Shown: piece by piece, positions 1 through 64,000 of the stretch
Position numbering within the stretch: position 1 is the first letter of the stretch
Layout of the letters: every line of letters begins with the position of its first letter
DNA from: Sphaerochaetaceae bacterium
Lineage (GTDB): Bacteria; Spirochaetota; Spirochaetia; Sphaerochaetales; Sphaerochaetaceae
Direction: 5' to 3'
DNA length: 64,000 bases
Assembly (NCBI GenBank): GCA_028532915.1
Contig: JAQQAI010000023.1
Location: forward strand, 1-64,000
The notes under the pieces: model-generated
What the model was told of the DNA's origin: nothing
Database searches by the model: none
Seen by the model: only the letters and a program-made list of their open reading frames with translations
Translations under genes and position numbers: made by a program

Positions 1-2057
1 GGTTCATCCTCGGCTCCGTCCGAATTGATCGTGATATATGCAGTTCCGATAGGAGTGGCCTTCCTGTATGTCGTCCCGCGCAGGACCGTCGATCTTACGC
101 GTGAGGTAAGAGGTTCCGGACTGAAGAATTCTTCTTCCTCCTTCTCCTCTTCACTCTTTGCGATCAGAACCTGTGTATCTCTGGACCCGTCGCGATAGGT
201 CGTACCGCCCTTACAGCCCAGATCGTACAGCAGTTCATAGAGAGCCGCCGTCTGCTCAACAGTATATTCTTTGGGAGTGTTACCCGTCTTGGAGATACTT
301 GAATCGACCCATCTCTGAATCGCCGCCTGAACTTTCACATGACCTTCGGGAGACAGATCCATGGCGGAGACGAAATAATCGGGTTTCTCTTCTCCCGGAT
401 GATCTTTCACCCATTCGTCATAGACGCCGACGCGTTCGATATTGGAGCCCATCCGCCCCACTCTCTCCCATTCCCAGAAATAGTAGGGTTCGATGCCTGT
501 GCTTGTCCCGACCATCGTTCCGGTAGTTCCCGTAGGAGCCTGAGTGAGCAACGTGACGTTTCTGATTCCCTTCTCTCTTATGAGATCGCGGATTTCCTGC
601 GGCATCTGCTTCATAAATCCGCTTTCCAGGAACTTTTCGGCATCGTACAGCGGGAACGAGCCTTTCTCTTCCGCGAGAAGAGCACTTTCGGTATATGCCT
701 CTATGCAGATGAACTTGTAGAGCCTGTCGATGAATTCTATCGATTCGGGACTGCCGTAGCCGAGTTTCAGCCTGATAAGCATATCGGCAAGCCCCATCGT
801 TCCCAATCCGATCCTTCTTTCGTTCTGCTGCTGCTTCCTGTTTTCCTCATAGAAATAGGGAGTATCATCGATGACATTATCCAGAAACCGTACAGCATGG
901 CGCACCGTCTTCCCCAGATCATCCCAGAGGACTTCTCCGTCTTTCACGAATCTGGAAAGGTTGACCGACCCCAGATTACAGACACCCCATGGAGGCAACC
1001 CCTGCTCTCCGCACGGATTGGTGCACTGGATACTGCTGTAGTACCACGAGTTGGACATCTTATTGTAACGGTCTACGAAAAATACTCCGGGTTCGGCCGA
1101 AGCCCATGCGCTTTCAATGATGGAATTCCAGATATCTTTCGCCTTATGCTTCTGATAAGGAATGATCTTCTTCCCCATCGACTTCCATTTCTGAATGTCA
1201 CCATCCCATTTCTCATTGTATTCGGGATCCGAAGTATCGGGGAAACAGGTCGTCCAGTCAGCATCACTGCGGACCGCAGCCATGAAATCATCGGTTATCC
1301 CCACACTGATATTGGCATTGACGATCTTATCCATCTCACGTTTACTGGTGATGAAATCAAGAATATCGGGATGCCAGACATTCAGAATGAGCATCAGCGC
1401 TCCACGTCGTGAACCGCCCTGTTCGATCAGTCCGGTCACGAATGAATAGAGAGCACCCCAGGAAACAGAGCCCGAAGAGCGGCCGTTCACCCCTTTCACG
1501 TATGCATGCTTCGGACGCAGTGAAGAGAGGTTCATCCCCACACCGCCGCCGCGGCTCATGATCTCGGTCATCTGACCGAGCGAGGTGATGATCCCTCCTC
1601 TGCTGTCTTTCGGGGAAGGAATAACGTAGCAGTTGAAATAGGTGAGATTCTGGTCGGTACCCGCACCGGTAAGGATTCTTCCTCCGGGAACGAACTTCCA
1701 TTCATTCAGGATCCAGTTGAATTCCTTCTCCCACTGTTTCTGTTTATCTTTCTTCTCCTGAAGACTCATCCCCTTCGCAACCCGTTTGAGCATTTGTGAA
1801 GGTTCGGTCTCGATCGGTTTATCTACATTTTCTCTGGTGGAGTTTACGATCGTGCCATCTTCCAGACGGACCTGCAGTGCATCGTTATCTTCGATGCTGA
1901 TAACGGTCCCGATTTCACGCTGTCCGGTCTTAGGATTACTCACAGCAACGACAAGATCTCCAATTTTGAGTGTATCCTTTTTCCCATCCTTTTGAGCGTA
2001 TCTATCTAAAAAGATCTTACGCCCTAAAGGCGTGAGTGCGTTAGGACCATGTGTCAT
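1..2057 (-). CDS. nrdJ: Class II (adenosylcobalamin-dependent) ribonucleotide reductase, 3' end cut by window
   Basis: Reduces ribonucleotides to deoxyribonucleotides in the cytoplasm, using B12 instead of a stable protein radical, so it works with or without oxygen. I translated the minus strand from ATG 2057; 685 codons are visible and the frame stays open to base 1, so the C-terminus is missing. Family motifs seen are a glycine-rich RGGGVGMNLSSLRP stretch, the NPCGEQ active-site motif with its cysteine, and APTGTTG, in the order usual for NrdJ-type reductases. The N-terminus carries a short beta-rich extension of about 80 residues before the catalytic barrel. The start is supported by AGGAGGGG 5 nt upstream. 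It lies about 175 nt downstream of the M42 peptidase stop but has its own promoter and leader. No nrdR or B12 riboswitch is visible. The family call is firm; the lack of a second subunit gene is only what this window shows. Confidence 0.93.
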   Translation of the reverse strand, partial: MTHGPNALTPLGRKIFLDRYAQKDGKKDTLKIGDLVVAVSNPKTGQREIGTVISIEDNDALQVRLEDGTIVNSTRENVDKPIETEPSQMLKRVAKGMSLQEKKDKQKQWEKEFNWILNEWKFVPGGRILTGAGTDQNLTYFNCYVIPSPKDSRGGIITSLGQMTEIMSRGGGVGMNLSSLRPKHAYVKGVNGRSSGSVSWGALYSFVTGLIEQGGSRRGALMLILNVWHPDILDFITSKREMDKIVNANISVGITDDFMAAVRSDADWTTCFPDTSDPEYNEKWDGDIQKWKSMGKKIIPYQKHKAKDIWNSIIESAWASAEPGVFFVDRYNKMSNSWYYSSIQCTNPCGEQGLPPWGVCNLGSVNLSRFVKDGEVLWDDLGKTVRHAVRFLDNVIDDTPYFYEENRKQQQNERRIGLGTMGLADMLIRLKLGYGSPESIEFIDRLYKFICIEAYTESALLAEEKGSFPLYDAEKFLESGFMKQMPQEIRDLIREKGIRNVTLLTQAPTGTTGTMVGTSTGIEPYYFWEWERVGRMGSNIERVGVYDEWVKDHPGEEKPDYFVSAMDLSPEGHVKVQAAIQRWVDSSISKTGNTPKEYTVEQTAALYELLYDLGCKGGTTYRDGSRDTQVLIAKSEEEKEEEEFFSPEPLTSRVRSTVLRGTTYRKATPIGTAYITINSDGAEDE

Positions 2058-2078
2058 AAAACCCCTCCTGTCAATAAT

Positions 2079-2102
2079 TGACCCGCTGGACCGCGGGTCA
2101 AC
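2079..2102 (-). promoter_or_regulatory. Perfect inverted repeat just upstream of the nrdJ ribosome-binding site
   Basis: Arms of 9 bp (TTGACCCGC and GCGGGTCAA) flank a 6-bp centre. It ends about 20 nt before the nrdJ start codon and straddles the predicted transcription start. It could be an operator or a leader hairpin. It lacks a following T-run, so it is not a clear terminator. Confidence 0.45.
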
Positions 2103-2104
2103 AA

Positions 2105-2133
2105 AGCATACCATATTCAAAGTTCGGGGGCAA
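2105..2133 (-). promoter_or_regulatory. Promoter of nrdJ
   Basis: On the minus strand, -35 TTGCCC (2128-2133) and -10 TATGCT (2105-2110) are separated by 17 bp. Transcription would start near 2098, giving a leader of about 40 nt that contains the hairpin at 2079-2102 only in part. Inferred from consensus matching. Confidence 0.5.
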
Positions 2134-2178
2134 TAGCTTGAGTACAAAAATGTCTATCAGTAGCGTGTTAGAGTCTCA

Positions 2179-2197
2179 ACACCACTATATGTGGTGT
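2179..2197. promoter_or_regulatory. NrdR-box-like palindrome upstream of nrdJ
   Basis: A perfect 19-bp palindrome with arms ACACCAC and GTGGTGT around TATAT. Aligned to the known NrdR box consensus (acaCwAtATaTwGtgt) it matches 13 of 16 positions. NrdR is the general repressor of bacterial nrd genes, which makes the location meaningful. Against it: the palindrome is 46 bp upstream of the predicted -35 box, and the usual second box one to three helical turns away is poor here (2211-2226). Confidence 0.45.
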
Positions 2198-2231
2198 CAT
2201 GTATAAGTTTACATATAAAGTTATATAACTC

Positions 2232-3299
2232 TTAACCTACCGTGATTTTCCTGCTATTTTCACACACAACATACAATAATTCTATCAGATTTCTATAATC
2301 GGAAAGAGAAGAGACTCCGCAGTGAGAATGCGCGTAGCGTACCGGAACACCTACTACGATGCTTTTCACTCCACGATTGGAAAGAGCAATTTTCATCGCA
2401 TCAGTGCCGCCTCCCTTCCTCACGCTCTTCTGAATCGGGATATCATAGTCGCGCGCAACGGAATCTACATACGACAGGATCTCGGGATTTCCGATGTGTG
2501 TCGGATCGAAAATCCTCACATGAGCACCCTTGGAAACACAGGTCTGAGGCCTCTTTGGACCGCGGGGCATATCATCTGCCGGCGCCCCCTCCACAATGAA
2601 AGCGATATCGGCTTTGATGTAGTTGGAGAGTATCGATGCACCGCGTACTCCGACCTCTTCCTGAACGGTGAAAGCGAATTTCACGGTCGCCCCTATCGGA
2701 TAGGATGCAATCTTATGTGCCAGTTCTATCAGCGTCGCGACACCGAGTCTGTCGTCAAAGGCTTTTCCCATGATGATCTCATTGAAAGGTGAATAAACGA
2801 AGGGAGTGAACGCAACGGCGATATTGCCGATCTCTATGTTGAAATCATCCCGGACACTCTGGTCATTCATTGCTCCGATATCTATGAACAGGTCGTCGAT
2901 ATCCGGGACGGAAGGAACCGTACCCGCTTTCAGAAAATGGGGAGAGATCTGTCCGAAGACTCCTCTGACCTTTTCACCTCTGGAATTGACAATATCGACA
3001 GGAGAAGAAGGAAGAGTCAGAGTATTCCATCGCCCGATCATCGAGACTTTCAAAAAGCCTTCCGGAAGAATATCACTCACGATGAATCCCACCTCATCCA
3101 TATGTGCGGCGAACAAGATCGTCAGAGGGTTCGGATCTTTTCCCGGTATAACGGCGACAAGGTTTCCGCCGTTATCTTTCTCTACTGCTACCGAATCAGG
3201 AAGCTGAGACCGGACAATAGAAGCGACATCATCTTCATAGCCGCTTACACCGCCGCATTCGCTCAGATTTCTTATCAGGGAAATTGAAGGTTCTTTCAT
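2232..3299 (-). CDS. M42 family metallo-aminopeptidase
   Basis: A cytoplasmic dinuclear-metal aminopeptidase of 355 residues, normal for family M42 (often mis-annotated as endoglucanase or cellulase). Metal ligands and catalytic residues visible are His66 and Asp68 in AAHMDEVGF, the FDDR aspartate near 182, the catalytic Glu pair at 214-215 in QEEVG, Glu237 in VEGA and a C-terminal histidine in YAHSHCGV. Members release N-terminal residues from peptides and act late in protein turnover. The start is placed by a promoter whose -10 ends 8 nt upstream; no Shine-Dalgarno is seen. The gene lies between gdhA and nrdJ on the same strand but is separated from gdhA by a terminator. Exact substrate preference cannot be told. 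Confidence 0.88.
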   Translation of the reverse strand: MKEPSISLIRNLSECGGVSGYEDDVASIVRSQLPDSVAVEKDNGGNLVAVIPGKDPNPLTILFAAHMDEVGFIVSDILPEGFLKVSMIGRWNTLTLPSSPVDIVNSRGEKVRGVFGQISPHFLKAGTVPSVPDIDDLFIDIGAMNDQSVRDDFNIEIGNIAVAFTPFVYSPFNEIIMGKAFDDRLGVATLIELAHKIASYPIGATVKFAFTVQEEVGVRGASILSNYIKADIAFIVEGAPADDMPRGPKRPQTCVSKGAHVRIFDPTHIGNPEILSYVDSVARDYDIPIQKSVRKGGGTDAMKIALSNRGVKSIVVGVPVRYAHSHCGVSSLSDYRNLIELLYVVCENSRKITVG

Positions 3300-3307
3300 A
3301 TCATCAG

Positions 3308-3336
3308 AGTATATAAACGGGTCACTCCCTACGCAA
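3308..3336 (-). promoter_or_regulatory. Promoter of the M42 peptidase gene, overlapping the gdhA terminator
   Basis: On the minus strand, -35 TTGCGT (3331-3336) and -10 TATACT (3308-3313) with 17-bp spacing; the -10 ends 8 nt before the ATG at 3299. The -35 lies in the loop of the gdhA terminator hairpin. Confidence 0.5.
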
Positions 3337-3348
3337 GAGAGTGACCCG
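3318..3348 (-). terminator. Terminator of gdhA
   Basis: 10-bp perfect stem (3318-3327 pairing with 3339-3348) with an 11-nt loop, 29 nt after the gdhA stop. On the transcript it is followed by UUUAUAU. The short U-tract makes it moderate rather than strong. Confidence 0.6.
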
Positions 3349-3377
3349 CGATTTATATAAATAAATCTCGATAGGAT

Positions 3378-4715
3378 TTAATATCCGAGATCCAGCATCG
3401 CGTCGGCGACCTTCTTGAACCCGGCGATATTCGCACCGCGGACGTAGTTGATATACCCGTCGGATTCTGTACCGTGTTCTATACATGATGAGTGAATGCT
3501 TTTCATGATCGTATGAAGTTTCGCATCGACTTCCTCTTCACTCCAGCTGAGCTTCATCGCATTCTGAGACATCTCGAGTCCTGAAACGGCAACCCCGCCG
3601 GCATTTGCGGCTTTCCCGGGACCGAACGGTATCTTCTGATTCAAAATGAATGTTACGGCGTCTGCAGTACAGCCCATATTCGATGTCTCGACGACGTATT
3701 TGACACCGTTTGCAACTAGAGTCTTCGCATCATCAAGGTTCAGTTCGTTCTGTATCGCACAGGGGAATGCCATATCGACTTTCACTTCCCAGGGTTTCCT
3801 GTTCGGAATAAATTTCGCATTGAACCGCTTCGCATAGGGAGCGACCACATCGTTGTTGCTGTTACGGAGAGCGACCATGTAGGCCCACTTCTCGGGAGTA
3901 TTCACACCTTCCTCGTCAAGGATATACCCGTCGGGACCGCTGATTGTAACAACCTTGGCTCCGAGCATCGATGCCTTCATCGCAGCACCCCATGCCACAT
4001 TACCGAAGCCGCTGATCGCCACCCGCTTTCCTTCGAAAGTGTCGCCGTGGGCCTTCACCATCTCCTCGGCGAAGTACATCGAACCGAAACCTGTCGCTTC
4101 CGGTCTGATCAGAGAACCGCCCCAGGATCGACCTTTACCGGTAAGGACCCCGGTATTCTCCGCCTGAAGCCGTTTGTACTGGCCGTACAGATATCCGATT
4201 TCTCTGGCCCCGACTCCGATATCACCGGCAGGGACGTCCGTATTCGGACCGATATACTTCTGAAGTTCCGTCATGAAAGAACGGCAGAACCGGAGGATCT
4301 CGTTATCGCTCTTTCCGCGGGGATTGAAATCGGAACCACCCTTACCTCCGCCCAGAGGCAGCGTTGTCAGACTGTTTTTGAAAGTCTGTTCGAATCCGAG
4401 GAACTTCAACGAACCCAATGTCACACTCGCATGGAATCTGAGACCGCCCTTATAGGGACCGAGTGCGTTGTTGAACTGAACACGATATCCTCTGTTGACC
4501 TGAACATCACCGTTATCATCTTCCCATTCTACTTTGAAACTGTAGACTCTATCGGGTTCGGTGATCCTCTCGAGGATCTTGGCGTGAACGTATGCAGGAT
4601 TATCATTGACTACATCAATGATCGACTCCACCACTTCCCTGGCGGCCTGAATGAACTCAGGTTCGGCGGGATTCTTTCTTTCCAAATCAGCCATAAACTC
4701 ATCTAAGCGATACAT
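3378..4715 (-). CDS. gdhA: NADP-type glutamate dehydrogenase
   Basis: Interconverts 2-oxoglutarate plus ammonia and glutamate in the cytoplasm, linking nitrogen assimilation to central carbon. 445 residues, typical of the hexameric short-form enzymes. Visible signatures are the substrate-binding lysine region LPLGGGKGGSDFNPRGKS, GPNTDVPAGDIGV, RPEATGFG, and a Rossmann glycine motif SGFGNVAWGA. The start MYRLDEF is chosen because GGAGG lies 6-7 nt upstream; the reading frame stays open 13 codons further, but that longer start has no ribosome-binding site. A promoter lies about 60 nt upstream, and a terminator follows. It is monocistronic. NADP rather than NAD use is assumed from similarity to the NADP-type group. 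Confidence 0.95.
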   Translation of the reverse strand: MYRLDEFMADLERKNPAEPEFIQAAREVVESIIDVVNDNPAYVHAKILERITEPDRVYSFKVEWEDDNGDVQVNRGYRVQFNNALGPYKGGLRFHASVTLGSLKFLGFEQTFKNSLTTLPLGGGKGGSDFNPRGKSDNEILRFCRSFMTELQKYIGPNTDVPAGDIGVGAREIGYLYGQYKRLQAENTGVLTGKGRSWGGSLIRPEATGFGSMYFAEEMVKAHGDTFEGKRVAISGFGNVAWGAAMKASMLGAKVVTISGPDGYILDEEGVNTPEKWAYMVALRNSNNDVVAPYAKRFNAKFIPNRKPWEVKVDMAFPCAIQNELNLDDAKTLVANGVKYVVETSNMGCTADAVTFILNQKIPFGPGKAANAGGVAVSGLEMSQNAMKLSWSEEEVDAKLHTIMKSIHSSCIEHGTESDGYINYVRGANIAGFKKVADAMLDLGY

Positions 4716-4774
4716 AATAACCTCCGATCTAATCGCATCCACGCATTCCATCAACTGGTTCAGGTGGTATGGTC

Positions 4775-4803
4775 ATACTACTTCTCTAAAGTTTCCATGT
4801 CAA
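4775..4803 (-). promoter_or_regulatory. Promoter of gdhA
   Basis: On the minus strand a perfect -35 TTGACA (4798-4803), 17-bp spacer, and -10 TAGTAT (4775-4780). The predicted leader to the ATG at 4715 is about 53 nt and holds the GGAGG. The rest of the 250-bp divergent gap (4804-4930) is very AT-rich. Confidence 0.55.
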
Positions 4804-4965
4804 TCATAAAATAATGATTACTACAAAATTTTTATCATTTTTTTTGCTATACCAAAATTATTTTCATATTTTTTATATATATGATAATTTCAGAAATTAA
4901 GAATAATAAACAAAACTAATTTATCAGTAGTGTACTCCCCTGATAGTGTGCTATCCTGTATATCT

Positions 4966-7941
4966 ATGAGAAGACTATTGAGTAACCGGGACCCGTTCGG
5001 GAATCTGATGCAACTGCATATCTATAAAATGATCCTCATCTGCAGTGACTACGACCAGTTCCTCATTGAAGAGGATGGAAGAGTCGAAGAAGAGCTGTTT
5101 CACGAATATACGCAGCTCGGGCTTTCCACTCCCCCGAAAATAACCTTCGCGAGAACGACCGAAGATGTGTTCTATCTGCTGGAATCGGGAAACTACGATC
5201 TGCTGGTGACAATGCTCGAACTCGGAAAGACAAGCGTCTCCGAACTGGCGCAGAATGTCAAAGAGCAGTACCCGAACCTTCCTATCGTGGCTCTCAGCCC
5301 CTCTCCGGGACACAAAGTGAGTGTCGATCTGAAAAAGAGGAACATTCATGGAATCGATGCGCTCTATTACTGGCAGGGAAATGCCAATATTTTTCTGGCG
5401 ATGGTCAAGATACTCGAAGATAAGATGAACGCGGAGAGGGATGCTCACTCCCCTGCCGAAGTCCCCGTGATCATACTTGTAGAGAATTCGGTACGATTCT
5501 ATTCATCATTCCTTCCGATCTTATATACCGCCATCATCCAGCAGACGAGGATGAGCATGAGTGAAGGACTGAACCCGTGGGCGACAGCACTCAGGATGAG
5601 GGGCCGTCCTAAAATTCTTCTAGCCCGGAATTACGAAGAGGCGATCGGATTATATGAAACATTCAGAAATCATATTCTCGGGATCATCACCGACATTGCC
5701 TTCGACAAAGACGGTGTGAACGACAATGAGGCCGGTTTCAAACTCGCACGGCATATACGGGAGGAAAACAGCGAACTGCCGATCCTTCTTCAGTCGACAA
5801 AGGCCGAATCCGAATATCAGGCAGTACAGGAACACACCTCGTTCATCTGGAAACTGAGCCCGTCTCTGCTCACCGATCTGCGTCAGTATGTATTTCAGAA
5901 TTACGGTTTCGGCCCCTTCATATTCAAGGATGTTCATACCAAACAGGAGATCACCCGGGCGAACAATCTGAGAGAACTGCAGCACACCCTTTCCGAGATC
6001 CCTCTGGAAACCTTCATTCTCCACTCCAACCGCAACGATTTTTCCCGCTGGCTCAAAGCAAGGAGCCTCTATTCTCTCGCAAACGTGTTCCGTCCTTATT
6101 CTGTAAGGGATTACGAGAACCCCGAAGAACTTCGCAGACACCTTGTCCAGATCATCAAAGACTACAGGATCAACCGCGGCAAGGGAAGGATTGCACAATT
6201 CAACAGATACAACTTCGACGAAAGCTCATTCTTCAGCAGAATAGGATCGGGATCGCTCGGAGGAAAAGGAAGGGGTCTTGCTTTCATAGATTATCAGCTG
6301 AGAAACAGCCCGATCATCGAACGGTATTCGTCGATGTATCTGTCAATCCCGCGCACCATCGTCATATCAACGGATCTGTTCACCCAGTTCATGGAGGAGA
6401 ATAATCTGCATGATGTAGTTTCGGCATCCCTTCCCGACGAAACGCTCCGCAGGATCTTCCTGTCAAAGAAACTGCCATCGGAACTCGTCATGGATCTCAA
6501 GGCCATACTGAAAACGATAAGGGTTCCCATAGCAGTACGCTCATCAAGTATGCTGGAGGACTCTCATTACCAGCCGTTCGCGGGGGTCTACGAGACATGC
6601 ATGCTTCCCAACAAAGGAAATGACGATGAGAGGCTGAAAGCCCTGTGCGAGGCAGTCATCTGCGTTTATGCATCCACTTTCTACAATAAAAGCAAAGAGT
6701 ATCTGAGAGCGACAAACCATATGGTTGAGGAAGAGAGGATGGCTGTGATCATCCAGCAGGTCATCGGAAGTGAATTCGGTGATTACTGGTATCCCAATTT
6801 CTCCGGTGTCGCCCGTTCGCTCAACTTCTACCCCGTAGGAAACGAGAAGGCCGAGGATGGAGTGGGTATGCTCTCTTTCGGATTCGGCAAGATGATTGTC
6901 GATAACGGAATCGCCTTCCGGTTCTCTCCCACATACCCGAAACGGAATCTGCAGTTTCTGGGAGGAAAAGAATCAAGCTCACAGGAAACGTTCTACGCCC
7001 TCGATATGCAAAAGCCCTATCATCCTCACGGAAATCCCGAGAATCTGGTAAAACTTCCTCTGAAAGAAGCTGAAAATAACAAAGAATCTCTGAGACATAT
7101 CGCATCCACCTATGACGAAAAGACAGGGAATCTGACAGACCAGATGAGCGCCGAAGGAAGAAAGGTCATCACGTTCAACAGCATCCTCAAATACAACACC
7201 TTCCCCATCGCGGCGATCGTGAAGGATCTGCTTCAGTTCGGAGAGAAGGTGATGAGCACTCCGATAGAGATAGAATTTGCCTGCAATCTGAACAGAGGAG
7301 CCGAGAAGAAACCCGAATTCAGTCTGCTGCAGGTACGTCCCATCGTCTCGGGATCTGAATCGGAGACCCTTGCCATCTCGGAAGAAGAACAGCAGGATGC
7401 GATCGTTCTGTCTCATCATGTCATGGGAAACGGACACAACAACGCTCTGAGGGATATCGTATTTGTCACACCCGATACATTCGATCCTTCCAAGACCGGG
7501 GAGATGACGATGGAGATCGAACTGCTGAATTCCCAGTTCGCTTCACAGGAGAGAGAGTATATTCTTATCGTTGCAGGACGTCTGGGATCAAGCGATCCGT
7601 GGCTCGGAATACCCGTGGTATGGTCTCAGATCTCGCAGGCTGCAGTGATCATCGAAACAAGTCTTCCCGGCTTCCAGGTGGAACCGAGTCAGGGAACCCA
7701 CTTCTTCCAGAATATCACCTCGTTGGGAACTATCTACCTGACAGTGAATCCTACCTATAACGACGGAATCTGTGATTTTGCTGCAATGAAATCTTATCCT
7801 GTGGTCAAACAGACCCGATTTTTCACCCATGTCAGAGTCGGACAGCCGTTCATAGTGAAAGCCGACGGAAGAAGCAGGATCGGAATCATCACCCCGACAT
7901 ACAGTCAATCTGATCAGTCTCTGCCGAGGGAGGCGAAATAA
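4966..7941 (+). CDS. Receiver-like / PEP-pyruvate-binding (ATP-grasp) protein
   Basis: About 991 residues from ATG 4966. Two response-regulator-like segments come first (roughly 30-140 and 165-330; Asp243 in the ITDIAFDKDG stretch resembles a phosphoacceptor). They are followed by a pyruvate phosphate dikinase N-terminal ATP-grasp domain (about 410-820) with IGSGSLGGKGRGLAFID, RSSSMLEDSHYQPFAG and a terminal LLQVRPI. I see no swivelling phosphohistidine domain and no PEP-binding barrel, so it is not a complete PEP synthase. Related proteins of the same layout occur in Bacteroidetes and spirochaetes and are usually annotated only by the domain; the biochemical role is unknown. No Shine-Dalgarno precedes the start; upstream in-frame starts exist from 4930, so the N-terminus is uncertain. 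Its last 28 bp overlap the convergent rluA-type gene. Confidence 0.8.
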   Translation: MRRLLSNRDPFGNLMQLHIYKMILICSDYDQFLIEEDGRVEEELFHEYTQLGLSTPPKITFARTTEDVFYLLESGNYDLLVTMLELGKTSVSELAQNVKEQYPNLPIVALSPSPGHKVSVDLKKRNIHGIDALYYWQGNANIFLAMVKILEDKMNAERDAHSPAEVPVIILVENSVRFYSSFLPILYTAIIQQTRMSMSEGLNPWATALRMRGRPKILLARNYEEAIGLYETFRNHILGIITDIAFDKDGVNDNEAGFKLARHIREENSELPILLQSTKAESEYQAVQEHTSFIWKLSPSLLTDLRQYVFQNYGFGPFIFKDVHTKQEITRANNLRELQHTLSEIPLETFILHSNRNDFSRWLKARSLYSLANVFRPYSVRDYENPEELRRHLVQIIKDYRINRGKGRIAQFNRYNFDESSFFSRIGSGSLGGKGRGLAFIDYQLRNSPIIERYSSMYLSIPRTIVISTDLFTQFMEENNLHDVVSASLPDETLRRIFLSKKLPSELVMDLKAILKTIRVPIAVRSSSMLEDSHYQPFAGVYETCMLPNKGNDDERLKALCEAVICVYASTFYNKSKEYLRATNHMVEEERMAVIIQQVIGSEFGDYWYPNFSGVARSLNFYPVGNEKAEDGVGMLSFGFGKMIVDNGIAFRFSPTYPKRNLQFLGGKESSSQETFYALDMQKPYHPHGNPENLVKLPLKEAENNKESLRHIASTYDEKTGNLTDQMSAEGRKVITFNSILKYNTFPIAAIVKDLLQFGEKVMSTPIEIEFACNLNRGAEKKPEFSLLQVRPIVSGSESETLAISEEEQQDAIVLSHHVMGNGHNNALRDIVFVTPDTFDPSKTGEMTMEIELLNSQFASQEREYILIVAGRLGSSDPWLGIPVVWSQISQAAVIIETSLPGFQVEPSQGTHFFQNITSLGTIYLTVNPTYNDGICDFAAMKSYPVVKQTRFFTHVRVGQPFIVKADGRSRIGIITPTYSQSDQSLPREAK

Positions 7942-8612
7942 TCCCAGATAGCATCTTTGGGAGGAGGAGCAATGATCGAAACTTTCTCCTTCCTGATCGG
8001 ATGTACAAATTCTATCTTCCGGGCGTGCAGATGGATCTTTCCGTCCTTGTTCGTCCTGGCCGCTCCGTATTTGATATCCCCTTTGATATGCGAGTTCATG
8101 GCACTCAGCTGTGCCCGGATCTGATGGTGCCGGCCCGTTAGAAGCTCTATCTCCAGAAGGTAATACGATTTGGAAGCTCCGATAACAGAAAGGTTCATCC
8201 GTGCTTCCTTGCTGTTCTTCCGCGGCTCGGCAGTAGCGTACGACTTGTTCCTTTTCGTGTCACGGGTAATATAATGGACTATGAGCGGATTATCGAACTG
8301 AGGGAGCCTGTCAACTACGGCCCAGTACCATTTCTTCACCAGTTTCTCATCTCTGAATAGAGCGTTCATCCGTACAAGAGCCTTCTCCGTCTTCGTATAG
8401 ACGACGATTCCGCTCGTCGGACGGTCGATCCTGTGAGGAATTCCGAGAAAGACATTCCCGGGTTTATTATATCTTTTTCTAAGATAGTCTTTGACCTTGT
8501 CTGCCAGAGTGATATCTTCAGTGATATCTTTCTGAACAAGTTCCTTGGGTTCTTTATTCACTATGATCAGGTGATTATCCTCAAAAAGGATTCTCGGCCT
8601 AATATTTTCCAT
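7914..8612 (-). CDS. RluA-family RNA pseudouridine synthase
   Basis: Converts specific uridines in rRNA or tRNA to pseudouridine. 232 residues from ATG 8612, chosen because AGGAG lies upstream and the start falls 13 bp after the parC stop; a longer in-frame ORF back to 8678 would overlap parC. The catalytic motif reads HRIDRPTSGIVVYTKT, containing the essential aspartate, and the RxHQIRAQL segment (here GRHHQIRAQLSA) is present. There is no N-terminal S4 domain, so it resembles the short RluA/TruC-like forms. Target site cannot be assigned. It is the last gene of a parE-parC-rlu operon, and its 3' end overlaps the convergent ATP-grasp gene. Confidence 0.88.
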   Translation of the reverse strand: MENIRPRILFEDNHLIIVNKEPKELVQKDITEDITLADKVKDYLRKRYNKPGNVFLGIPHRIDRPTSGIVVYTKTEKALVRMNALFRDEKLVKKWYWAVVDRLPQFDNPLIVHYITRDTKRNKSYATAEPRKNSKEARMNLSVIGASKSYYLLEIELLTGRHHQIRAQLSAMNSHIKGDIKYGAARTNKDGKIHLHARKIEFVHPIRKEKVSIIAPPPKDAIWDYFASLGRD

Positions 8613-8625
8613 CTGACAGCTCCTA

Positions 8626-10614
8626 TCATCCTTCGTCATCGAAGGGGTCGATTCCGTTGAACAGAGAATCTTCGTCACCGTTCACGCTCTTGGGATCCTT
8701 CTCATTCTTGATCCGGATACTCTGTGCCTCTTTTGTCGTCAGGCGGACACCGTTAGCTTTTACCCCTTTTATGAGAAAACGGGAGAAATAGGTTTTATCT
8801 TCAAGACTCTTGTATCCTTTTCCTTTCTTGAAGATGATCGTAATACGGGCATCTTCGAGTGTCGACAGGGTATACAGTTTGAAATTCCCCTGAGGAATCA
8901 CATTGTAGGTCTTGTTGGTGATATATCGGGTTATTCTGAACCGCTTGATGAACAGATATTTCAGACTCTTCTCCTGATAGATAACCGTGAATACGACTTT
9001 TTCCATCTCATCTTTATCTGCAATCGCCAGGTAACGGACTCCTTTACCGACGAACAGTTTTTCAGGCGCTTCGCATACGAAGTAGGTCCCGTCCTTTTGA
9101 ATGATCAGAATCTTATCGAATGGAGAGACTGTGAGTTTTTCAACTCCCTTTCTCAGTCCGTATCCAAGATATCCGGTGGCATCGTCATACTTCAGAGAAA
9201 GATTCCTCTGGGCCGCTTCACGCACCAGAACTTTCTCGAAGGACCCGATAGTAGTCTTCCGTTTCGAATCTTTCACGACAGGGTCATTTTTCAGCTCGCC
9301 GAGAAAGTTCAATGAGTATTCGATGATATGGTTCAGATGATACTCTATTTCTTTCAGTCTCTGATGAATGTGCTCTATCTCCTGCTCATTCTTCTCGATA
9401 TCAAACAGACTTATCCTTCTTATGGGAATTTTCAGCAGACGCTGAACATCTTCGATCGTGATTTTTCGGATCAGCTGGTCTGAGAAGGGAGTGAAACCGG
9501 TTATGACGGCTTTATCGACTGCTTCCTGACTCTTCTTTGTCTCGATTCTTTTATAGATTCTCTCCTCCACGAAGATTCTCTCGAGTGTCCTGTAATGGAG
9601 AGTATCATTAAGCTGTTCTCTCTCAAGTTCGAGTTCGCGTCTGAGAATCCCGACGAGAGAACCGGAACTGTAATCGATGATTTCCGATATGGAGAGAACT
9701 TTGGGCATATTGTCCACTATCACCAGAGGGTTGACCGAGATCGACTGCTCGCAGGCAGTGAACGCATACAACGCATCGACAATATCCTGTGAATAGGTGT
9801 TTCTTGCAAGAACGATCTCGATATTCACTTTATCTGTCGTGAAATCATTGATCGCCGATATCTTGAATTTCCCTTTTTTCGCCGCATCTTCGATCGATTT
9901 GATCATTCTTTCGGTCGTCACAGAGAACGGAAGCTCCTCGATAATGATCCGCTTCGGATCCTTCGTGTTCAGCTTCGCCCTCACGAGAACCTTTCCTCTG
10001 CCGTCATCATAGGAGGAGACATCTATCAGTCCTCCTCCGATAAAGTCAGGATAAAGAACAGCCTTCTCGCCTTTGAGAGAACCGATCATCGCATCGATCA
10101 CCTCTTTGAGGTTATGGGGAAGAATCCTGGTCGACATCCCGACAGCGATCCCTTCCACCCCCTGAATGACTACTATAGGAATTTTGGCCGGGAACGCTAC
10201 CGGTTCCTTGTTTCTTCCGTCATATGAATCGATAAAGCTGGTGAGCTTCGGGTTATACAGTACTTTTTTTGCAAACTCCAGGACCCGGCATTCGATATAT
10301 CTCGGTGCCGCGGCAGGATCTCCCGTCAGAGGATTTCCGAAATTCCCCTGACGGTCTATGAATAAATTGGCATTGGCAAGATTGACAAGAGCATCTCCGA
10401 TCGAGGCATCCCCGTGCGGATGGTACTTCATACAGTGTCCGACTACGTTGGCCACTTTATGGAATTTCCCGTCATCCATCTCGAACAGAGAATGTATGAT
10501 CCTTCTCTGTACCGGTTTCAATCCATCCGCTATATCAGGTATCGCCCGGTCTCTGATCACGTATGATGCATATTCAAGATAGTTTTCTCTAAATATTGAT
10601 TCGGCATGACTCAT
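8626..10614 (-). CDS. parC: DNA topoisomerase IV subunit A
   Basis: Breakage-reunion subunit of a type IIA topoisomerase, used to decatenate daughter chromosomes. 662 residues. The winged-helix DNA gate motif [13 protein letters not shown] and the catalytic tyrosine in AAPRYIECR are present. The C-terminal domain is short and has no GyrA box (compare gyrA at 55903), which argues for topoisomerase IV rather than a second gyrase. The start ATG shares one base with the parE stop (TAATG), so translation is probably coupled. A separate gyrB-gyrA pair in this window supports the assignment. The acidic C-terminal tail (ENDEDSLFNGIDPFDDEG-like) is a small oddity. Confidence 0.92.
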   Translation of the reverse strand: MSHAESIFRENYLEYASYVIRDRAIPDIADGLKPVQRRIIHSLFEMDDGKFHKVANVVGHCMKYHPHGDASIGDALVNLANANLFIDRQGNFGNPLTGDPAAAPRYIECRVLEFAKKVLYNPKLTSFIDSYDGRNKEPVAFPAKIPIVVIQGVEGIAVGMSTRILPHNLKEVIDAMIGSLKGEKAVLYPDFIGGGLIDVSSYDDGRGKVLVRAKLNTKDPKRIIIEELPFSVTTERMIKSIEDAAKKGKFKISAINDFTTDKVNIEIVLARNTYSQDIVDALYAFTACEQSISVNPLVIVDNMPKVLSISEIIDYSSGSLVGILRRELELEREQLNDTLHYRTLERIFVEERIYKRIETKKSQEAVDKAVITGFTPFSDQLIRKITIEDVQRLLKIPIRRISLFDIEKNEQEIEHIHQRLKEIEYHLNHIIEYSLNFLGELKNDPVVKDSKRKTTIGSFEKVLVREAAQRNLSLKYDDATGYLGYGLRKGVEKLTVSPFDKILIIQKDGTYFVCEAPEKLFVGKGVRYLAIADKDEMEKVVFTVIYQEKSLKYLFIKRFRITRYITNKTYNVIPQGNFKLYTLSTLEDARITIIFKKGKGYKSLEDKTYFSRFLIKGVKANGVRLTTKEAQSIRIKNEKDPKSVNGDEDSLFNGIDPFDDEG

Positions 10615-12431
10615 TATATGAGGTTCTCCATAATAAATTCACGACGGGTCGGGGTGTTGTCTCCCATATAGAATTTCAACGTCATGTGCATTTCCCTTGA
10701 GGAGGATATGGAAATCGGTATGAGCCGCATATTTTCCCCAATAAACTGTCTGAACTCTGAAGGGTTGATCTCACCAAGTCCTTTGAATCGTGTGATCTCG
10801 GCCCCTTTCAGCTTGTTGACCGCTTCATTTTTTTCAGTCTCGCTGAAACAATACACGGTCTCTTTCTTGTTTCTCACTCTGAACAGAGGCGTCTCGAGAA
10901 TGAAAAGGCGGCCGGAAAGAACCAGATCTTCGAAAAAGGTAAGGAAATAGGTCATCAGCAGATTTCGTATGTGGAAACCGTCAGTATCTGCATCGGTCGC
11001 GATGATGACCTTCCCGTATCTGAGTCCCTCGACCCCGTTCTCGATTCCGAGCGCTATCATCAGATTGTAGAGCTCTTCATTTTTATAGATGTCGGTTCGT
11101 TTCTTGTCGAATGTATTGAGAACCTTCCCTCTCAAAGAAAAGATAGCCTGTGTATAGACATCTCTCACGCTGGTCATGGACCCGGAAGCCGAATCTCCCT
11201 CTGTCAGGAAGATCATCGAGCGCTCCCCCTTCTCCTTGTTCTGATTCATATGATACTTGCAGTCTTTGAGCTTGGGAATGTTTATGGCGACTTTCTTCGC
11301 GGCCTCCTTGGCAGCCCCCTTTACCGAAGCAAGCTCCTTTCTCAACCGTTCGTTGTTTGCAATCTTATCTCCGACCTTCTGAGCCTCTTCCGGATTCTTC
11401 AGAAGAAAATCGACGATCTTTTCCCTTACCTCCTGGATGATCCAGGAACGAACCTCGGTGTTCCCGAGCTTGTTCTTCGTCTGGCTTTCGAATATGGGAT
11501 CCTGCAGCTTTATGCTCACAGCACCGGTAAGACCGTCACGAACATCAACGGCAGTGTAGGATTTTTTGAAAATCTCGTTGATCCCTTTCAGAATACCTTC
11601 TTTGAAGGCCGAGAGGTGCGTTCCTCCGTCACTGGTATGCTGCCCGTTCACGTAACTGAAATAGTTTTCTCCGTAATTGTTCGTATGGGTAAAAGCAAAC
11701 TCGATCCGGGAATTCCTGTGATATACGATCTGATAAAGGCCTTCCGATCCGACCTGCTTGTCAAGAAGATCATACAGCCCGTTCTTGGAACTGTAGTTCT
11801 TATGATTGAATTCCAGCGTCAATCCGGTGTTCAGATAGGCATAGTTCCACATTCTCTCTTCGAGAAAAGAGCTGTTGATCTGATAATCTCCGAAGATCTC
11901 GGGTGAATGATCGGGAATGAACTCGATCAGGGTACCGTCCCGTTCGGTCGATGGACCGCTTTTCTGGTTCACCAGAACACCTTTTGAGAATTCGGCTTCG
12001 AAAAACTCTCCATCTCTGTAGGAGACGACCTTGAAATAACTCGACAATGCGTTCACGGCCTTCGTTCCGACACCGTTGAGCCCGACGGAGAACTGGAACA
12101 CTTCATTGTTGAATTTTCCTCCCGTGTTGATGAGAGAGACACAGTCGATCACCTTTCCGAGAGGAATACCTCTTCCGTAATCCCGCACACTCACCAGATC
12201 ATCGGTGACACTGATGATTATTCTGTTGCCGGCATTCATGATGAACTCATCGATACTGTTATCAATGATCTCTTTCACGAGGATGTATACTCCATCTTCA
12301 AAATGGGAACCGTTACCCAGACGTCCGATATACATACCGGGCCGAAGACGTATATGCTCAAGAGCAGAAAGAGATTTGATCTTGCTCTCATCGTAGGCCG
12401 AAGGCCCTTTAGGAGATTTCTTCTTTGCCAT
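10614..12431 (-). CDS. parE: DNA topoisomerase IV subunit B
   Basis: ATPase subunit paired with ParC. 605 residues. GHKL ATPase motifs seen are EIIDNSIDEF (metal-binding Asn), DYGRGIP and GLNGVGTKAVNALS; the TOPRIM motifs are LTEGDSASGS and DADTDGFHIR. Length is typical for the short ParE form without the extra GyrB insert. The N-terminus MAKKKSPKG begins 8 nt after a TATAAT box (12440-12445), with no Shine-Dalgarno, so the leader would be one or two nt. It overlaps parC by one base. The operon order parE-parC-rlu is clear from spacing. Confidence 0.93.
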   Translation of the reverse strand: MAKKKSPKGPSAYDESKIKSLSALEHIRLRPGMYIGRLGNGSHFEDGVYILVKEIIDNSIDEFIMNAGNRIIISVTDDLVSVRDYGRGIPLGKVIDCVSLINTGGKFNNEVFQFSVGLNGVGTKAVNALSSYFKVVSYRDGEFFEAEFSKGVLVNQKSGPSTERDGTLIEFIPDHSPEIFGDYQINSSFLEERMWNYAYLNTGLTLEFNHKNYSSKNGLYDLLDKQVGSEGLYQIVYHRNSRIEFAFTHTNNYGENYFSYVNGQHTSDGGTHLSAFKEGILKGINEIFKKSYTAVDVRDGLTGAVSIKLQDPIFESQTKNKLGNTEVRSWIIQEVREKIVDFLLKNPEEAQKVGDKIANNERLRKELASVKGAAKEAAKKVAINIPKLKDCKYHMNQNKEKGERSMIFLTEGDSASGSMTSVRDVYTQAIFSLRGKVLNTFDKKRTDIYKNEELYNLMIALGIENGVEGLRYGKVIIATDADTDGFHIRNLLMTYFLTFFEDLVLSGRLFILETPLFRVRNKKETVYCFSETEKNEAVNKLKGAEITRFKGLGEINPSEFRQFIGENMRLIPISISSSREMHMTLKFYMGDNTPTRREFIMENLI

Positions 12432-12478
12432 AATTTCCCATTATATACATTATCCTGTAATTATAAAAGTCTGCTTTA

Positions 12479-13858
12479 TCACCGGATCTCTGATCCGCTG
12501 TTCACCTTACTGTCTATGTAGGAAGGATATTGTTTGATATCGAATTTCCTTTTCAGCCCCTTGTCGTTCATGTAGCGGACCGATCCGAACACCGCTCTGG
12601 TAGACCAGGGCCGATCATGCTTTCCGAAACACCACGCCACACCCGCATAGCCGTTCGGGTCTCTTCCGTCCAGCTGGTAACGGTTGTTCAGCTTCAAGGC
12701 TGTCTGAAAGGCGATGAGGGGATCTTCACTCCATTCTATGATCTTCTTTCCCCAGTACATTCTCATGTAATTGTGCATCGTCCCGTTTTCCCGGAGATCT
12801 TTCTGTGCAGCATTCCAGTACGGATCGTGAGTGATCCCTTTTTCAAGCTGATCGAAGGTATAGAGATATGGACGAATGTCAGAAGAATGCTCACCAAGCG
12901 TCTTCTTCGCCCATTGGGGAATCGATTCATAACTGTCATATTGGGGATTATAGAATACATAGTTGAAGGCCAGATGTCTTCTTACCACAAGCTGCTCGAG
13001 AAAATCCTTTTTATCTTCGCAGTCACAGGCGGCAACCTTTCTGTAGATATCAACCGGTGAGATCTGCCCGAAGTGAAGATACGGACTCAAACTCGAAGAA
13101 TACTCTTTCAGCGGATCGTTGTGAAATTCACTGTACCGGTCAAGATGATGTTCGATAAAATAATCCAGAACTCCCTTTGCTCTGCTCTCTCCTCCTTTAA
13201 ACAGAGAAACAGGTTCAACCGACCGGTCGATATCCAACCGGGTAATGACTGATCCGGCATCACCGTCATATATATCATCGAGGGGCAGATCACCATCAAA
13301 AAACTGCCCGCGGTACTCGCAGGCACAGTCGTGTTCGCTGAAATAATGAACCATCCTCCAGATCTTTCTGCGCAAAGTCGCGGCCGAGTACTCCTCCTTG
13401 GAACTTGCACTACGGACAGGAACGATGAGATTTGATTCCACCTGTACGAAAGGCACTTCGATCATCTTCTCGAGCCAAAGATGGTTGCGCCTCTGATGTG
13501 TCAGATAGGGCATATCGGCTACGACCATGACGGCATTTCGGGCCATAATTGCAGCCCCTTTTTCAGGAGAACAATGACCGATAACCATCCTGATGTTCAT
13601 CTGCTTCAGAAGACTGTAGAATTCGATGAGGCCTTCGACCATGAATGTGTAGTGACGCAGATTCGCCTCCGGGTAGTCGTCCGTGATACCGAAATAGACG
13701 ACCAGAGGCTTACCTGTTCTCTCGGCAGTCTCGATGGCAAATGAGAGGGCATAGTTCCAGGAGACTCTCGGCGAGATCTCAGCCCAATAGAGAACGTATG
13801 CGCCGTTATTATTCACTGTACTGTTTCCACCGAAGGTGAGCCGCTCATCAACAATCAT
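12479..13858 (-). CDS. phr: Class II deoxyribodipyrimidine (CPD) photolyase
   Basis: Light-driven repair of UV-induced cyclobutane pyrimidine dimers using FAD. 459 residues. It resembles the class II group in the N-terminal Rossmann part (LYWAEISPRVSWNYAL; KPLVVYFGIT) and in the FAD-binding C-terminal half, with LRENGTMHNYMRMYWGKKI, the YQLDGRDPNGYAGVAWCFGKHDRPW stretch and VFGSVRYMNDKGLKRKFD. AGGAG sits 5-6 nt before the ATG. It lies 47 bp before parE on the same strand, but parE has its own -10 box in the gap. Presence of a photolyase suggests the organism meets sunlight. Confidence 0.9.
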   Translation of the reverse strand: MIVDERLTFGGNSTVNNNGAYVLYWAEISPRVSWNYALSFAIETAERTGKPLVVYFGITDDYPEANLRHYTFMVEGLIEFYSLLKQMNIRMVIGHCSPEKGAAIMARNAVMVVADMPYLTHQRRNHLWLEKMIEVPFVQVESNLIVPVRSASSKEEYSAATLRRKIWRMVHYFSEHDCACEYRGQFFDGDLPLDDIYDGDAGSVITRLDIDRSVEPVSLFKGGESRAKGVLDYFIEHHLDRYSEFHNDPLKEYSSSLSPYLHFGQISPVDIYRKVAACDCEDKKDFLEQLVVRRHLAFNYVFYNPQYDSYESIPQWAKKTLGEHSSDIRPYLYTFDQLEKGITHDPYWNAAQKDLRENGTMHNYMRMYWGKKIIEWSEDPLIAFQTALKLNNRYQLDGRDPNGYAGVAWCFGKHDRPWSTRAVFGSVRYMNDKGLKRKFDIKQYPSYIDSKVNSGSEIR

Positions 13859-13914
13859 TTTTACTCCTATACAGGTTTCATTGTATACTCAAATCAGGAT
13901 AAAGGAGAAAAAAA

Positions 13915-14556
13915 ATGAAACAATCTCTGATCATCACATATCTGCTGTTCATTCTGATCATGTATGTACACCTCATCAGTCTTCTTCATCAGAAGAATAT
14001 GTGGAGAAAGACGACCAAGGCTCTGCTGATGCCGTCTCTTCTCTTTCTCTATATTATCCAGATTGAACAGCCTTCACTTCTTATCATCCTGGCACTTATA
14101 TGCTCGTTTCTGGGAGATGTCGGATTACAGCTCGCAAAAAGAGAATCAAAGCAGATCGAGCTTTTTTCGATTGCTCTGTTCGGCTGCACCCATCTTTTGT
14201 ACATCATCTACTTCTTCGGTTCTCTGTCTCCGTACAAGGCTTCCTGGATCCATGCAGTCCCCTACCTGTGTGCACTTTTTCTCATCATATATCTGTACAT
14301 ACAGAAGAGGATACAGTCCGCTATCCAGCTTGTCTACGCTGCGGTCATCTCCTGCATGGCAGCATCTTCCTGCCTCTATATGTTCTATCATAATTCTATA
14401 TTCTCGATTCTGGTGTTCACAGGAGCTTCCCTGTTCATCTTCTCCGACTTCCTTATCTCCCGGCAGATGAACGAAGGACACCAAAAGGATGAGATAGCTG
14501 TCATGGCCACCTATATTCTTGCCCAATTCCTCATAATCGTTGGAATTATCGGATGA
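13915..14556 (+). CDS. YhhN/TMEM86-family membrane protein
   Basis: 213 residues with about seven or eight hydrophobic segments. The two conserved acidic patches of the family are visible: LICSFLGDVGLQL (near residue 70) and GASLFIFSDFLIS (near residue 175). Animal TMEM86B and some bacterial relatives are lysoplasmalogenases, which hydrolyse the vinyl-ether bond of lysoplasmalogens; anaerobes can contain plasmalogens, so this activity is plausible but unproven. AAGGAG precedes the ATG by 8 nt. It stands alone, diverging from the photolyase gene. Confidence 0.75.
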   Translation: MKQSLIITYLLFILIMYVHLISLLHQKNMWRKTTKALLMPSLLFLYIIQIEQPSLLIILALICSFLGDVGLQLAKRESKQIELFSIALFGCTHLLYIIYFFGSLSPYKASWIHAVPYLCALFLIIYLYIQKRIQSAIQLVYAAVISCMAASSCLYMFYHNSIFSILVFTGASLFIFSDFLISRQMNEGHQKDEIAVMATYILAQFLIIVGIIG

Positions 14557-14572
14557 GATAAAGAATAAAACC

Positions 14573-14602
14573 TTGCACCTTTATGAAAAAGTTGTGTATA
14601 GT
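14573..14602 (+). promoter_or_regulatory. Promoter of the CorC/HlyC-like gene
   Basis: -35 TTGCAC (14573-14578), 18-bp spacer, -10 TATAGT (14597-14602). The leader to the ATG at 14670 is about 60 nt and includes GGAGGAG. Confidence 0.5.
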
Positions 14603-14669
14603 TGTCTTCTATGGAAGATCCTTTATCGCATAAACAGATAGTTTTTTTACCGCACATGTGGAGGAGAGC

Positions 14670-15911
14670 ATGAACCTTCACATCATAACGATCATTGTGC
14701 TTCTGGCACTTTCCGCCTTTTTCAGTTCAGCTGAAACAGCGTTCACATCTCTGTCCTTTCTGCAGATCAGGATGCTCGAGACCGATAAACGGAAAAGGAG
14801 CACCCTTGCCGCCAGCCTTGCGAACACTCCAGACATTCTTCTTACCACGATCCTGATCGGAAATAATATCGTGAATCTCAGTGCTTCGGCACTTACGACG
14901 ACACTTGCTCTTTCGATCTGGGGAAACAAAGCTGTAAGTATTGCAACCGGAGTGCTCACACTGCTGATTCTGATCTTCGGAGAGATAGTTCCCAAACAGC
15001 TTGCTATAACCTACAACACAAAACTGGCACGTTTTTGTGCCTATCCGTTGAAATTTCTCACGGTAATACTGTTCCCCGTGATTAAAATCATACAGGCCAT
15101 CAGCTCCCGCATCACATCTCTTTTCAACCATGAGGCGGAAGGTTCTCTTTCGCTCGACTCGCTGATGCATGTGGTCGATGTTGCCGAAAATGAAGGAATA
15201 GTGGACGAGTATGAAACCTCTCTCGTACAGAGAGTGCTCCATTTCAGTGAAGCCTCAGTGAAGACCGTGATGACTCACAGGACAGACGTATTCAGCCTGA
15301 ACGATGAGCTCACTCTCCGTCAAACATATTCATCGATCATCAACAGCGGATATTCAAGGATCCCGATTTACCATGACAGTCCTGAAAATATCGTGGGAAT
15401 CGTCCTTATTAGAGACCTCCTTCCTGCACAGTTCGAGCAGAAGAGCGATCAGCCTCTCTCTTCGTTTCAGCATGAGGCTGTCTATGTCCCGGAAACGAGG
15501 AAGGTCGATGATATGCTCTTTCAGTTCCAGCAGGATCAGCTGCAGATAGCGATCGTATTGGACGAATACGGAGGTCTATCCGGTGTGGTAACTCTCGAAG
15601 ACATCATCGAACAGCTCTTCGGGGAGATCTATGACGAACATGAAAGCGGCCACCATCTGCGCATCCAGGAAGAAAGGCCGGGAACATATCTCATCAAGGC
15701 GGACACTTCACTCCAGGAGATCAGTGACGAACTCGATCTGCATCTCGAAATGGGAGATCTCTCTAAGACTCTTGCAGCCTACCTGATCGAAGAGCTTGGA
15801 TCGATACCGACTGCCGGAGAGACAGTCAAATCAGATTTCGGACTGTTCACGATCACCCAGATGAATAACAAGAGGATCGAGTGGGCAAGATTGATGCTAA
15901 AGTCACAATAG
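14670..15911 (+). CDS. CNNM / CBS-pair / CorC-type membrane protein (HlyC/CorC family)
   Basis: 413 residues from ATG 14670, preceded by GGAGGAG; a GTG four codons upstream is also in frame but lies inside the ribosome-binding site. Domains in order: a CNNM (DUF21) membrane domain of about 190 residues with AFFSSAETAFTSLS and an IFGEIVPKQLA motif; two CBS domains (about 200-330, including VLDEYGGLSGVVTLEDIIEQLFGEI); and a C-terminal transporter-associated domain. The family is tied to magnesium or cobalt efflux and homeostasis; the older haemolysin name is misleading. It has its own promoter and stands just upstream of leuS, which has a separate promoter. Confidence 0.88.
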   Translation: MNLHIITIIVLLALSAFFSSAETAFTSLSFLQIRMLETDKRKRSTLAASLANTPDILLTTILIGNNIVNLSASALTTTLALSIWGNKAVSIATGVLTLLILIFGEIVPKQLAITYNTKLARFCAYPLKFLTVILFPVIKIIQAISSRITSLFNHEAEGSLSLDSLMHVVDVAENEGIVDEYETSLVQRVLHFSEASVKTVMTHRTDVFSLNDELTLRQTYSSIINSGYSRIPIYHDSPENIVGIVLIRDLLPAQFEQKSDQPLSSFQHEAVYVPETRKVDDMLFQFQQDQLQIAIVLDEYGGLSGVVTLEDIIEQLFGEIYDEHESGHHLRIQEERPGTYLIKADTSLQEISDELDLHLEMGDLSKTLAAYLIEELGSIPTAGETVKSDFGLFTITQMNNKRIEWARLMLKSQ

Positions 15912-15936
15912 ATTGAAACTTGCATAACGGACCTCA

Positions 15937-15965
15937 TTGACAGGTCGAATTGTCAAGGGTATGAT
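15937..15965 (+). promoter_or_regulatory. Promoter of leuS, predicted leaderless transcript
   Basis: Perfect -35 TTGACA (15937-15942), 17-bp spacer, -10 TATGAT (15960-15965). Only 6 nt separate the -10 from the ATG at 15972, and no Shine-Dalgarno can fit in the transcript. Confidence 0.7.
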
Positions 15966-15971
15966 TCGCGC

Positions 15972-18488
15972 ATGAGTACCTATCCATTTAAAGAAATTGA
16001 ATTGAAATGGCAGAAATTCTGGGAAGAAAACCAGAGTTATTCTGTAAGTGAGGATCCCTCTTTCGATAAAGACAAAAGGGTATACGTCCTGGACATGTTC
16101 CCCTATCCTTCAGGGGCCGGACTGCATGTGGGCCATCCCGAAGGGTATACGGCTACCGACATCTATTGCAGATTTTTGAGAATGAACGGCTATAACGTGC
16201 TTCACCCGATGGGCTTCGACTCTTTCGGTCTGCCGGCCGAAAACTATGCGATAAAAACCGGCACCCACCCGAAATCCACGACCGAAGCCAATATCGATAA
16301 TTTCAGAAAACAGATCAAACGCCTCGGGTTCTCCTATGACTGGTCCAGAGAGATATCTACTCATACACAGGAATATTACCGTTGGACCCAGTGGATCTTC
16401 CTTCAGCTTTACAAAAAAGGACTGGCCTATGAATCAGAGACTCCGATCAACTGGTGTCCGAACTGTCTCACAGGTCTTGCGAACGAAGAAGTAAAAGACG
16501 GAAAATGTGAGCGCTGCGGTACTCTGGTCACCCGCAAGAACATCCGCCAGTGGATTCTGAAGATAACCGATTATGCTGAAAGACTGCTGGAGGATCTCGA
16601 CCTTCTTGACTGGTCCGACTCGATCAAGGCGATGCAGCGCAACTGGATCGGCAGAAGCGAAGGGGCGAGTGTCACTTTCTCTGTAGAGCACACCGGTGAT
16701 GAACTGGAAGTATACACGACCCGGTGTGACACCCTCTTCGGTGCCACCTATATGGTAGTAGCCCCTGAACATCCTCTGGTACCGACACTCACCACAGAAG
16801 ATCAGAAAGAGGCGGTCGAAGCCTATATCCGTCAGGCTTCGAACAAATCGGATCTCGAACGGACCGACCTTGCCAAGGACAAGACAGGGGTATTCAGCGG
16901 TTCATATGCGATAAATCCTGTCAACAACGAACGCATCCCCATCTGGATAGCAGATTATGTACTCATCAGTTACGGAACCGGAGCTATCATGGCCGTTCCT
17001 GCTCACGATACCAGAGACTGGGAATTCGCGAAAAAGTTCTCTCTTCCGATCATCGAGGTCCTCAAAGGCGATAAAGACGTCCAGCAGGAAGCTTTCGTCG
17101 GTGATGGAATCCATGTGAATTCAGGTTTCCTCGACGGCCTCGATAAACAGGATGCGATCGATGCGATGATCGAGTTCCTTGAAAAGAAAGGGATCGGAAA
17201 GAAGACTGTCAATTATAAACTGAGAGACTGGGTATTCTCCCGACAGCGCTACTGGGGAGAACCGATCCCGCTGGTGCACTGCGAAAAATGCGGTACGGTC
17301 CCGGTACCTGAAGACCAGCTTCCTCTCACACTTCCAGAAGTGAAAAGCTATAAACCGAGCGGTACGGGAGAATCTCCTCTTGCGACAATAGACGAGTGGG
17401 TCAACACTACCTGTCCGGTATGTCACGGCAAGGCGAAAAGAGAAACCAATACGATGCCCCAGTGGGCAGGTTCCTGCTGGTATTATCTGCGCTATCTTGA
17501 TCCTCATAATACACAGGAACTCGCAAGCAGAGAGGCAATCGAATACTGGATGCCGGTGGACCTGTATGTAGGAGGCGCCGAACATGCGGTACTGCACCTT
17601 CTGTATGCCCGTTTCTGGCACAAGGTTTTGTATGATATCGGGGTAGTGAATACGAAAGAACCGTTTCAGCGCCTGGTGAATCAGGGGATGATCACGAGTT
17701 TCGCATACCAGAGAAAAGACAAATCACTGGTTCCGGTCGATGAGGTGGAAGAGACAGCTCCTGAACAGTTCGTCGAGAAAGCCACGAACGAGCCTCTTGA
17801 GAGGGTCATCGCAAAAATGTCGAAGAGCCTCAAGAATGTCATCAACCCCGATGAGATCATCAGAGATTACGGGGCGGATGCTATGAGACTGTATGAGATG
17901 TTCATGGGCCCTCTGCAGGTTTCCAAGCCATGGTCTACTTCAGGCCTGTCCGGAGTATACAGATTCCTTGACAGAATCTGGCGGCTCACAGAGAGAACTA
18001 TCACAGATGAACAGCCCGACAAGGAACTGCTGAAGACACTGCACAAGACGATCAAGAAAGTGAGCGAGGATACAAACTCCCTCGATTTCAATACCGCCAT
18101 CAGCCAGATGATGATCATGGTCAATGACCTGTACAAAAGGGAGACATTGCCGAGGGCCGTCTGGGAACCCTTCATCCTTTTACTCTCACCCTATGTGCCC
18201 CACCTGAGTGAAGAACTGTGGCAGCAATCCGGTAACACGACTTCTGTCGTCTCTCTCAAATGGCCGGAATATGATGAAAGTCTCACAGTAGATGATGTTG
18301 TACAGATCGTGGTTCAGGTCAACGGAAAGCTGCGCGCCCGTTTCGATGCTCCGAAAGGAAGCGATAAAGACTCTATTCTCGCTCAGGCGAAAGAGATCGA
18401 CAGAATAAAGGAACTTACGGAAGGCAAGAGTGTGATCAAAGAGATTGTCATACCCGATAAACTCGTGAATATCGTAGTGAAGGGATGA
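15972..18488 (+). CDS. leuS: Leucyl-tRNA synthetase
   Basis: Charges tRNA-Leu with leucine in the cytoplasm. 838 residues, a normal bacterial length. The class I HIGH motif is in [19 protein letters not shown] near residue 45, and KMSKS is in [16 protein letters not shown] near residue 615. Between them is the editing domain ([21 protein letters not shown]) and a zinc-ribbon-like pair of CxxC motifs ([17 protein letters not shown]). The start at 15972 has no Shine-Dalgarno but is positioned exactly for a leaderless message. A strong intrinsic terminator follows. There is no T-box leader. Confidence 0.97.
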
Positions 18489-18505
18489 TTGTCAGAAGAC
18501 CGCAG

Positions 18506-18534
18506 GCGGGGAGGAAACTCCCCGCTTCTTTTTA
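18506..18534 (+). terminator. Intrinsic terminator of leuS
   Basis: 8-bp GC-rich stem (18506-18513 with 18518-18525) closed by a GAAA tetraloop and followed by TTCTTTTT. It sits 17 nt after the leuS stop; its T-tract touches the stop codon of the convergent serine dehydratase gene. Confidence 0.9.
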
Positions 18535-19743
18535 TCTTCCCTGAAATCGTGCCAGCCCTCCCAGTGAAGTCTCCCGGTACAGAGGAGGCAGAGCCTGGCC
18601 TGTCTCCATCATCACTTCTATCACAGTATCGAAAGAGACCTTATGGCGCCCGTCAGATAACAGGGCATAGCTTGCATGATCAAGAGCTCTCATTGCGGCC
18701 ATGGCATTTCGTTCGATGCAGGGAATCTGTACGAGCCCCATCATCGGATCGCAGGTAAGACCAAGGTGATGTTCCAGTCCCATCTCGGCCGCATACTCCA
18801 CCTGATGGATACTGGCTCCGAGCAGCTGGGACGCAGCACCGGAGGCCATGGCGCAGGCGACACCTATCTCCCCCTGACATCCCACTTCGGCACCGCTTAT
18901 CGATCCGTTGAATTTCACAAGAGTTCCGATGAGACCTGCCGTAAGGAGGGCCCTATATATTTTGGTATCTGAAAGATGATACTGATTCTTCATATATAGC
19001 AGGACTCCGGGAAGCACACCGCAGGAGCCGCAGGTGGGAGCTGTGACGATCTTTCCTCCTCCTGCATTCTCTTCGGCCACCGCAAGTGCGTAACTGAGAG
19101 CACGAGACTGCGTCCCCAGAACTCCTCCCATGTCTTTCGCCTTTGTGAAATACTGGGAAGCTTTGCGGGGAAGCTTCAGACCTCCGGGCAGAACTCCCTC
19201 CTGATCAAGACCCCTGCGGACCGAATCGGTCATGACCGACCAGATCTCTTCAATATACTCCAGGATAGTATCTGATTCATATTTCAGCGCAAACTCCCAC
19301 AGCTGAATTCCTTCCCTGGTGCAGTACGAGAGGATATGATCCATCCTGGTGAGATACTGAGGGTAGACTTCCTTCTTTTTTTCCTCTTTATTCTTTTCAT
19401 TGACAATCTTCCCACCGCCGATACTGTAATAAGTCTCCCGGCCGAGTTCTTTGCCGTCCGCCGAGAATGCGACCAGCGTGAGGGCATTTGGATGAAAGGT
19501 TTTGAATTCTTCGGGAAACCAGAATATCTCGATTTCTTTCGAACTGCACGAAAACACTTCTTTTATTGCATTATCGGTGAGATGTCCTTTCCCGGTTGCG
19601 GCCAGTGATCCGTAAAGACAGGCATGAAAGTGATCCGACGATCCCCATTGAGACAAAAAATCTTCTGAAGCATAGCGGGGGCCCATCGTATGACTGCTTG
19701 AAGGACCGTATCCTATGCGAAACAATTCTCGTATAGATTCCAT
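18532..19743 (-). CDS. sdaA: L-serine ammonia-lyase (iron-sulphur dependent), single chain
   Basis: Deaminates L-serine to pyruvate and ammonia. 403 residues, with the beta-type domain (FRIGYGPSSSHTMGPRYA at the N-terminus) fused to the alpha-type catalytic domain. The cluster-ligand cysteines appear in TAPTCGSCGVLPG, LTCDPMMGLVQIPCIERN. The SSSHTMGP motif is conserved in the family. It is shorter than the E. coli single-chain form (about 450 residues), the difference lying in the N-terminal domain. The start at 19743 is preceded at 6 nt by TAGACT, with no Shine-Dalgarno, again suggesting a very short leader. Stand-alone gene, convergent with leuS. Confidence 0.92.
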   Translation of the reverse strand: MESIRELFRIGYGPSSSHTMGPRYASEDFLSQWGSSDHFHACLYGSLAATGKGHLTDNAIKEVFSCSSKEIEIFWFPEEFKTFHPNALTLVAFSADGKELGRETYYSIGGGKIVNEKNKEEKKKEVYPQYLTRMDHILSYCTREGIQLWEFALKYESDTILEYIEEIWSVMTDSVRRGLDQEGVLPGGLKLPRKASQYFTKAKDMGGVLGTQSRALSYALAVAEENAGGGKIVTAPTCGSCGVLPGVLLYMKNQYHLSDTKIYRALLTAGLIGTLVKFNGSISGAEVGCQGEIGVACAMASGAASQLLGASIHQVEYAAEMGLEHHLGLTCDPMMGLVQIPCIERNAMAAMRALDHASYALLSDGRHKVSFDTVIEVMMETGQALPPLYRETSLGGLARFQGR

Positions 19744-19749
19744 GGAGAG

Positions 19750-19778
19750 AGTCTACCCTGTTTTGAAAGAGATTGAAA
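19750..19778 (-). promoter_or_regulatory. Possible promoter of sdaA, leaderless arrangement
   Basis: On the minus strand, -10 TAGACT (19750-19755) ends 6 nt before the ATG; the -35 TTTCAA (19773-19778, 17-bp spacer) matches only half the consensus. Confidence 0.4.
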
Positions 19779-19789
19779 AGGTATTGCCT

Positions 19790-20575
19790 TCAGTGCTCCA
19801 GCAATAACTGATATTCTTTATCACTTATCGTAAAAAGAGAATCGGGGGTCTTCATATAGTAGGAGATAGGGTATTCATCACTCTCGGGAACAGAGAATAC
19901 GGCAACGAGTCCTTCCCCGTAATTGAAAAAATGATGGGTACCGGGCGGCAGGGATGGAATCGTCACTTCTTTGGAGCTGTTTTTATAGAAAGAGGGGATC
20001 AGAGGAGAACTGCTCAGATATTTACCGGCAGGGAAGGTGTCGAGAGTCGTAGAAAAGAGCGGTTTTAGCACGATATCATTACTCTCATATTCTCCTCTGA
20101 TGAGCCGGGCGGCAATCTCATAGTAATCCGCCGACAGCAGCGAAGCTTCGCTTTCGGCAATATCCTGAAGTATCCTGTCGACGTTGATATTCGAGACAAC
20201 GGCCCCCCATCCGGATACGAACCGGATGAGCACATCACACATAGGCCCTTTTTCGTAGGTAAGGTATCCAATCCTGTCATCCGAAAGCGGGGTGAGTGCC
20301 GTTCCCGCAGGAGGCAGATAGCCCAGAGGATAAGCCGCGAATATATGGGTATCAAGAAGGGGAAGCAATAGTGTTACTTTTCTCGTACCGACCGAAAGGT
20401 GGATACTGTGGACCTCATTCTCACAGGAATACAGCAGTGTATACCACATTCTTCTGCCGCTCTCGAGTTCCCAGTTGTGATCATCAGACAGATAGAGAGT
20501 CACTTCATGACTTTCCACACAACTGCCGGCTAAAAGGACAAGAAGGAAGACTGTTATGATGCCGAGCGTTCTCAT
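19790..20575 (-). CDS. Putative lipoprotein of unknown function
   Basis: 261 residues. The N-terminus is a type II signal peptide with lipobox LAGSC and Cys19 as the predicted lipid-anchored residue; residue +2 is valine. The mature part is mostly beta-rich and hydrophilic, and I recognise no domain. It lies 33 nt downstream of the DAHP synthase-prephenate dehydratase gene on the same strand and is probably co-transcribed, yet nothing in it suggests a link to aromatic synthesis. No Shine-Dalgarno precedes the ATG, and the start codon sits in the loop of a perfect 9-bp inverted repeat. The codon usage looks like its neighbours. Real gene judged by frame integrity and signal peptide. Confidence 0.7.
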   Translation of the reverse strand: MRTLGIITVFLLVLLAGSCVESHEVTLYLSDDHNWELESGRRMWYTLLYSCENEVHSIHLSVGTRKVTLLLPLLDTHIFAAYPLGYLPPAGTALTPLSDDRIGYLTYEKGPMCDVLIRFVSGWGAVVSNINVDRILQDIAESEASLLSADYYEIAARLIRGEYESNDIVLKPLFSTTLDTFPAGKYLSSSPLIPSFYKNSSKEVTIPSLPPGTHHFFNYGEGLVAVFSVPESDEYPISYYMKTPDSLFTISDKEYQLLLEH

Positions 20576-20591
20576 ATCATAAAGAACGCTC
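20564..20591 (-). promoter_or_regulatory. Inverted repeat enclosing the lipoprotein start codon
   Basis: Perfect 9-bp arms, GAGCGTTCT (20591-20583 on the minus strand) and AGAACGCTC (20572-20564), with a 10-nt loop that ends with the ATG. The 3' arm is codons 2-4. A hairpin here could limit translation of the lipoprotein. Confidence 0.5.
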
Positions 20592-20608
20592 TTCGCATCT
20601 GCCGTGCT

Positions 20609-22522
20609 TTACGCCCTGTCTCCTTTGAAGGTTCCGAGAACCCTGAAAGAATCACAGTGTTCTTCTATTTCCCCTATCGCCTTTTCGAAGGTGGGACTCT
20701 TTATCAGTTCCGCTTCAACGAAGAACGAGTACTCCCACGGTTTTCCCGGGATCGGTCTGGATTCGAGTTTTTTCATGTTCATCCCGTAATCTGACAGAGT
20801 CTTGAGTACCTCGAACAGCGAACCCGGACGGTCATGAACGGAGAATACCATTGCGACTCTGTCGCTTTCGATCGCCGAGCGGAATTCCTGAGCATCCTCT
20901 TCTCTGGAAAGGACATAGAATCTCGTATAATTTCTGCTGTTCGTTTCTATCTCCTCTTTGAGAACTTTCATATGATGTCGTTTCGCCGCATCGATGCTCG
21001 CGATCGCGGCACAGGACAGATCGGCCAGGGAGGCAAGGTGAGTGACCGCCCCTGCCGTGTCGAAGAAGGGGACAGCCTCGGCATGTGAAAGTTCGTTGGT
21101 CAGAAAATCGGCGCACTGGGCAATTCCCTGCGGATGTGAGTAGACCTTCCTGATATCCTCTATCTTCGAATCGGGTAGTCCTATGAGGTTGTGTTTTATC
21201 CGTATCTGTTTCTCTCCGACCACAGTAAGATCGGGGTATGAATTAAGCAGGTCAAGAACCTCGTTGATCGTCCCGCCCAGAGTGTTCTCCACGGGAAGAA
21301 CCCCGTAGCGGGCCTGTTTCGAATGGACTGCCTCGAATGCCGCGGCAAAGGAACGGCACGGAAGGACCTTCGTCTCCTGATCGAAGATCTGGTAGACCGC
21401 CCTCTCACTGAAAGCGCCTTCTTCTCCCTGGAACGCGACAGTCATCTCTCCGGACTGTACGGTATCAGCTGATTTTTCCGTATTCTCCAGCATATGTATC
21501 CGGGGAGTTCTTACCAGAGATTTACCGACAACCGGGGCAAGCGCCTGAATATCTTTCATCAGTTTTTCGAACTGGGCCGGATAGAGCGATTGAGGACCGT
21601 CCGACAATGCTTTTTCGGGTTCATTGTGAACCTCTACGACCAGACCGCTTGCTCCCGCGGCCACGATTGACAGCGACATGGGAATCACCATATCCCGCAG
21701 CCCCGTTGCGTGGGAGGGATCTGCTATCACCGGGAGGTGGGTAAGCTTCTGAACCACCGGGACAGCACTGATATCAAGGGTATTTCTCGTCGCCTTCTCA
21801 TATGTCCTGATGCCCCGCTCACACAGGATGATCTGGTCGGTACCGCTTGCCATCAGGTATTCGCTCGCCATGAGCCATTCCTCGATCGTGGCGGCGAGTC
21901 CCCGTTTGAGCAGGACAGGTTTCCCCGTCTTTCCGACCTCCTTGAGAAGCTCGAAATTCTGCATGTTTCGGGCACCTATCTGAAACATATCGACGTAGTC
22001 GAGCATCATATCAACATCTTTCGGACTGACGATCTCGGTGGTAACAGGCATATCGAAGGCTTCTCCGGCCTCTTTCAGGTAGATAAGGCCCTGTTCACCA
22101 AGTCCCTGGAAGGCATAGGGAGAGGTCCGCGGCTTGAATGCGCCGCCTCTGAGTATGACCGCTCCGCTGTTTCTGACGCTCTTTGCGATCGACATGATCT
22201 GTTCTCTGCTTTCAACAGCACAGGGACCTGCTATCACGGCGATTCTGTTGCCCCCGACTTTCACATTGCCGACCTGAACGATGGTGTCGCTCTTCTTCAG
22301 TTCCCTCGATGCGAGTTTATAAGGTTTCGAGATCGGAATCACATCAGCGACTCCGTCGAGCAGCGATACTTCGCGGATATCTATCCGCATGGCTCCGACT
22401 GCTCCCAAAATCGTCTCTTCCTGTCCGACGATCTCTCTGACTTTGAACTTTCTTTCTTTGAGAAATTCTTTTATTGCATGTTTTTGTGTGTCACTGATGT
22501 GTTTATTCAAAATGATTATCAT
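20609..22522 (-). CDS. DAHP synthase fused to prephenate dehydratase with ACT domain
   Basis: A two-enzyme fusion of aromatic amino-acid synthesis: the first step of the shikimate pathway (PEP plus erythrose 4-phosphate) and the prephenate-to-phenylpyruvate step of phenylalanine synthesis. 637 residues from ATG 22522 (the ORF opens 13 codons earlier, but family members start with a MIIIL-like ferredoxin fold strand). Order: ferredoxin-like regulatory segment (about 1-70), type I-beta DAHP synthase barrel (about 80-330; AGPCAVES, RGGAFKPRTSPYAFQG, DPSHATG), a linker, prephenate dehydratase (about 360-540; FQGEEGAFSERAV, NYTRFYVL) and an ACT domain (about 555-630; KLESRPIPGKPWEYSFFVE). No chorismate mutase domain is present. 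The ACT domain should allow phenylalanine feedback. Confidence 0.9.
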   Translation of the reverse strand: MIIILNKHISDTQKHAIKEFLKERKFKVREIVGQEETILGAVGAMRIDIREVSLLDGVADVIPISKPYKLASRELKKSDTIVQVGNVKVGGNRIAVIAGPCAVESREQIMSIAKSVRNSGAVILRGGAFKPRTSPYAFQGLGEQGLIYLKEAGEAFDMPVTTEIVSPKDVDMMLDYVDMFQIGARNMQNFELLKEVGKTGKPVLLKRGLAATIEEWLMASEYLMASGTDQIILCERGIRTYEKATRNTLDISAVPVVQKLTHLPVIADPSHATGLRDMVIPMSLSIVAAGASGLVVEVHNEPEKALSDGPQSLYPAQFEKLMKDIQALAPVVGKSLVRTPRIHMLENTEKSADTVQSGEMTVAFQGEEGAFSERAVYQIFDQETKVLPCRSFAAAFEAVHSKQARYGVLPVENTLGGTINEVLDLLNSYPDLTVVGEKQIRIKHNLIGLPDSKIEDIRKVYSHPQGIAQCADFLTNELSHAEAVPFFDTAGAVTHLASLADLSCAAIASIDAAKRHHMKVLKEEIETNSRNYTRFYVLSREEDAQEFRSAIESDRVAMVFSVHDRPGSLFEVLKTLSDYGMNMKKLESRPIPGKPWEYSFFVEAELIKSPTFEKAIGEIEEHCDSFRVLGTFKGDRA

Positions 22523-22581
22523 AATGGTCCAAACGCTAAAACTTTTACCCCCTATTGTCAAGATAAATGGAGGTAAAGATG

Positions 22582-22610
22582 TTGCTCCGACCCCTCCATT
22601 CTGCTATCTT
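22582..22610 (+). promoter_or_regulatory. Promoter of nth, predicted leaderless transcript
   Basis: -35 TTGCTC (22582-22587), 17-bp spacer, -10 TATCTT (22605-22610), 7 nt before the ATG at 22618. The -35 lies inside the longer reading frame of nth, arguing that the upstream starts are not used. Confidence 0.6.
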
Positions 22611-22617
22611 CTCCTGT

Positions 22618-23289
22618 ATGGAACAATCTAAGCTCATCTATTGGGATTCCTTATTCGAGACGATCAGAGAAACGGTTTCCAAAGGAGGATCTGCACTGCC
22701 GTCGGTTTCTGCAGTCGCAGAGAATAACTCCTCTGCGTTCAGGGTTCTGATTGCGACCATCATCTCGCTGAGAACCAGAGACGAAGTGACCCTTGCGGCA
22801 TCCGAAAGGCTGTTCGCGGTCGCTGATACTCCCGAAAAACTGGACAGTCTTGACGAAACAACGATCGCCGGACTGATATATCCTGCAGGCTTTTATAAGA
22901 CGAAAGCCGCCAACATGAAAAAGATCGCCTCTATTCTTATAGAGACATACGACGGCAGAGTCCCGGACACACAGGACCAGCTCCTGTCTCTTCCGGGAGT
23001 CGGTATCAAGACAGCCAATCTCACACTCAATCTGGGTTTCAATATCGAAGCTATCTGTGTGGACACTCATGTCCACCGCATCAGCAACAGAATGGGATGG
23101 ATATCGACGAAAAGTCCCGAAGAATCTGAAAAGGAACTGCAGAAAATCATGCCCAGGCATCACTGGATACCCTTGAACGAACTGCTGGTACTGTTCGGTC
23201 AGCAGGTGTGCACTCCCCTCTCTCCGCACTGTTCGACCTGTCCGTTCGACCTCACCTGCGCCAAGGAGGGCGTAAGCAGAAGCAGATGA
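22618..23289 (+). CDS. nth: Endonuclease III (DNA glycosylase/AP lyase)
   Basis: Removes oxidised pyrimidines and nicks AP sites in base-excision repair. 223 residues from ATG 22618. The helix-hairpin-helix carries LPGVGIKTANLTLNLGF with the catalytic lysine, followed by VDTHVHRISNR with the catalytic aspartate. The C-terminal 4Fe-4S cluster has the standard spacing C-x6-C-x2-C-x5-C. An upstream in-frame ATG at 22579 follows GGAGGT and would add 13 residues, but the promoter found here begins the message at about 22618, and the shorter protein fits the family length. The stop codon TGA directly abuts the stop of the convergent metF gene. Confidence 0.92.
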   Translation: MEQSKLIYWDSLFETIRETVSKGGSALPSVSAVAENNSSAFRVLIATIISLRTRDEVTLAASERLFAVADTPEKLDSLDETTIAGLIYPAGFYKTKAANMKKIASILIETYDGRVPDTQDQLLSLPGVGIKTANLTLNLGFNIEAICVDTHVHRISNRMGWISTKSPEESEKELQKIMPRHHWIPLNELLVLFGQQVCTPLSPHCSTCPFDLTCAKEGVSRSR

Positions 23290-24243
23290 TCAGAACGTCG
23301 CTTCGACGACCTTCCTAACCGCGGCAGCTTTACCCTGCGTGTAGAAATGAACGCTCGGGACTCCCTGTTCGATCAGTGAAGCGACCTGCCGTATGCAGAA
23401 ATCGGATCCTATCTTTCGGATTTCTGATGCATCTGCGGCATTCTCTACCGCATCGACAAGCTCTACAGGCAGATCCACATTGAATGTCTGAGGCAGCAGC
23501 TGTACATCCCTTTTTCTCTGGAGGGGTTTTATACCGGGAATGATGGGAACATCTATATGATGAGCTGCACACCGGTCCACGAACTCGAAGAATCGGTCGT
23601 TGTTGAAAAAGAGCTGAGTGACGATGTACTGTGCACCGCTGTCGACCTTGCGCTTGAGCATCTCGATATCTTTCTCGATATTCGGGGCCTCGATATGCTT
23701 TTCAGGATATCCTGCGACTCCTACGCAAAATGATGTGCAGTTACCACCTGAATACTTTCCGTCCAGATATTCTCCCTGATTCAAGCTTGCAATCTGGGAT
23801 ACGAGTGCATCACTGTGATCATATCCGCCTTTAACGGCACTGAATCTGTGCTCGCCGTGCACCGGATCTCCGCGGAGGACCAGGACATTCTCGATATTGA
23901 GAAAGTTAAGTTCGACCAGCTGGTCTTCAAGCTGGTCCTTCGTATTTCCGCCGCAGATGAGATGAGGAACGACCGGAAGGGAATAACGGTGCTGTATCGC
24001 GGCTGCGAGGCCTATCGTTCCGGGTCTCTTTCTCATCATTCGTCTCTCGATCGTTCCATCGGGGTGATCGATATAGAAGACTTCCTGCTGATGACTGGTG
24101 ATATTGATATAAGCCGGGTCGAAAGGAAGCAGCGCATCTACCGTCTCATATACATCTTCGATAGTATGTCCTTTGAGAGGAGGAAGAAGCTCGAACGTAA
24201 AGAGAGGCCCGCTCCTCTGATTCAGAATATCAATAACCTTCAT
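23290..24243 (-). CDS. metF: 5,10-methylenetetrahydrofolate reductase
   Basis: Makes 5-methyl-THF, the methyl donor for methionine synthase; FAD enzyme of the cytoplasm. 317 residues. Signatures include FTFELLPPL with the catalytic Glu, the YINITSHQQ segment, LVLRGDPVHGE and AQYIVTQLFFNNDRFFEFVDRC. AAGGAG lies 8 nt before the ATG. It starts 13 nt after the metH stop, so metH-metF form an operon with directly linked substrates and products. The stop abuts nth back to back. Confidence 0.94.
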   Translation of the reverse strand: MKVIDILNQRSGPLFTFELLPPLKGHTIEDVYETVDALLPFDPAYINITSHQQEVFYIDHPDGTIERRMMRKRPGTIGLAAAIQHRYSLPVVPHLICGGNTKDQLEDQLVELNFLNIENVLVLRGDPVHGEHRFSAVKGGYDHSDALVSQIASLNQGEYLDGKYSGGNCTSFCVGVAGYPEKHIEAPNIEKDIEMLKRKVDSGAQYIVTQLFFNNDRFFEFVDRCAAHHIDVPIIPGIKPLQRKRDVQLLPQTFNVDLPVELVDAVENAADASEIRKIGSDFCIRQVASLIEQGVPSVHFYTQGKAAAVRKVVEATF

Positions 24244-24256
24244 TTCATCACTCCTT

Positions 24257-27200
24257 TTACCTGTCTGAGATCTCTAGAGAAACATAGTGCAGTAATGTAT
24301 CTTTATCGACGCCGACAGAAGCCGCATATTTATCGAACTGGTCGGCACGTATAGTTGTAAGAGGAAAATAGGAACACCTTTCATCGGCAAAGTAGAATCC
24401 GCAGACAGAACTTACCGGATCCATCGCCATCTCGGAGGTGAGATTGACGCCAATCGACTGCCGGGCATTCAGGAGGTCGAAGATATCCTTCTTCATCAGA
24501 TGGTCGGGAACGACCGGATATCCCACTGCGGGACGGATGGAAGAGACCGGTGACTGAAGACCCCATGCAGGATTGACAATCCGGTGATGCAGATATCCGC
24601 TCAACGATTCGGCCAGTGCATCGGAGATTGTTGAAAGAAGGAGTGAAGAATAGACATCCGCTCCTTCTGTCAGCTCCGACAGGGTAAGAGCACTCGATGC
24701 GACGAACATTCCGATGGTATCGATGTGCCCGTCGTGCACATAGTCGCTCAAAGAAAGGCACAGTCCTGCCGAATCGGGAGACTGAGAACGGAGGAACGTC
24801 AGAGATTTGAGAACGTTCCTTTCTTTGTCGAGGATATGAATTGTTCCGTCCTCTCCTTTTTTCACGGGGAAAAGGCCGTATACGGCTTTGATCCCTTTCA
24901 CGAGGGTATCTCTCACCTTTTTCGATGAGAGAAGGTCGAGAGCTTCCTTTTTCACCTTTTCGGCTTCTTTGGACTTGCGGGGAACAGTCCACCCTTTATA
25001 GAAAAGGTCCCAGTTTATCCCCGAAATAAGCTCATCGAGATCGATATCTGTCACGGTAGAGATAACAGGAGAGGACTCATAGAATGTGGGTGCTTTTTTC
25101 ACATGCCGCCTCATCACCGCTTCGGCAAACGGAAGGTTCTTTCTCTTTCGTTCATTAAAACGGTTCTGCAGCTCTCTGTTGCGTTCCTTCACTCCTTCGA
25201 TAAACGAATCCCTCTTTTCGGACAACAGCTTCAGGGCGATTGAAACGGTCTGGGTCGCATCCTTTCCGTAAAACGTCAGGCCGGGATAAAGAGGTTCCAG
25301 CTTCAAAGCTGTATGGGTCTCGCTGGTGGTTGCTCCGCCGATAAGAATAGGGATATTCATCTGCTTTGACTGAAAAAGAGAACACAGCGATGCCATCTGG
25401 GCGAGAGAAGGGGTGATCAGACCGCTCAAGGCAACAAGGTCGGCCTTATACTCCATCGCCGCAGACAGGATCTTCTCGGGAGGGACCATCACGCCCAGAT
25501 CGATCACCTTGAAACTGTTGCACGTCAGCACGAGAGAAACGATATTCTTTCCGATATCGTGGACATCTCCTTTCACCGTGGCAAACACCACGGTCCCGAT
25601 CGTATTTTGACTTCCGCTCTCATCTGATATCAGACGGGGCTGCAGTATATCTACTGCGAGTTTCATCACACGTGCCGAGCGCACGACCTGAGGGAGAAAC
25701 ATCTCTCCTTTCTGAAAGAGCTCTCCCACACGGTTCATACCGTCCATCAGAGGTCCTTCGATGATCTTCACAGCATCCATCGATGCTAAAGAATCGAGAT
25801 CCTCCTTCAGACTGGAATCATCCCCTGTAATGAGAGCTTCGGTGAGTTTTTCTTCGTGTGTCAGTCCCGGTTCATTCTGCGAAGGAGTTTGGTTCTTAAT
25901 TGTATTGGGTTTCTTCTTCTGTGTGGAAAGTGCAAGAGCAAGCAGATCATCGGTGGCTTTCTTTCCGTCATTATCCGACAGAATAAGAGCTTCTGTGATG
26001 ATTGCGCTCTCTTTCTCTCCTATTGAAGAGATATCGATACGCTGCTGTGGATTGATGATCGCCATATCAAGACCGTACTCTCTTCCCAGCCGGAGAAAAT
26101 GTTCATGAATTGCCTCTCTCAGATAGGTATTCCCTCTGAAACTGAAGCTCAGATTACTTATCCCTCCGCTGATTTTAACAAGCGGAAACCGCTTCTTGAT
26201 CCATTGCGAGGCTCTTAAAAAATCAAGAGCATATCTTGAATGGTCTTCAATTCCCGTCGCGATCGAAAGAACATTCGGATCGAAGATGATCGATGCAGGG
26301 TCACAGATTTCTCCGCCGACAAGCAGATCGTATGACCGCTGTGCGATCTCGCACTTCCGTTCGAAGGTATCGGCCTGCCCCGACTCATCAAACAGCATCA
26401 CAACCATCGCAGCTCCCATCTTCGAGATGAAACGGGCCTTCTCGAGAAACAGCTGCTGCGAATCTTTCAGGCTGATCGAATTTACGATCGCCCTTCCCTG
26501 AAGCTCCTTGAGAGCGGTAACGATGACATCCCAGTCGGAAGAGTCGATCATCACGGGAACTTTGGCGATATCGGGTTCACTCAGAATATGCCGCAGAAGA
26601 TTTCTCATTTCAACAGGACCATCCATCAGAGGATCATCCACACACAGATCGATTATCTGCGCACCGGCTCTGATCTGGTCTTTGAGGATTTTCAGTATAC
26701 TGCTGTAATCATGGTTCTTCAGAAGTCTGGCAAATCTTCTCGATCCGCTGACGTTCGCCCTCTCTCCGATTACTGTGATCCCGTCCGGAGAACCGCATGT
26801 AAAACCGTCGAGGCCGCTCAGAACGAAAGATCGTTCTTTCGGGATCCTGGATGGGCGGTCATGCTTCTTGATTTTCCGGGAAAGGGCATAGATATGGTCT
26901 TCGGTCGTTCCGCAGCATCCTCCGACAATATGCAGAAGACCTTTTTCCAGCAGAGGATCAAGATACGAGGCGAACTGAAACGGCGTCTCCTGGTAATTGC
27001 CGTCTATATCGGGGAATCCGGCATTAGGATGGGCACTGATCGGAAAAGGACTTATCGTATCGAGCTTCTCGAGCAGCGGGATCATCTCCCTGATTCCGGT
27101 AGAACAGTTCATACCGAGAGAGAACAGAGGATAGGAGGAAAGAGAATAGACGAATGCTTCGATACTCTGCCCCGAAAGGGTTCTTCCGCTGTTGTCGCTG

Positions 27201-27829
27201 AAAGTTGCAGATACCATCACAGGCTTGTCCACACCGCGTTCTTCCATCTCGTTGAAGATCGCAAAAAGTGCAGCTTTGGCGACGAGGGTATCGAATACTG
27301 TCTCTACGAGAAACAGGTCGACATTACCGTCAAGCAATCCTTTCACCTGCTCGCTGAACACTTCGACGAACTCATCGAAGGTAGCTCCTCTATCGAGCAG
27401 ATCATCACTCGAGGTTGAAAAACTCGCCCCTTTCCCGGTAGGACCGATAACACCTGCGACGAAGGCATACCGCCGTTCATCTTCTTCTTCCACGGCCTCG
27501 ACAGCAGCCCGTGCTATCTCGGCAGAGGCAAGATTCAGATCCCGCACATAACCGGAAAGATGATAATCCTCCAGCGATATCGCATTCGAACTGAAGGTGT
27601 TGGTTTCGATGATATCAGCTCCGGCTTTCAGATAGCTGTAGTGAATATCATAGATAACATCAGGGCGGGTCAGTGACAGCAGATCATTGCACCCGAAAGC
27701 CGCTTCTCTGTCATCGATTGTAAAATCATCCGGTGAAAGATTCAGCTTCTGGATCGTTGTCCCCATAGCCCCGTCGAGGAGCAATACCCTCTTTCCCATC
27801 AATGTCCGCAGATATTCACTTCTGTTCAT
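24257..27829 (-). CDS. metH: Cobalamin-dependent methionine synthase
   Basis: Transfers the methyl group of 5-methyl-THF to homocysteine through B12. 1190 residues, full length, with all four modules: homocysteine-binding zinc barrel (about 1-320; zinc ligands in MNCSTG and GGCCGTT), pterin-binding barrel (about 345-610; [17 protein letters not shown]), B12-binding module (about 650-880; [11 protein letters not shown] with His757 as the lower cobalt ligand) and AdoMet reactivation domain (about 900-1190; [12 protein letters not shown]). AAGGA precedes the ATG. First gene of metH-metF. There is no room for a B12 riboswitch in the short upstream gap. Confidence 0.97.
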
Positions 27830-27871
27830 TAGCCGTTCCTTGAAATAAGAGTGTACCAGAGAATCAGGGGG

Positions 27872-28186
27872 TCACTCAATGGTTTCGACTTTGATCAGAT
27901 GGTAAGAGGGCACCTCATACGGATGAGCTCTTTTGAGAGCACGTACAACATCGGCGACATACCGGTCTTCGACTACGGTCTCGATTCTCATCTCTTTCAC
28001 CTTCTCCACCTTATTGCTGGAACCGATGAAAGGAGACGACCCCTCCAGCGGACGAAACTGCCCTGTTCCTTCGACTTCGAAACAGCAGCTGTCATATCCT
28101 GAAAAGCATCCTGCTTTTGATGCGAATATCGCTTCTTTTACCTGATCGGCATAATCAGATGGAACATGAAATACAAGAACGTACAT
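27872..28186 (-). CDS. Small stand-alone NIF3-insert (YqfO/CutA-like) domain protein
   Basis: 104 residues from ATG 28186, chosen for GGGAGGGA 5 nt upstream; a longer ORF to 28201 lacks this spacing. The sequence opens with MYVLVFHVPSDYADQVKEAIF, then has GCFSGYDSCCFEVEGTGQFRPLEGSSPFIG and ends in RALKRAHPYEVPSYHLIKVE, the pattern of the PII-like domain inserted in NIF3/DUF34 proteins. Here it occurs alone without the metal-binding halves. Such short proteins are widespread and uncharacterised; a trimeric ligand- or metal-sensing role is only a guess. It lies 43 bp upstream of metH on the same strand. Confidence 0.75.
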   Translation of the reverse strand: MYVLVFHVPSDYADQVKEAIFASKAGCFSGYDSCCFEVEGTGQFRPLEGSSPFIGSSNKVEKVKEMRIETVVEDRYVADVVRALKRAHPYEVPSYHLIKVETIE

Positions 28187-28256
28187 AAATCCCTCCCGCA
28201 TTCAGAGAATACACCCTCAAAGAAATCACATCAAACTCCTTTTTTTTCCAATCTCA

Positions 28257-28285
28257 TTGCTCCGTTAGCAAGATTCTTCTATAGT
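28257..28285 (+). promoter_or_regulatory. Promoter of pth, predicted leaderless transcript
   Basis: -35 TTGCTC (28257-28262), 17-bp spacer, -10 TATAGT (28280-28285), then 6 nt to the ATG at 28292. Confidence 0.65.
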
Positions 28286-28291
28286 GAATAT

Positions 28292-28861
28292 ATGAGCATT
28301 CGAATGATCGCATTTTTGGGAAATCCGGGATCACTGTACACAAAGACTCGTCATAACAGCGGAATGCTTTTCTTCTCTTCGGTCTTCAAAGATTCTCAAA
28401 TTCCAATGACGAAGAAATTCCACGGACTGCATGGAACATGCCGGATAGGAGGGAGGGTTGTCAGGCTTCTTCTTCCCCAAACTTATATGAATGAAAGCGG
28501 AAAGAGTGTCGGTGCGATGTCAAAGTTCTTTTCCATTCCGTCCGAAGAGATCCTTGTCGTACACGATGATCTGGAACTACCCTTCACAAAAGTCACCTTA
28601 CAGAAAGGAGGGGGGCTCGGCGGTCATAACGGGTTGCGCTCTATCGTGAAAGCCACAGGTTCCAAAGAATTTCTCAGACTACGCATAGGAATCTCGAGGC
28701 CCGGAAACCGGGATGTCAGTTCCTACGTCCTTTCCAGGTTCTCGAAAGAGGAAGAACCTCTGCTGGATGATATCTTCCATTCAGGATACGAACTGATAAA
28801 AAGATATTTCGACACTGAAGGTATTGAACAAATCCTCCCGATTTCCCGCTCTTTCGAGTGA
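28292..28861 (+). CDS. pth: Peptidyl-tRNA hydrolase
   Basis: Releases tRNA from prematurely dropped peptidyl-tRNAs; essential in most bacteria. 189 residues from ATG 28292, the usual length. Motifs: FLGNPGSLYTKTRHNSGML with the catalytic histidine, LLPQTYMNESGKSV, VVHDDLELPFTKVTLQKGGGLGGHNGLRSI with the catalytic aspartate, and LRLRIGISRP. The reading frame is open 42 codons upstream, but those residues do not resemble the family and include the promoter. An internal ATG at 28304 is an alternative start. The transcript appears leaderless. Confidence 0.95.
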   Translation: MSIRMIAFLGNPGSLYTKTRHNSGMLFFSSVFKDSQIPMTKKFHGLHGTCRIGGRVVRLLLPQTYMNESGKSVGAMSKFFSIPSEEILVVHDDLELPFTKVTLQKGGGLGGHNGLRSIVKATGSKEFLRLRIGISRPGNRDVSSYVLSRFSKEEEPLLDDIFHSGYELIKRYFDTEGIEQILPISRSFE

Positions 28862-28951
28862 TTATTCCGCTCGGGAGAATGTCAATTATTTATTGACTGA
28901 GATATTATTGGAAGAGATACTATATAAGATGAAAACTTACAGGGGGAATTC

Positions 28952-31900
28952 ATGGAATCCAGAGATTTACGCATCGCATTGAAGACAAGAGAAGAGATTC
29001 AATACAATGAACCTGTTTTTGATACTCAAAAAGAGGTTCGGCAGATGTATCAGCAGGCGAAAGATCTGGCATATATGTACAATACACACCCAAATGCCAG
29101 AAAAAGTGCAGCCTATATCTCCTGCGCCAAACTCCATGCCACCGGAGTCCTCCATCTTTTATACCAGTCGGTTGTCAGCGACTACATTGAAACCAAGAAC
29201 CCCGCCTTCTTCCAGCAGCTTTCAAAACAGATCAAAAAACACCATTTCATCGATGATGTTCTCCGATTTTACTCGAAGCAGTTTCCTTCACTCCTTCTTG
29301 ATGATAAGGATCCTGAAGAGAGGCTTAATGAAGAACATACCCGGGGACTGTTCCTTCACCATGTTCTGACAGAAAATCCGGCGGTGATGAACGCGGTCTC
29401 ACCGCTTATCAGCCCCGAAGGGATTCAGTTTCCTCCCGCTAACAAAGCATTCTCTGTTCTGCTTGACGGGTATGTGAAGGCAGAAGCCTCGATGAAGGAA
29501 AATGAAGAGGAAGACCTTTTCACCTTTCTGACAACTCCCGCCAGACTGCATCCCGATTCCCTGATAGAACAGATCAGCTACATCCTCATTCATTGGGATA
29601 CTCTGATTCCGCCTGCATTACGGAAAGCCCTGCTTAATGCAATCGATGTGGTGAACGAGGAAGAAAAACCCCGGTTCAACGGCAGCCCCGGACCTGCACG
29701 GATTCCCAGTTATGAACATCTCGAGAATGAATACGAGGCCTTCAGCATCGATGAGGACTGGATGCCCAATGTCGTGATGATGGCAAAAAGTACTCTCGTA
29801 TGGCTCGATCAGCTTTCCAAAACTTACGGTTATCCCATACGCACACTGGATGCAATCCCTGACGAAGAACTCGATCTTCTCAGAGAGAGAGGTTTCAACG
29901 GATTATGGCTGATCGGTATCTGGGAGAGAAGCGAATCATCGAAAAAAATCAAGAATCTGTGCGGTAACAGTGACGCTGAAGCTTCAGCCTACTCTCTCAA
30001 AAGCTATAACATCTCCGACACCGTCGGCGGCTGGAAGGCATTTCACAACCTCAACGAACGATGTAAAACACGACATATCAGGCTTGCCAGCGATATGGTC
30101 CCGAACCATACTGGACTCGACAGCGACTGGGCAGTCAAGCATCCGGAATACTTCATCAGTTCACCTGTCTCTCCTTTTCCTTCATATACCTATGACGGAG
30201 AAAACCTTTCGCCGAAACCTGAAATCGATATCCGTATAGAGGATCATTACTATGATCAAAGCGATGCCGCTGTGGCCTTCCAGAGAAGAGATATGCAGAC
30301 AAACGAAATCTCCTATATCTACCATGGAAACGACGGAACTTCGATGCCCTGGAATGATACCGCACAGCTTGATTTCCTCAATCCGGACACAAGAGAGGCT
30401 GTCATACAACAGATTCTTCATGTTGCCAGAAATTTTCATATCATCCGGTTCGATGCAGCGATGACACTGGCGAAAAAGCATATCCAGCGTCTGTGGTATC
30501 CGAAACCGGGTACTGCCGGCGATATTCCCGGAAGAGCGGGATACACAATGAGCGACGAAGAATTCAATCGAAGAATCCCGAACGAATTCTGGAGAGAAGT
30601 CGTAGACAGAGTCGCTCAGGAAGTACCCGACACTCTTCTTCTAGCCGAGGCCTTCTGGATGATGGAAGGATTTTTCGTCAGAACACTGGGAATGCACAGA
30701 GTCTACAACAGTGCCTTCATGAACATGCTGAAGAACCAGGCGAACAAAGAATACCGCGACACGATCAAGAACACGATCTCCTTCGATCCCGAAATTCTCA
30801 AACGTTTCGTGAATTTCATGAACAATCCTGATGAGGATACTGCAGTAGCTCAATTCGGAGATGGAGATAAATATTTCGGTGTCGCCACACTGCTCTCTAC
30901 GATGCCCGGTCTTCCGATGTTCGGTCACGGACAGATCGAAGGTTTTCACGAAAAATACGGTATGGAATATTCCAGAGCATACTGGAACGAATATCCGAAC
31001 GAACAACTGATTGCGGAACACTACAGAAGAATATTCCCCCTGCTCCGTCAGAGATATCTGTTCAGCGGAGTCTCTAATTTCGAGTTCTTCGATGTGTCGG
31101 ACCACAACGGAATAAGCGAGTCGATCTTCGCCTATGTGAATGGTATCGAGAACTCCAGAGCAATGGTATTGTACAACAACAGTTACGAACAGAGTCAGGG
31201 AACCCTCTATTACAGTGCTCCCAAGCTGCACAGAAAGCAGAACGGAGAAAGGGAGATGAGGACGACAACTGTCAGAGAAGCACTGGGATTGACCGAAGAG
31301 GACAATTCCTTCGTGATCTACGAACAGTTCCCCGAAGGCCTCACCCACATAACCAGGTCCGACAGTCTGAGCAGAGAAGGCTTCTGGGTCTCTCTGCAGG
31401 GATATGAGACGAAAGTGTATCTTCATATCAGAGAGGTCATCGATGAAGACGGTTCATATGATGCTCTGTGCAGAAAACTGGACGGCAGGGGAACCTATTC
31501 GTTCGAACGAGACCTGTTATCGATCAGGATGACTCCTCTGCATAAAGCTCTTGAAAACTTCTCATCGGCCAAGATGCTCGATTTCGTGCACAAGGTTGTG
31601 AATGAACAGAAGACAAGCAGCAAGGAGATAAGAAAATATGCGCTTCTCGCAGGAGAAGCCTATGCACGGTTCTCGACAGTCTATGATCTGCTTTCTCCGG
31701 TCACAAAAAAGAGTCTGGCAGAGCCGGTCAAAGAGATTGAACCGAAGGATATGCTGATGCTCATTCAGAACCTCACATCCTGTTTCATCAACGATATGGA
31801 ACATTCCTTCTTCGTGACGGGAGGAAAACTGATGAGAGAGCTTCCTGTGCTCATAAATGCATCCTTTCTGCTCAATCTGTTTATAGATACACACAGTACT

Positions 31901-32335
31901 GTGGAAAACGCCCTGATCACCGCCGATTCAGTGGTCCTCGAGAAGATTTTCTGCGGTTCTTCGATCGATGTTGAGAACGAATACCGCCTGAGGGAGATTC
32001 TGCAGGGAGCAGCTCTGCTGTGTGTCATTCCTCCGTGTATCGAAGAGGAACTCAAACAGGAGGCTCCGGACCACAGAAAATGTCTTACTGCACTGATGGA
32101 AGACAGCGGGTTCAGACAATTCATAGGCTACAATGTACATCAGAACATCACCTATTACAGGAAGGAATCTCTTCAGGAGGCAATATTCTTACTGAACCTT
32201 TCTGTCTCGATGAAGGGGGGACAGGTCGCATGTGAACGAATGACTCGGATGGCAAGAAACTGGCTGCTCAGCGATTCTGTTGCTGAATATAGAGTTGAAT
32301 CATTATTAAGAAAGGCGATCAGAGACTCTGATTGA
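28952..32335 (+). CDS. Large GH13 (alpha-amylase family) glycoside hydrolase
   Basis: 1127 residues, about twice a normal alpha-amylase. An all-helical-looking N-terminal region (1-280) precedes the GH13 barrel (about 285-720). Conserved regions seen: DMVPNHTG near 380, IIRFDAAMTL with the nucleophile Asp near 498, LLAEAFW with the acid/base Glu near 564, and FMNNPDED in place of the common FxxNHD. A beta-sandwich-like part follows, then a helical C-terminal region (about 860-1127) with no recognised domain. There is no signal peptide, so it acts in the cytoplasm on alpha-glucans such as glycogen or imported maltodextrin; specificity is unknown. AGGGGG lies 8 nt before the ATG. The next two membrane-protein genes follow closely. 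Confidence 0.8.
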   Translation: MESRDLRIALKTREEIQYNEPVFDTQKEVRQMYQQAKDLAYMYNTHPNARKSAAYISCAKLHATGVLHLLYQSVVSDYIETKNPAFFQQLSKQIKKHHFIDDVLRFYSKQFPSLLLDDKDPEERLNEEHTRGLFLHHVLTENPAVMNAVSPLISPEGIQFPPANKAFSVLLDGYVKAEASMKENEEEDLFTFLTTPARLHPDSLIEQISYILIHWDTLIPPALRKALLNAIDVVNEEEKPRFNGSPGPARIPSYEHLENEYEAFSIDEDWMPNVVMMAKSTLVWLDQLSKTYGYPIRTLDAIPDEELDLLRERGFNGLWLIGIWERSESSKKIKNLCGNSDAEASAYSLKSYNISDTVGGWKAFHNLNERCKTRHIRLASDMVPNHTGLDSDWAVKHPEYFISSPVSPFPSYTYDGENLSPKPEIDIRIEDHYYDQSDAAVAFQRRDMQTNEISYIYHGNDGTSMPWNDTAQLDFLNPDTREAVIQQILHVARNFHIIRFDAAMTLAKKHIQRLWYPKPGTAGDIPGRAGYTMSDEEFNRRIPNEFWREVVDRVAQEVPDTLLLAEAFWMMEGFFVRTLGMHRVYNSAFMNMLKNQANKEYRDTIKNTISFDPEILKRFVNFMNNPDEDTAVAQFGDGDKYFGVATLLSTMPGLPMFGHGQIEGFHEKYGMEYSRAYWNEYPNEQLIAEHYRRIFPLLRQRYLFSGVSNFEFFDVSDHNGISESIFAYVNGIENSRAMVLYNNSYEQSQGTLYYSAPKLHRKQNGEREMRTTTVREALGLTEEDNSFVIYEQFPEGLTHITRSDSLSREGFWVSLQGYETKVYLHIREVIDEDGSYDALCRKLDGRGTYSFERDLLSIRMTPLHKALENFSSAKMLDFVHKVVNEQKTSSKEIRKYALLAGEAYARFSTVYDLLSPVTKKSLAEPVKEIEPKDMLMLIQNLTSCFINDMEHSFFVTGGKLMRELPVLINASFLLNLFIDTHSTVENALITADSVVLEKIFCGSSIDVENEYRLREILQGAALLCVIPPCIEEELKQEAPDHRKCLTALMEDSGFRQFIGYNVHQNITYYRKESLQEAIFLLNLSVSMKGGQVACERMTRMARNWLLSDSVAEYRVESLLRKAIRDSD

Positions 32336-32367
32336 CTTATCACCATCAATAAGATAGGGTAAATATT

Positions 32368-33615
32368 ATGAAAGCATGGATAATTTATATCGGGGCAACG
32401 CTGTTCGGCTTCGCAGCTTCAACGCTACTTGGAGCATGGCAGCCGTATATATCTTTTATCGGTTTCATGGTACCGATAGTAAAAGATCTGACACTCTTTT
32501 TCCTCTTTCCGCTGGTATTCATCCTCTTCACTGCCGAGAGCGCTTCGCTGAGAAGACATAAAGATACCTCGCACCTCTATCTTTCGACGATATTCTGGTC
32601 GCTGGCGACCACATTGCTTCTCACGTTAGCCGCTATGGGCCTCGCAGTCGCTCTTCCGAAAATCATACAGTTTTCCTTCCCTGTTTCTACCGAGGCACTT
32701 CCCGCGGTCGAAAGAGTATCATTCAACCAGATCAGAGATCTTCTCTTTTCGGATAACGCTTTCACCCAGTTCACCAGGAGCACTTCATCTCTGTTGCCGA
32801 TTCTGGTAGTCGCCGCAGTAGCAGGCTACGCATTGAAACCCGATTATGAGGCACTGAGACCGGCATACGTGGTCACCAACAGCTTCGCTGAAGTGGCTAT
32901 GCGTCTGAGCAGAATCATTACGATCTCGTTATCGATACCTGTCTTCTTCATCAGCGCAGCATTCACGACTGAGACTGCTCTGATTGATGCTGTATACGCG
33001 AGCATGCCTCTGACTCTCTCCTTCCTCGGTCTTTCTCTTATCGCTGTGATCATCCTGCTTCCGCTTATCTATGCAGTTTTTACAGGCTTCAGAAAGGGAA
33101 ATCCATACAGACTCCTGTTCGGAGCACTGGCCTCTCTCATAACAAGTTTTCTCTTCATGAGCACTCTTGAAAGCACGATATCGATGATCGCATTGGGAGA
33201 GCACAACAATAATGTAAAGAAACGGATTTCAGGGACGGCATTCCCTCTCTATACGATCATCGGCAAAGGGGGGAGTTCCATGATTGCGACCTTCACCCTC
33301 ATTATCGTCCTTCAGACAGCACAGATGATGGAATTCAATCTGATGACGCTTGTTGTCATCGTGTTGTTCTCCTCTCTGGTCTCCCTGCTTTCATCCTTCG
33401 TTCCGAGATTTGAAGTCGTATTCATCATGATGTTCACTTTCTACGGTCTGACGGGAACTTTTCTGCAGGAGACTCTTTCTCCTGTGATCATCCTTCTCCC
33501 TCTCATCCAGGCATTCGCCGCACTCGTCGATACAGGCATCGCGATACTGGGAGCATCATTCACTTCCCGTCTTATCAGTCAGGAGGACAGTCCCCTTTAT
33601 CATCAGATGATGTGA
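32368..33615 (+). CDS. Dicarboxylate/amino acid:cation symporter-like membrane protein
   Basis: 415 residues with about nine or ten hydrophobic segments. The overall pattern, a serine-rich FTRSTSSLLPILVVAAVAGY helix, the later FLFMSTLESTISMI segment and a GKGGSSMIATFTLIIVL re-entrant-like stretch, recalls the sodium/proton:dicarboxylate symporter (SDF, GltP/DctA) family, but the match is distant and the substrate is unknown. It begins 32 nt after the GH13 gene and ends 6 nt before the next membrane protein, so the three may be one operon. The inner membrane location is clear; the family call is tentative. Confidence 0.6.
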   Translation: MKAWIIYIGATLFGFAASTLLGAWQPYISFIGFMVPIVKDLTLFFLFPLVFILFTAESASLRRHKDTSHLYLSTIFWSLATTLLLTLAAMGLAVALPKIIQFSFPVSTEALPAVERVSFNQIRDLLFSDNAFTQFTRSTSSLLPILVVAAVAGYALKPDYEALRPAYVVTNSFAEVAMRLSRIITISLSIPVFFISAAFTTETALIDAVYASMPLTLSFLGLSLIAVIILLPLIYAVFTGFRKGNPYRLLFGALASLITSFLFMSTLESTISMIALGEHNNNVKKRISGTAFPLYTIIGKGGSSMIATFTLIIVLQTAQMMEFNLMTLVVIVLFSSLVSLLSSFVPRFEVVFIMMFTFYGLTGTFLQETLSPVIILLPLIQAFAALVDTGIAILGASFTSRLISQEDSPLYHQMM

Positions 33616-33621
33616 TGAACG

Positions 33622-34416
33622 ATGAAAAAGAACACGGCCATTCGAACCATACATATCATTTTATGGAGCCTGCTCTCTGTTGTCTGGATATCCACAGGGA
33701 TATCACTGCTTCTCAGGTCCGCCATCAGACAGGCAGTTGAAACATCATCCGACACTCTGGTACAGATGATCGATACCAACCAGATCATCACTGCGATTCT
33801 CTTTGCTGCGGGAACATATATCGGAGAGATTCACTCACTTCTGCTCCCTTCGACTTCAAAAAATGATGTGGACAGAACCATATTGCCTATAGTGTTCTTC
33901 TTTTTTTCCCTGCTGTATATTCCGACTCTGGTAGGATACCTTCAGGTGAATTCCCTCTACATCTTTCCCCTTGCGCTTTTCGGAAAGATCTATATCGGAA
34001 GCGCATTCTATTCGTTCGTGCTTTTGGTTCTGACCGGTATATATTCAGTAGGGATAAATGCGTCTAAAATGTATCAGCATATCATTGTGACGGCCGTGAT
34101 AAGTCTGTTCATAGTATCTCTGATACCTGTAAACAGTGCTCTTTACCCGCTTGAATATCTCAGATGGACCTCAAGCACCCTATTCATCTCCGTCATCTCT
34201 GTTCTGACAGCTCTGTCAGTCTTCACGATATGGTCCGTCAATAAAAAAGAATCAACGCAGTACAGTCTCCTTCGGAGTATCCGTCTTACGCTGATTCAGA
34301 TAGGGGCGGCTGGTTACATCCTGACACCCCATTCACGTATCAATTACCTATGTATTGCTCTCTATCTGGCCGGCATCGGTCTCGGGTTCTACCGGGACCG
34401 CTTCAGCCAGCTGTAA
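33622..34416 (+). CDS. Polytopic membrane protein of unknown function
   Basis: 264 residues, seven or eight predicted membrane helices, the first at about residues 8-31. I recognise no family motif. It begins 6 nt after the symporter-like gene, with no evident Shine-Dalgarno, and probably depends on coupling with it. Its stop is only 2 bp from the stop of the convergent gpmI gene. Conserved pairing with the symporter-like protein in relatives would suggest a joint function; from this sequence alone none can be given. Confidence 0.65.
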   Translation: MKKNTAIRTIHIILWSLLSVVWISTGISLLLRSAIRQAVETSSDTLVQMIDTNQIITAILFAAGTYIGEIHSLLLPSTSKNDVDRTILPIVFFFFSLLYIPTLVGYLQVNSLYIFPLALFGKIYIGSAFYSFVLLVLTGIYSVGINASKMYQHIIVTAVISLFIVSLIPVNSALYPLEYLRWTSSTLFISVISVLTALSVFTIWSVNKKESTQYSLLRSIRLTLIQIGAAGYILTPHSRINYLCIALYLAGIGLGFYRDRFSQL

Positions 34417-34418
34417 TA

Positions 34419-36065
34419 CTATTTCAGATTGATGATGCTCTTATCATAGTCTTCAGGAGGATCGAATCCGAGAAGGTTGAATACTGTCGCCGCGATCGAT
34501 GATATTCCAAGACCCGTATTGAGATCCTTCTCATATTCTCCCTGATAAGCCGGATCGTATATGATGAAGGGAACAGGATTGAGCGAATGAGAGGTCTTCG
34601 CCTTCGGAGATCCGTCCTCTTTTCTTTTCACTTCACCTTTTTTATCATGTTCGAACATATCATCGGCATTTCCGTGGTCCGCTGTCAGCAGCAGAATACC
34701 TCCTGCTTCCTCGACGACCTTCTTCAGTCTCGCGATCTGAAGATCCATTCCTTCCATTGAACAGACTACTGCCTGATAGTTGCCGGTATGACCGACCATA
34801 TCGCCATTGGGGAAATTAAGCTTGATAAACTGGTACTCGCCGCTTTTTATCACTTTTATCACTTCATCTGTGATCTCGGCACATTTCATCCAGGGGCGCT
34901 GCTCGAACGGAACGATGTCCGAAGGAATCTCTACATATGTTTCGAGATTCTCATCGAATTTACCGCTCTTGTTTCCATTGAAGAAGTAGGTGACATGTCC
35001 ATACTTCTGAGTCTCGCTGATCGAGAACTGCTTTACACCGCTGGAGCATAAAAACTCGGCCATGGTTCTGTCTATCGCCGGAGGGGTGACAAGATACTGC
35101 TTTGGAACATGCAGGTCTCCGTCATATTCCATCATTCCGGCATACTGGACTTTCACATGCCGTTTCCTGTCGAATTCTGTGAGCTCTTCAGCTTCGAAGG
35201 CTTTAGTGAGCTCCAAAGCTCTGTCTCCTCTGAAGTTGAACAGGATGACGCTGTCATCATCGACGATCTGTCCCACCGGTCTGCCGTCTTCAGCGATGAC
35301 GAAGGGAGGCAGATCCTGGTCGATCGCCCCTGTCTCTTTGCGCAGTGTTTCGATCGCCTCGTGAGCTGAAGAAAACATTCTCCCCTCTCCAAGTACATGG
35401 GTATGCCACCCGCGTTCGACCATCGACCAGTCTGCATTATAACGGTCCATAGTGATGGCCATTCTTCCTCCTCCGCTGGCGATGATGGCATGAAAGGAAT
35501 CGTCATTCAACCCGTCCAGAAATTCTTCGAAGGGATCAAAGTACTCGAGGGCACTGAGCTCACCGACATCACGGCCGTCCAGCAGTGCATGAACTCTCAC
35601 CTCTTTGACACCCATCTCTTTAGCCTTGATAATCATTTTTCTCAGATTATCGATATGGGAATGAACATTCCCATCGCTGAGAAGACCTATGAAATGGAGG
35701 GTGGTCCCGTGCTGTTTGACATTATCGACAAGGTTGTTCCAGGTCTTTCCTTTGAACATCTCACCGGATTCGATGCTCTGAGAGACAAGTTTTGCCCCCT
35801 GGGCAAAGACTCTGCCGCAGCCTATCGCATTGTGTCCGACCTCGCTGTTTCCCATATCATCGTCGGAAGGAAGTCCGACTGCAACACCGTGAGCCTTCAG
35901 CTTCGTCCATGATGTCTCTTCATACAGTTTGGTAAGCGCTGCAGTCTTGGCATCCCGGACGGCATCACCTTCACTGTATGCTCCGAACCCGACTCCGTCC
36001 ATAATCGCGAGAATTACAGGACCCTTTCTTTTAATCTTATTATTCTTCTTCAATGGTTTTACCAT
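34419..36065 (-). CDS. gpmI: 2,3-bisphosphoglycerate-independent phosphoglycerate mutase
   Basis: Interconverts 3- and 2-phosphoglycerate in glycolysis using two metal ions. 548 residues, slightly long for the family. Alkaline-phosphatase-fold motifs: IMDGVGFGAYSEGDAV at the N-terminus, DDDMGNSEVGHNAIG with the phosphorylated serine, HALLDGRDVGE, and LLTADHGNADDMFEHD with metal ligands; the C-terminal KTSHSLNPVPFIIY segment is also present. GAGGAG precedes the ATG at 36065; GTG at 36068 is an in-frame alternative. Monocistronic and convergent with the membrane-protein operon. Confidence 0.95.
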   Translation of the reverse strand: MVKPLKKNNKIKRKGPVILAIMDGVGFGAYSEGDAVRDAKTAALTKLYEETSWTKLKAHGVAVGLPSDDDMGNSEVGHNAIGCGRVFAQGAKLVSQSIESGEMFKGKTWNNLVDNVKQHGTTLHFIGLLSDGNVHSHIDNLRKMIIKAKEMGVKEVRVHALLDGRDVGELSALEYFDPFEEFLDGLNDDSFHAIIASGGGRMAITMDRYNADWSMVERGWHTHVLGEGRMFSSAHEAIETLRKETGAIDQDLPPFVIAEDGRPVGQIVDDDSVILFNFRGDRALELTKAFEAEELTEFDRKRHVKVQYAGMMEYDGDLHVPKQYLVTPPAIDRTMAEFLCSSGVKQFSISETQKYGHVTYFFNGNKSGKFDENLETYVEIPSDIVPFEQRPWMKCAEITDEVIKVIKSGEYQFIKLNFPNGDMVGHTGNYQAVVCSMEGMDLQIARLKKVVEEAGGILLLTADHGNADDMFEHDKKGEVKRKEDGSPKAKTSHSLNPVPFIIYDPAYQGEYEKDLNTGLGISSIAATVFNLLGFDPPEDYDKSIINLK

Positions 36066-36097
36066 CACAAATCTCCTCTATGCTCTCAATATATCCA

Positions 36098-37882
36098 TTA
36101 TTGCTCTATGGGTAAAGTAACCTCTTTCAGCCATTCTTTCTGATCGTCGTTCAGCTCTCTCGACAGTTCGCTGTATACCCATCCGTGATAGGCATTGAGC
36201 ATCGCAATCTCCTCTGTATTCAGCAGCGAAACATCAATGAGTTTTCTCTCGAATGGACAGAGAGTGAGCACCTCGAACGTATAAAACGGGCCGTAGGAGG
36301 TTACGGCCTCTTCGAATACGGTCACCAGATTCTCTATACGGATTCCGTATTCTCCCTTTCTGTACAATCCCGGCTCGTCACTGAGAACCATACCCGGTTC
36401 AAGGGGAACCTGGAGTGTTCTCGGAGAAATATTCTGAGGCCCTTCATGAACGTTGAGTCTGTGTCCGACCCCGTGACCGGTTCCGTGTCCGTAGGAGAGA
36501 CCGGATTGCCACAGAAACTGACGTGCCAGCACATCGAGTTGATACCCTTTCGTCCCTTTCGGGAAACGGGCGGCACTCAATGCGAGATTTCCTTTGAGAA
36601 CAAGAGTATAATCCCGTTTCATCTGATCGCTTACGCCGTTGAGAGCAAGTGTCCTGGTGATATCGGTTGTCCCGCTTTCATACTGTCCTCCGGTATCAAG
36701 GACCAGAAGTGTATCCCCCTGTAGAACACTGCAGCTCTCTGATGTGGCACTGTAATGTTCCATCGCTCCATGAGGACCGAATCCTGCGATCGGTGCGAAT
36801 GACGGTCCGAGATACTCTTCACTTTCTTTTCTATAATCTTCCAAAAGCCGGGCGATTGAGATCTCGGTCAGATCCTCTGTGTCATTCGTATCGAGATGAT
36901 GGAGGAATTTTACAAGAGCCAGTCCGTCGAGATAATGGGCCCGTCTCATTCCTTCCACTTCAACTTCATTCTTCTTCGCCTTCATCAAAGTGGAAAAATT
37001 CGCACCTTCTATCACAGCCCTGCATCCGCCGAGCTTCTCGTACATCTCCATTGTCGTACATTCATCGCTGATATACACAGATAGACCTTTTGAAGTGATT
37101 CTTTCGACATGTTCCATCACCGACCGGTACGGTACCACAGTGATTTCTTCAAAGAGTCTCTGTAGCAGCTTTGTGTCAAACCGGGATTCGTCTGTACAGA
37201 GGATAACTTCATCACTTGTGATGATGAGATAGGAGAAGAATACAGGCGTATGGGGAAGGTCTCCTCCCCGAAGATTCGTTATCCAGGCGATATCATCCAA
37301 AGTTGAGATGATCGTGGCATCTGCGCCTGCACTTTTTACTTTATCTCTGATTCTGCCGATCTTGTGACCTCTGGACTCTCCTGCAATCTCGACATTCATT
37401 TCCACTACCGTAGAGAACGGGTTTTCCGGTCTTCTGACCCACAGCTCTTCAAGGAAATCATCAAGAAGGACAATCTCGACCAAAGCAGGCTCGAGAATCT
37501 TCTTCAGAACACGGTAGGAAGCTACACTCAAAGTAGTCTTGTCCAGTCCGATACGACGAATCGTATCGCTTCTGCTTCTTATCCAGTCGAACGGATCCAA
37601 AACTCCCGCATCTCCGAGTCTTTCCAGAATGACCGGAGTGTTCTCTGTCTGTAAAGCTCCCTGAAGATAATAGCGGGAATCGACCCACAGATGAGTCTCA
37701 TTGCGTGTGACAACAACTGTCCCTGCAGACCCTGTGAACCCGGTTATCCATTCCCGGGAACGATACCGGTCACTCACATACTCGCCGAGGTGGACATCCG
37801 TCCCGCTGATGTAAAGAGCATCCAGATCATGAGATTCCATAAAAGACTGGACCGATTTAATTCTTTTTTCTATTGTGTTCAT
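36098..37882 (-). CDS. pepP: Xaa-Pro aminopeptidase (aminopeptidase P, M24B)
   Basis: Removes N-terminal residues that precede proline; cytoplasmic metalloenzyme. 594 residues, matching the three-domain long form: two creatinase-like N-terminal domains (about 1-310) and a pita-bread catalytic domain. Metal ligands are visible in LVLDTGGQYESGTTDITRTL, in the GHGTGHGVGHRLNVHEGP stretch, in LSDEPGLY and in GIRIENLV. The start overlaps the lgt coding region by 26 bp and is preceded by AAGGA, so the two genes are translated from one message. Confidence 0.93.
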   Translation of the reverse strand: MNTIEKRIKSVQSFMESHDLDALYISGTDVHLGEYVSDRYRSREWITGFTGSAGTVVVTRNETHLWVDSRYYLQGALQTENTPVILERLGDAGVLDPFDWIRSRSDTIRRIGLDKTTLSVASYRVLKKILEPALVEIVLLDDFLEELWVRRPENPFSTVVEMNVEIAGESRGHKIGRIRDKVKSAGADATIISTLDDIAWITNLRGGDLPHTPVFFSYLIITSDEVILCTDESRFDTKLLQRLFEEITVVPYRSVMEHVERITSKGLSVYISDECTTMEMYEKLGGCRAVIEGANFSTLMKAKKNEVEVEGMRRAHYLDGLALVKFLHHLDTNDTEDLTEISIARLLEDYRKESEEYLGPSFAPIAGFGPHGAMEHYSATSESCSVLQGDTLLVLDTGGQYESGTTDITRTLALNGVSDQMKRDYTLVLKGNLALSAARFPKGTKGYQLDVLARQFLWQSGLSYGHGTGHGVGHRLNVHEGPQNISPRTLQVPLEPGMVLSDEPGLYRKGEYGIRIENLVTVFEEAVTSYGPFYTFEVLTLCPFERKLIDVSLLNTEEIAMLNAYHGWVYSELSRELNDDQKEWLKEVTLPIEQ

Positions 37883-38855
37883 GTTTCTTGCTTTTTCCTT
37901 TTGTCTCTTTTGACATTTTTATTGCATGAAGTCTTTTTGCTGTCGGGAACATCACGATTCCGAAGATTATCATGAGCAGTGAAAGGATCTGCCCCATCGA
38001 TATATTCAGTAAAGAGAGGAAGAAGGCAGTAGTCGACGAATCGGACCCGGCCGCGATGATGTAACCAAGCTGACTGTCGGGCTGTCTCACATATTCGATG
38101 ATGAATCTGAACACCCCGTATCCGACAAGGTACCAGGCGATCGAATATCCGTCATATTTTCTCCGTTTCTGAATGACGAAGTACATGAACAGAAACAGAA
38201 CGATTCCCTCGAAGAACGCTTCGTAGAGCTGGCTGGGATGACGCGGCAGATTGATGAGCTGTCCGAGCTCATATTCTATGCCGATAGAATCGGCAAAGGT
38301 CCGTACCCACTCGTAATTGGTGGAAAACCTGGGGGCGGCGGGAAAGATCATTGCCCACGGTACATCGGAAACTCTTCCCCACAGTTCTCCGTTGATGAAA
38401 TTCCCCAACCTTCCGAACGTATATCCAAGAGGAATACCGGTGACGAGAATATCACCTATATGGAGGAAAGACATCTTATACCGTTTTGAGAAGATATATG
38501 TTCCGGCAACAGCTCCTACGAGTCCTCCATGATAGCTCATTCCGGGCAGTCCGACGAACCGTCCGTTTTGAAACGGCCAGAATATCAGCCACGGTTTCGT
38601 CCAGTAATACAAGCTTCCGTCATACAGCAGTGTAGAAAAGAGCCTGGCACCGATTATCAGACCCGTTATCGCATAGAGAAAGAGTGTGAGCGTATCGTCG
38701 TTGCTGATACTGATATATCCTTTCGTCCTCTGTCTTATAAACAGAATATAGGTGACAAAAAAGGCGACAATATACATCATCGAATACCATCGGATCGGAA
38801 GAGACGTGAAGATGAAAGGTGAAATCCAGTCAGGATAATTTACAAAATTCAACAT
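37857..38855 (-). CDS. lgt: Prolipoprotein diacylglyceryl transferase
   Basis: Transfers diacylglycerol to the lipobox cysteine of lipoproteins at the inner membrane, the first step of lipoprotein maturation. 332 residues with seven or so membrane helices. The signature GRLGNFINGELWGRVSDVPWAMIFP is clear, as are YHGGLVGAVAGTYIF and HPSQLYEAF near the C-terminal half. The tail is very basic (KETKGKSKKHEHNRKKN) and overlaps the pepP start. The ATG at 38855 lies 6 nt after a promoter -10 and has no Shine-Dalgarno. Consistent with predicted lipoproteins such as the one at 19790. Confidence 0.95.
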   Translation of the reverse strand: MLNFVNYPDWISPFIFTSLPIRWYSMMYIVAFFVTYILFIRQRTKGYISISNDDTLTLFLYAITGLIIGARLFSTLLYDGSLYYWTKPWLIFWPFQNGRFVGLPGMSYHGGLVGAVAGTYIFSKRYKMSFLHIGDILVTGIPLGYTFGRLGNFINGELWGRVSDVPWAMIFPAAPRFSTNYEWVRTFADSIGIEYELGQLINLPRHPSQLYEAFFEGIVLFLFMYFVIQKRRKYDGYSIAWYLVGYGVFRFIIEYVRQPDSQLGYIIAAGSDSSTTAFFLSLLNISMGQILSLLMIIFGIVMFPTAKRLHAIKMSKETKGKSKKHEHNRKKN

Positions 38856-38861
38856 GGCGAA

Positions 38862-38890
38862 AGTGTAATCTCAGAAGCCTTTGTGGTCAA
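38862..38890 (-). promoter_or_regulatory. Promoter of lgt, predicted leaderless transcript
   Basis: On the minus strand, -35 TTGACC (38885-38890), 17-bp spacer, -10 TACACT (38862-38867), then 6 nt to the ATG at 38855. Confidence 0.65.
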
Positions 38891-38905
38891 CCATATCCGC
38901 AGAGG

Positions 38906-38934
38906 TAGCCACTGCGCATCTTTTGAATTATATT
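38906..38934 (+). promoter_or_regulatory. Promoter of the S41 protease gene, leaderless arrangement
   Basis: -10 TATATT (38929-38934) ends 6 nt before the ATG at 38941; the -35 TAGCCA (38906-38911, 17-bp spacer) matches 4 of 6. The 85-bp gap to lgt thus holds two divergent promoters. Confidence 0.5.
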
Positions 38935-38940
38935 TTCCAT

Positions 38941-40371
38941 ATGAGAAGAAAACTTGTAATAGCAGTGTTGCTGATTTTTACCGCAGGCATGACGCTGTGG
39001 TCCAACGGAAACGAGGAACAGATCATACAGGACCTATTTCAGGACGGTACGATTCAGATTGACGAATCGGCTGATGAAATCAGTCAGAACATAGAGAAAC
39101 TGGAACAGTTATACAGGATCGTTGACAGGGATTTCCTATTTGATATCGACCACAAGGCCGTTTATGAAGAGATGGCTAAAGGACTGTTCGAAGGTCTCAA
39201 TGATGAATACTCGGCCTATATCGTCTCCAAAGAAAGCACCGATTTCAGTGAAGATACATTGGGAACCTACGGAGGGATCGGAGCATATATTTCCAAGAAC
39301 TATCTGGAGTATCGCGATTTCACGAAGCCGGAAACCTACATGATCAATATCACTTCGGTATTCCCCGGATCTCCGGCGGAAGCGGCGGGACTGCTGCCGG
39401 GAGATCTCATCAGCCATATCGACGGCGAACCGGTCGATGATCTCGAGGCGGAGGATTCCTCATCATCTCTCAAAGGTGAAGCGGGAACTGATGTCGTTCT
39501 CACAATCTACCGTAACGGAAGAACCTTCGAAGTGACTGTCACCCGGCAGAATATCCAGACTCCCACGGTTTCGGCATCGGTCATCGGTGATGATATGGGA
39601 TATCTGCAGATCACCCAGTTCACCGAATCAACTGCTATGCAGGTTCAGCAGAAGCTTGAAGAGATCGGGATTTCCACTCTCAGTTCACTGATCATCGATC
39701 TGCGCAACAATCCCGGAGGGATCGTAGACGGAACGCTTAGAATCGCCGATATGCTTCTCGATCAGGGAATCATCGTGCAGATACATTCGAAAAGCGCCGA
39801 CAAGGAGAGAGTATACATCGCCTCCCCGCCGGTTCTTGTTCCCGAATCGATACCGGTCGTCCTTTTAGTGAACGAAGGAAGTGCTTCCAGCTCCGAAATA
39901 CTGGCGGGAGCTCTGAAAGATAATGAAAGGGCAACTCTCATCGGAACGACGACCTACGGCAAAGGATTGATACAGATCGTAAGTCCGTTCGATGATGGAT
40001 ACTACACTCTCACGTGGAGTCAGTACAAAACACCCGACGGCAATGATATTCATAAAGTCGGCATTCCTGTGGATATTGAAGTGGATGCCATGACAGTCGC
40101 TGAAGAAGATATGGACGAGTATCTGAATTTCATCCAGAGCAATATCGCCAACGATTTCGTACAGGACCATCCTGAAGGAACTCAGGAAGATTATAATAAA
40201 TTCCTGTCTGAAGAACTTCCGGAAGAGAGAAACCTTTCCGATGATATTTACCGGCTCATTCTGAGAAGAGCCTATCTGATGGAGCTTCCCTATGATGAAC
40301 GTCCTATCGCGGATGTCGAATATGATGTCGTGCTGAAACGGGCAGTGGAATTTCTTACAACAGGCAAATAG
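38941..40371 (+). CDS. S41 family C-terminal processing protease (CtpA/Prc-like)
   Basis: An exported serine protease that trims C-termini of envelope proteins. 476 residues from ATG 38941; the longer ORF from 38881 would put 20 unrelated residues before the signal peptide MRRKLVIAVLLIFTAG. Order: signal peptide, helical N-terminal part, PDZ domain (about 120-210; VFPGSPAEAAGLLPGDLISHIDGEPV), and the S41 catalytic core with LRNNPGGIVDG and VNEGSASSSEILAGALKDNERATLIG holding the nucleophile serine, followed by TTYGKGLIQ with the general-base lysine. Followed directly by rsmE (stop and start adjacent). Confidence 0.92.
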   Translation: MRRKLVIAVLLIFTAGMTLWSNGNEEQIIQDLFQDGTIQIDESADEISQNIEKLEQLYRIVDRDFLFDIDHKAVYEEMAKGLFEGLNDEYSAYIVSKESTDFSEDTLGTYGGIGAYISKNYLEYRDFTKPETYMINITSVFPGSPAEAAGLLPGDLISHIDGEPVDDLEAEDSSSSLKGEAGTDVVLTIYRNGRTFEVTVTRQNIQTPTVSASVIGDDMGYLQITQFTESTAMQVQQKLEEIGISTLSSLIIDLRNNPGGIVDGTLRIADMLLDQGIIVQIHSKSADKERVYIASPPVLVPESIPVVLLVNEGSASSSEILAGALKDNERATLIGTTTYGKGLIQIVSPFDDGYYTLTWSQYKTPDGNDIHKVGIPVDIEVDAMTVAEEDMDEYLNFIQSNIANDFVQDHPEGTQEDYNKFLSEELPEERNLSDDIYRLILRRAYLMELPYDERPIADVEYDVVLKRAVEFLTTGK

Positions 40372-41163
40372 ATGAGAGTTTACATACTGCCGAGTTCCTT
40401 CAACGGAGAGAAAGAGATAACGATAAAGGGAAAGGACTTTCACTACCTTGTGAGAGTCCTGCGCCTGAAACCTCATACACCCTTCACCGCCCGTGCGGCC
40501 GACGGGACATTCTGGACGCTGACGATCAAGAAGATAGGCCAGATGTCACTCACTGCCGAGACAAAGCGGGTGGAGGGAAAGGCCGAAAGCACCACAGATA
40601 CTCTGAGCTGCTATGACGGAATCTTTCCTCCGATACATATGTATCAGGGAATGAGTAAAGGAAAGAAGATGGAAATGATCATCAAAGCCTGCACGGAGCT
40701 GGGAATCCACAAGATATCCCCCGTCCACTCCTCCTTCTGTGTCGCAGATATCACGGCAAAAAAACAAAGCAGGATAGAACGGTATCAGAATATCGTAAAA
40801 GAGGCCCTGCAGCAAAGCGGGTCTCCCGTCATGACGGAGGTCGGCGACCTGATCCATATCGGTGACCTGAATAAAGAGATCGAAAATCCATCCCGCCTCC
40901 TCGTCTTTCATCAGGTGCCGCAGAAAGAATCGTCATCGTTGTTCTCGATTCTGCGCAGATTGATCGACCAGGACCCCTCGGAAAAGATATCGCTGCTTGT
41001 AGGACCGGAGGGAGGCTTCTCTGATGATGAGGTTTCAGATCTGGTCAGCCACGGAGCAAGACCTGTATTTCTTCACACCAACATCCTGCGCACGGAGACC
41101 GCAGCCGTCGCGGCGGCCGCACTTACACAGCAGTATGTTATTGACCTTCTCTCTCATAAATAA
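40372..41163 (+). CDS. rsmE: 16S rRNA (uracil1498-N3)-methyltransferase
   Basis: SPOUT methyltransferase that modifies U1498 of 16S rRNA. 263 residues. N-terminal PUA-like part (HYLVRVLRLKPHTPFTARAADG) and C-terminal knotted domain with LLVGPEGGFSDDEV and FLHTNILRTETAAVAA, the AdoMet-binding signature. The ATG follows the TAG of the protease gene with no gap, so it depends on translational coupling. No clear terminator follows. Confidence 0.93.
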   Translation: MRVYILPSSFNGEKEITIKGKDFHYLVRVLRLKPHTPFTARAADGTFWTLTIKKIGQMSLTAETKRVEGKAESTTDTLSCYDGIFPPIHMYQGMSKGKKMEMIIKACTELGIHKISPVHSSFCVADITAKKQSRIERYQNIVKEALQQSGSPVMTEVGDLIHIGDLNKEIENPSRLLVFHQVPQKESSSLFSILRRLIDQDPSEKISLLVGPEGGFSDDEVSDLVSHGARPVFLHTNILRTETAAVAAAALTQQYVIDLLSHK

Positions 41164-41229
41164 GACATTGCTCAACTGCAGCAGAGGCTCTTACAGTAGA
41201 TAGCACACAATAATCTGCAGGAGCCTTTT

Positions 41230-42399
41230 ATGTCTCTCTACCTTTTTACCAGAAATTCAAGACTAAGATCGAACATAAATACGCAACTGAAAAAAGGCTG
41301 TATCTCGGCCGCCGACAGGCATTCGCTCAACTGTATCGGAAAAAAAATTGCAGCAGACCCCCACCCTGTTCTTATTATCGATGAATCATTCAATGAAGAG
41401 GGGATCCTTCCCTTCGTTGAATACTGCATCTCGCAGCATATACCCGGACCGAAGATATTCATTCCAAAAAGAAAGACCGAGCAGAGCGATTATGTTTACG
41501 ATGGGAATCATGCGATTCTCTACAGACCATTCTCTATAGAACAGCTGCTGGTATGTGCAATCCGGTTAGGGTCTGTAGAAGCGGTCGCCGAACATATCAG
41601 CGATGAGATGAGAGAATCGATCGAAAAGAAGTACTGTAAGAACTTGTATTCCACCTTTCTGGTGGGCGATTCTGACCATATCAGGGAGGTAAGAGAGATC
41701 ATCCGGCAGATAGGAAACCGCTTTGAATATGTCCACCTGAACGGAGAGTCGGGAACGGGAAAGGAAATCGTTGCATCTCTTCTCCACTATGAAAGAAATA
41801 TCAGCAGCCCCTTTGAAGCTGTGAACTGCTCGACGATCCCGCCCACACTGGCCGATGCTTTTCTGTTCGGAGCGAAAAAGGGGGCGTACACGGATTCTAA
41901 AAACGAACAGAAAGGGTGTGTGAAACGTGCTGATAACGGAATCCTCTTTCTTGATGAGATCGAGGACCTGCCTTTCGAAATTCAGGGAAAACTTCTTAGA
42001 GTACTCGAAACCAAAAAATTCACCTCTCTGGGCAGCGATGAGATCGAAACGAGCAACTTCAGACTCATCACTGCGAGCAACGTAGATCTCAAGCAGCTCG
42101 TATCTCTCAAACGGCTGCGTTTCGACCTCTATCACAGGATCAACAAGGTAGTGATCACGTTACTTCCTCTGAGAGAGAGAAAAGAGGATATCCTGCCGCT
42201 TATCGGGCACTTCATGAACAAAAAGCATGAGAAAAGAGAGATCGAAAAGGAAACCCTCGATTACATGCTGACCTACCACTGGCCCGGAAATGTCAGAGAG
42301 CTGTTCAATACACTCGAACAACTGCTTCTTTTCAATACTCATACCGAGACGATATCGAAGGAAAACATCGCAGTCGATTCGATCTTCAACAGAACATAA
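41230..42399 (+). CDS. AAA+ sigma-54-activator-like regulator with altered GAFTGA loop and no DNA-binding domain
   Basis: 389 residues. The N-terminal 120 residues look like a degenerate receiver (LIIDESF; the usual KPF is RPF in LYRPFSIEQ). Then comes the AAA+ core: Walker A GESGTGKE, Walker B ILFLDEIEDLP, and the arginine-finger region LRFDLYHRINKV, with TYHWPGNVRELFNTLEQL at the end. The sigma-54-contacting loop, normally GAFTGA, reads GAYTDS (residues 218-223). The protein ends soon after the AAA+ lid, with no Fis-type helix-turn-helix. CAGGAG precedes the start. It may bind partners other than sigma-54 or act without binding DNA. Function unknown; the domain assignment is secure. Confidence 0.82.
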   Translation: MSLYLFTRNSRLRSNINTQLKKGCISAADRHSLNCIGKKIAADPHPVLIIDESFNEEGILPFVEYCISQHIPGPKIFIPKRKTEQSDYVYDGNHAILYRPFSIEQLLVCAIRLGSVEAVAEHISDEMRESIEKKYCKNLYSTFLVGDSDHIREVREIIRQIGNRFEYVHLNGESGTGKEIVASLLHYERNISSPFEAVNCSTIPPTLADAFLFGAKKGAYTDSKNEQKGCVKRADNGILFLDEIEDLPFEIQGKLLRVLETKKFTSLGSDEIETSNFRLITASNVDLKQLVSLKRLRFDLYHRINKVVITLLPLRERKEDILPLIGHFMNKKHEKREIEKETLDYMLTYHWPGNVRELFNTLEQLLLFNTHTETISKENIAVDSIFNRT

Positions 42400-42612
42400 A
42401 ACGGAACTTGCTCCCATTTTATATTGTTCCGGTTTATCGAATAGAATTGCTCAAACATCCACGGGGAAAAATTTTTTCAGATTTTTCTTGCATTTTCCAG
42501 TGAAGAAAATGTATTGATCAAGAATGCATTTATAAGGAAAGAGATGCAAAATTTTTACTAGCAAACAGGTCAAAATAGGAATCTGTGCAGGTGTGAACAA
42601 CTCATAACAACT

Positions 42613-42621
42613 TGTGGATAA
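42613..42621 (-). promoter_or_regulatory. DnaA box
   Basis: TGTGGATAA, a perfect complement of TTATCCACA, in the middle of the gene-free region. Confidence 0.6.
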
Positions 42622-42835
42622 CTTGTTGATTCACTGTCGATATTATCTATAAAAACAGTTATAAGAATAACAATAAAAGTTATATAATTATTACTTAAAC
42701 CCGGTACCGGTAATTATCATATAATTATTTATATCATATAAAGATACATATTACGTATTGTATAGTATGCTACACCTCTCTGTAATCTGTACAAAAAGAG
42801 AGAATATCCAATCTTCTACCGCTGTATGGAAAGGT

Positions 42836-42844
42836 TGTGGATAA
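42836..42844 (-). promoter_or_regulatory. DnaA box
   Basis: Second perfect TGTGGATAA in the same orientation, 223 bp from the first and within the same 15-bp repeat. Confidence 0.6.
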
Positions 42845-42917
42845 CTTGTGTAATTGTCTTGTATCATCTGTGGGAAACTGGATAGTGTGAAGAGAGAAAT
42901 CCTTGAATATTATGAGT

Positions 42918-44210
42918 TTAGCTTTCTCTTTTTATCTTCGCTCCAATCTGCAGAAGCTTGCCGGTCAGATCCTCATAGCCTCGCTCGATCTGGTAGATGT
43001 TCTGGATGATAGAAGTCCCTTCGGCACATAGTGTCGCGATCACCAGAGCCATGCCCGCTCTCACATCGGGCGATGAAACGATTGCAGGTTTAAGAATGTT
43101 CGGCCCCTGGATCACGGCCCGGTGTGGATCACACAGAATGATATCGGCTCCCATACGGATAAGCCAATCAATGAAGAACATCCTTGATTCATACATCTTC
43201 TCATGAACCAGTATTGTTCCATTCATCTGAGTTGCCGCCACAGTTATGATACTCAGCAGGTCTGCCGGAAATCCGGGCCACGGAGCATCATCTATCTTGT
43301 TGGTAAAACCGCTCACACTTTTTGATATGATTCGTTTCTGATTCTTCGGGATAATGATGGAATCCGGACCGCTTGCTTTCCAGCTCAGTCCTATCTTTCT
43401 ATATCCCTGTTCGATCACCATAAGATCATCTCTGCTCACATTCTTCAGTTCAATTTCACTTGCGGTAGCACCGGCCAGACCTATGAAAGAACCGATCTCC
43501 ATATAATCGGGTCCGATAGAAAAATCACATCCATGCAGTTTCTCAACACCTTCGACGGACAGCACATTGGAACCTATCCCGGAAATCTTCGCTCCCATGC
43601 AGTTGAGCATCCTGCACAGATCCTGGACATGAGGTTCGCAGGCGGCATGGACGATAGTAGTGCTCCCTCTGGCCATAGAGGCGATCATGATGACATTCTC
43701 GGTAGTGGTCACTGAGGCTTCATTCAAAAATATTCTGTTTCCGACAAGTTCGTCAGATTGAACAATAAGGTATCCGTCATCATTTACATGACAGGATGCT
43801 GAAAAGAGTTCCAGAGCATCAATGAGAGTATCTATTCTTCTGAACCCTATCACATCACCGCCGGGAGGCGGAAGCACGAGGCTCTTCGCCCTGGTGAGCA
43901 AAGGCCCTACCAGAAGAAGGGAAGCCCTTATTGATTCAACATGAGAGGGAGAAAGATAAATTGAAGACCAGTCGCATCCAAAGCTGTCGATCTCGCAGGT
44001 ATGATCATCATGCAGTTTCACATCCACGTTGATAGACCGCAGCAGTTCTGATAGAACCTTGATATCTTCGATCAGAGGTATGTTGCGAAGTATGATTCTC
44101 TCATCGCTAAGCAATGCTGCGGTCATAGCTGCCAGAGCCCCGTTCTTGTTTCCGCTTATGGTGATCTGTCCTTCTAGAGGTGTTCCCCCTTCAATCACGT
44201 AACTTTCCAT
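42918..44210 (-). CDS. murA: UDP-N-acetylglucosamine 1-carboxyvinyltransferase, Asp-type active site
   Basis: Adds enolpyruvate from PEP to UDP-GlcNAc, the first committed step of peptidoglycan synthesis. 430 residues from ATG 44210; the frame opens 17 codons earlier, but MESYVIEGG aligns with the family start and lies 6 nt after a promoter -10. The conserved ISGNKNGALAAM holds the Lys-Asn pair. In the active-site loop the usual cysteine (PGGC) is replaced by aspartate: PPPGGDVIGFRRID, Asp119 (codon 43854-43856). The same change is known from fosfomycin-insensitive MurA of mycobacteria, chlamydiae and some spirochaetes. Divergent from the PfkB-type kinase gene; alone on its transcript. Confidence 0.95.
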   Translation of the reverse strand: MESYVIEGGTPLEGQITISGNKNGALAAMTAALLSDERIILRNIPLIEDIKVLSELLRSINVDVKLHDDHTCEIDSFGCDWSSIYLSPSHVESIRASLLLVGPLLTRAKSLVLPPPGGDVIGFRRIDTLIDALELFSASCHVNDDGYLIVQSDELVGNRIFLNEASVTTTENVIMIASMARGSTTIVHAACEPHVQDLCRMLNCMGAKISGIGSNVLSVEGVEKLHGCDFSIGPDYMEIGSFIGLAGATASEIELKNVSRDDLMVIEQGYRKIGLSWKASGPDSIIIPKNQKRIISKSVSGFTNKIDDAPWPGFPADLLSIITVAATQMNGTILVHEKMYESRMFFIDWLIRMGADIILCDPHRAVIQGPNILKPAIVSSPDVRAGMALVIATLCAEGTSIIQNIYQIERGYEDLTGKLLQIGAKIKRES

Positions 44211-44216
44211 TATTCT

Positions 44217-44245
44217 ATCGTACTCGGGAACAAACCTTTTGACAA
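44217..44245 (-). promoter_or_regulatory. Promoter of murA, predicted leaderless transcript
   Basis: On the minus strand, -35 TTGTCA (44240-44245), 17-bp spacer, -10 TACGAT (44217-44222), then 6 nt to the ATG at 44210. Confidence 0.6.
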
Positions 44246-44250
44246 TCAGG

Positions 44251-44279
44251 TTGTTTATCATCGCAAAGCAAAGTAAAAT
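44251..44279 (+). promoter_or_regulatory. Promoter of the PfkB-type kinase gene, predicted leaderless transcript
   Basis: -35 TTGTTT (44251-44256), 17-bp spacer, -10 TAAAAT (44274-44279), then 6 nt to the ATG at 44286. Its -35 lies only 5 bp from the murA -35 on the other strand, so the two polymerases would compete. Confidence 0.6.
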
Positions 44280-44285
44280 AGCTCT

Positions 44286-45293
44286 ATGGCAAATGACACG
44301 TTACGGGTATACGGAGTAGGAAATCCCCTCATAGATATAATCACCTTCATAGAAGAAGTAAAACTGGAACGCCTGGGAATCCATAAAGGTGCCATGCATC
44401 TGATAAACATCGAGCGCAGAGAAGAGCTTCTGAAAATCATAAGCGATATGGAAGTTGAATACTCCTGCGGAGGTTCCTGTCCTAATACGATACTTACACT
44501 CGCATCTCTCGGCGTGGGGACAACTCTCGCAGGGAAGGTTGGTAAAGATGAATTCGGAAGAATCTATAAAGAGAAAGTTACCGGACACCATGTCAACGAT
44601 GAGATTACCGTATGCGATGAGGCGACAGGGTCTTCGATCATATTCATCACCGAGGATTCAGAGAGAACCATGAACACATATCTGGGAGCAAACCGTTTCT
44701 ACAACAGAGAGGATATCGTCGCCTCTTCTATTGCCGATGCCGATTTCTTCCATTTTACGGGATATATGTATGATACACCTTCGCAGAAGGAAGCCGTTCA
44801 TATTGCTTTGGATATTGCCAAAAAAGCCGGGACGACGATAACCTTCGATATCGCAGATATCTTTGCAGTGGGAAGAAACAGAGATGATTTTCTCCGTCTG
44901 ATAGAAACCTATGCGGATGTGGTGTTTGCAAACAGCGAAGAAGCGAGAATCATCTTCAATCATTATGACCCGTTTGAATGCTGTAAATCGATGGGTAAAC
45001 TGTGCACCACGGCAATAGTGAAGAACGGAAAACTCGGTTCTTTCATCTCCCATAACCGGAAAATCCATAATATACCGGTTGAAGGCCCGAGCACGCCGGT
45101 AGATACGACCGGAGCAGGTGATATCTATGCTGCAGGATTCTTATTCGGATTATGTAATCATCTGGGCATCGAAGAATCCGGATATATCGCTTCCTATCTT
45201 GCAGGAGAGATCATACAGCAAAGAGGAGCGCAGTTCTCGAAAGAGAAAGCGCTCCTGATAAAATCGATGCTGGAAAATAAATTTGATCTATAA
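44286..45293 (+). CDS. PfkB-family (ribokinase/adenosine kinase-like) sugar or nucleoside kinase
   Basis: 335 residues. Motifs: [11 protein letters not shown] at the start, [18 protein letters not shown] (substrate side), [16 protein letters not shown], and the ATP-site anion hole [19 protein letters not shown] with the catalytic aspartate. The layout is closest to the adenosine-kinase-like branch, but the substrate cannot be fixed from sequence. The last 6 bp overlap the end of the convergent metK gene. The predicted transcript is leaderless. Confidence 0.85.
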
Positions 45294-46433
45294 TGTGCGA
45301 GGTTTGGGAAGTATCGTCTCCCAGGGAACACCATCCTTGCCGAAATGACCGTAATTCATATTATCTCTGTAGATGGGTCTGCGCAGATCAAGATGCCCGA
45401 TTATTCCTTTCGGTGAAAAATCGAACTCTTTATAGATAATCTTCTCAATTTCACTATCGGGAATGAGGCCGGTATTGAACGTATCGACTGAAATAGAAAC
45501 AGGATCTGCAACACCTATAGCATAGGAGAGCTGAATCTCGACTCTTTTACACAATCCCCAGGCAACCAGATTCTTTGCAACGAATCGGGCCATATAGCAT
45601 GCGGAGCGGTCTACCTTCGACGGATCTTTTCCGCTGAATGCCCCTCCACCGTGCCGGGCCATTCCGCCGTAGGTATCCACGATGATCTTTCTGCCCGTGA
45701 GTCCTGTATCTGCTGCAGGACCGCCGTCAACGAACCTTCCTGTCGGATTGATATGATAAACCGTTGCATCAGAAAGAAGACCCGTGTCCTTCAGAACATA
45801 TTCGATTATTTCCTTTTTGATGAATTTTTTCAGATCTTCATTGGAAATCTTACTGGAATGCTGATGAGAAAGAACGACAGTATCAATTGCTACCGGACGG
45901 TCGTTCTCATACTGCAGAGTAACCTGAGCTTTTGAATCGGGACGCATCCATTGAATGCCTTCAACCTTTCTCAGATGAGCAGCACGCTTTAAGAGCATAT
46001 GAGAATACATGACAGGAGCCGGCATCAACTCGGGTGTTTCATCACAGGCATAACCGAACATCAGCCCCTGATCTCCTGCGCCCTGACTGCCGGAAAAAGA
46101 GGTTTTTTCATCGACGCCGAGTGCGATGTCAGGAGACTGGGTATGAAGCAGCTGCTTCACCTGAAGAGAGTCTGCACTGAATCCGAGAGACGGATCGTCG
46201 TAGCCGATCGACCGGACAACTTCCCTCACGATCTTTTCCGTATCAAAGGATGCTGTTGTAGTGATTTCTCCTCCGACAAGGACGAAATCCGTGGTCGCGA
46301 ATGTCTCACACGCGACCCGGGAATTTTTGTCAACATCAAGGCAGGCATCTAAGATAGCATCAGATATCTGATCGCATACCTTATCCGGGTGTCCTTCACT
46401 AACCGATTCACTGGTAAATAAGTGTTTTTTCAT
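45288..46433 (-). CDS. metK: S-adenosylmethionine synthase
   Basis: Makes AdoMet from methionine and ATP. 381 residues, standard. Signatures: [39 protein letters not shown], and [19 protein letters not shown]. It lies 17 nt downstream of the jag stop on the same strand, without a strong Shine-Dalgarno (AGGG at 9 nt), and is likely the last gene of the rpmH-rnpA-yidC-jag-metK operon. Works with metH and metF elsewhere in the window. Confidence 0.96.
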
Positions 46434-46450
46434 TTGATGTAGCCCTATGT

Positions 46451-47125
46451 TTATTGGCGAAGAGGCGGCAGTGTATCGTCAACCAGGATCCTGACCTGTT
46501 TGAACAGACCATCACCCTCGCTCTTGGTTTCTATTCCATCAATGTCATTTAAGGCAGTATGTATCAATCGTCTTTCGAAAGGATTCATCGGTTCGAGCAG
46601 CTGACTCTTTCCGTTCTTCTTAACATTCTGAGCAGTCTTATAAGCCAGACGGACTATGAATTCCTCATGGCGCATCCTGTAGTTCTCGCTGTCCACGACA
46701 ACTTTCACATGAGAAAGAAGCTGTCCGGCATATACATTCACAATAAGCTGAATTGCATCAAGATTCTTTCCCTTCTTTCCGATGATGATGGCAGAATGCT
46801 CAGAAACGATATTCAGACCGATCTTCCCGTTTCTGCGGAAATTGATTTCCACAGTGCCGGGGTATCCCATCTTTAAAAGAAGAGTCGACAGAAATTCGAC
46901 TATCTTCTCTTCGAAATCTTCATCGAATGAAGTCTCCTCTTCTTTTTTCTTTTCCTCTTTCTGCTGTCGGACATGGACCCGGATCTTCACGTTCCCTTTT
47001 TTAAAAAGAGAACGCTTTCCGGTGTCTACTACTTCAATATCAATATCTTCCTGAACCAGCTGAAGCTCTTCCATCGCCTTGGCGATCGCTTCCTGTTCGG
47101 TTTTTCCTTCAAATTCTCTGACCAT
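46451..47125 (-). CDS. jag: Jag/KhpB RNA-binding protein
   Basis: 224 residues with the three expected parts: Jag-N ([22 protein letters not shown]), a charged linker rich in Lys and Glu (about 60-75), a KH domain with [19 protein letters not shown], and an R3H domain ending in [23 protein letters not shown]. Binds RNA and is involved in cell division and envelope homeostasis in several bacteria. GGAG is 10 nt before the ATG. It follows yidC by 22 nt, the usual order. Confidence 0.93.
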
Positions 47126-47147
47126 AGGTATCTTCTCCTAATCTCAA

Positions 47148-48947
47148 TTATTTCTTTTTCTTCGTCTTCTTCTGAACAGGAGCGATGACCGGACCTTCAG
47201 CAGCTTTCTTCTGTCTTCGTTTATTCACAAAAATCTGCTGCCCGATTGAGATCACATTCATGACCATCCAGTAAAGTAAGAGTCCTGAAGGTGCATTATA
47301 TAAGATAAAGAAGAACATAATCGGCATACCGAATTTCATAAACTTCCCGGTCATTCCCGACTGGGGAGTTCCCGCCTGACTGATACTGAACGAGAAGATC
47401 ATCGATGTTCCGTACAGGATGGGGAGAAGACGAATATCACTTCCGATAAGAGGAAGACTCAAGGGTGCAAAGTTGATGATCGATTCAGGTAATGAAAGAT
47501 CACTGATCCAACCCGGAATGAAAACCGCACCACGTAATTCAAAGTGTTTGTTCAACAATCCGTAAAGAGCAATGAAGATCGGGAACTGGAACAGCATAGG
47601 AAGACATCCGCCTAAGGGGTTGATCTTCTCCCGTTTATACAATTCACTCATCTCGGCGTTCAGCTTCGTGGGATTGTCTTTATATTTAACTTTCAGCTCT
47701 TCCATCTGGGGATTGAGAGCCTGCATCTTGGAAGTCGATTCCATACTTTTTCTGCTGAAAGGCTGCAGGGCAACTTTAATAAGAATTGTAAGGAGTATGA
47801 TAGCTACACCATAGTTGGGAATCAGTGAATAGAAGAAACTGAGCAGCCATTTGAGGATATTTTCAAGCCATCCCAGCCATGAACTGCTGTCCAGAGCCTT
47901 CTCAAGGTTCAGATCTGATAATCCGAACCCGTTGTCGGCGGCATCATTGTAGATACTCATCTCGCTTTTCAGCTGAGGCCCTACGTAAAATCTGAACGTA
48001 TCGGAGCTCATGGAAGCCTTGTATGCAGGTCTGGAGTAGTACATGTGAGATTCGAGAGGTATTGAGGTATTCTCCGTTTCCGTCAAGGTAATGGTGTACC
48101 GGGATGCATCAGGAATCGCTATAACAGAAAAGTATTTACCTGCCAGGGCGGTCCATGTCACAAATTCATCTGTCGTATAAACCCCGTTCTTCAGCTTAGC
48201 AGTGCTTTTTTTGCCGTCCTTCTCTATATAGAATCTTCTATAGGTATAATTTCCATCCGGAGTTGTATCGAATGAAGGTCCGAGCTGCGGTGCAAATCCG
48301 AGAGTATAGGCATATCCATTATAATTGAGCGGAATTGCCTCATTTTCGCTGTTGAGCATCTCGATCTCGATTTCAAACAGATAATCATTCTCACCAAAAC
48401 GGTAGGTCTTCGTAATAGTGAAAGTGCTGTCTTCTCTTTCCCCGTTATCATCGATCATTGCAAACTGCTGGGTGAATACCACTTCGTTACCGTTGATCGA
48501 ATAATCGAATACTGCGTCGATAGGTTCGGTAGTTCCGTTTCCTGCATACATATTGAACGCATTGATGGAAGTCCCGTCATTGAAGATCATTTCTACGGGC
48601 TCACCATCATCGAGATGGTCCTTCAGTTTCAATGAAGATATCGCAGCACCTTCAGGTTCGAATTCTATGGTAAAAACACCGGTCTCGTATGTGAAAGAAT
48701 CGTCTGATGCAGCCTCTTTGACCGGGACGAACGATCCCGGGATTCCGGAATCCCAATCTACGTCCGAAATATTATATGATGTTGCTGTATCACCGGTTTC
48801 TTCCTCCGCTGTACCGGTCGTCATCACAGTACTGGCTGTCTCGACCTGAGTGACAGGTTCAGGGGGAAAAAATGTTGTCTGAATAGTCAGACCTACAACT
48901 ATGACAATTACCGAAAGGACAATAGCGATTATGGTATTTTTATCCAT
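47148..48947 (-). CDS. yidC: Membrane protein insertase YidC
   Basis: Inserts and folds inner-membrane proteins, alone or with SecYEG. 599 residues from ATG 48947 (AGGAG 5 nt upstream; an in-frame GTG at 48953 falls in that site). Order: N-terminal membrane helix, acidic Thr-rich linker, large periplasmic beta domain (about 80-350), then the conserved five-helix core from about 370 (YGVAIILLTILIKVALQPFSRKS; PMLFQFPIFIALYGLL), and a basic tail ending KKTKKKK. The large periplasmic domain is the didermic type. No yidD gene lies between rnpA and yidC. Confidence 0.95.
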   Translation of the reverse strand: MDKNTIIAIVLSVIVIVVGLTIQTTFFPPEPVTQVETASTVMTTGTAEEETGDTATSYNISDVDWDSGIPGSFVPVKEAASDDSFTYETGVFTIEFEPEGAAISSLKLKDHLDDGEPVEMIFNDGTSINAFNMYAGNGTTEPIDAVFDYSINGNEVVFTQQFAMIDDNGEREDSTFTITKTYRFGENDYLFEIEIEMLNSENEAIPLNYNGYAYTLGFAPQLGPSFDTTPDGNYTYRRFYIEKDGKKSTAKLKNGVYTTDEFVTWTALAGKYFSVIAIPDASRYTITLTETENTSIPLESHMYYSRPAYKASMSSDTFRFYVGPQLKSEMSIYNDAADNGFGLSDLNLEKALDSSSWLGWLENILKWLLSFFYSLIPNYGVAIILLTILIKVALQPFSRKSMESTSKMQALNPQMEELKVKYKDNPTKLNAEMSELYKREKINPLGGCLPMLFQFPIFIALYGLLNKHFELRGAVFIPGWISDLSLPESIINFAPLSLPLIGSDIRLLPILYGTSMIFSFSISQAGTPQSGMTGKFMKFGMPIMFFFILYNAPSGLLLYWMVMNVISIGQQIFVNKRRQKKAAEGPVIAPVQKKTKKKK

Positions 48948-49007
48948 ATACACTCCTAATTTTATGTGATTGAAAAAAGTGAAAGAGAAAACACAGAAAC
49001 AAGCTCT

Positions 49008-49358
49008 CTAATCTTGCTGATAAAGATGAGCCTGTTTAAATAAACGAGTCAATTCTTTTTTTTGTTGTTCATGAGATACTGCCTTTCTGGGGTACACCAC
49101 GAATGCAAAATCAAAACCAGTATTAAAGCTATGCTTTTCATTTCGCCATATCTCTTTAATCTGGCGTCTGATCGTATTTCTCTGTACGGCATTTCCGTAA
49201 TGCTTTACAGGAATCACTATGATACGGTTTATAGGAAGACCGTTTCTTGCGATACGGAGTCTTACACCGTAGCAGGAATAGACCTTCCCCTGTTTAAAAA
49301 TCGCATCTATCTCTGGTTTCTTTTTGACAATTTCTCGTTTAGTAAGGCTTTTTCTCAT
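49008..49358 (-). CDS. rnpA: Ribonuclease P protein component
   Basis: Protein subunit of RNase P, which matures tRNA 5' ends. 116 residues from ATG 49358 (GTG at 49361 is also in frame). The RNA-binding signature is [17 protein letters not shown]. The gene starts inside the end of rpmH, overlapping it by 20 bp in another frame, so translation is probably coupled. The RNase P RNA gene is not in this window. Confidence 0.93.
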
Positions 49359-49494
49359 CACAGACGCTTAATTTTTTTCGCCCTTTAGCTCTTCGACGAG
49401 CCAATACAAGTCGACCACCTTTTGTTGCCATTCTTGCACGGAATCCGAATTTTCTATTGCGCTTTGTTCTGCTTGGCTGGTACGTTCTTTTCAT
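49339..49494 (-). CDS. rpmH: 50S ribosomal protein L34 with C-terminal extension
   Basis: 51 residues, too short for most gene finders. The sequence begins [19 protein letters not shown], the classic L34 start, and includes [18 protein letters not shown]. Ordinary L34 ends soon after the GRK-K-L core at 44-46 residues; here the frame runs on as SVCDEKKPY into the start of rnpA. GGAG lies about 10 nt before the ATG. A strong promoter sits 75-100 bp upstream. Confidence 0.92.
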
Positions 49495-49545
49495 AGGAAA
49501 AATCTCCAAAAATTATCGCTTTACGCGGGATTTATCTTAAATTAT

Positions 49546-49559
49546 GGGAACAAGTTCCC
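49546..49559. repeat. Palindrome at the 5' end of the rpmH leader
   Basis: GGGAAC and GTTCCC arms with a 2-bp centre, located at about +3 to +16 of the predicted transcript. Position suits an operator; as RNA the 2-nt loop would be too tight for the full stem. Confidence 0.4.
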
Positions 49560-49567
49560 GAAAGGGC

Positions 49568-49597
49568 AGTATATAGATGCATCGGTGAGGTTGTCAA
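49568..49597 (-). promoter_or_regulatory. Promoter of the rpmH-rnpA-yidC-jag-metK operon
   Basis: On the minus strand, perfect -35 TTGACA (49592-49597), 18-bp spacer, -10 TATACT (49568-49573). The leader is about 65 nt and holds a palindrome (GGGAAC-TT-GTTCCC, 49546-49559) close to the start of transcription. Confidence 0.7.
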
Positions 49598-49602
49598 TAC
49601 GT

Positions 49603-49893
49603 TCACCTCATTGATTTTACACTAAGCCCCTTGATATCGAGTCCGGGATACTGTGTCGCTATTCTCGCCAATATTTGTTTTTTCCTCATCAAAAGCATTG
49701 AAGACCAGGCAGGATGATCGCTTTCAACTACCAGGACACTCCCTCTGATCTCAAAAATCTTCGTATGAGGCGCAATATCAGGACCGACGATCTCGACCCA
49801 TTGACGCCTCATCTCGGCAACCTCATCGTCAGGGTCTATCTTCAGTCTTGAAAGAAGAATATCCAGCAGGTCTTTCAGCGGCTGTTCATCCAT
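49603..49893 (-). CDS. dciA: DciA-like (DUF721) helicase-associated protein
   Basis: 96 residues from ATG 49893, which overlaps the recF stop by 8 bp and follows GAAGGGAAG; a longer start at 49914 is possible. Core pattern: MRRQWVEIVGPDIAPHTKIFEIRGSVLVVESDHPAWSSMLLMRKKQIL, typical of the DUF721 KH-like domain. DciA proteins load or manage the replicative helicase DnaB in bacteria without DnaC or DnaI. Position in the dnaA-dnaN-recF cluster supports this. The last gene of that run. Confidence 0.82.
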   Translation of the reverse strand: MDEQPLKDLLDILLSRLKIDPDDEVAEMRRQWVEIVGPDIAPHTKIFEIRGSVLVVESDHPAWSSMLLMRKKQILARIATQYPGLDIKGLSVKSMR

Positions 49894-50974
49894 GTTCAAC
49901 ACACTTCCCTTCATCTATATCATAGACTATTCTATCATCCGTTCCCGAGGCAAGAAAATATTGTTCATCCGGTAAAAAAGTGAAAAAAGCCTGCTCATAT
50001 CCGGTAAGCTGCTGCAGAAAACGTCCCCGTTTGGTTATATCGAGTTCCAGAAGAACATCATCTATCAGAAGAACTGGGTTCTTCCCTGTCTTCTTCCGGT
50101 AAGTGTGCATCTGGGCTATTCGGAAAATGAGAGAGGCTAGCCTCAACTGTCCCGTAGATCCTTTATGTGTGAACTGGACATGATCATCCATCATGACGAA
50201 CTGATCTCTGTGTATACCTGTTACTGTCGTCTGCATCCTGATATCCCTGTCCAGATTCTCTTCCAGTCGTTCAACGATATCCTCTTTTGTTTCACACTTT
50301 CTCCACGAAGGTCTGTAGCGGATATGGATAAGAGATGAACTGTCTGACACATCGTTGTAAAGATCGGGAAATATTTCATTGAACTCATCGACCATAGCCT
50401 TTCTCTGCTGTTGTATTCTTATTCCGACTTCGGCGATCTGCTGATTATACAATGGCAGAATCTGGATATAATTTTCTTTGATCGCAGCATTTCTCTGTTT
50501 CAGAATGCTTTTATATCTGCGAAGATCATCAAAGAACAACGGGTCGTACATACTCATCGTCTGATCAAAAAATCGCCGGCGGTTTTCAGGAGTTCCCCGG
50601 ACGAATTCTATATCATCGTGAGAAAAGACAATGCACGGGATGTTGTACATGAGTTCTTTTCTGTCTCTTATCTCTTTTCCGTCGATCCTGATTTCTCTTT
50701 TGGACGGAGTGAAGGAGAAGAATATTGTCTGATGCAGTGAATCATCCGATTCCGCGACCGCGGACAGAGAAAAATTATCATGTCCATGTTTGCACATAAT
50801 CGCGGAAACATTTGTTCTGAACGATGAACCGTAACAAAGTGTATAAAGAGCCTCAAGAAAATTTGTTTTTCCCTGACCATTCTTTCCTACAAGGAGAATC
50901 TTCTTTGCATCAGTGGGAATAAGAGTATCTTCAAGGTTCCTGAAGTGTTTGAATCCTACAGAAAGAAATTTCAT
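49886..50974 (-). CDS. recF: DNA replication and repair protein RecF
   Basis: SMC-like ATPase that helps load RecA at gaps. 362 residues. Walker A is LLVGKNGQGKTNFLEALY, the signature region is FTHKGSTGQLRLASL, and Walker B is LLIDDVLLELDITKRG. The start shares one base with the dnaN stop (TAATG), showing translational coupling. Confidence 0.94.
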   Translation of the reverse strand: MKFLSVGFKHFRNLEDTLIPTDAKKILLVGKNGQGKTNFLEALYTLCYGSSFRTNVSAIMCKHGHDNFSLSAVAESDDSLHQTIFFSFTPSKREIRIDGKEIRDRKELMYNIPCIVFSHDDIEFVRGTPENRRRFFDQTMSMYDPLFFDDLRRYKSILKQRNAAIKENYIQILPLYNQQIAEVGIRIQQQRKAMVDEFNEIFPDLYNDVSDSSSLIHIRYRPSWRKCETKEDIVERLEENLDRDIRMQTTVTGIHRDQFVMMDDHVQFTHKGSTGQLRLASLIFRIAQMHTYRKKTGKNPVLLIDDVLLELDITKRGRFLQQLTGYEQAFFTFLPDEQYFLASGTDDRIVYDIDEGKCVEHG

Positions 50975-52074
50975 TAATCAATCTGCATCGGCATAATGAT
51001 ATGGAAATAGTCCTTCTCCGGATTCGGCTTTACGCTTACTGCTTTATTTGCCTCACTGAAGCACAGATCGAACTCATTCCCGGCCATCACTCTCAGCGGA
51101 CTGACAAGATAGGAATAGTTCATCGCAAGACGTACCGAAGGTCCGCTATAAGTACACGGAATGATTTCTTTTGCCTGTCCGAAATCGCTTTCTTCGCTGC
51201 TGATGGTAACAAACCCGTCTTCAATGTCCAAATATATTCTTTTTGCCTTGTTCTCAACCAGAAGGGAGACTCTCTTGAGAGCTTCATTCATCTTTTTGAT
51301 ATCAATCGTGCAAATGTTGGGCTGTTTGGCAGGAATGACTCTGCGGTAGTTGGGGAACTGACCTTTAATGAGAGTCGAATACATGAACTGGCTGCCGAAA
51401 GATGCGAATATTATTGAATCAGTAATGGAAATTGATATTTCTCCTTCACCTGTTCCACCTTTTTTGAGCAGTGAAAGAAATTTGGCAGGAATGATTATCG
51501 GTGCAAATTCAGGAAAAGACTGTTCGAAAGTACGTTCGATCAGTGAAAGCCTTCTTCCGTCGGTGGCAACCATGTTCAATGTCATGTTCTGCTGTTCAAG
51601 ATAGACACCGTTCATGAAATATCTTGTTTCATCGTCACTTATCGCAAATATGGTCTGATCGATCATCTCAAACAGGTCTTTCTGACTTACGGAGAAGAAT
51701 TCTTTTGATGAGCTCTCAAGTTCGGGGAACTTGTCAGAGCTGATGGTCCGCAGGGAGAAATCTATCGATTTGTTCTGAGGATGAATGAATAGCTTTTCAC
51801 CGATCTCTTCGAAGATGATATGTTCATCAGGCAATGCTCTAAGAATTCCGAGAAACTTGTCTGCAAAAACTGTAGTGGAGCCTTCTTCGATTGTCTCGAC
51901 TTCGATTGTTGTTGTAAAGCCGATCTTCTGGTCGGTAGCTTTGATAGTCAGCTGGTTATCACTTGTTTCGAGCAGAACGTTCGATACGATGGATAACGTG
52001 TTTCTTTGGCTGGTGAAATCCAGAGCTAAGACAATCTCTTTCAATAAGCTATTTTTCGGGCAGACGAACTTCAT
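50974..52074 (-). CDS. dnaN: DNA polymerase III beta subunit (sliding clamp)
   Basis: Ring-shaped processivity clamp. 366 residues in three repeats of the clamp fold; typical stretches are TDQKIGFTTTIEVE, TRYFMNGVYLEQQNMTLNMVATDGRRLSL and the C-terminal FHIIMPMQID close to the usual peptide-binding edge. AGGAG lies 7 nt before the ATG. It follows dnaA on the same strand after a 224-bp gap that holds the DnaA-box cluster. Confidence 0.95.
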   Translation of the reverse strand: MKFVCPKNSLLKEIVLALDFTSQRNTLSIVSNVLLETSDNQLTIKATDQKIGFTTTIEVETIEEGSTTVFADKFLGILRALPDEHIIFEEIGEKLFIHPQNKSIDFSLRTISSDKFPELESSSKEFFSVSQKDLFEMIDQTIFAISDDETRYFMNGVYLEQQNMTLNMVATDGRRLSLIERTFEQSFPEFAPIIIPAKFLSLLKKGGTGEGEISISITDSIIFASFGSQFMYSTLIKGQFPNYRRVIPAKQPNICTIDIKKMNEALKRVSLLVENKAKRIYLDIEDGFVTISSEESDFGQAKEIIPCTYSGPSVRLAMNYSYLVSPLRVMAGNEFDLCFSEANKAVSVKPNPEKDYFHIIMPMQID

Positions 52075-52129
52075 CTTGTTACTCCTATTTTTATTATAAT
52101 ACTATAACAGTCGTAGTAATAGTATCGTG

Positions 52130-52298
52130 TATACTGTGGAAAACCTCAATAATTCTTTATGTAATAAATGCATAAAAAATTACAAGTTGTGGATTACACG
52201 GGGAGTTTCTCCACATTCTTTCCACCGTTATCCACAATGTAAATTAATTTTTTTCAGTTATCAACAATATATCATCATTTTTTACACAACTTGTTAGA
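52130..52298. other. Candidate chromosomal replication origin between dnaA and dnaN
   Basis: Five DnaA-box-like sites in about 130 bp: a perfect TTATCCACA (52228-52236), one-mismatch TGTGGATTA (52188-52196) and TTATCAACA (52258-52266), and weaker TGTGGAAAA (52135-52143) and TTCTCCACA (52207-52215). AT-rich stretches lie at 52150-52180 and 52240-52290. Gene strand bias switches close by: minus-strand housekeeping genes to the left, plus-strand to the right, as expected at an origin. Confidence 0.65.
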
Positions 52299-53702
52299 TT
52301 ATGATTCTCTCTTGTAATTCTGAACCTGACGGATGAGATTCTGGATCGAATTGCTCATTGCAATGTCATTTTTGATCATCGCTTCAACACGCTGTACCGA
52401 GTGCATTACAGTCGTGTGATCCCTTCCTCCGAACTCATATCCTATCTCCGTCGTGGAATAATCGGTAATAGAGCGGGCGATATACATGGCGATCTGACGC
52501 GGCAGAACCACAGATTTGGTCCTCTTCTTTCCTTTGATATCATATACGGAGATGTTGAAATAATCGGATACGACACGGATGATGGAATCGACGGACATTG
52601 TCTGATCTTTCGACAGAGAATAGGTACTCCGCAGCTGTTCCCGGGCTATATCGAGGGTTATCTCTTTGTTCAGCAGATTGCTGTAAGCTATCAGTTTTGT
52701 CAGAGAAGCTTCCAGGTCTCTTACGTTCGTATTCACACTCTTACTTATATATTCGAGTACATCACTTGCGATATGACAGGTTTTGATCTCGCATTTCTTT
52801 CTCAGAATCGCCAGTCTCGTTTCAAATGATGGAGGCTGCAGATCGACGTTAATCCCCCGTGTAAAGCGGTTTTTAAGGCGGTCAGTGATATCCTGAAGTT
52901 CGTTTATCGGACGGTCACAGGTGAATACAAGCTGCTTATTCGATTCGAACAGATTGTTGAATATGTGGAACATTTCTTCCTGGGTGGATTCTTTGCGCTG
53001 CAGAAAGTGTATGTCATCGATGAGAAGCACATCGGCCTTTCTATATTTGTTTCTGAACTGGGGAGTCTTCTTTTCTCCTATTGCCATGATGAACTCATTG
53101 GTGAACATCTCGGCAGTCACGTAGATCACCTGAAGTTCAGGCGTGTTTTCCTGAATATAATTCCCGATTGACTGGATCAGGTGAGTCTTCCCCAATCCTA
53201 CACCGCCGTATATCAGACAGGGGTTGTATGAGACGCCGGGATTCTTTGCGATCGCCATGCTTACATTGTAGGCGAAAGCACTGTTCTCACCTACAACGAA
53301 ATTGTCGAAATGATAAGCAGAATTTATATTGGGATCATTCGGTTTTTTCTGAGCCTTGGGCATGACAGCCTTGGAAAACTCGGCGTTAACAGCAGACTGT
53401 TTCGGTTCTTTGGGCTGATGAACGGCTTCACCGGTTTCTTCCTGTTGTTTCAATATGATCTCGACACTGATCTTCTCTCCTGTAAGTTCTTCCAATATAG
53501 AGAGAAAACTGTTCATATACTGATTTTGAATATAGTCACGGATAAATAGTGAAGGAACTGATAACACCACTTTGTGATCAGCCGATTCGACATATGAGAT
53601 CCTGTGCAGCCATGTTACACATTCTTGTTCTGGTAATGATGATTCCATTCTAGAAATCACTTCCTGCCAGAACGGATAATAGTTCCATTTTTGTTGTAGC
53701 AT
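52299..53702 (-). CDS. dnaA: Chromosomal replication initiator DnaA
   Basis: AAA+ initiator that opens oriC. 467 residues from ATG 53702; alternatives in frame are ATG 53708 and a start at 53753. I prefer 53702 because a promoter -10 box ends 7 nt before it and no Shine-Dalgarno exists. Domain I begins WNYYPFWQEVISRMESSLPEQE; domain III has Walker A LIYGGVGLGKTHLIQSIGN and Walker B VLLIDDIHFLQ; domain IV ends with the box-recognition signature GYEFGGRDHTTVMHSVQRVE. Divergent from gyrB. Confidence 0.96.
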   Translation of the reverse strand: MLQQKWNYYPFWQEVISRMESSLPEQECVTWLHRISYVESADHKVVLSVPSLFIRDYIQNQYMNSFLSILEELTGEKISVEIILKQQEETGEAVHQPKEPKQSAVNAEFSKAVMPKAQKKPNDPNINSAYHFDNFVVGENSAFAYNVSMAIAKNPGVSYNPCLIYGGVGLGKTHLIQSIGNYIQENTPELQVIYVTAEMFTNEFIMAIGEKKTPQFRNKYRKADVLLIDDIHFLQRKESTQEEMFHIFNNLFESNKQLVFTCDRPINELQDITDRLKNRFTRGINVDLQPPSFETRLAILRKKCEIKTCHIASDVLEYISKSVNTNVRDLEASLTKLIAYSNLLNKEITLDIAREQLRSTYSLSKDQTMSVDSIIRVVSDYFNISVYDIKGKKRTKSVVLPRQIAMYIARSITDYSTTEIGYEFGGRDHTTVMHSVQRVEAMIKNDIAMSNSIQNLIRQVQNYKRES

Positions 53703-53709
53703 GGTCATT

Positions 53710-53738
53710 ATAATAGCCCAGCCAATGGCGATTGGCAA
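53710..53738 (-). promoter_or_regulatory. Promoter of dnaA, predicted leaderless transcript, with a palindrome between -10 and -35
   Basis: On the minus strand, -35 TTGCCA (53733-53738), 17-bp spacer, -10 TATTAT (53710-53715), 7 nt before ATG 53702. The spacer and -35 hold a perfect inverted repeat, GCCAAT-N4-ATTGGC (53721-53736), placed like an operator. Confidence 0.55.
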
Positions 53739-53833
53739 GGTATTGGGCCACAAGTATATGAGCGGAGAATTAAAGTATGTTTAAATTGCTATAATATAAA
53801 GAAATATCATATTCCTAAAATACCTTTCACCCC

Positions 53834-53862
53834 TTTACATTACCACTAAAAGATGGTATTCT
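53834..53862 (+). promoter_or_regulatory. Promoter of gyrB-gyrA
   Basis: -35 TTTACA (53834-53839), 17-bp spacer, -10 TATTCT (53857-53862). The leader to the ATG at 53904 is about 35 nt and carries AAGGA, unlike the leaderless set. Confidence 0.5.
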
Positions 53863-53903
53863 GATAAGGTATTCAATTTTTTATCATATAAGGATATAGT
53901 GAT

Positions 53904-55886
53904 ATGGAAAATAGCATTTTGGAAGGGGTGCCAAGCGGTACTGCGTCTACTCATGAGCAGGCATCTAGTGCAAAAAATTCGAGTTCATACACCGCTAGTA
54001 ATATTCAGGTTCTCAAGGGGCTGGAGGCTGTCAGAAAACGGCCCGGAATGTATATAGGCTCAACAGGTCCTGAAGGACTGCACCACCTTGTCTACGAGGT
54101 AGTAGATAACAGTATCGATGAAGCAATGGCAGGGTATTGTGATACGATACATGTAACAATAGAAAAAGATAATATCATAAGGGTTGAAGATAACGGACGG
54201 GGAATACCTACAGAGCCTCACCCTCTTGAAAAAATAAGTTCTCTGGAGGTCGTTCTTACCCAGCTGCACGCCGGAGGTAAATTTGATAACAATACCTATA
54301 AGGTTTCCGGAGGACTTCACGGTGTCGGTGTCTCTGTCGTGAATGCCCTTTCCGAATGGCTGGAGGTCACGGTTCACAGAGATCCGTCAATATTCTACCA
54401 GGAATACAAGAAGGGCGTTCCTGTAGCGCCTGTATCCACTGTCGGAGAGACCGGAAGAACAGGAACTACTGTACGGTTTAAATTCGACCCTTCGATCATC
54501 GATGCGACCGAATACAGTTACCGCGTTCTTACCGAACGATTCAGAGAGCTGGCTTTTCTCAATAAAGGAATAAAGATCTCAATCGCGGATGAAAGAGGTG
54601 AAGAGAGAAAATTCACAGAATTTCACTTCGAGGGAGGAATCCGTTCCTTCATTCAGCATTTGAATGAATCGAAAAAGACCGTTCATCCTGATCCTGTTTA
54701 TTTTGAAGGCGAACGTGACAATGTCAAAGTCGAAATCTCTTTGCAGTATAACGACCGGTATGATGAAGTGTTGTTCACTTTCGTCAATAATATAAACACG
54801 AGAGAAGGCGGTACTCATCTGGCAGGGTTCAGATCAGGGCTTACCAGAGTTATGAACGAACAGCTTAAAAAGTCGAAATTATCAAAAAAATTCGGAGAAT
54901 CTCTGGCAGGTGATGATTTAAGAGAAGGTCTCACAGCTGTGATTTCCATAAAAATCCCTAATCCCCAGTTCGAGGGACAGACTAAGATGAAACTTGGAAA
55001 TCCCGGAGTTCAGGGTATAGTCGCATCATTGATGTATGAGAAGCTGAACAACTTCTTTGACGAATATCCTGCTGTGATCGAGGCTATTTTGGATAAGGCT
55101 ATTCTTGCCGCAAAAGCCCGGTTCGCAGCCCGTGATGCACGGATGAGAATCCGTAAGACCAGTGAGGGGGTGAGTCTTCCCGGAAAGCTGGCTGATTGCG
55201 CTGAAAAGGATCCTGCAAAATGTGAAATCTTCATCGTTGAGGGAGATTCGGCCGGAGGCAGTGCAAAGCAGGGCCGTGACAGACAGTCTCAGGCAATTCT
55301 GCCGTTATGGGGGAAGATGCTGAACGTGGAGAAGGCGAGAGAGGAGAAGGTTCTCGGAAACGAAAAGCTTCAGCCGGTAATCGCCTCACTCGGTGCGGGT
55401 CTGGGTGCTCACTTCGATGTGTCGAAAGCACGTTACCATAAAGTAATCATCATGGCAGATGCCGATGTAGACGGATCGCATATCAGAACACTGCTGCTTA
55501 CCTTCTTTTTCAGGTATATGAGAGATCTCATCGAAGAAGGATATGTCTATTTCGCGATGCCTCCTTTATATAAGATAACCATCGGGAAAAAATTCTTCTA
55601 TGCATTCGATGAGGAAGCAAGAAAACAGATTCTGGAGGAGAACACCAAAGATGGTGCAGATATCTCGAAGATCCCTATTCAGCGTTATAAAGGTCTGGGA
55701 GAAATGAATCCTGACCAGTTATGGGAGACAACAATGAATCCCGACACCAGGTCTCTTACACAGGTGACGCTGGAAGATGCCGTGGAGGCTGATCAGGTCT
55801 TCAGCATGCTGATGGGTGAAGAAGTTGAACCAAGAAAGAAATTCATCGAAGAGAACGCTATTTACGTCTCTAATCTCGATGTGTAG
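53904..55886 (+). CDS. gyrB: DNA gyrase subunit B
   Basis: ATPase subunit of gyrase. 660 residues. After a Ser/Thr-rich N-terminal tail of about 35 residues come GLEAVRKRPGMYIGST, YEVVDNSIDEAMAGYCD, VEDNGRGIPTE and SGGLHGVGVSVVNALSE, then TOPRIM motifs IVEGDSAGGSAKQGRDR and ADADVDGSHIRTLLLTFFFR. Length matches the short GyrB form. AAGGA precedes the start. 16 bp separate it from gyrA. Confidence 0.96.
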   Translation: MENSILEGVPSGTASTHEQASSAKNSSSYTASNIQVLKGLEAVRKRPGMYIGSTGPEGLHHLVYEVVDNSIDEAMAGYCDTIHVTIEKDNIIRVEDNGRGIPTEPHPLEKISSLEVVLTQLHAGGKFDNNTYKVSGGLHGVGVSVVNALSEWLEVTVHRDPSIFYQEYKKGVPVAPVSTVGETGRTGTTVRFKFDPSIIDATEYSYRVLTERFRELAFLNKGIKISIADERGEERKFTEFHFEGGIRSFIQHLNESKKTVHPDPVYFEGERDNVKVEISLQYNDRYDEVLFTFVNNINTREGGTHLAGFRSGLTRVMNEQLKKSKLSKKFGESLAGDDLREGLTAVISIKIPNPQFEGQTKMKLGNPGVQGIVASLMYEKLNNFFDEYPAVIEAILDKAILAAKARFAARDARMRIRKTSEGVSLPGKLADCAEKDPAKCEIFIVEGDSAGGSAKQGRDRQSQAILPLWGKMLNVEKAREEKVLGNEKLQPVIASLGAGLGAHFDVSKARYHKVIIMADADVDGSHIRTLLLTFFFRYMRDLIEEGYVYFAMPPLYKITIGKKFFYAFDEEARKQILEENTKDGADISKIPIQRYKGLGEMNPDQLWETTMNPDTRSLTQVTLEDAVEADQVFSMLMGEEVEPRKKFIEENAIYVSNLDV

Positions 55887-55902
55887 ATAAGGAATTCAGT
55901 AA

Positions 55903-58371
55903 ATGATTGAGACAACACAAAATATAATCAAAGCTAACGTTGCAGATGAGATGAGAGTTTCTTATTTGAATTATGCAATGAGTGTTATTGTTTCCCGTGC
56001 ATTACCGGATGTCCGGGACGGATTGAAACCGGTTCACCGGCGGATTCTGTATGATATGCATGAAATGGGACTCCGTTATAACACACCTTTCAAGAAGGCT
56101 GCAAGAATCGTCGGAGATGTTCTCGGTAAGTATCATCCGCACGGAGATGCATCAGTTTATGATGCTCTTGTACGTCTTGCGCAGGATTTCTCACTCAGGT
56201 ATCCGGCAGTGTTCCCGCAGGGAAACTTCGGGTCGATCGATGGTGACCCTGCAGCTGCTATGAGATATACGGAAGCGAAGATGTCGAGAATCGGAGAGGA
56301 GATGCTTGCCGATATCCAGAAAGAGACAGTGGACTTCGGACCAAACTATGATGATTCACTCACGGAACCGACGGTTCTTCCTGCAGCGATCCCCTTTCTC
56401 CTGGCTAACGGAAGCAGCGGTATCGCTGTCGGTATGGCGACGAACATGGCTCCTCATAATCTTACAGAGATATGTCAGGGAATTGCCGCATATATCGATA
56501 ATCCCGAGATCACTCTGATGGAGATGATGGAATACATCAAAGGTCCGGATTTTCCTACCCGGGGAATGATCTGCGGGCGTGCGGGAATCCTGAGTGCTTT
56601 TGAGACAGGAAGAGGAAAGGTTGTAATCCGCGGGAAATACGAGATTGAGACAACGAAATCAGGGAAGAACCAGATTATATTCACTGAACTCCCCTATCAG
56701 GTTAACAAGGCAGATCTCGTGAAGAAGATCGCCGAAGTCAAGAAGACCCTTATTCCTGGAATCAGCGAAGTGAGGGATGAATCTGACAGGGATGGTATCC
56801 GCCTGGTCATCGAGCTTAAAAAGAGCGCAGTTCCCTCGGTTGTCGTCAATAAACTGTTTGTACGTACTCCACTGCAGACTAATTTCAATGTGAACAATCT
56901 TGCTCTGGTAAATGGAAGACCGAAGCAGCTGGGACTTCTTGATATGATCTTCCATTATGTCAATCATAGAGCTGAAGTCGTTGAGCGAAGGACAAGATAT
57001 GATCTGCGCAAAGCGGAAGAACGCGCACATGTACTTCTGGGCCTGAAGATCGGTCTTGATAACATCGATGAGGTCATCGCGATCATCAAAGAGGCGAAAG
57101 ATAACAGCACAGCGATTGAAAAATTGATGGATCGCTTTAATCTGTCGAAGATTCAGGGACAGGCGATCATTGATATGAAACTCGGAAGACTGAGTCAGCT
57201 TGAGACTTCCAAAATCCTTGAAGAATTGGAAGATTTGAATAATAAAATTATATATTATAAAGAATTATTGGCTGATAAAGCTAAAATCCTGCAGGTTGTA
57301 AAAACCGAGATTCTCGAAATTGAGTCTAAGTACGGTGATAAAAGAAGAACCGAGATTTCTAATTATGAACTGACAGGAATGGTCGATGAAGATTTCATCA
57401 AAGAAGAGGATGTTGTAGTGATTATGACATCTAAAGGCTTTGTAAAGCGGCTGCCCGTAGAAGAGTACAGAACACAAGGCAGGGGCGGAAAAGGTGTAAG
57501 AGCCGCCACCTTACGAGATGAAGATCTTATCGAGCATGTCTTTGTGGCATCGACTCATGATCACGTTCTGGCAGTATCAAGTATCGGTAAAGCCTACTGG
57601 ATCAAGGTTCATGAAATCGAAATCGGAAGCAAGACTTCAAAAGGTGAAAGCATCAGAAAGACCCTCCCTCTGGAGGATGGTGAGGAAATCACTTCATTCA
57701 CTCCATTCAGAGATTTCGATGAAGATACCTATCTGTTTATGGTGACAAAAGAGGGTGTTGCCAAACAAGTCAACCTCCCCTTGTTTAGAAATGCCAAAAA
57801 GCGAGGTATAACAGCAATAATCCTAGATGAGGGCGATGTTCTTCATTCTTGTGTTCTGGTAAATGAAAATGATGACTGCATGATCGTCACCAGACATGGA
57901 AAAGGACTCAGATTCAACAGTTCCGATGTCAGAGCGATGGGCCGTTCATCCAGAGGTGTACGTGGTATACGACTTATCGAAGATGACCAGGTTGCAGGTC
58001 TGCTGAAGGTTGATGACGATAAACGTATTCTGCTGATCACAGAGAATGGACAGGGTAAGCAGATAACCTTTGATTCTTTCCGCCCTCATGGAAGAGGTAC
58101 GATGGGTCAGAAGATCTACACGTTCCGTGAGAAGACTGGATATATAGTAAGAGCTCTGTCGGTCAATGATGACAACGACATTGTGATTATTACTACACTC
58201 GGTCAGTCCATAAGAATTCCGGTTGCAACTATTTCTATTCAGGGAGCATACGCTTCAGGTGTAGTGATAGCCAAACTTAAAAAAGGAGATTCTATTCAGG
58301 CTCTTGCAGTTGCCGATGCAGATGATGCTGAAGAGGAAACGGACGAAGAGACTTCAGATGATAGTGAATAG
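55903..58371 (+). CDS. gyrA: DNA gyrase subunit A
   Basis: DNA-cleaving gyrase subunit. 822 residues. The quinolone-determining region reads [14 protein letters not shown], with Ala83, Ser84 and Asp87 in E. coli-like numbering; the catalytic tyrosine is in AAAMRYTEA near 122. The C-terminal beta-pinwheel has the GyrA box variant QGRGGKG (about residues 526-532), which marks it as gyrase rather than topoisomerase IV. The tail is strongly acidic ([18 protein letters not shown]). Followed by a terminator that overlaps a parS site. Confidence 0.96.
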
Positions 58372-58390
58372 AAAAAGACATGTATAACAG

Positions 58391-58424
58391 CAGCCGTCCG
58401 AAATCTCGGGCGGCTGTATTGTTT
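58391..58424 (+). terminator. Terminator of gyrA
   Basis: 11-bp stem with one G-T pair (58391-58401 with 58406-58416) and a 4-nt loop, 19 nt after the gyrA stop. The following TATTGTTT is also the first part of a parS site. Confidence 0.7.
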
Positions 58425-58435
58425 CACGTGAAACA
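58420..58435. promoter_or_regulatory. parS site
   Basis: TGTTTCACGTGAAACA, a perfect 16-bp match to the bacterial parS consensus bound by ParB. It lies about 420 bp upstream of parA. Confidence 0.92.
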
Positions 58436-58452
58436 TTGTTTGCTTAGGAAAT

Positions 58453-58488
58453 AAAAAACCACCTTTCGGAAAGAAGGTGGTTTTTTTT
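58453..58488. terminator. Bidirectional terminator between gyrA and the NifU-like gene
   Basis: CCACCTT (58459-58465) pairs with AAGGTGG (58474-58480), flanked by A-run and T-run on the two sides, so it can work in both directions. It lies 30 nt after the NifU-like gene's stop on the minus strand. Confidence 0.85.
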
Positions 58489-58490
58489 AA

Positions 58491-58506
58491 TGTTTCACGT
58501 GAAACG
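58491..58506. promoter_or_regulatory. parS site (15 of 16)
   Basis: TGTTTCACGTGAAACG differs from the perfect site only at the last base. It is followed by a further overlapping half-site (ACGTGAA). Centre-to-centre distance to the first parS is 71 bp. Confidence 0.85.
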
Positions 58507-58518
58507 TGAAAGAACTGC

Positions 58519-58746
58519 TTATAGCTCGTTTTCGTTGATGATTACAAGATTGGGATCAACAACACTTCTGATATAACGTTCGACACCATTTTTCAAAGTC
58601 ATCTGACTCATCGGGCAACCAGCACATGAGCCAACCAAACGAACAACAACTTCGTTACCGTTCATACTGACAAATTCAATATCTCCACCGTCATTCTGCA
58701 AGTCGGGTCTAATATCTTCAAGGGCAGATTTTACTTTATCTAACAT
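58519..58746 (-). CDS. NifU C-terminal-like iron-sulphur scaffold (Nfu-type)
   Basis: 75 residues from ATG 58746, preceded by GGAGG at 8 nt; a longer ORF to 58884 would run into parA and lacks support. The CxxC motif GSCAGCPMSQMTLKNGVE and NDGGDIEF are the hallmarks of Nfu proteins, which carry and hand over Fe-S clusters. Single-domain form, with no partner domain. Several Fe-S enzymes in this window (nth, serine dehydratase) could be clients. Confidence 0.88.
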   Translation of the reverse strand: MLDKVKSALEDIRPDLQNDGGDIEFVSMNGNEVVVRLVGSCAGCPMSQMTLKNGVERYIRSVVDPNLVIINENEL

Positions 58747-58820
58747 AGGATAATCCTCCATATAAGTTCTTTGTATAATGTACTGTTTAGATAAATGATG
58801 GTCAATACCTCGATTGATTG

Positions 58821-58849
58821 GTGACAAGTGAAGAAACTTTCGATATAGT
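58821..58849 (+). promoter_or_regulatory. Promoter of parA-parB, predicted leaderless transcript
   Basis: -35 GTGACA (58821-58826), 17-bp spacer, -10 TATAGT (58844-58849), then 6 nt to the ATG at 58856. Confidence 0.65.
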
Positions 58850-58855
58850 AATGAT

Positions 58856-59614
58856 ATGGGTACAAAAAAAATCATATTTTCCAATCAGAAAGGTGGTGTT
58901 GGTAAAACCACGACAGCTGTAAATCTCGGTGCTTACCTTGCACAGATGAATAACAGAGTTCTACTTATAGATCTTGATTCGCAAGGGAATATGAGCAGTG
59001 CGGTCTCTGCCAGTTCCAGGCTTCCCGGCAGCTACGATGTGATAGTAGGGAAATGCACTCCTGAAGAAGCATATCAGAAGACACCGGTGGAAAATCTTTT
59101 CGCCATTTCCGGCGGAATACATCTGGCAGGATTGAGTGTTGAGCTCGTGAATGAACTGGCACGGGAGTTCTTCCTGAAAAATACACTGGCTCAAATAGAG
59201 AACGAATGGGATTATATCCTTATAGACTGTCCACCGTCACTCGGACTGGTTACGATTAACGCGATGTGCTGGGCCGATCATATCATCATCCCTCTCCAAT
59301 GCGAATATTTTGCGATGGAAGGCTTGAACCTGCTGATGAGGACGATCGAAAGCGTGAAAAAACAACTGAATCCCCATCTGGATGTACTTGGGATAGTGTT
59401 TACCATGTATACTTCCAGGACAAGACTGTCCAATGATGTCGTGGAAGATATTACGAATTATTGGCCTGAAAAGGTGTTTGAAACGAAGATCCCGAGAAAT
59501 GTAAGACTGTCCGAAGCTCCGAGTCACGGACTCCCGATAAGCCTGTATGATAACTCTTGTTCCGGTGCCAAAGGGTATATGGAATTAGCGAAGGAGGTAA
59601 TGGAACGTGTCTAG
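58856..59614 (+). CDS. parA: Chromosome partitioning ATPase ParA (Soj)
   Basis: Deviant-Walker ATPase that, with ParB and parS, moves origins apart. 252 residues, the short chromosomal type without an N-terminal DNA-binding domain. Walker A is FSNQKGGVGKTTTAVNLGAYL with the signature lysine; Walker A' is VLLIDLDSQGNMSSA; Walker B is YILIDCPPSLG. Overlaps parB by 8 bp. The start is the first possible ATG after a leaderless-type promoter. Confidence 0.95.
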   Translation: MGTKKIIFSNQKGGVGKTTTAVNLGAYLAQMNNRVLLIDLDSQGNMSSAVSASSRLPGSYDVIVGKCTPEEAYQKTPVENLFAISGGIHLAGLSVELVNELAREFFLKNTLAQIENEWDYILIDCPPSLGLVTINAMCWADHIIIPLQCEYFAMEGLNLLMRTIESVKKQLNPHLDVLGIVFTMYTSRTRLSNDVVEDITNYWPEKVFETKIPRNVRLSEAPSHGLPISLYDNSCSGAKGYMELAKEVMERV

Positions 59615-60530
59615 TAATCAAAGAAAACATGGTCTTGGGAAGGGAATCAGTTCCCTTATGGATGATTATTCATTTGATGGAGTATTTAATTCAGCAGCTC
59701 TTGAGACGCCGGGCGATGGTGAATATGTCATGCTCGAGATCAATCGTGTGCACCCGAATCCCAATCAGCCGCGTAAGCAGTTTGCGCAGGAAACCCTTGA
59801 TGAACTGGCAGAATCAATCCGCACCCAGGGAATCATTCAACCCCTGATAGTTGAAAAGATAAGTGATGACGATTTTGCTATAGTAGCTGGTGAACGAAGA
59901 TATCGTGCTGCTCTCAGTGTAGGCCTTGAAAAGATTCCGGTGATCGTAAAAAAATTCTCCGATATGAAACGGCTTGAAGTCTCTCTCATAGAGAATATAC
60001 AGAGAGAGAACTTGAACCCAATTGAAGAAGCTAAAGCCTACGTATATTTATTGGAACAGACGAATATCAGGCAGGAGGAATTGGCAAATAGAGTGGGAAA
60101 AAAGCGTTCGACTATCACCAACAGTATCCGTCTGCTACAGCTTCCCCGCGAAATGCAGAACTCTCTTCTGAAAGGTGAATTCTCCTCAGGGCATGCGAGG
60201 GCTCTTCTTTCTGTTGTTAATCCTTCTGATCAGGATTATCTGTATGAAAAGATCGTGAGGGAGGGAATGTCCGTAAGAAAAGCGGAAGAGCTGGCCGGCG
60301 ATCTGAATGAGGGGAAGAGGATAGCTAAGAAAAGACAAAAAAATAGCGGTAAAGTTAAAACTGCAGATATCCTCGCAATCGAAGAAAGACTTATCGAAGC
60401 CTGCGGAACGAAGGTTGAGTTGAAAGGAACGCTGCAAAAAGGTAAAGTGGAGATCTCTTATCACAGTATGCAGGAACTGCAGCGGATTTACTCCCTGATC
60501 GGAGATAAAGAAGAAACTATTGAGTTATAA
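59607..60530 (+). CDS. parB: Chromosome partitioning protein ParB (Spo0J)
   Basis: Binds parS and spreads as a CTP-dependent clamp. 307 residues beginning with GTG at 59607, set by GGAGGT upstream and the HGLGKGISSLM N-terminal ParA-interaction motif. Then comes the N-terminal domain with RVHPNPNQPRKQF, a CTP-binding AGERRYRAALSVGL, SLIENIQRENLNPIEEA, and the helix-turn-helix NRVGKKRSTITNSIRLLQLP. The C-terminal dimer domain is short. Two parS sites lie about 1.1 kb upstream. Confidence 0.95.
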   Translation: MSSNQRKHGLGKGISSLMDDYSFDGVFNSAALETPGDGEYVMLEINRVHPNPNQPRKQFAQETLDELAESIRTQGIIQPLIVEKISDDDFAIVAGERRYRAALSVGLEKIPVIVKKFSDMKRLEVSLIENIQRENLNPIEEAKAYVYLLEQTNIRQEELANRVGKKRSTITNSIRLLQLPREMQNSLLKGEFSSGHARALLSVVNPSDQDYLYEKIVREGMSVRKAEELAGDLNEGKRIAKKRQKNSGKVKTADILAIEERLIEACGTKVELKGTLQKGKVEISYHSMQELQRIYSLIGDKEETIEL

Positions 60531-60551
60531 ATTTATTATAAAGGAATGTTT

Positions 60552-61499
60552 ATGTCACAGAACTTGAAAGATGGTGTGTACGCAAAAATCACCACCACAA
60601 AAGGAGAGCTCTTGCTCTCACTTGAATATCAGAAGACTCCTATGACGGTCGCAAACTTCGTCGGTCTTGCAGAGGGACAGCTGAATCTCAAAAACCCCGG
60701 AACGCCTTTTTATGACGGCCTTACTTTCCATAGAGTCATAAATGACTTCATGATTCAAGCCGGTTGTCCTTTGGGAAACGGTACCGGCGGTCCAGGATAT
60801 ACGTTCCCTGATGAATTCGACGATTCTCTCAAACATACCGGACCCGGAGTCCTTTCTATGGCGAATGCCGGTCCTGGAACGAATGGAAGCCAATTTTTCA
60901 TTACACATGTTGCCACACCATGGCTGGACGGAAAACATTCCGTATTCGGTTCAATCGTTGAAGGTCAGAATGTTGTAAATGCGATCGAGCAGGGCGATAA
61001 AATGGAAAAAGTCGAGATACTTCGTGTAGGTGAAGAAGCTGCTGCATTTACTGTCACGAAAGAAAGTTTCGCTGAAGACGTGGTAAACGCGGAAAATGTG
61101 GTCAAAGAGAAAATGAGTGCTCTTCAGAAGGAACTTGAAAAAGAACTTGAGAACAGATGGCCGAATGCTGTTTCGACACCTTCAGGCCTCCGGTATGTTG
61201 TGCTTCAGGAAGGGTCAGGAAATGAAAGCCCTAAAAAAGGGCAGAAGGTAACGGTTCATTATACCGGGACTCTTATGGATGGACGAACGTTTGACAGTTC
61301 GGTTGCCAGAGGCACTCCTGCAGAATTCGCAGTAGGACAGGTAATCGAAGGATGGAATGAAGCTCTTGTCACCATGAAGAAAGGAGAAAAAAGAACTTTG
61401 ATCATTCCTCCTGAACTGGGATATGGAGTGCAGGGGTATCCCGGAGTGATTCCTCCGAATTCCTATCTGATTTTCGATGTTGAATTACTCGATTTCTAG
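60552..61499 (+). CDS. Dual-family peptidyl-prolyl isomerase: cyclophilin fused to FKBP
   Basis: 315 residues from ATG 60552 (AAGGA upstream). The N-terminal cyclophilin (about 5-165) has [42 protein letters not shown] and [13 protein letters not shown] charged helical linker (about 170-205) follows, then an FKBP domain (about 215-315) with [41 protein letters not shown] and [16 protein letters not shown]. Both active sites look complete. No signal peptide, so it is cytoplasmic. This order is known as CFBP from Treponema and a few flavobacteria. Closely follows parB, maybe in the same transcript. Confidence 0.93.
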
Positions 61500-61506
61500 A
61501 TAAACA

Positions 61507-62886
61507 ATGAAAAAAGAATCTTCGGTCTTTATTTGTAATGAATGCGGTCACAGCGAATCAAAATGGCTGGGCCGCTGCCCCGACTGCGGAGCTTGGAATT
61601 CTTTTGAAGAACAGGCAGCACCCTCAAAGAAGGGGAATACACGTTCTTCGCAGAATCCGAAAAGTACAAAGCTTGTTCCTCTTTCCGATATACAAATAAA
61701 TAAAGGCTTTAGATATAAATCTAACATTTCGGAATTTGATCGTGTTCTCGGCGGTTCTGTCATGCAGGGAGGCTCTATACTCATCGGTGGAGAACCCGGT
61801 ATAGGAAAGTCCACACTCATGCTGCAGGTTGTCTCTTCGCTGAAAGGTAAGAAAACCGTGTATGTATCAGGAGAAGAGTCGGCTCAACAGGTGAGATCGC
61901 GGTGTGACAGACTGAAACTCCCGCTCGATTCTATCTTATTGTACAGTGACACCCGTCTGGAACAGCTGCAGGATCTCATACGAAAAGAGAAACCAGACGT
62001 AATGGTCATAGATTCTCTTCAGACACTGGTGAGCGAACAGATAGGTTCCACTCCCGGCTCTGTTAATCAGATGAAAATGTGTTCGATGGAACTTGTTGAT
62101 ACTGCGAAACAGTATGACTGCACGCTGTTTCTCGTCGGTCATGTGACTAAAGACGGTCAGATTGCAGGTCCGAAAGTGGTAGAGCACATCGTAGATACAG
62201 TGCTCTATTTCGAACTGGCAGACAGCGGGGCGAGAATCATCCGCTCGACGAAGAACCGGTTCGGGTCAATCGATGAGATCGGAATCTTTCTGATGAGTGA
62301 GAAAGGTCTTATCCCGGTACCTGATCCTGCCGGCTTCTTCCTTAACAAACGTTCTCAGACTTTATTGCCTCCTGGAATCGCATTCGGAACCATGGTTGAA
62401 GGCAGCAGGACATTCCTCGTAGAGATTCAGGCACTTACCACACCGGTGAAAAACGGGGGATATTCAAGGGTCTACTCTGAAAGAATCGATTCAGCTCTTG
62501 TTTCACGCATCGCCGCAGTACTTGAACGGCATGGACAGATCGGATTCTCTCAGCATGACCTGTATGTAAATGTCGCAGGAGGAATCAGGTTGAAAGAGGT
62601 AGCTATCGAGCTTCCTCTGGCTCTGGCTCTATACTCTGCGGCAACCGGTAATCCGCTTCCCTCCGATATGGTATCGATGGGAGAACTCTCTCTCGCAGGA
62701 GAGATCAGACCTGTCGGGTTTGCCCAAAAGAGGATAAAAGGGGCTCATGATATGGGATATACGACAGTCATCATCCCCGAATCAAACGGAATCAAAGCTC
62801 AAAGCAATCTGATCAAGGTGGCTGATCTTCAGGAGACTCTTTCTCTGGTCAAAACCTTGAAAATACGGGATAGTAAGCACTCCTAA
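61507..62886 (+). CDS. radA: DNA repair protein RadA
   Basis: RecA-like ATPase that aids branch migration during recombination. 459 residues. N-terminal zinc finger FICNECGHSESKWLGRCPDCGAWNSF (two CxxC), Walker A GGEPGIGKSTLMLQVV, the RadA-specific STKNRFGS motif, and a Lon-protease-like C-terminal domain (SQHDLYVNVAGGIRL). 7 nt after the immunophilin gene with no strong Shine-Dalgarno, so coupled translation is likely. Confidence 0.96.
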   Translation: MKKESSVFICNECGHSESKWLGRCPDCGAWNSFEEQAAPSKKGNTRSSQNPKSTKLVPLSDIQINKGFRYKSNISEFDRVLGGSVMQGGSILIGGEPGIGKSTLMLQVVSSLKGKKTVYVSGEESAQQVRSRCDRLKLPLDSILLYSDTRLEQLQDLIRKEKPDVMVIDSLQTLVSEQIGSTPGSVNQMKMCSMELVDTAKQYDCTLFLVGHVTKDGQIAGPKVVEHIVDTVLYFELADSGARIIRSTKNRFGSIDEIGIFLMSEKGLIPVPDPAGFFLNKRSQTLLPPGIAFGTMVEGSRTFLVEIQALTTPVKNGGYSRVYSERIDSALVSRIAAVLERHGQIGFSQHDLYVNVAGGIRLKEVAIELPLALALYSAATGNPLPSDMVSMGELSLAGEIRPVGFAQKRIKGAHDMGYTTVIIPESNGIKAQSNLIKVADLQETLSLVKTLKIRDSKHS

Positions 62887-63164
62887 TTAAATATAGATAT
62901 TTATAAGATATAGAAATAATAATTATTATTCCTCATATGTATGTTCTTGTTAAGCTATTAGTAAGCAAAGCTTATTATATATTTCTTCATAAACGGACTC
63001 TATCAGGATGACAGAAGATTATTTCCAATCTTTTAATAAAATGAAAACTCCTGAACCTGCTTTAATTTGGAGCCCTTACTAATCACAGAAGCTCTATCAA
63101 TGTATTATAAATCAGAAAGAAGCACCGCCTGGAAAGCGATGCCTATTTAATAAGGAGAGCTTAT
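62887..63164. other. 278-bp AT-rich gap between radA and the TraB-family gene
   Basis: No gene or RNA recognised. It contains a perfect AT palindrome (AATAATAATTATTATT, 62915-62930) and the terminator described at 63113-63142. Confidence 0.5.
63113..63142 (-). terminator. Probable terminator of the TraB-family gene
   Basis: On the minus strand, GCATCGC pairs with GCGGTGC (63142-63136 and 63128-63122, one G-T pair) around a 7-nt loop, followed by TTCTTTCT. It lies 22 nt after the stop at 63165. Confidence 0.55.
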
Positions 63165-64000
63165 TTATCCAAGACTTGAGATAAGCAGGGGGAATGCGAT
63201 GAATGTTCCGATAGAAGCGAATATGCTGGTTGTGAAAAAGAGCATCAGCGCATGAATGATCCGGTTGGAGAACCACCCTTTGAAGTGGAGGACATCGTCC
63301 GAGACTTTTTCGAAATCTTTCACTCTAGGTTTTCTCATCGTAACTTCCAGGATTCCCGCCACCATACCGACTCCCAATGTCGGACTGAGTGCCGTTACGG
63401 GGGCTGCAAGCATTGAGACGATTATCGTGACAGGATGGCCTAAGGAGATGAGCGCCGCTATACCGGTGAGAGAAGAGTTGAGAATGAACCAGTAGAGAAA
63501 CATTGTCAGCCCCTGATCCCATCCTGAACGGACAAAACCGATAGCGATGATTCCCAGCAGGGCTATGACGATTCCCCAGGATAATATTTTTCCTGCGGGA
63601 GATGGAGCGGGTTCTTTCGAAATTTCTTCAAGATTGAAGTTATCGCCGTTTTCATCAAGCTTTTTCATATGTTCGATGAGTCCCGGTACGTGCCCGGCTC
63701 CGACAATCGCGACTATCTTGTCTCCCTTTGCCCTGTAAATCGAGGTTGCCAGATACTGGTCTCTCTCATCGATGAGAACCTGTTTGACCGTCGGAAGTTC
63801 TTTTGCCATCTCATCGAGCATCGATTGAAGCATGTTCGTTTCTTTGAGATGTTCTATATCCTCATCGCTGATCTCTTCTCTTGAGAATGCTGCGGACAAC
63901 AATGTGCTTATCAGCTTTGCCTTGTTCCACCAGTTCGATAATCTCCATGCTCTTTTGAAAGTCACCTGGATCTCTCGGTCACACAGAATCAGCGGGATAT
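63165..64000 (-). CDS. TraB/PrgY-family membrane protein, 5' end cut by window
   Basis: At least 278 residues; the frame is open to the right edge, so the start lies outside. A GTG at 63965 is internal, because the residues before it (ILCDREIQVTFKRAWR) match the family's conserved DRxIxxTLKR stretch. The N-terminal half is the GumN/TraB-like globular domain with AIVGAGHVPG, and the C-terminal half has about four membrane helices. Enterococcal PrgY/TraB shuts down pheromone activity; relatives in bacteria and archaea are widespread, probably membrane peptidase-like proteins whose job is unknown. Confidence 0.85.
   Translation of the reverse strand, partial: IPLILCDREIQVTFKRAWRLSNWWNKAKLISTLLSAAFSREEISDEDIEHLKETNMLQSMLDEMAKELPTVKQVLIDERDQYLATSIYRAKGDKIVAIVGAGHVPGLIEHMKKLDENGDNFNLEEISKEPAPSPAGKILSWGIVIALLGIIAIGFVRSGWDQGLTMFLYWFILNSSLTGIAALISLGHPVTIIVSMLAAPVTALSPTLGVGMVAGILEVTMRKPRVKDFEKVSDDVLHFKGWFSNRIIHALMLFFTTSIFASIGTFIAFPLLISSLG

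Follow-up and report, generated by a model that had tools for sequence, protein, structure and literature searches.

A conserved two-arm DnaA-box site near the replication origin of Spirochaetia, probably a DnaA regulatory locus of datA-like anatomy

Two kinds of locus that control DnaA outside the replication origin, datA and DARS, have been described in E. coli, and control of initiation in spirochaetes has hardly been studied. At datA, DnaA boxes 2 and 3 and a site for the bending protein IHF are essential (literature on datA), the spacing between box and IBS matters (PMC4585315), and a weak box next to box 2 is likewise required (PMC5835720). Our own scan of E. coli datA found a consensus IHF site flanked by boxes 2 and 3 (one perfect, one with a single mismatch), which are co-oriented and lie 162 bp from each other. 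The first DARS was delimited to 70 bp with three boxes (PMC5835720), and among the DnaA-box clusters (DBCs) of B. subtilis no single one has been recognised as having a major role (PMC5295017). Here we analyze a stretch of 64,000 nucleotides from a Sphaerochaetaceae genome (the window), in which a non-coding gap beside murA probably holds a conserved Spirochaetia DnaA regulatory locus of datA-like anatomy, situated on the origin side of the chromosome, separate from the origin itself and, we infer, exerting negative control. Our literature search, which did not extend to subscription journals, returned no description of such a spirochaete site.

The gap is 518 bp long and contains short overlapping ORFs only, as judged by ORF search (Table 1). 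Our sequence scan bears out the preliminary description of this gap, which had reported two perfect DnaA boxes embedded in identical 15-bp direct repeats (TTGTGGATAACTTGT). The 9-mer itself occurs 17 times in the 2.64-Mb assembly, compared with 12 occurrences of the reversed control pattern, so DnaA 9-mers are not generally enriched in this genome; the chance expectation for same-orientation pairs no more than 250 bp apart is about 0.013. The palindrome CCGGTACCGG, also described earlier between the boxes, is indeed present near position 42701, but it is absent from the conserved blocks and is not conserved when these are compared across Sphaerochaetaceae sites. A scan of the gap for promoters and terminators gave nothing credible, and no terminator. 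An Rfam search of the gap yielded no credible family: the sole match, to the dCoV 3'UTR, scores 20.5 bits where the cut-off is 174.8 and is spurious, a sub-threshold chance match arising from AT-richness. To the right of the gap, at a distance of 7–16 kb, are dnaA (52299–53753), dnaN, recF and dciA, all on the minus strand, and gyrB/gyrA on the plus strand.

Table 1. Positions in the window of the gap, its flanking genes, the elements of the site and the dnaA-dnaN gap.
Feature	Position	Strand	Remarks
Sigma-54 activator-like AAA+ gene	41230..42399	+	Ends at gap; syntenic marker
Non-coding gap holding the site	42400..42917	.	Between convergent genes
Extra weak box TTGTTCACA	42592..42600	-	21 bp beyond arm 2; two mismatches; seen in window sequence
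Arm 2 strong DnaA box TTATCCACA	42613..42621	-	Perfect; 223 bp from arm 1, co-oriented
Weak DnaA box GAATCAACA	42624..42632	-	11 bp upstream of arm 2; offset -11 comparison over 52 sites
Internal block B, TATATAAC (family form TATATAAG)	42679..42686	-	Exactly 150 bp from arm 1
Place of internal block A (family form TGTCAACT)	42742..42749	-	87 bp from arm 1; degenerate here (ATGTATCT)
Arm 1 strong DnaA box TTATCCACA, murA side	42836..42844	-	Perfect match
Weak-box position AATTACACA	42847..42855	-	11 bp upstream of arm 1; degenerate in window, box-like in most relatives
murA	42918..44261	-	Ends at gap; boxes on murA strand in all syntenic sites
dnaA-dnaN gap	52075..52298	.	Five boxes with no more than one mismatch, a sixth with two; skew minimum

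Both flanking genes have their 3' ends at the gap. Because these neighbours converge on it, the gap is not an upstream control region of the AAA+ regulator; the earlier suggestion that it controls this gene is not supported, and the site is kept in genomes where the neighbours change. The sigma-54 activator-like protein has an AAA+ domain and no Pfam match for a DNA-binding or receiver domain; the closest named relatives of the MurA protein are from Spirochaetales MAGs and Sphaerochaeta species, which places the window in Spirochaetia and probably in Sphaerochaetaceae.

The preliminary description had proposed a comparison of the gap in related genomes, and this comparison shows the site present and conserved beside murA. 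The co-oriented pair recurs in the murA 3' flank of relatives, with a spacing of 223 bp in eight of the closest named loci and of 212, 221–222, 231–233 or 244 bp at others, and 24 of the 26 closest named loci (L049–L074) carry a pair in which neither box has more than one mismatch. The canonical pair is missing at many Treponema loci near murA. Over the class, a perfect same-orientation pair 209–239 bp apart is found in 58 of 198 Spirochaetia genomes, while at the same spacing the reversed control pattern is found in none of the 198 and the opposite orientation in one. Adjacent spacing windows give 14 genomes (240–269 bp) and 44 genomes (178–208 bp), the latter window including related sites with shorter arm spacing (e.g., 195, 205 and 206 bp). 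When the search was made strict, with four elements (ACA-NN-box, present twice), it matched 40 of 215 Spirochaetia genomes and none of the 178 from elsewhere in the phylum.

The gene order in many families is rsmE, sigma-54 activator, STAS, a 219-aa regulator-like gene, the site, a 321-aa gene, an lptFG-like gene and murA. Sphaerochaetaceae and families f3, f4 and f17 lack the lptFG part, and their site adjoins murA; the window lacks the 219-aa gene as well. Since the site is kept despite these differing neighbours, it does not depend on any particular one. Where site and dnaA lie on one contig, they are 10–146 kb apart, and this kept nearness to the origin could partly reflect the position of murA, itself near the origin. 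Pairs of this type adjoin yidC rather than murA in some families (L149, L150, L152, L153, L155).

The arms themselves have a fixed composition. Across 52 murA-linked or otherwise syntenic sites, each strong box has a weak box upstream of it, at a distance of exactly 11 bp: at offset -11 the mean agreement with the box is 6.2 of 9 positions for arm 1 (83% ending in ACA) and 6.5 of 9 for arm 2 (87% ending in ACA), compared with about 1–4 of 9 at other offsets. Read in this register, the 15-bp repeat that was first noted is the tail of a weak box, a 2-bp linker and a strong box.

The AT-rich stretch between the arms is also constrained. Among 22 Sphaerochaetaceae sites, block B (TATATA[AG]G) is found in 12, at a constant distance from arm 1 (shuffles: mean 0.6, maximum 3), and block A (TGTCAACT-like) in 18 (shuffles: mean 2.0, maximum 6); in the window block B is present in the looser form TATATA[AG]. 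A strict IHF consensus occurs in 0 of the 22. Arm spacing in Sphaerochaetaceae varies in steps of 10–11 bp, mostly between block B and arm 2, and tandem-box gain and loss could be a partial source of the 11-bp steps. The arm spacings of families f1, f3, f4 and f17 hold one helical phase (R 0.92 at a period of 10.5, uncorrected for relatedness), and the phase is weaker over all families (R 0.59, likewise uncorrected).

The internal blocks are not the same from family to family. Several sites of f3, f4, f5 and f17 (among them L132, L133, L300, L305 and L306, of f3, f4 and f17) contain a CTTAACR block, mostly ~125 bp from arm 1, which is unlike the Sphaerochaetaceae blocks and is a possible site for another DNA-binding protein. 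We also considered parS as the middle element of the murA site and rejected it, having found this arrangement only in one Treponema-like genus and at another locus. There, a parS palindrome lies inside a pair of DnaA boxes spaced 205 bp apart (L320, 5077–5290; L321, 5083–5296); the L320 pair has an ogt-like (MGMT) gene on one side and a dciA-like gene on the other, and in G059 the parS-enclosing pair is ~275 kb from dnaA.

The preliminary description had raised the possibility that the gap is the real origin or an auxiliary one. We read the cumulative GC skew in four genomes in which the site lies 30–146 kb from dnaA; in a fifth (G004) the site is only 15 kb away, a distance below what skew can separate. 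The skew turns at dnaA, with no turn at the site, in G060 (146 kb), G041 (97 kb) and G023 (30 kb), and in G062 (113 kb) it turns within about 30 kb of dnaA, again with none at the site. In the window the skew minimum lies near 50–52 kb; skew at fourfold-degenerate sites, calculated per gene, is too noisy there to be decisive. In the genomes that we checked, among them the window (58420), G060 and G062, parS is about 5–6 kb away from dnaA. In the window, the parS consensus TGTTTCACGTGAAACA at 58420–58435 is followed by a second, 14-bp match (GTTTCACGTGAAAC) at 58492–58505, after gyrA and ~5 kb from dnaA. On skew and parS together we reject an origin at the murA gap in the four genomes: the murA site is not the main replication origin. 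The dnaA-dnaN gap of Sphaerochaetaceae has its own conserved set of 3–6 boxes with no more than one mismatch, similarly placed across the family, in both orientations and with spacings unlike those of the murA site. This gap is likely the real oriC of the window; the Borrelia oriC has been placed between dnaA and dnaN too (PMC9879097). Of the two outcomes that the preliminary description had expected if its reading were wrong, we thus observed one, a skew minimum elsewhere, but not the other, since the site is present in close relatives.

The two-arm grammar is not confined to the murA site. We found the same arrangement within the dnaA-gyrB gap or immediately upstream of dnaA in G155, G183, G180, G208, G089 and G204, the families with dnaA-gyrB modules being f12, f36, f39, f41 and f42. 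Both kinds of module are present in G053 and G061, and genomes of f18 and f26 have both. Because the grammar also appears in the dnaA-gyrB gap, where the module is probably oriC in those families, a regulator outside the origin is not the only setting of this module. The pairs in the dnaA-gyrB gap or upstream of dnaA at L308, L309, L313, L317, L330 and L151 are oriented with gyrB where gyrB was found.

How well do other explanations account for these findings? Passive titration, in which boxes near the origin bind DnaA and lower the free pool once copied, leaving the bound nucleotide unaffected, was among the earlier proposals and is consistent with everything we observed; titration models call for high-affinity boxes near the origin (PMC12371093), and the B. 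subtilis clusters provide a precedent (PMC5295017). Titration alone, however, would require neither a fixed orientation nor a fixed 11-bp shift, constant internal distances or steps of a helical turn, and we consider it an unlikely, though the strongest, rival. Transcription control, by which DnaA would regulate a flanking gene, has parallels in the DnaA-regulated genes of Borrelia (PMC9879097) and in the families where the site lies upstream of an lptFG-like operon, but the window site is 3' of both neighbours, and loss of the lptFG operon and the 219-aa gene leaves the site in place. This makes it the least credible of the readings, with very little probability.

E. coli DARS lie farther from oriC than the murA site does from dnaA, which speaks against a site that would reactivate DnaA by nucleotide exchange and so act positively. 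DARS elements are likewise non-coding groups of oriented DnaA boxes (PMC5835720), but the compact first DARS described above contrasts with a 220-bp two-arm site, and we regard a DARS-like role as improbable. An auxiliary or former origin, in which an oriC-like module has been retained or serves as a second place of initiation, is a shade less probable again. It would fit the AT-rich middle, the presence of the same grammar at the likely oriC of the families with dnaA-gyrB modules, and the genomes of f18 and f26 that carry both kinds; against it, the site shows no skew switch in the four genomes (a measure that is blind to rare firing), and parS follows dnaA.

The reading that we favour is a datA-like negative regulator: apart from IHF, the site matches the logic of datA, and its own genome encodes one protein of the HU/IHF family and no Hda above the curated cut-off. 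Each arm is a weak and a strong DnaA box, head-to-tail and 11 bp (one helical turn) apart, and the two co-directional arms stand about 21–22 turns apart, separated by an AT-rich middle whose blocks keep constant distances. DnaA would load onto both arms, and a bending protein, for which the single HU/IHF-family protein is the candidate (HU-type bending being assumed), would fold the middle so that the arms meet. Copied soon after initiation, the site would then assemble DnaA and remove its active form, by promoted ATP hydrolysis as at datA, by titration, or by both. With no Hda above the cut-off, such a site could serve as a brake on DnaA after initiation.

More tentatively, and with rather less confidence than in a regulatory role as such, we suggest an ancient Spirochaetia-wide element of DnaA control, whose datA-like anatomy evolved independently of E. 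coli, which acts as the main post-initiation brake where Hda is lacking, and which may share descent with the two-arm dnaA-gyrB origin. If this were true, locus-based control of DnaA would be widespread or convergent, with the same logic kept through a distant class and a measurable grammar of orientation, 11-bp shift and turn-wise spacing. The site also offers a concrete target in spirochaetes.

It is instructive to set the site beside the known systems. Like datA, it is non-coding, with two strong co-oriented boxes flanking an AT-rich middle; in both, a weak box adjoins a strong one (here at offset -11, degenerate at arm 1 of the window); spacing is constrained in both, with the Sphaerochaetaceae blocks fixed 87 bp and 150 bp away from arm 1; and both are near but outside oriC, the spirochaete site at the distances from dnaA given above. 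In contrast, the middle of datA is a bending (IHF) site and that of Sphaerochaetaceae contains two other conserved blocks, without a strict IHF consensus; the boxes are 162 bp apart in datA and 195–244 bp apart in the spirochaete sites; box 4 of datA is opposite in orientation; the glyVXY/queG context of datA is unrelated; and the two share no sequence homology except the boxes. We do not claim membership of datA, because the IHF consensus is missing and because hydrolysis activity is known for datA, while the present case is made from sequence. DARS1 and DARS2 are similar in being non-coding groups of oriented DnaA boxes with sites for bending proteins, and differ in their shorter core, chromosomal position and anatomy. 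The B. subtilis DBCs, which restrain initiation, are likewise box clusters on the origin side and outside oriC, but they form a redundant set of six, for which the literature consulted reports no fixed two-arm grammar. The spirochaete oriC, in the dnaA-dnaN or dnaA-gyrB gap, shares with the murA site its DnaA boxes and AT-richness and, in the dnaA-gyrB gap of some families, the two-arm grammar itself.
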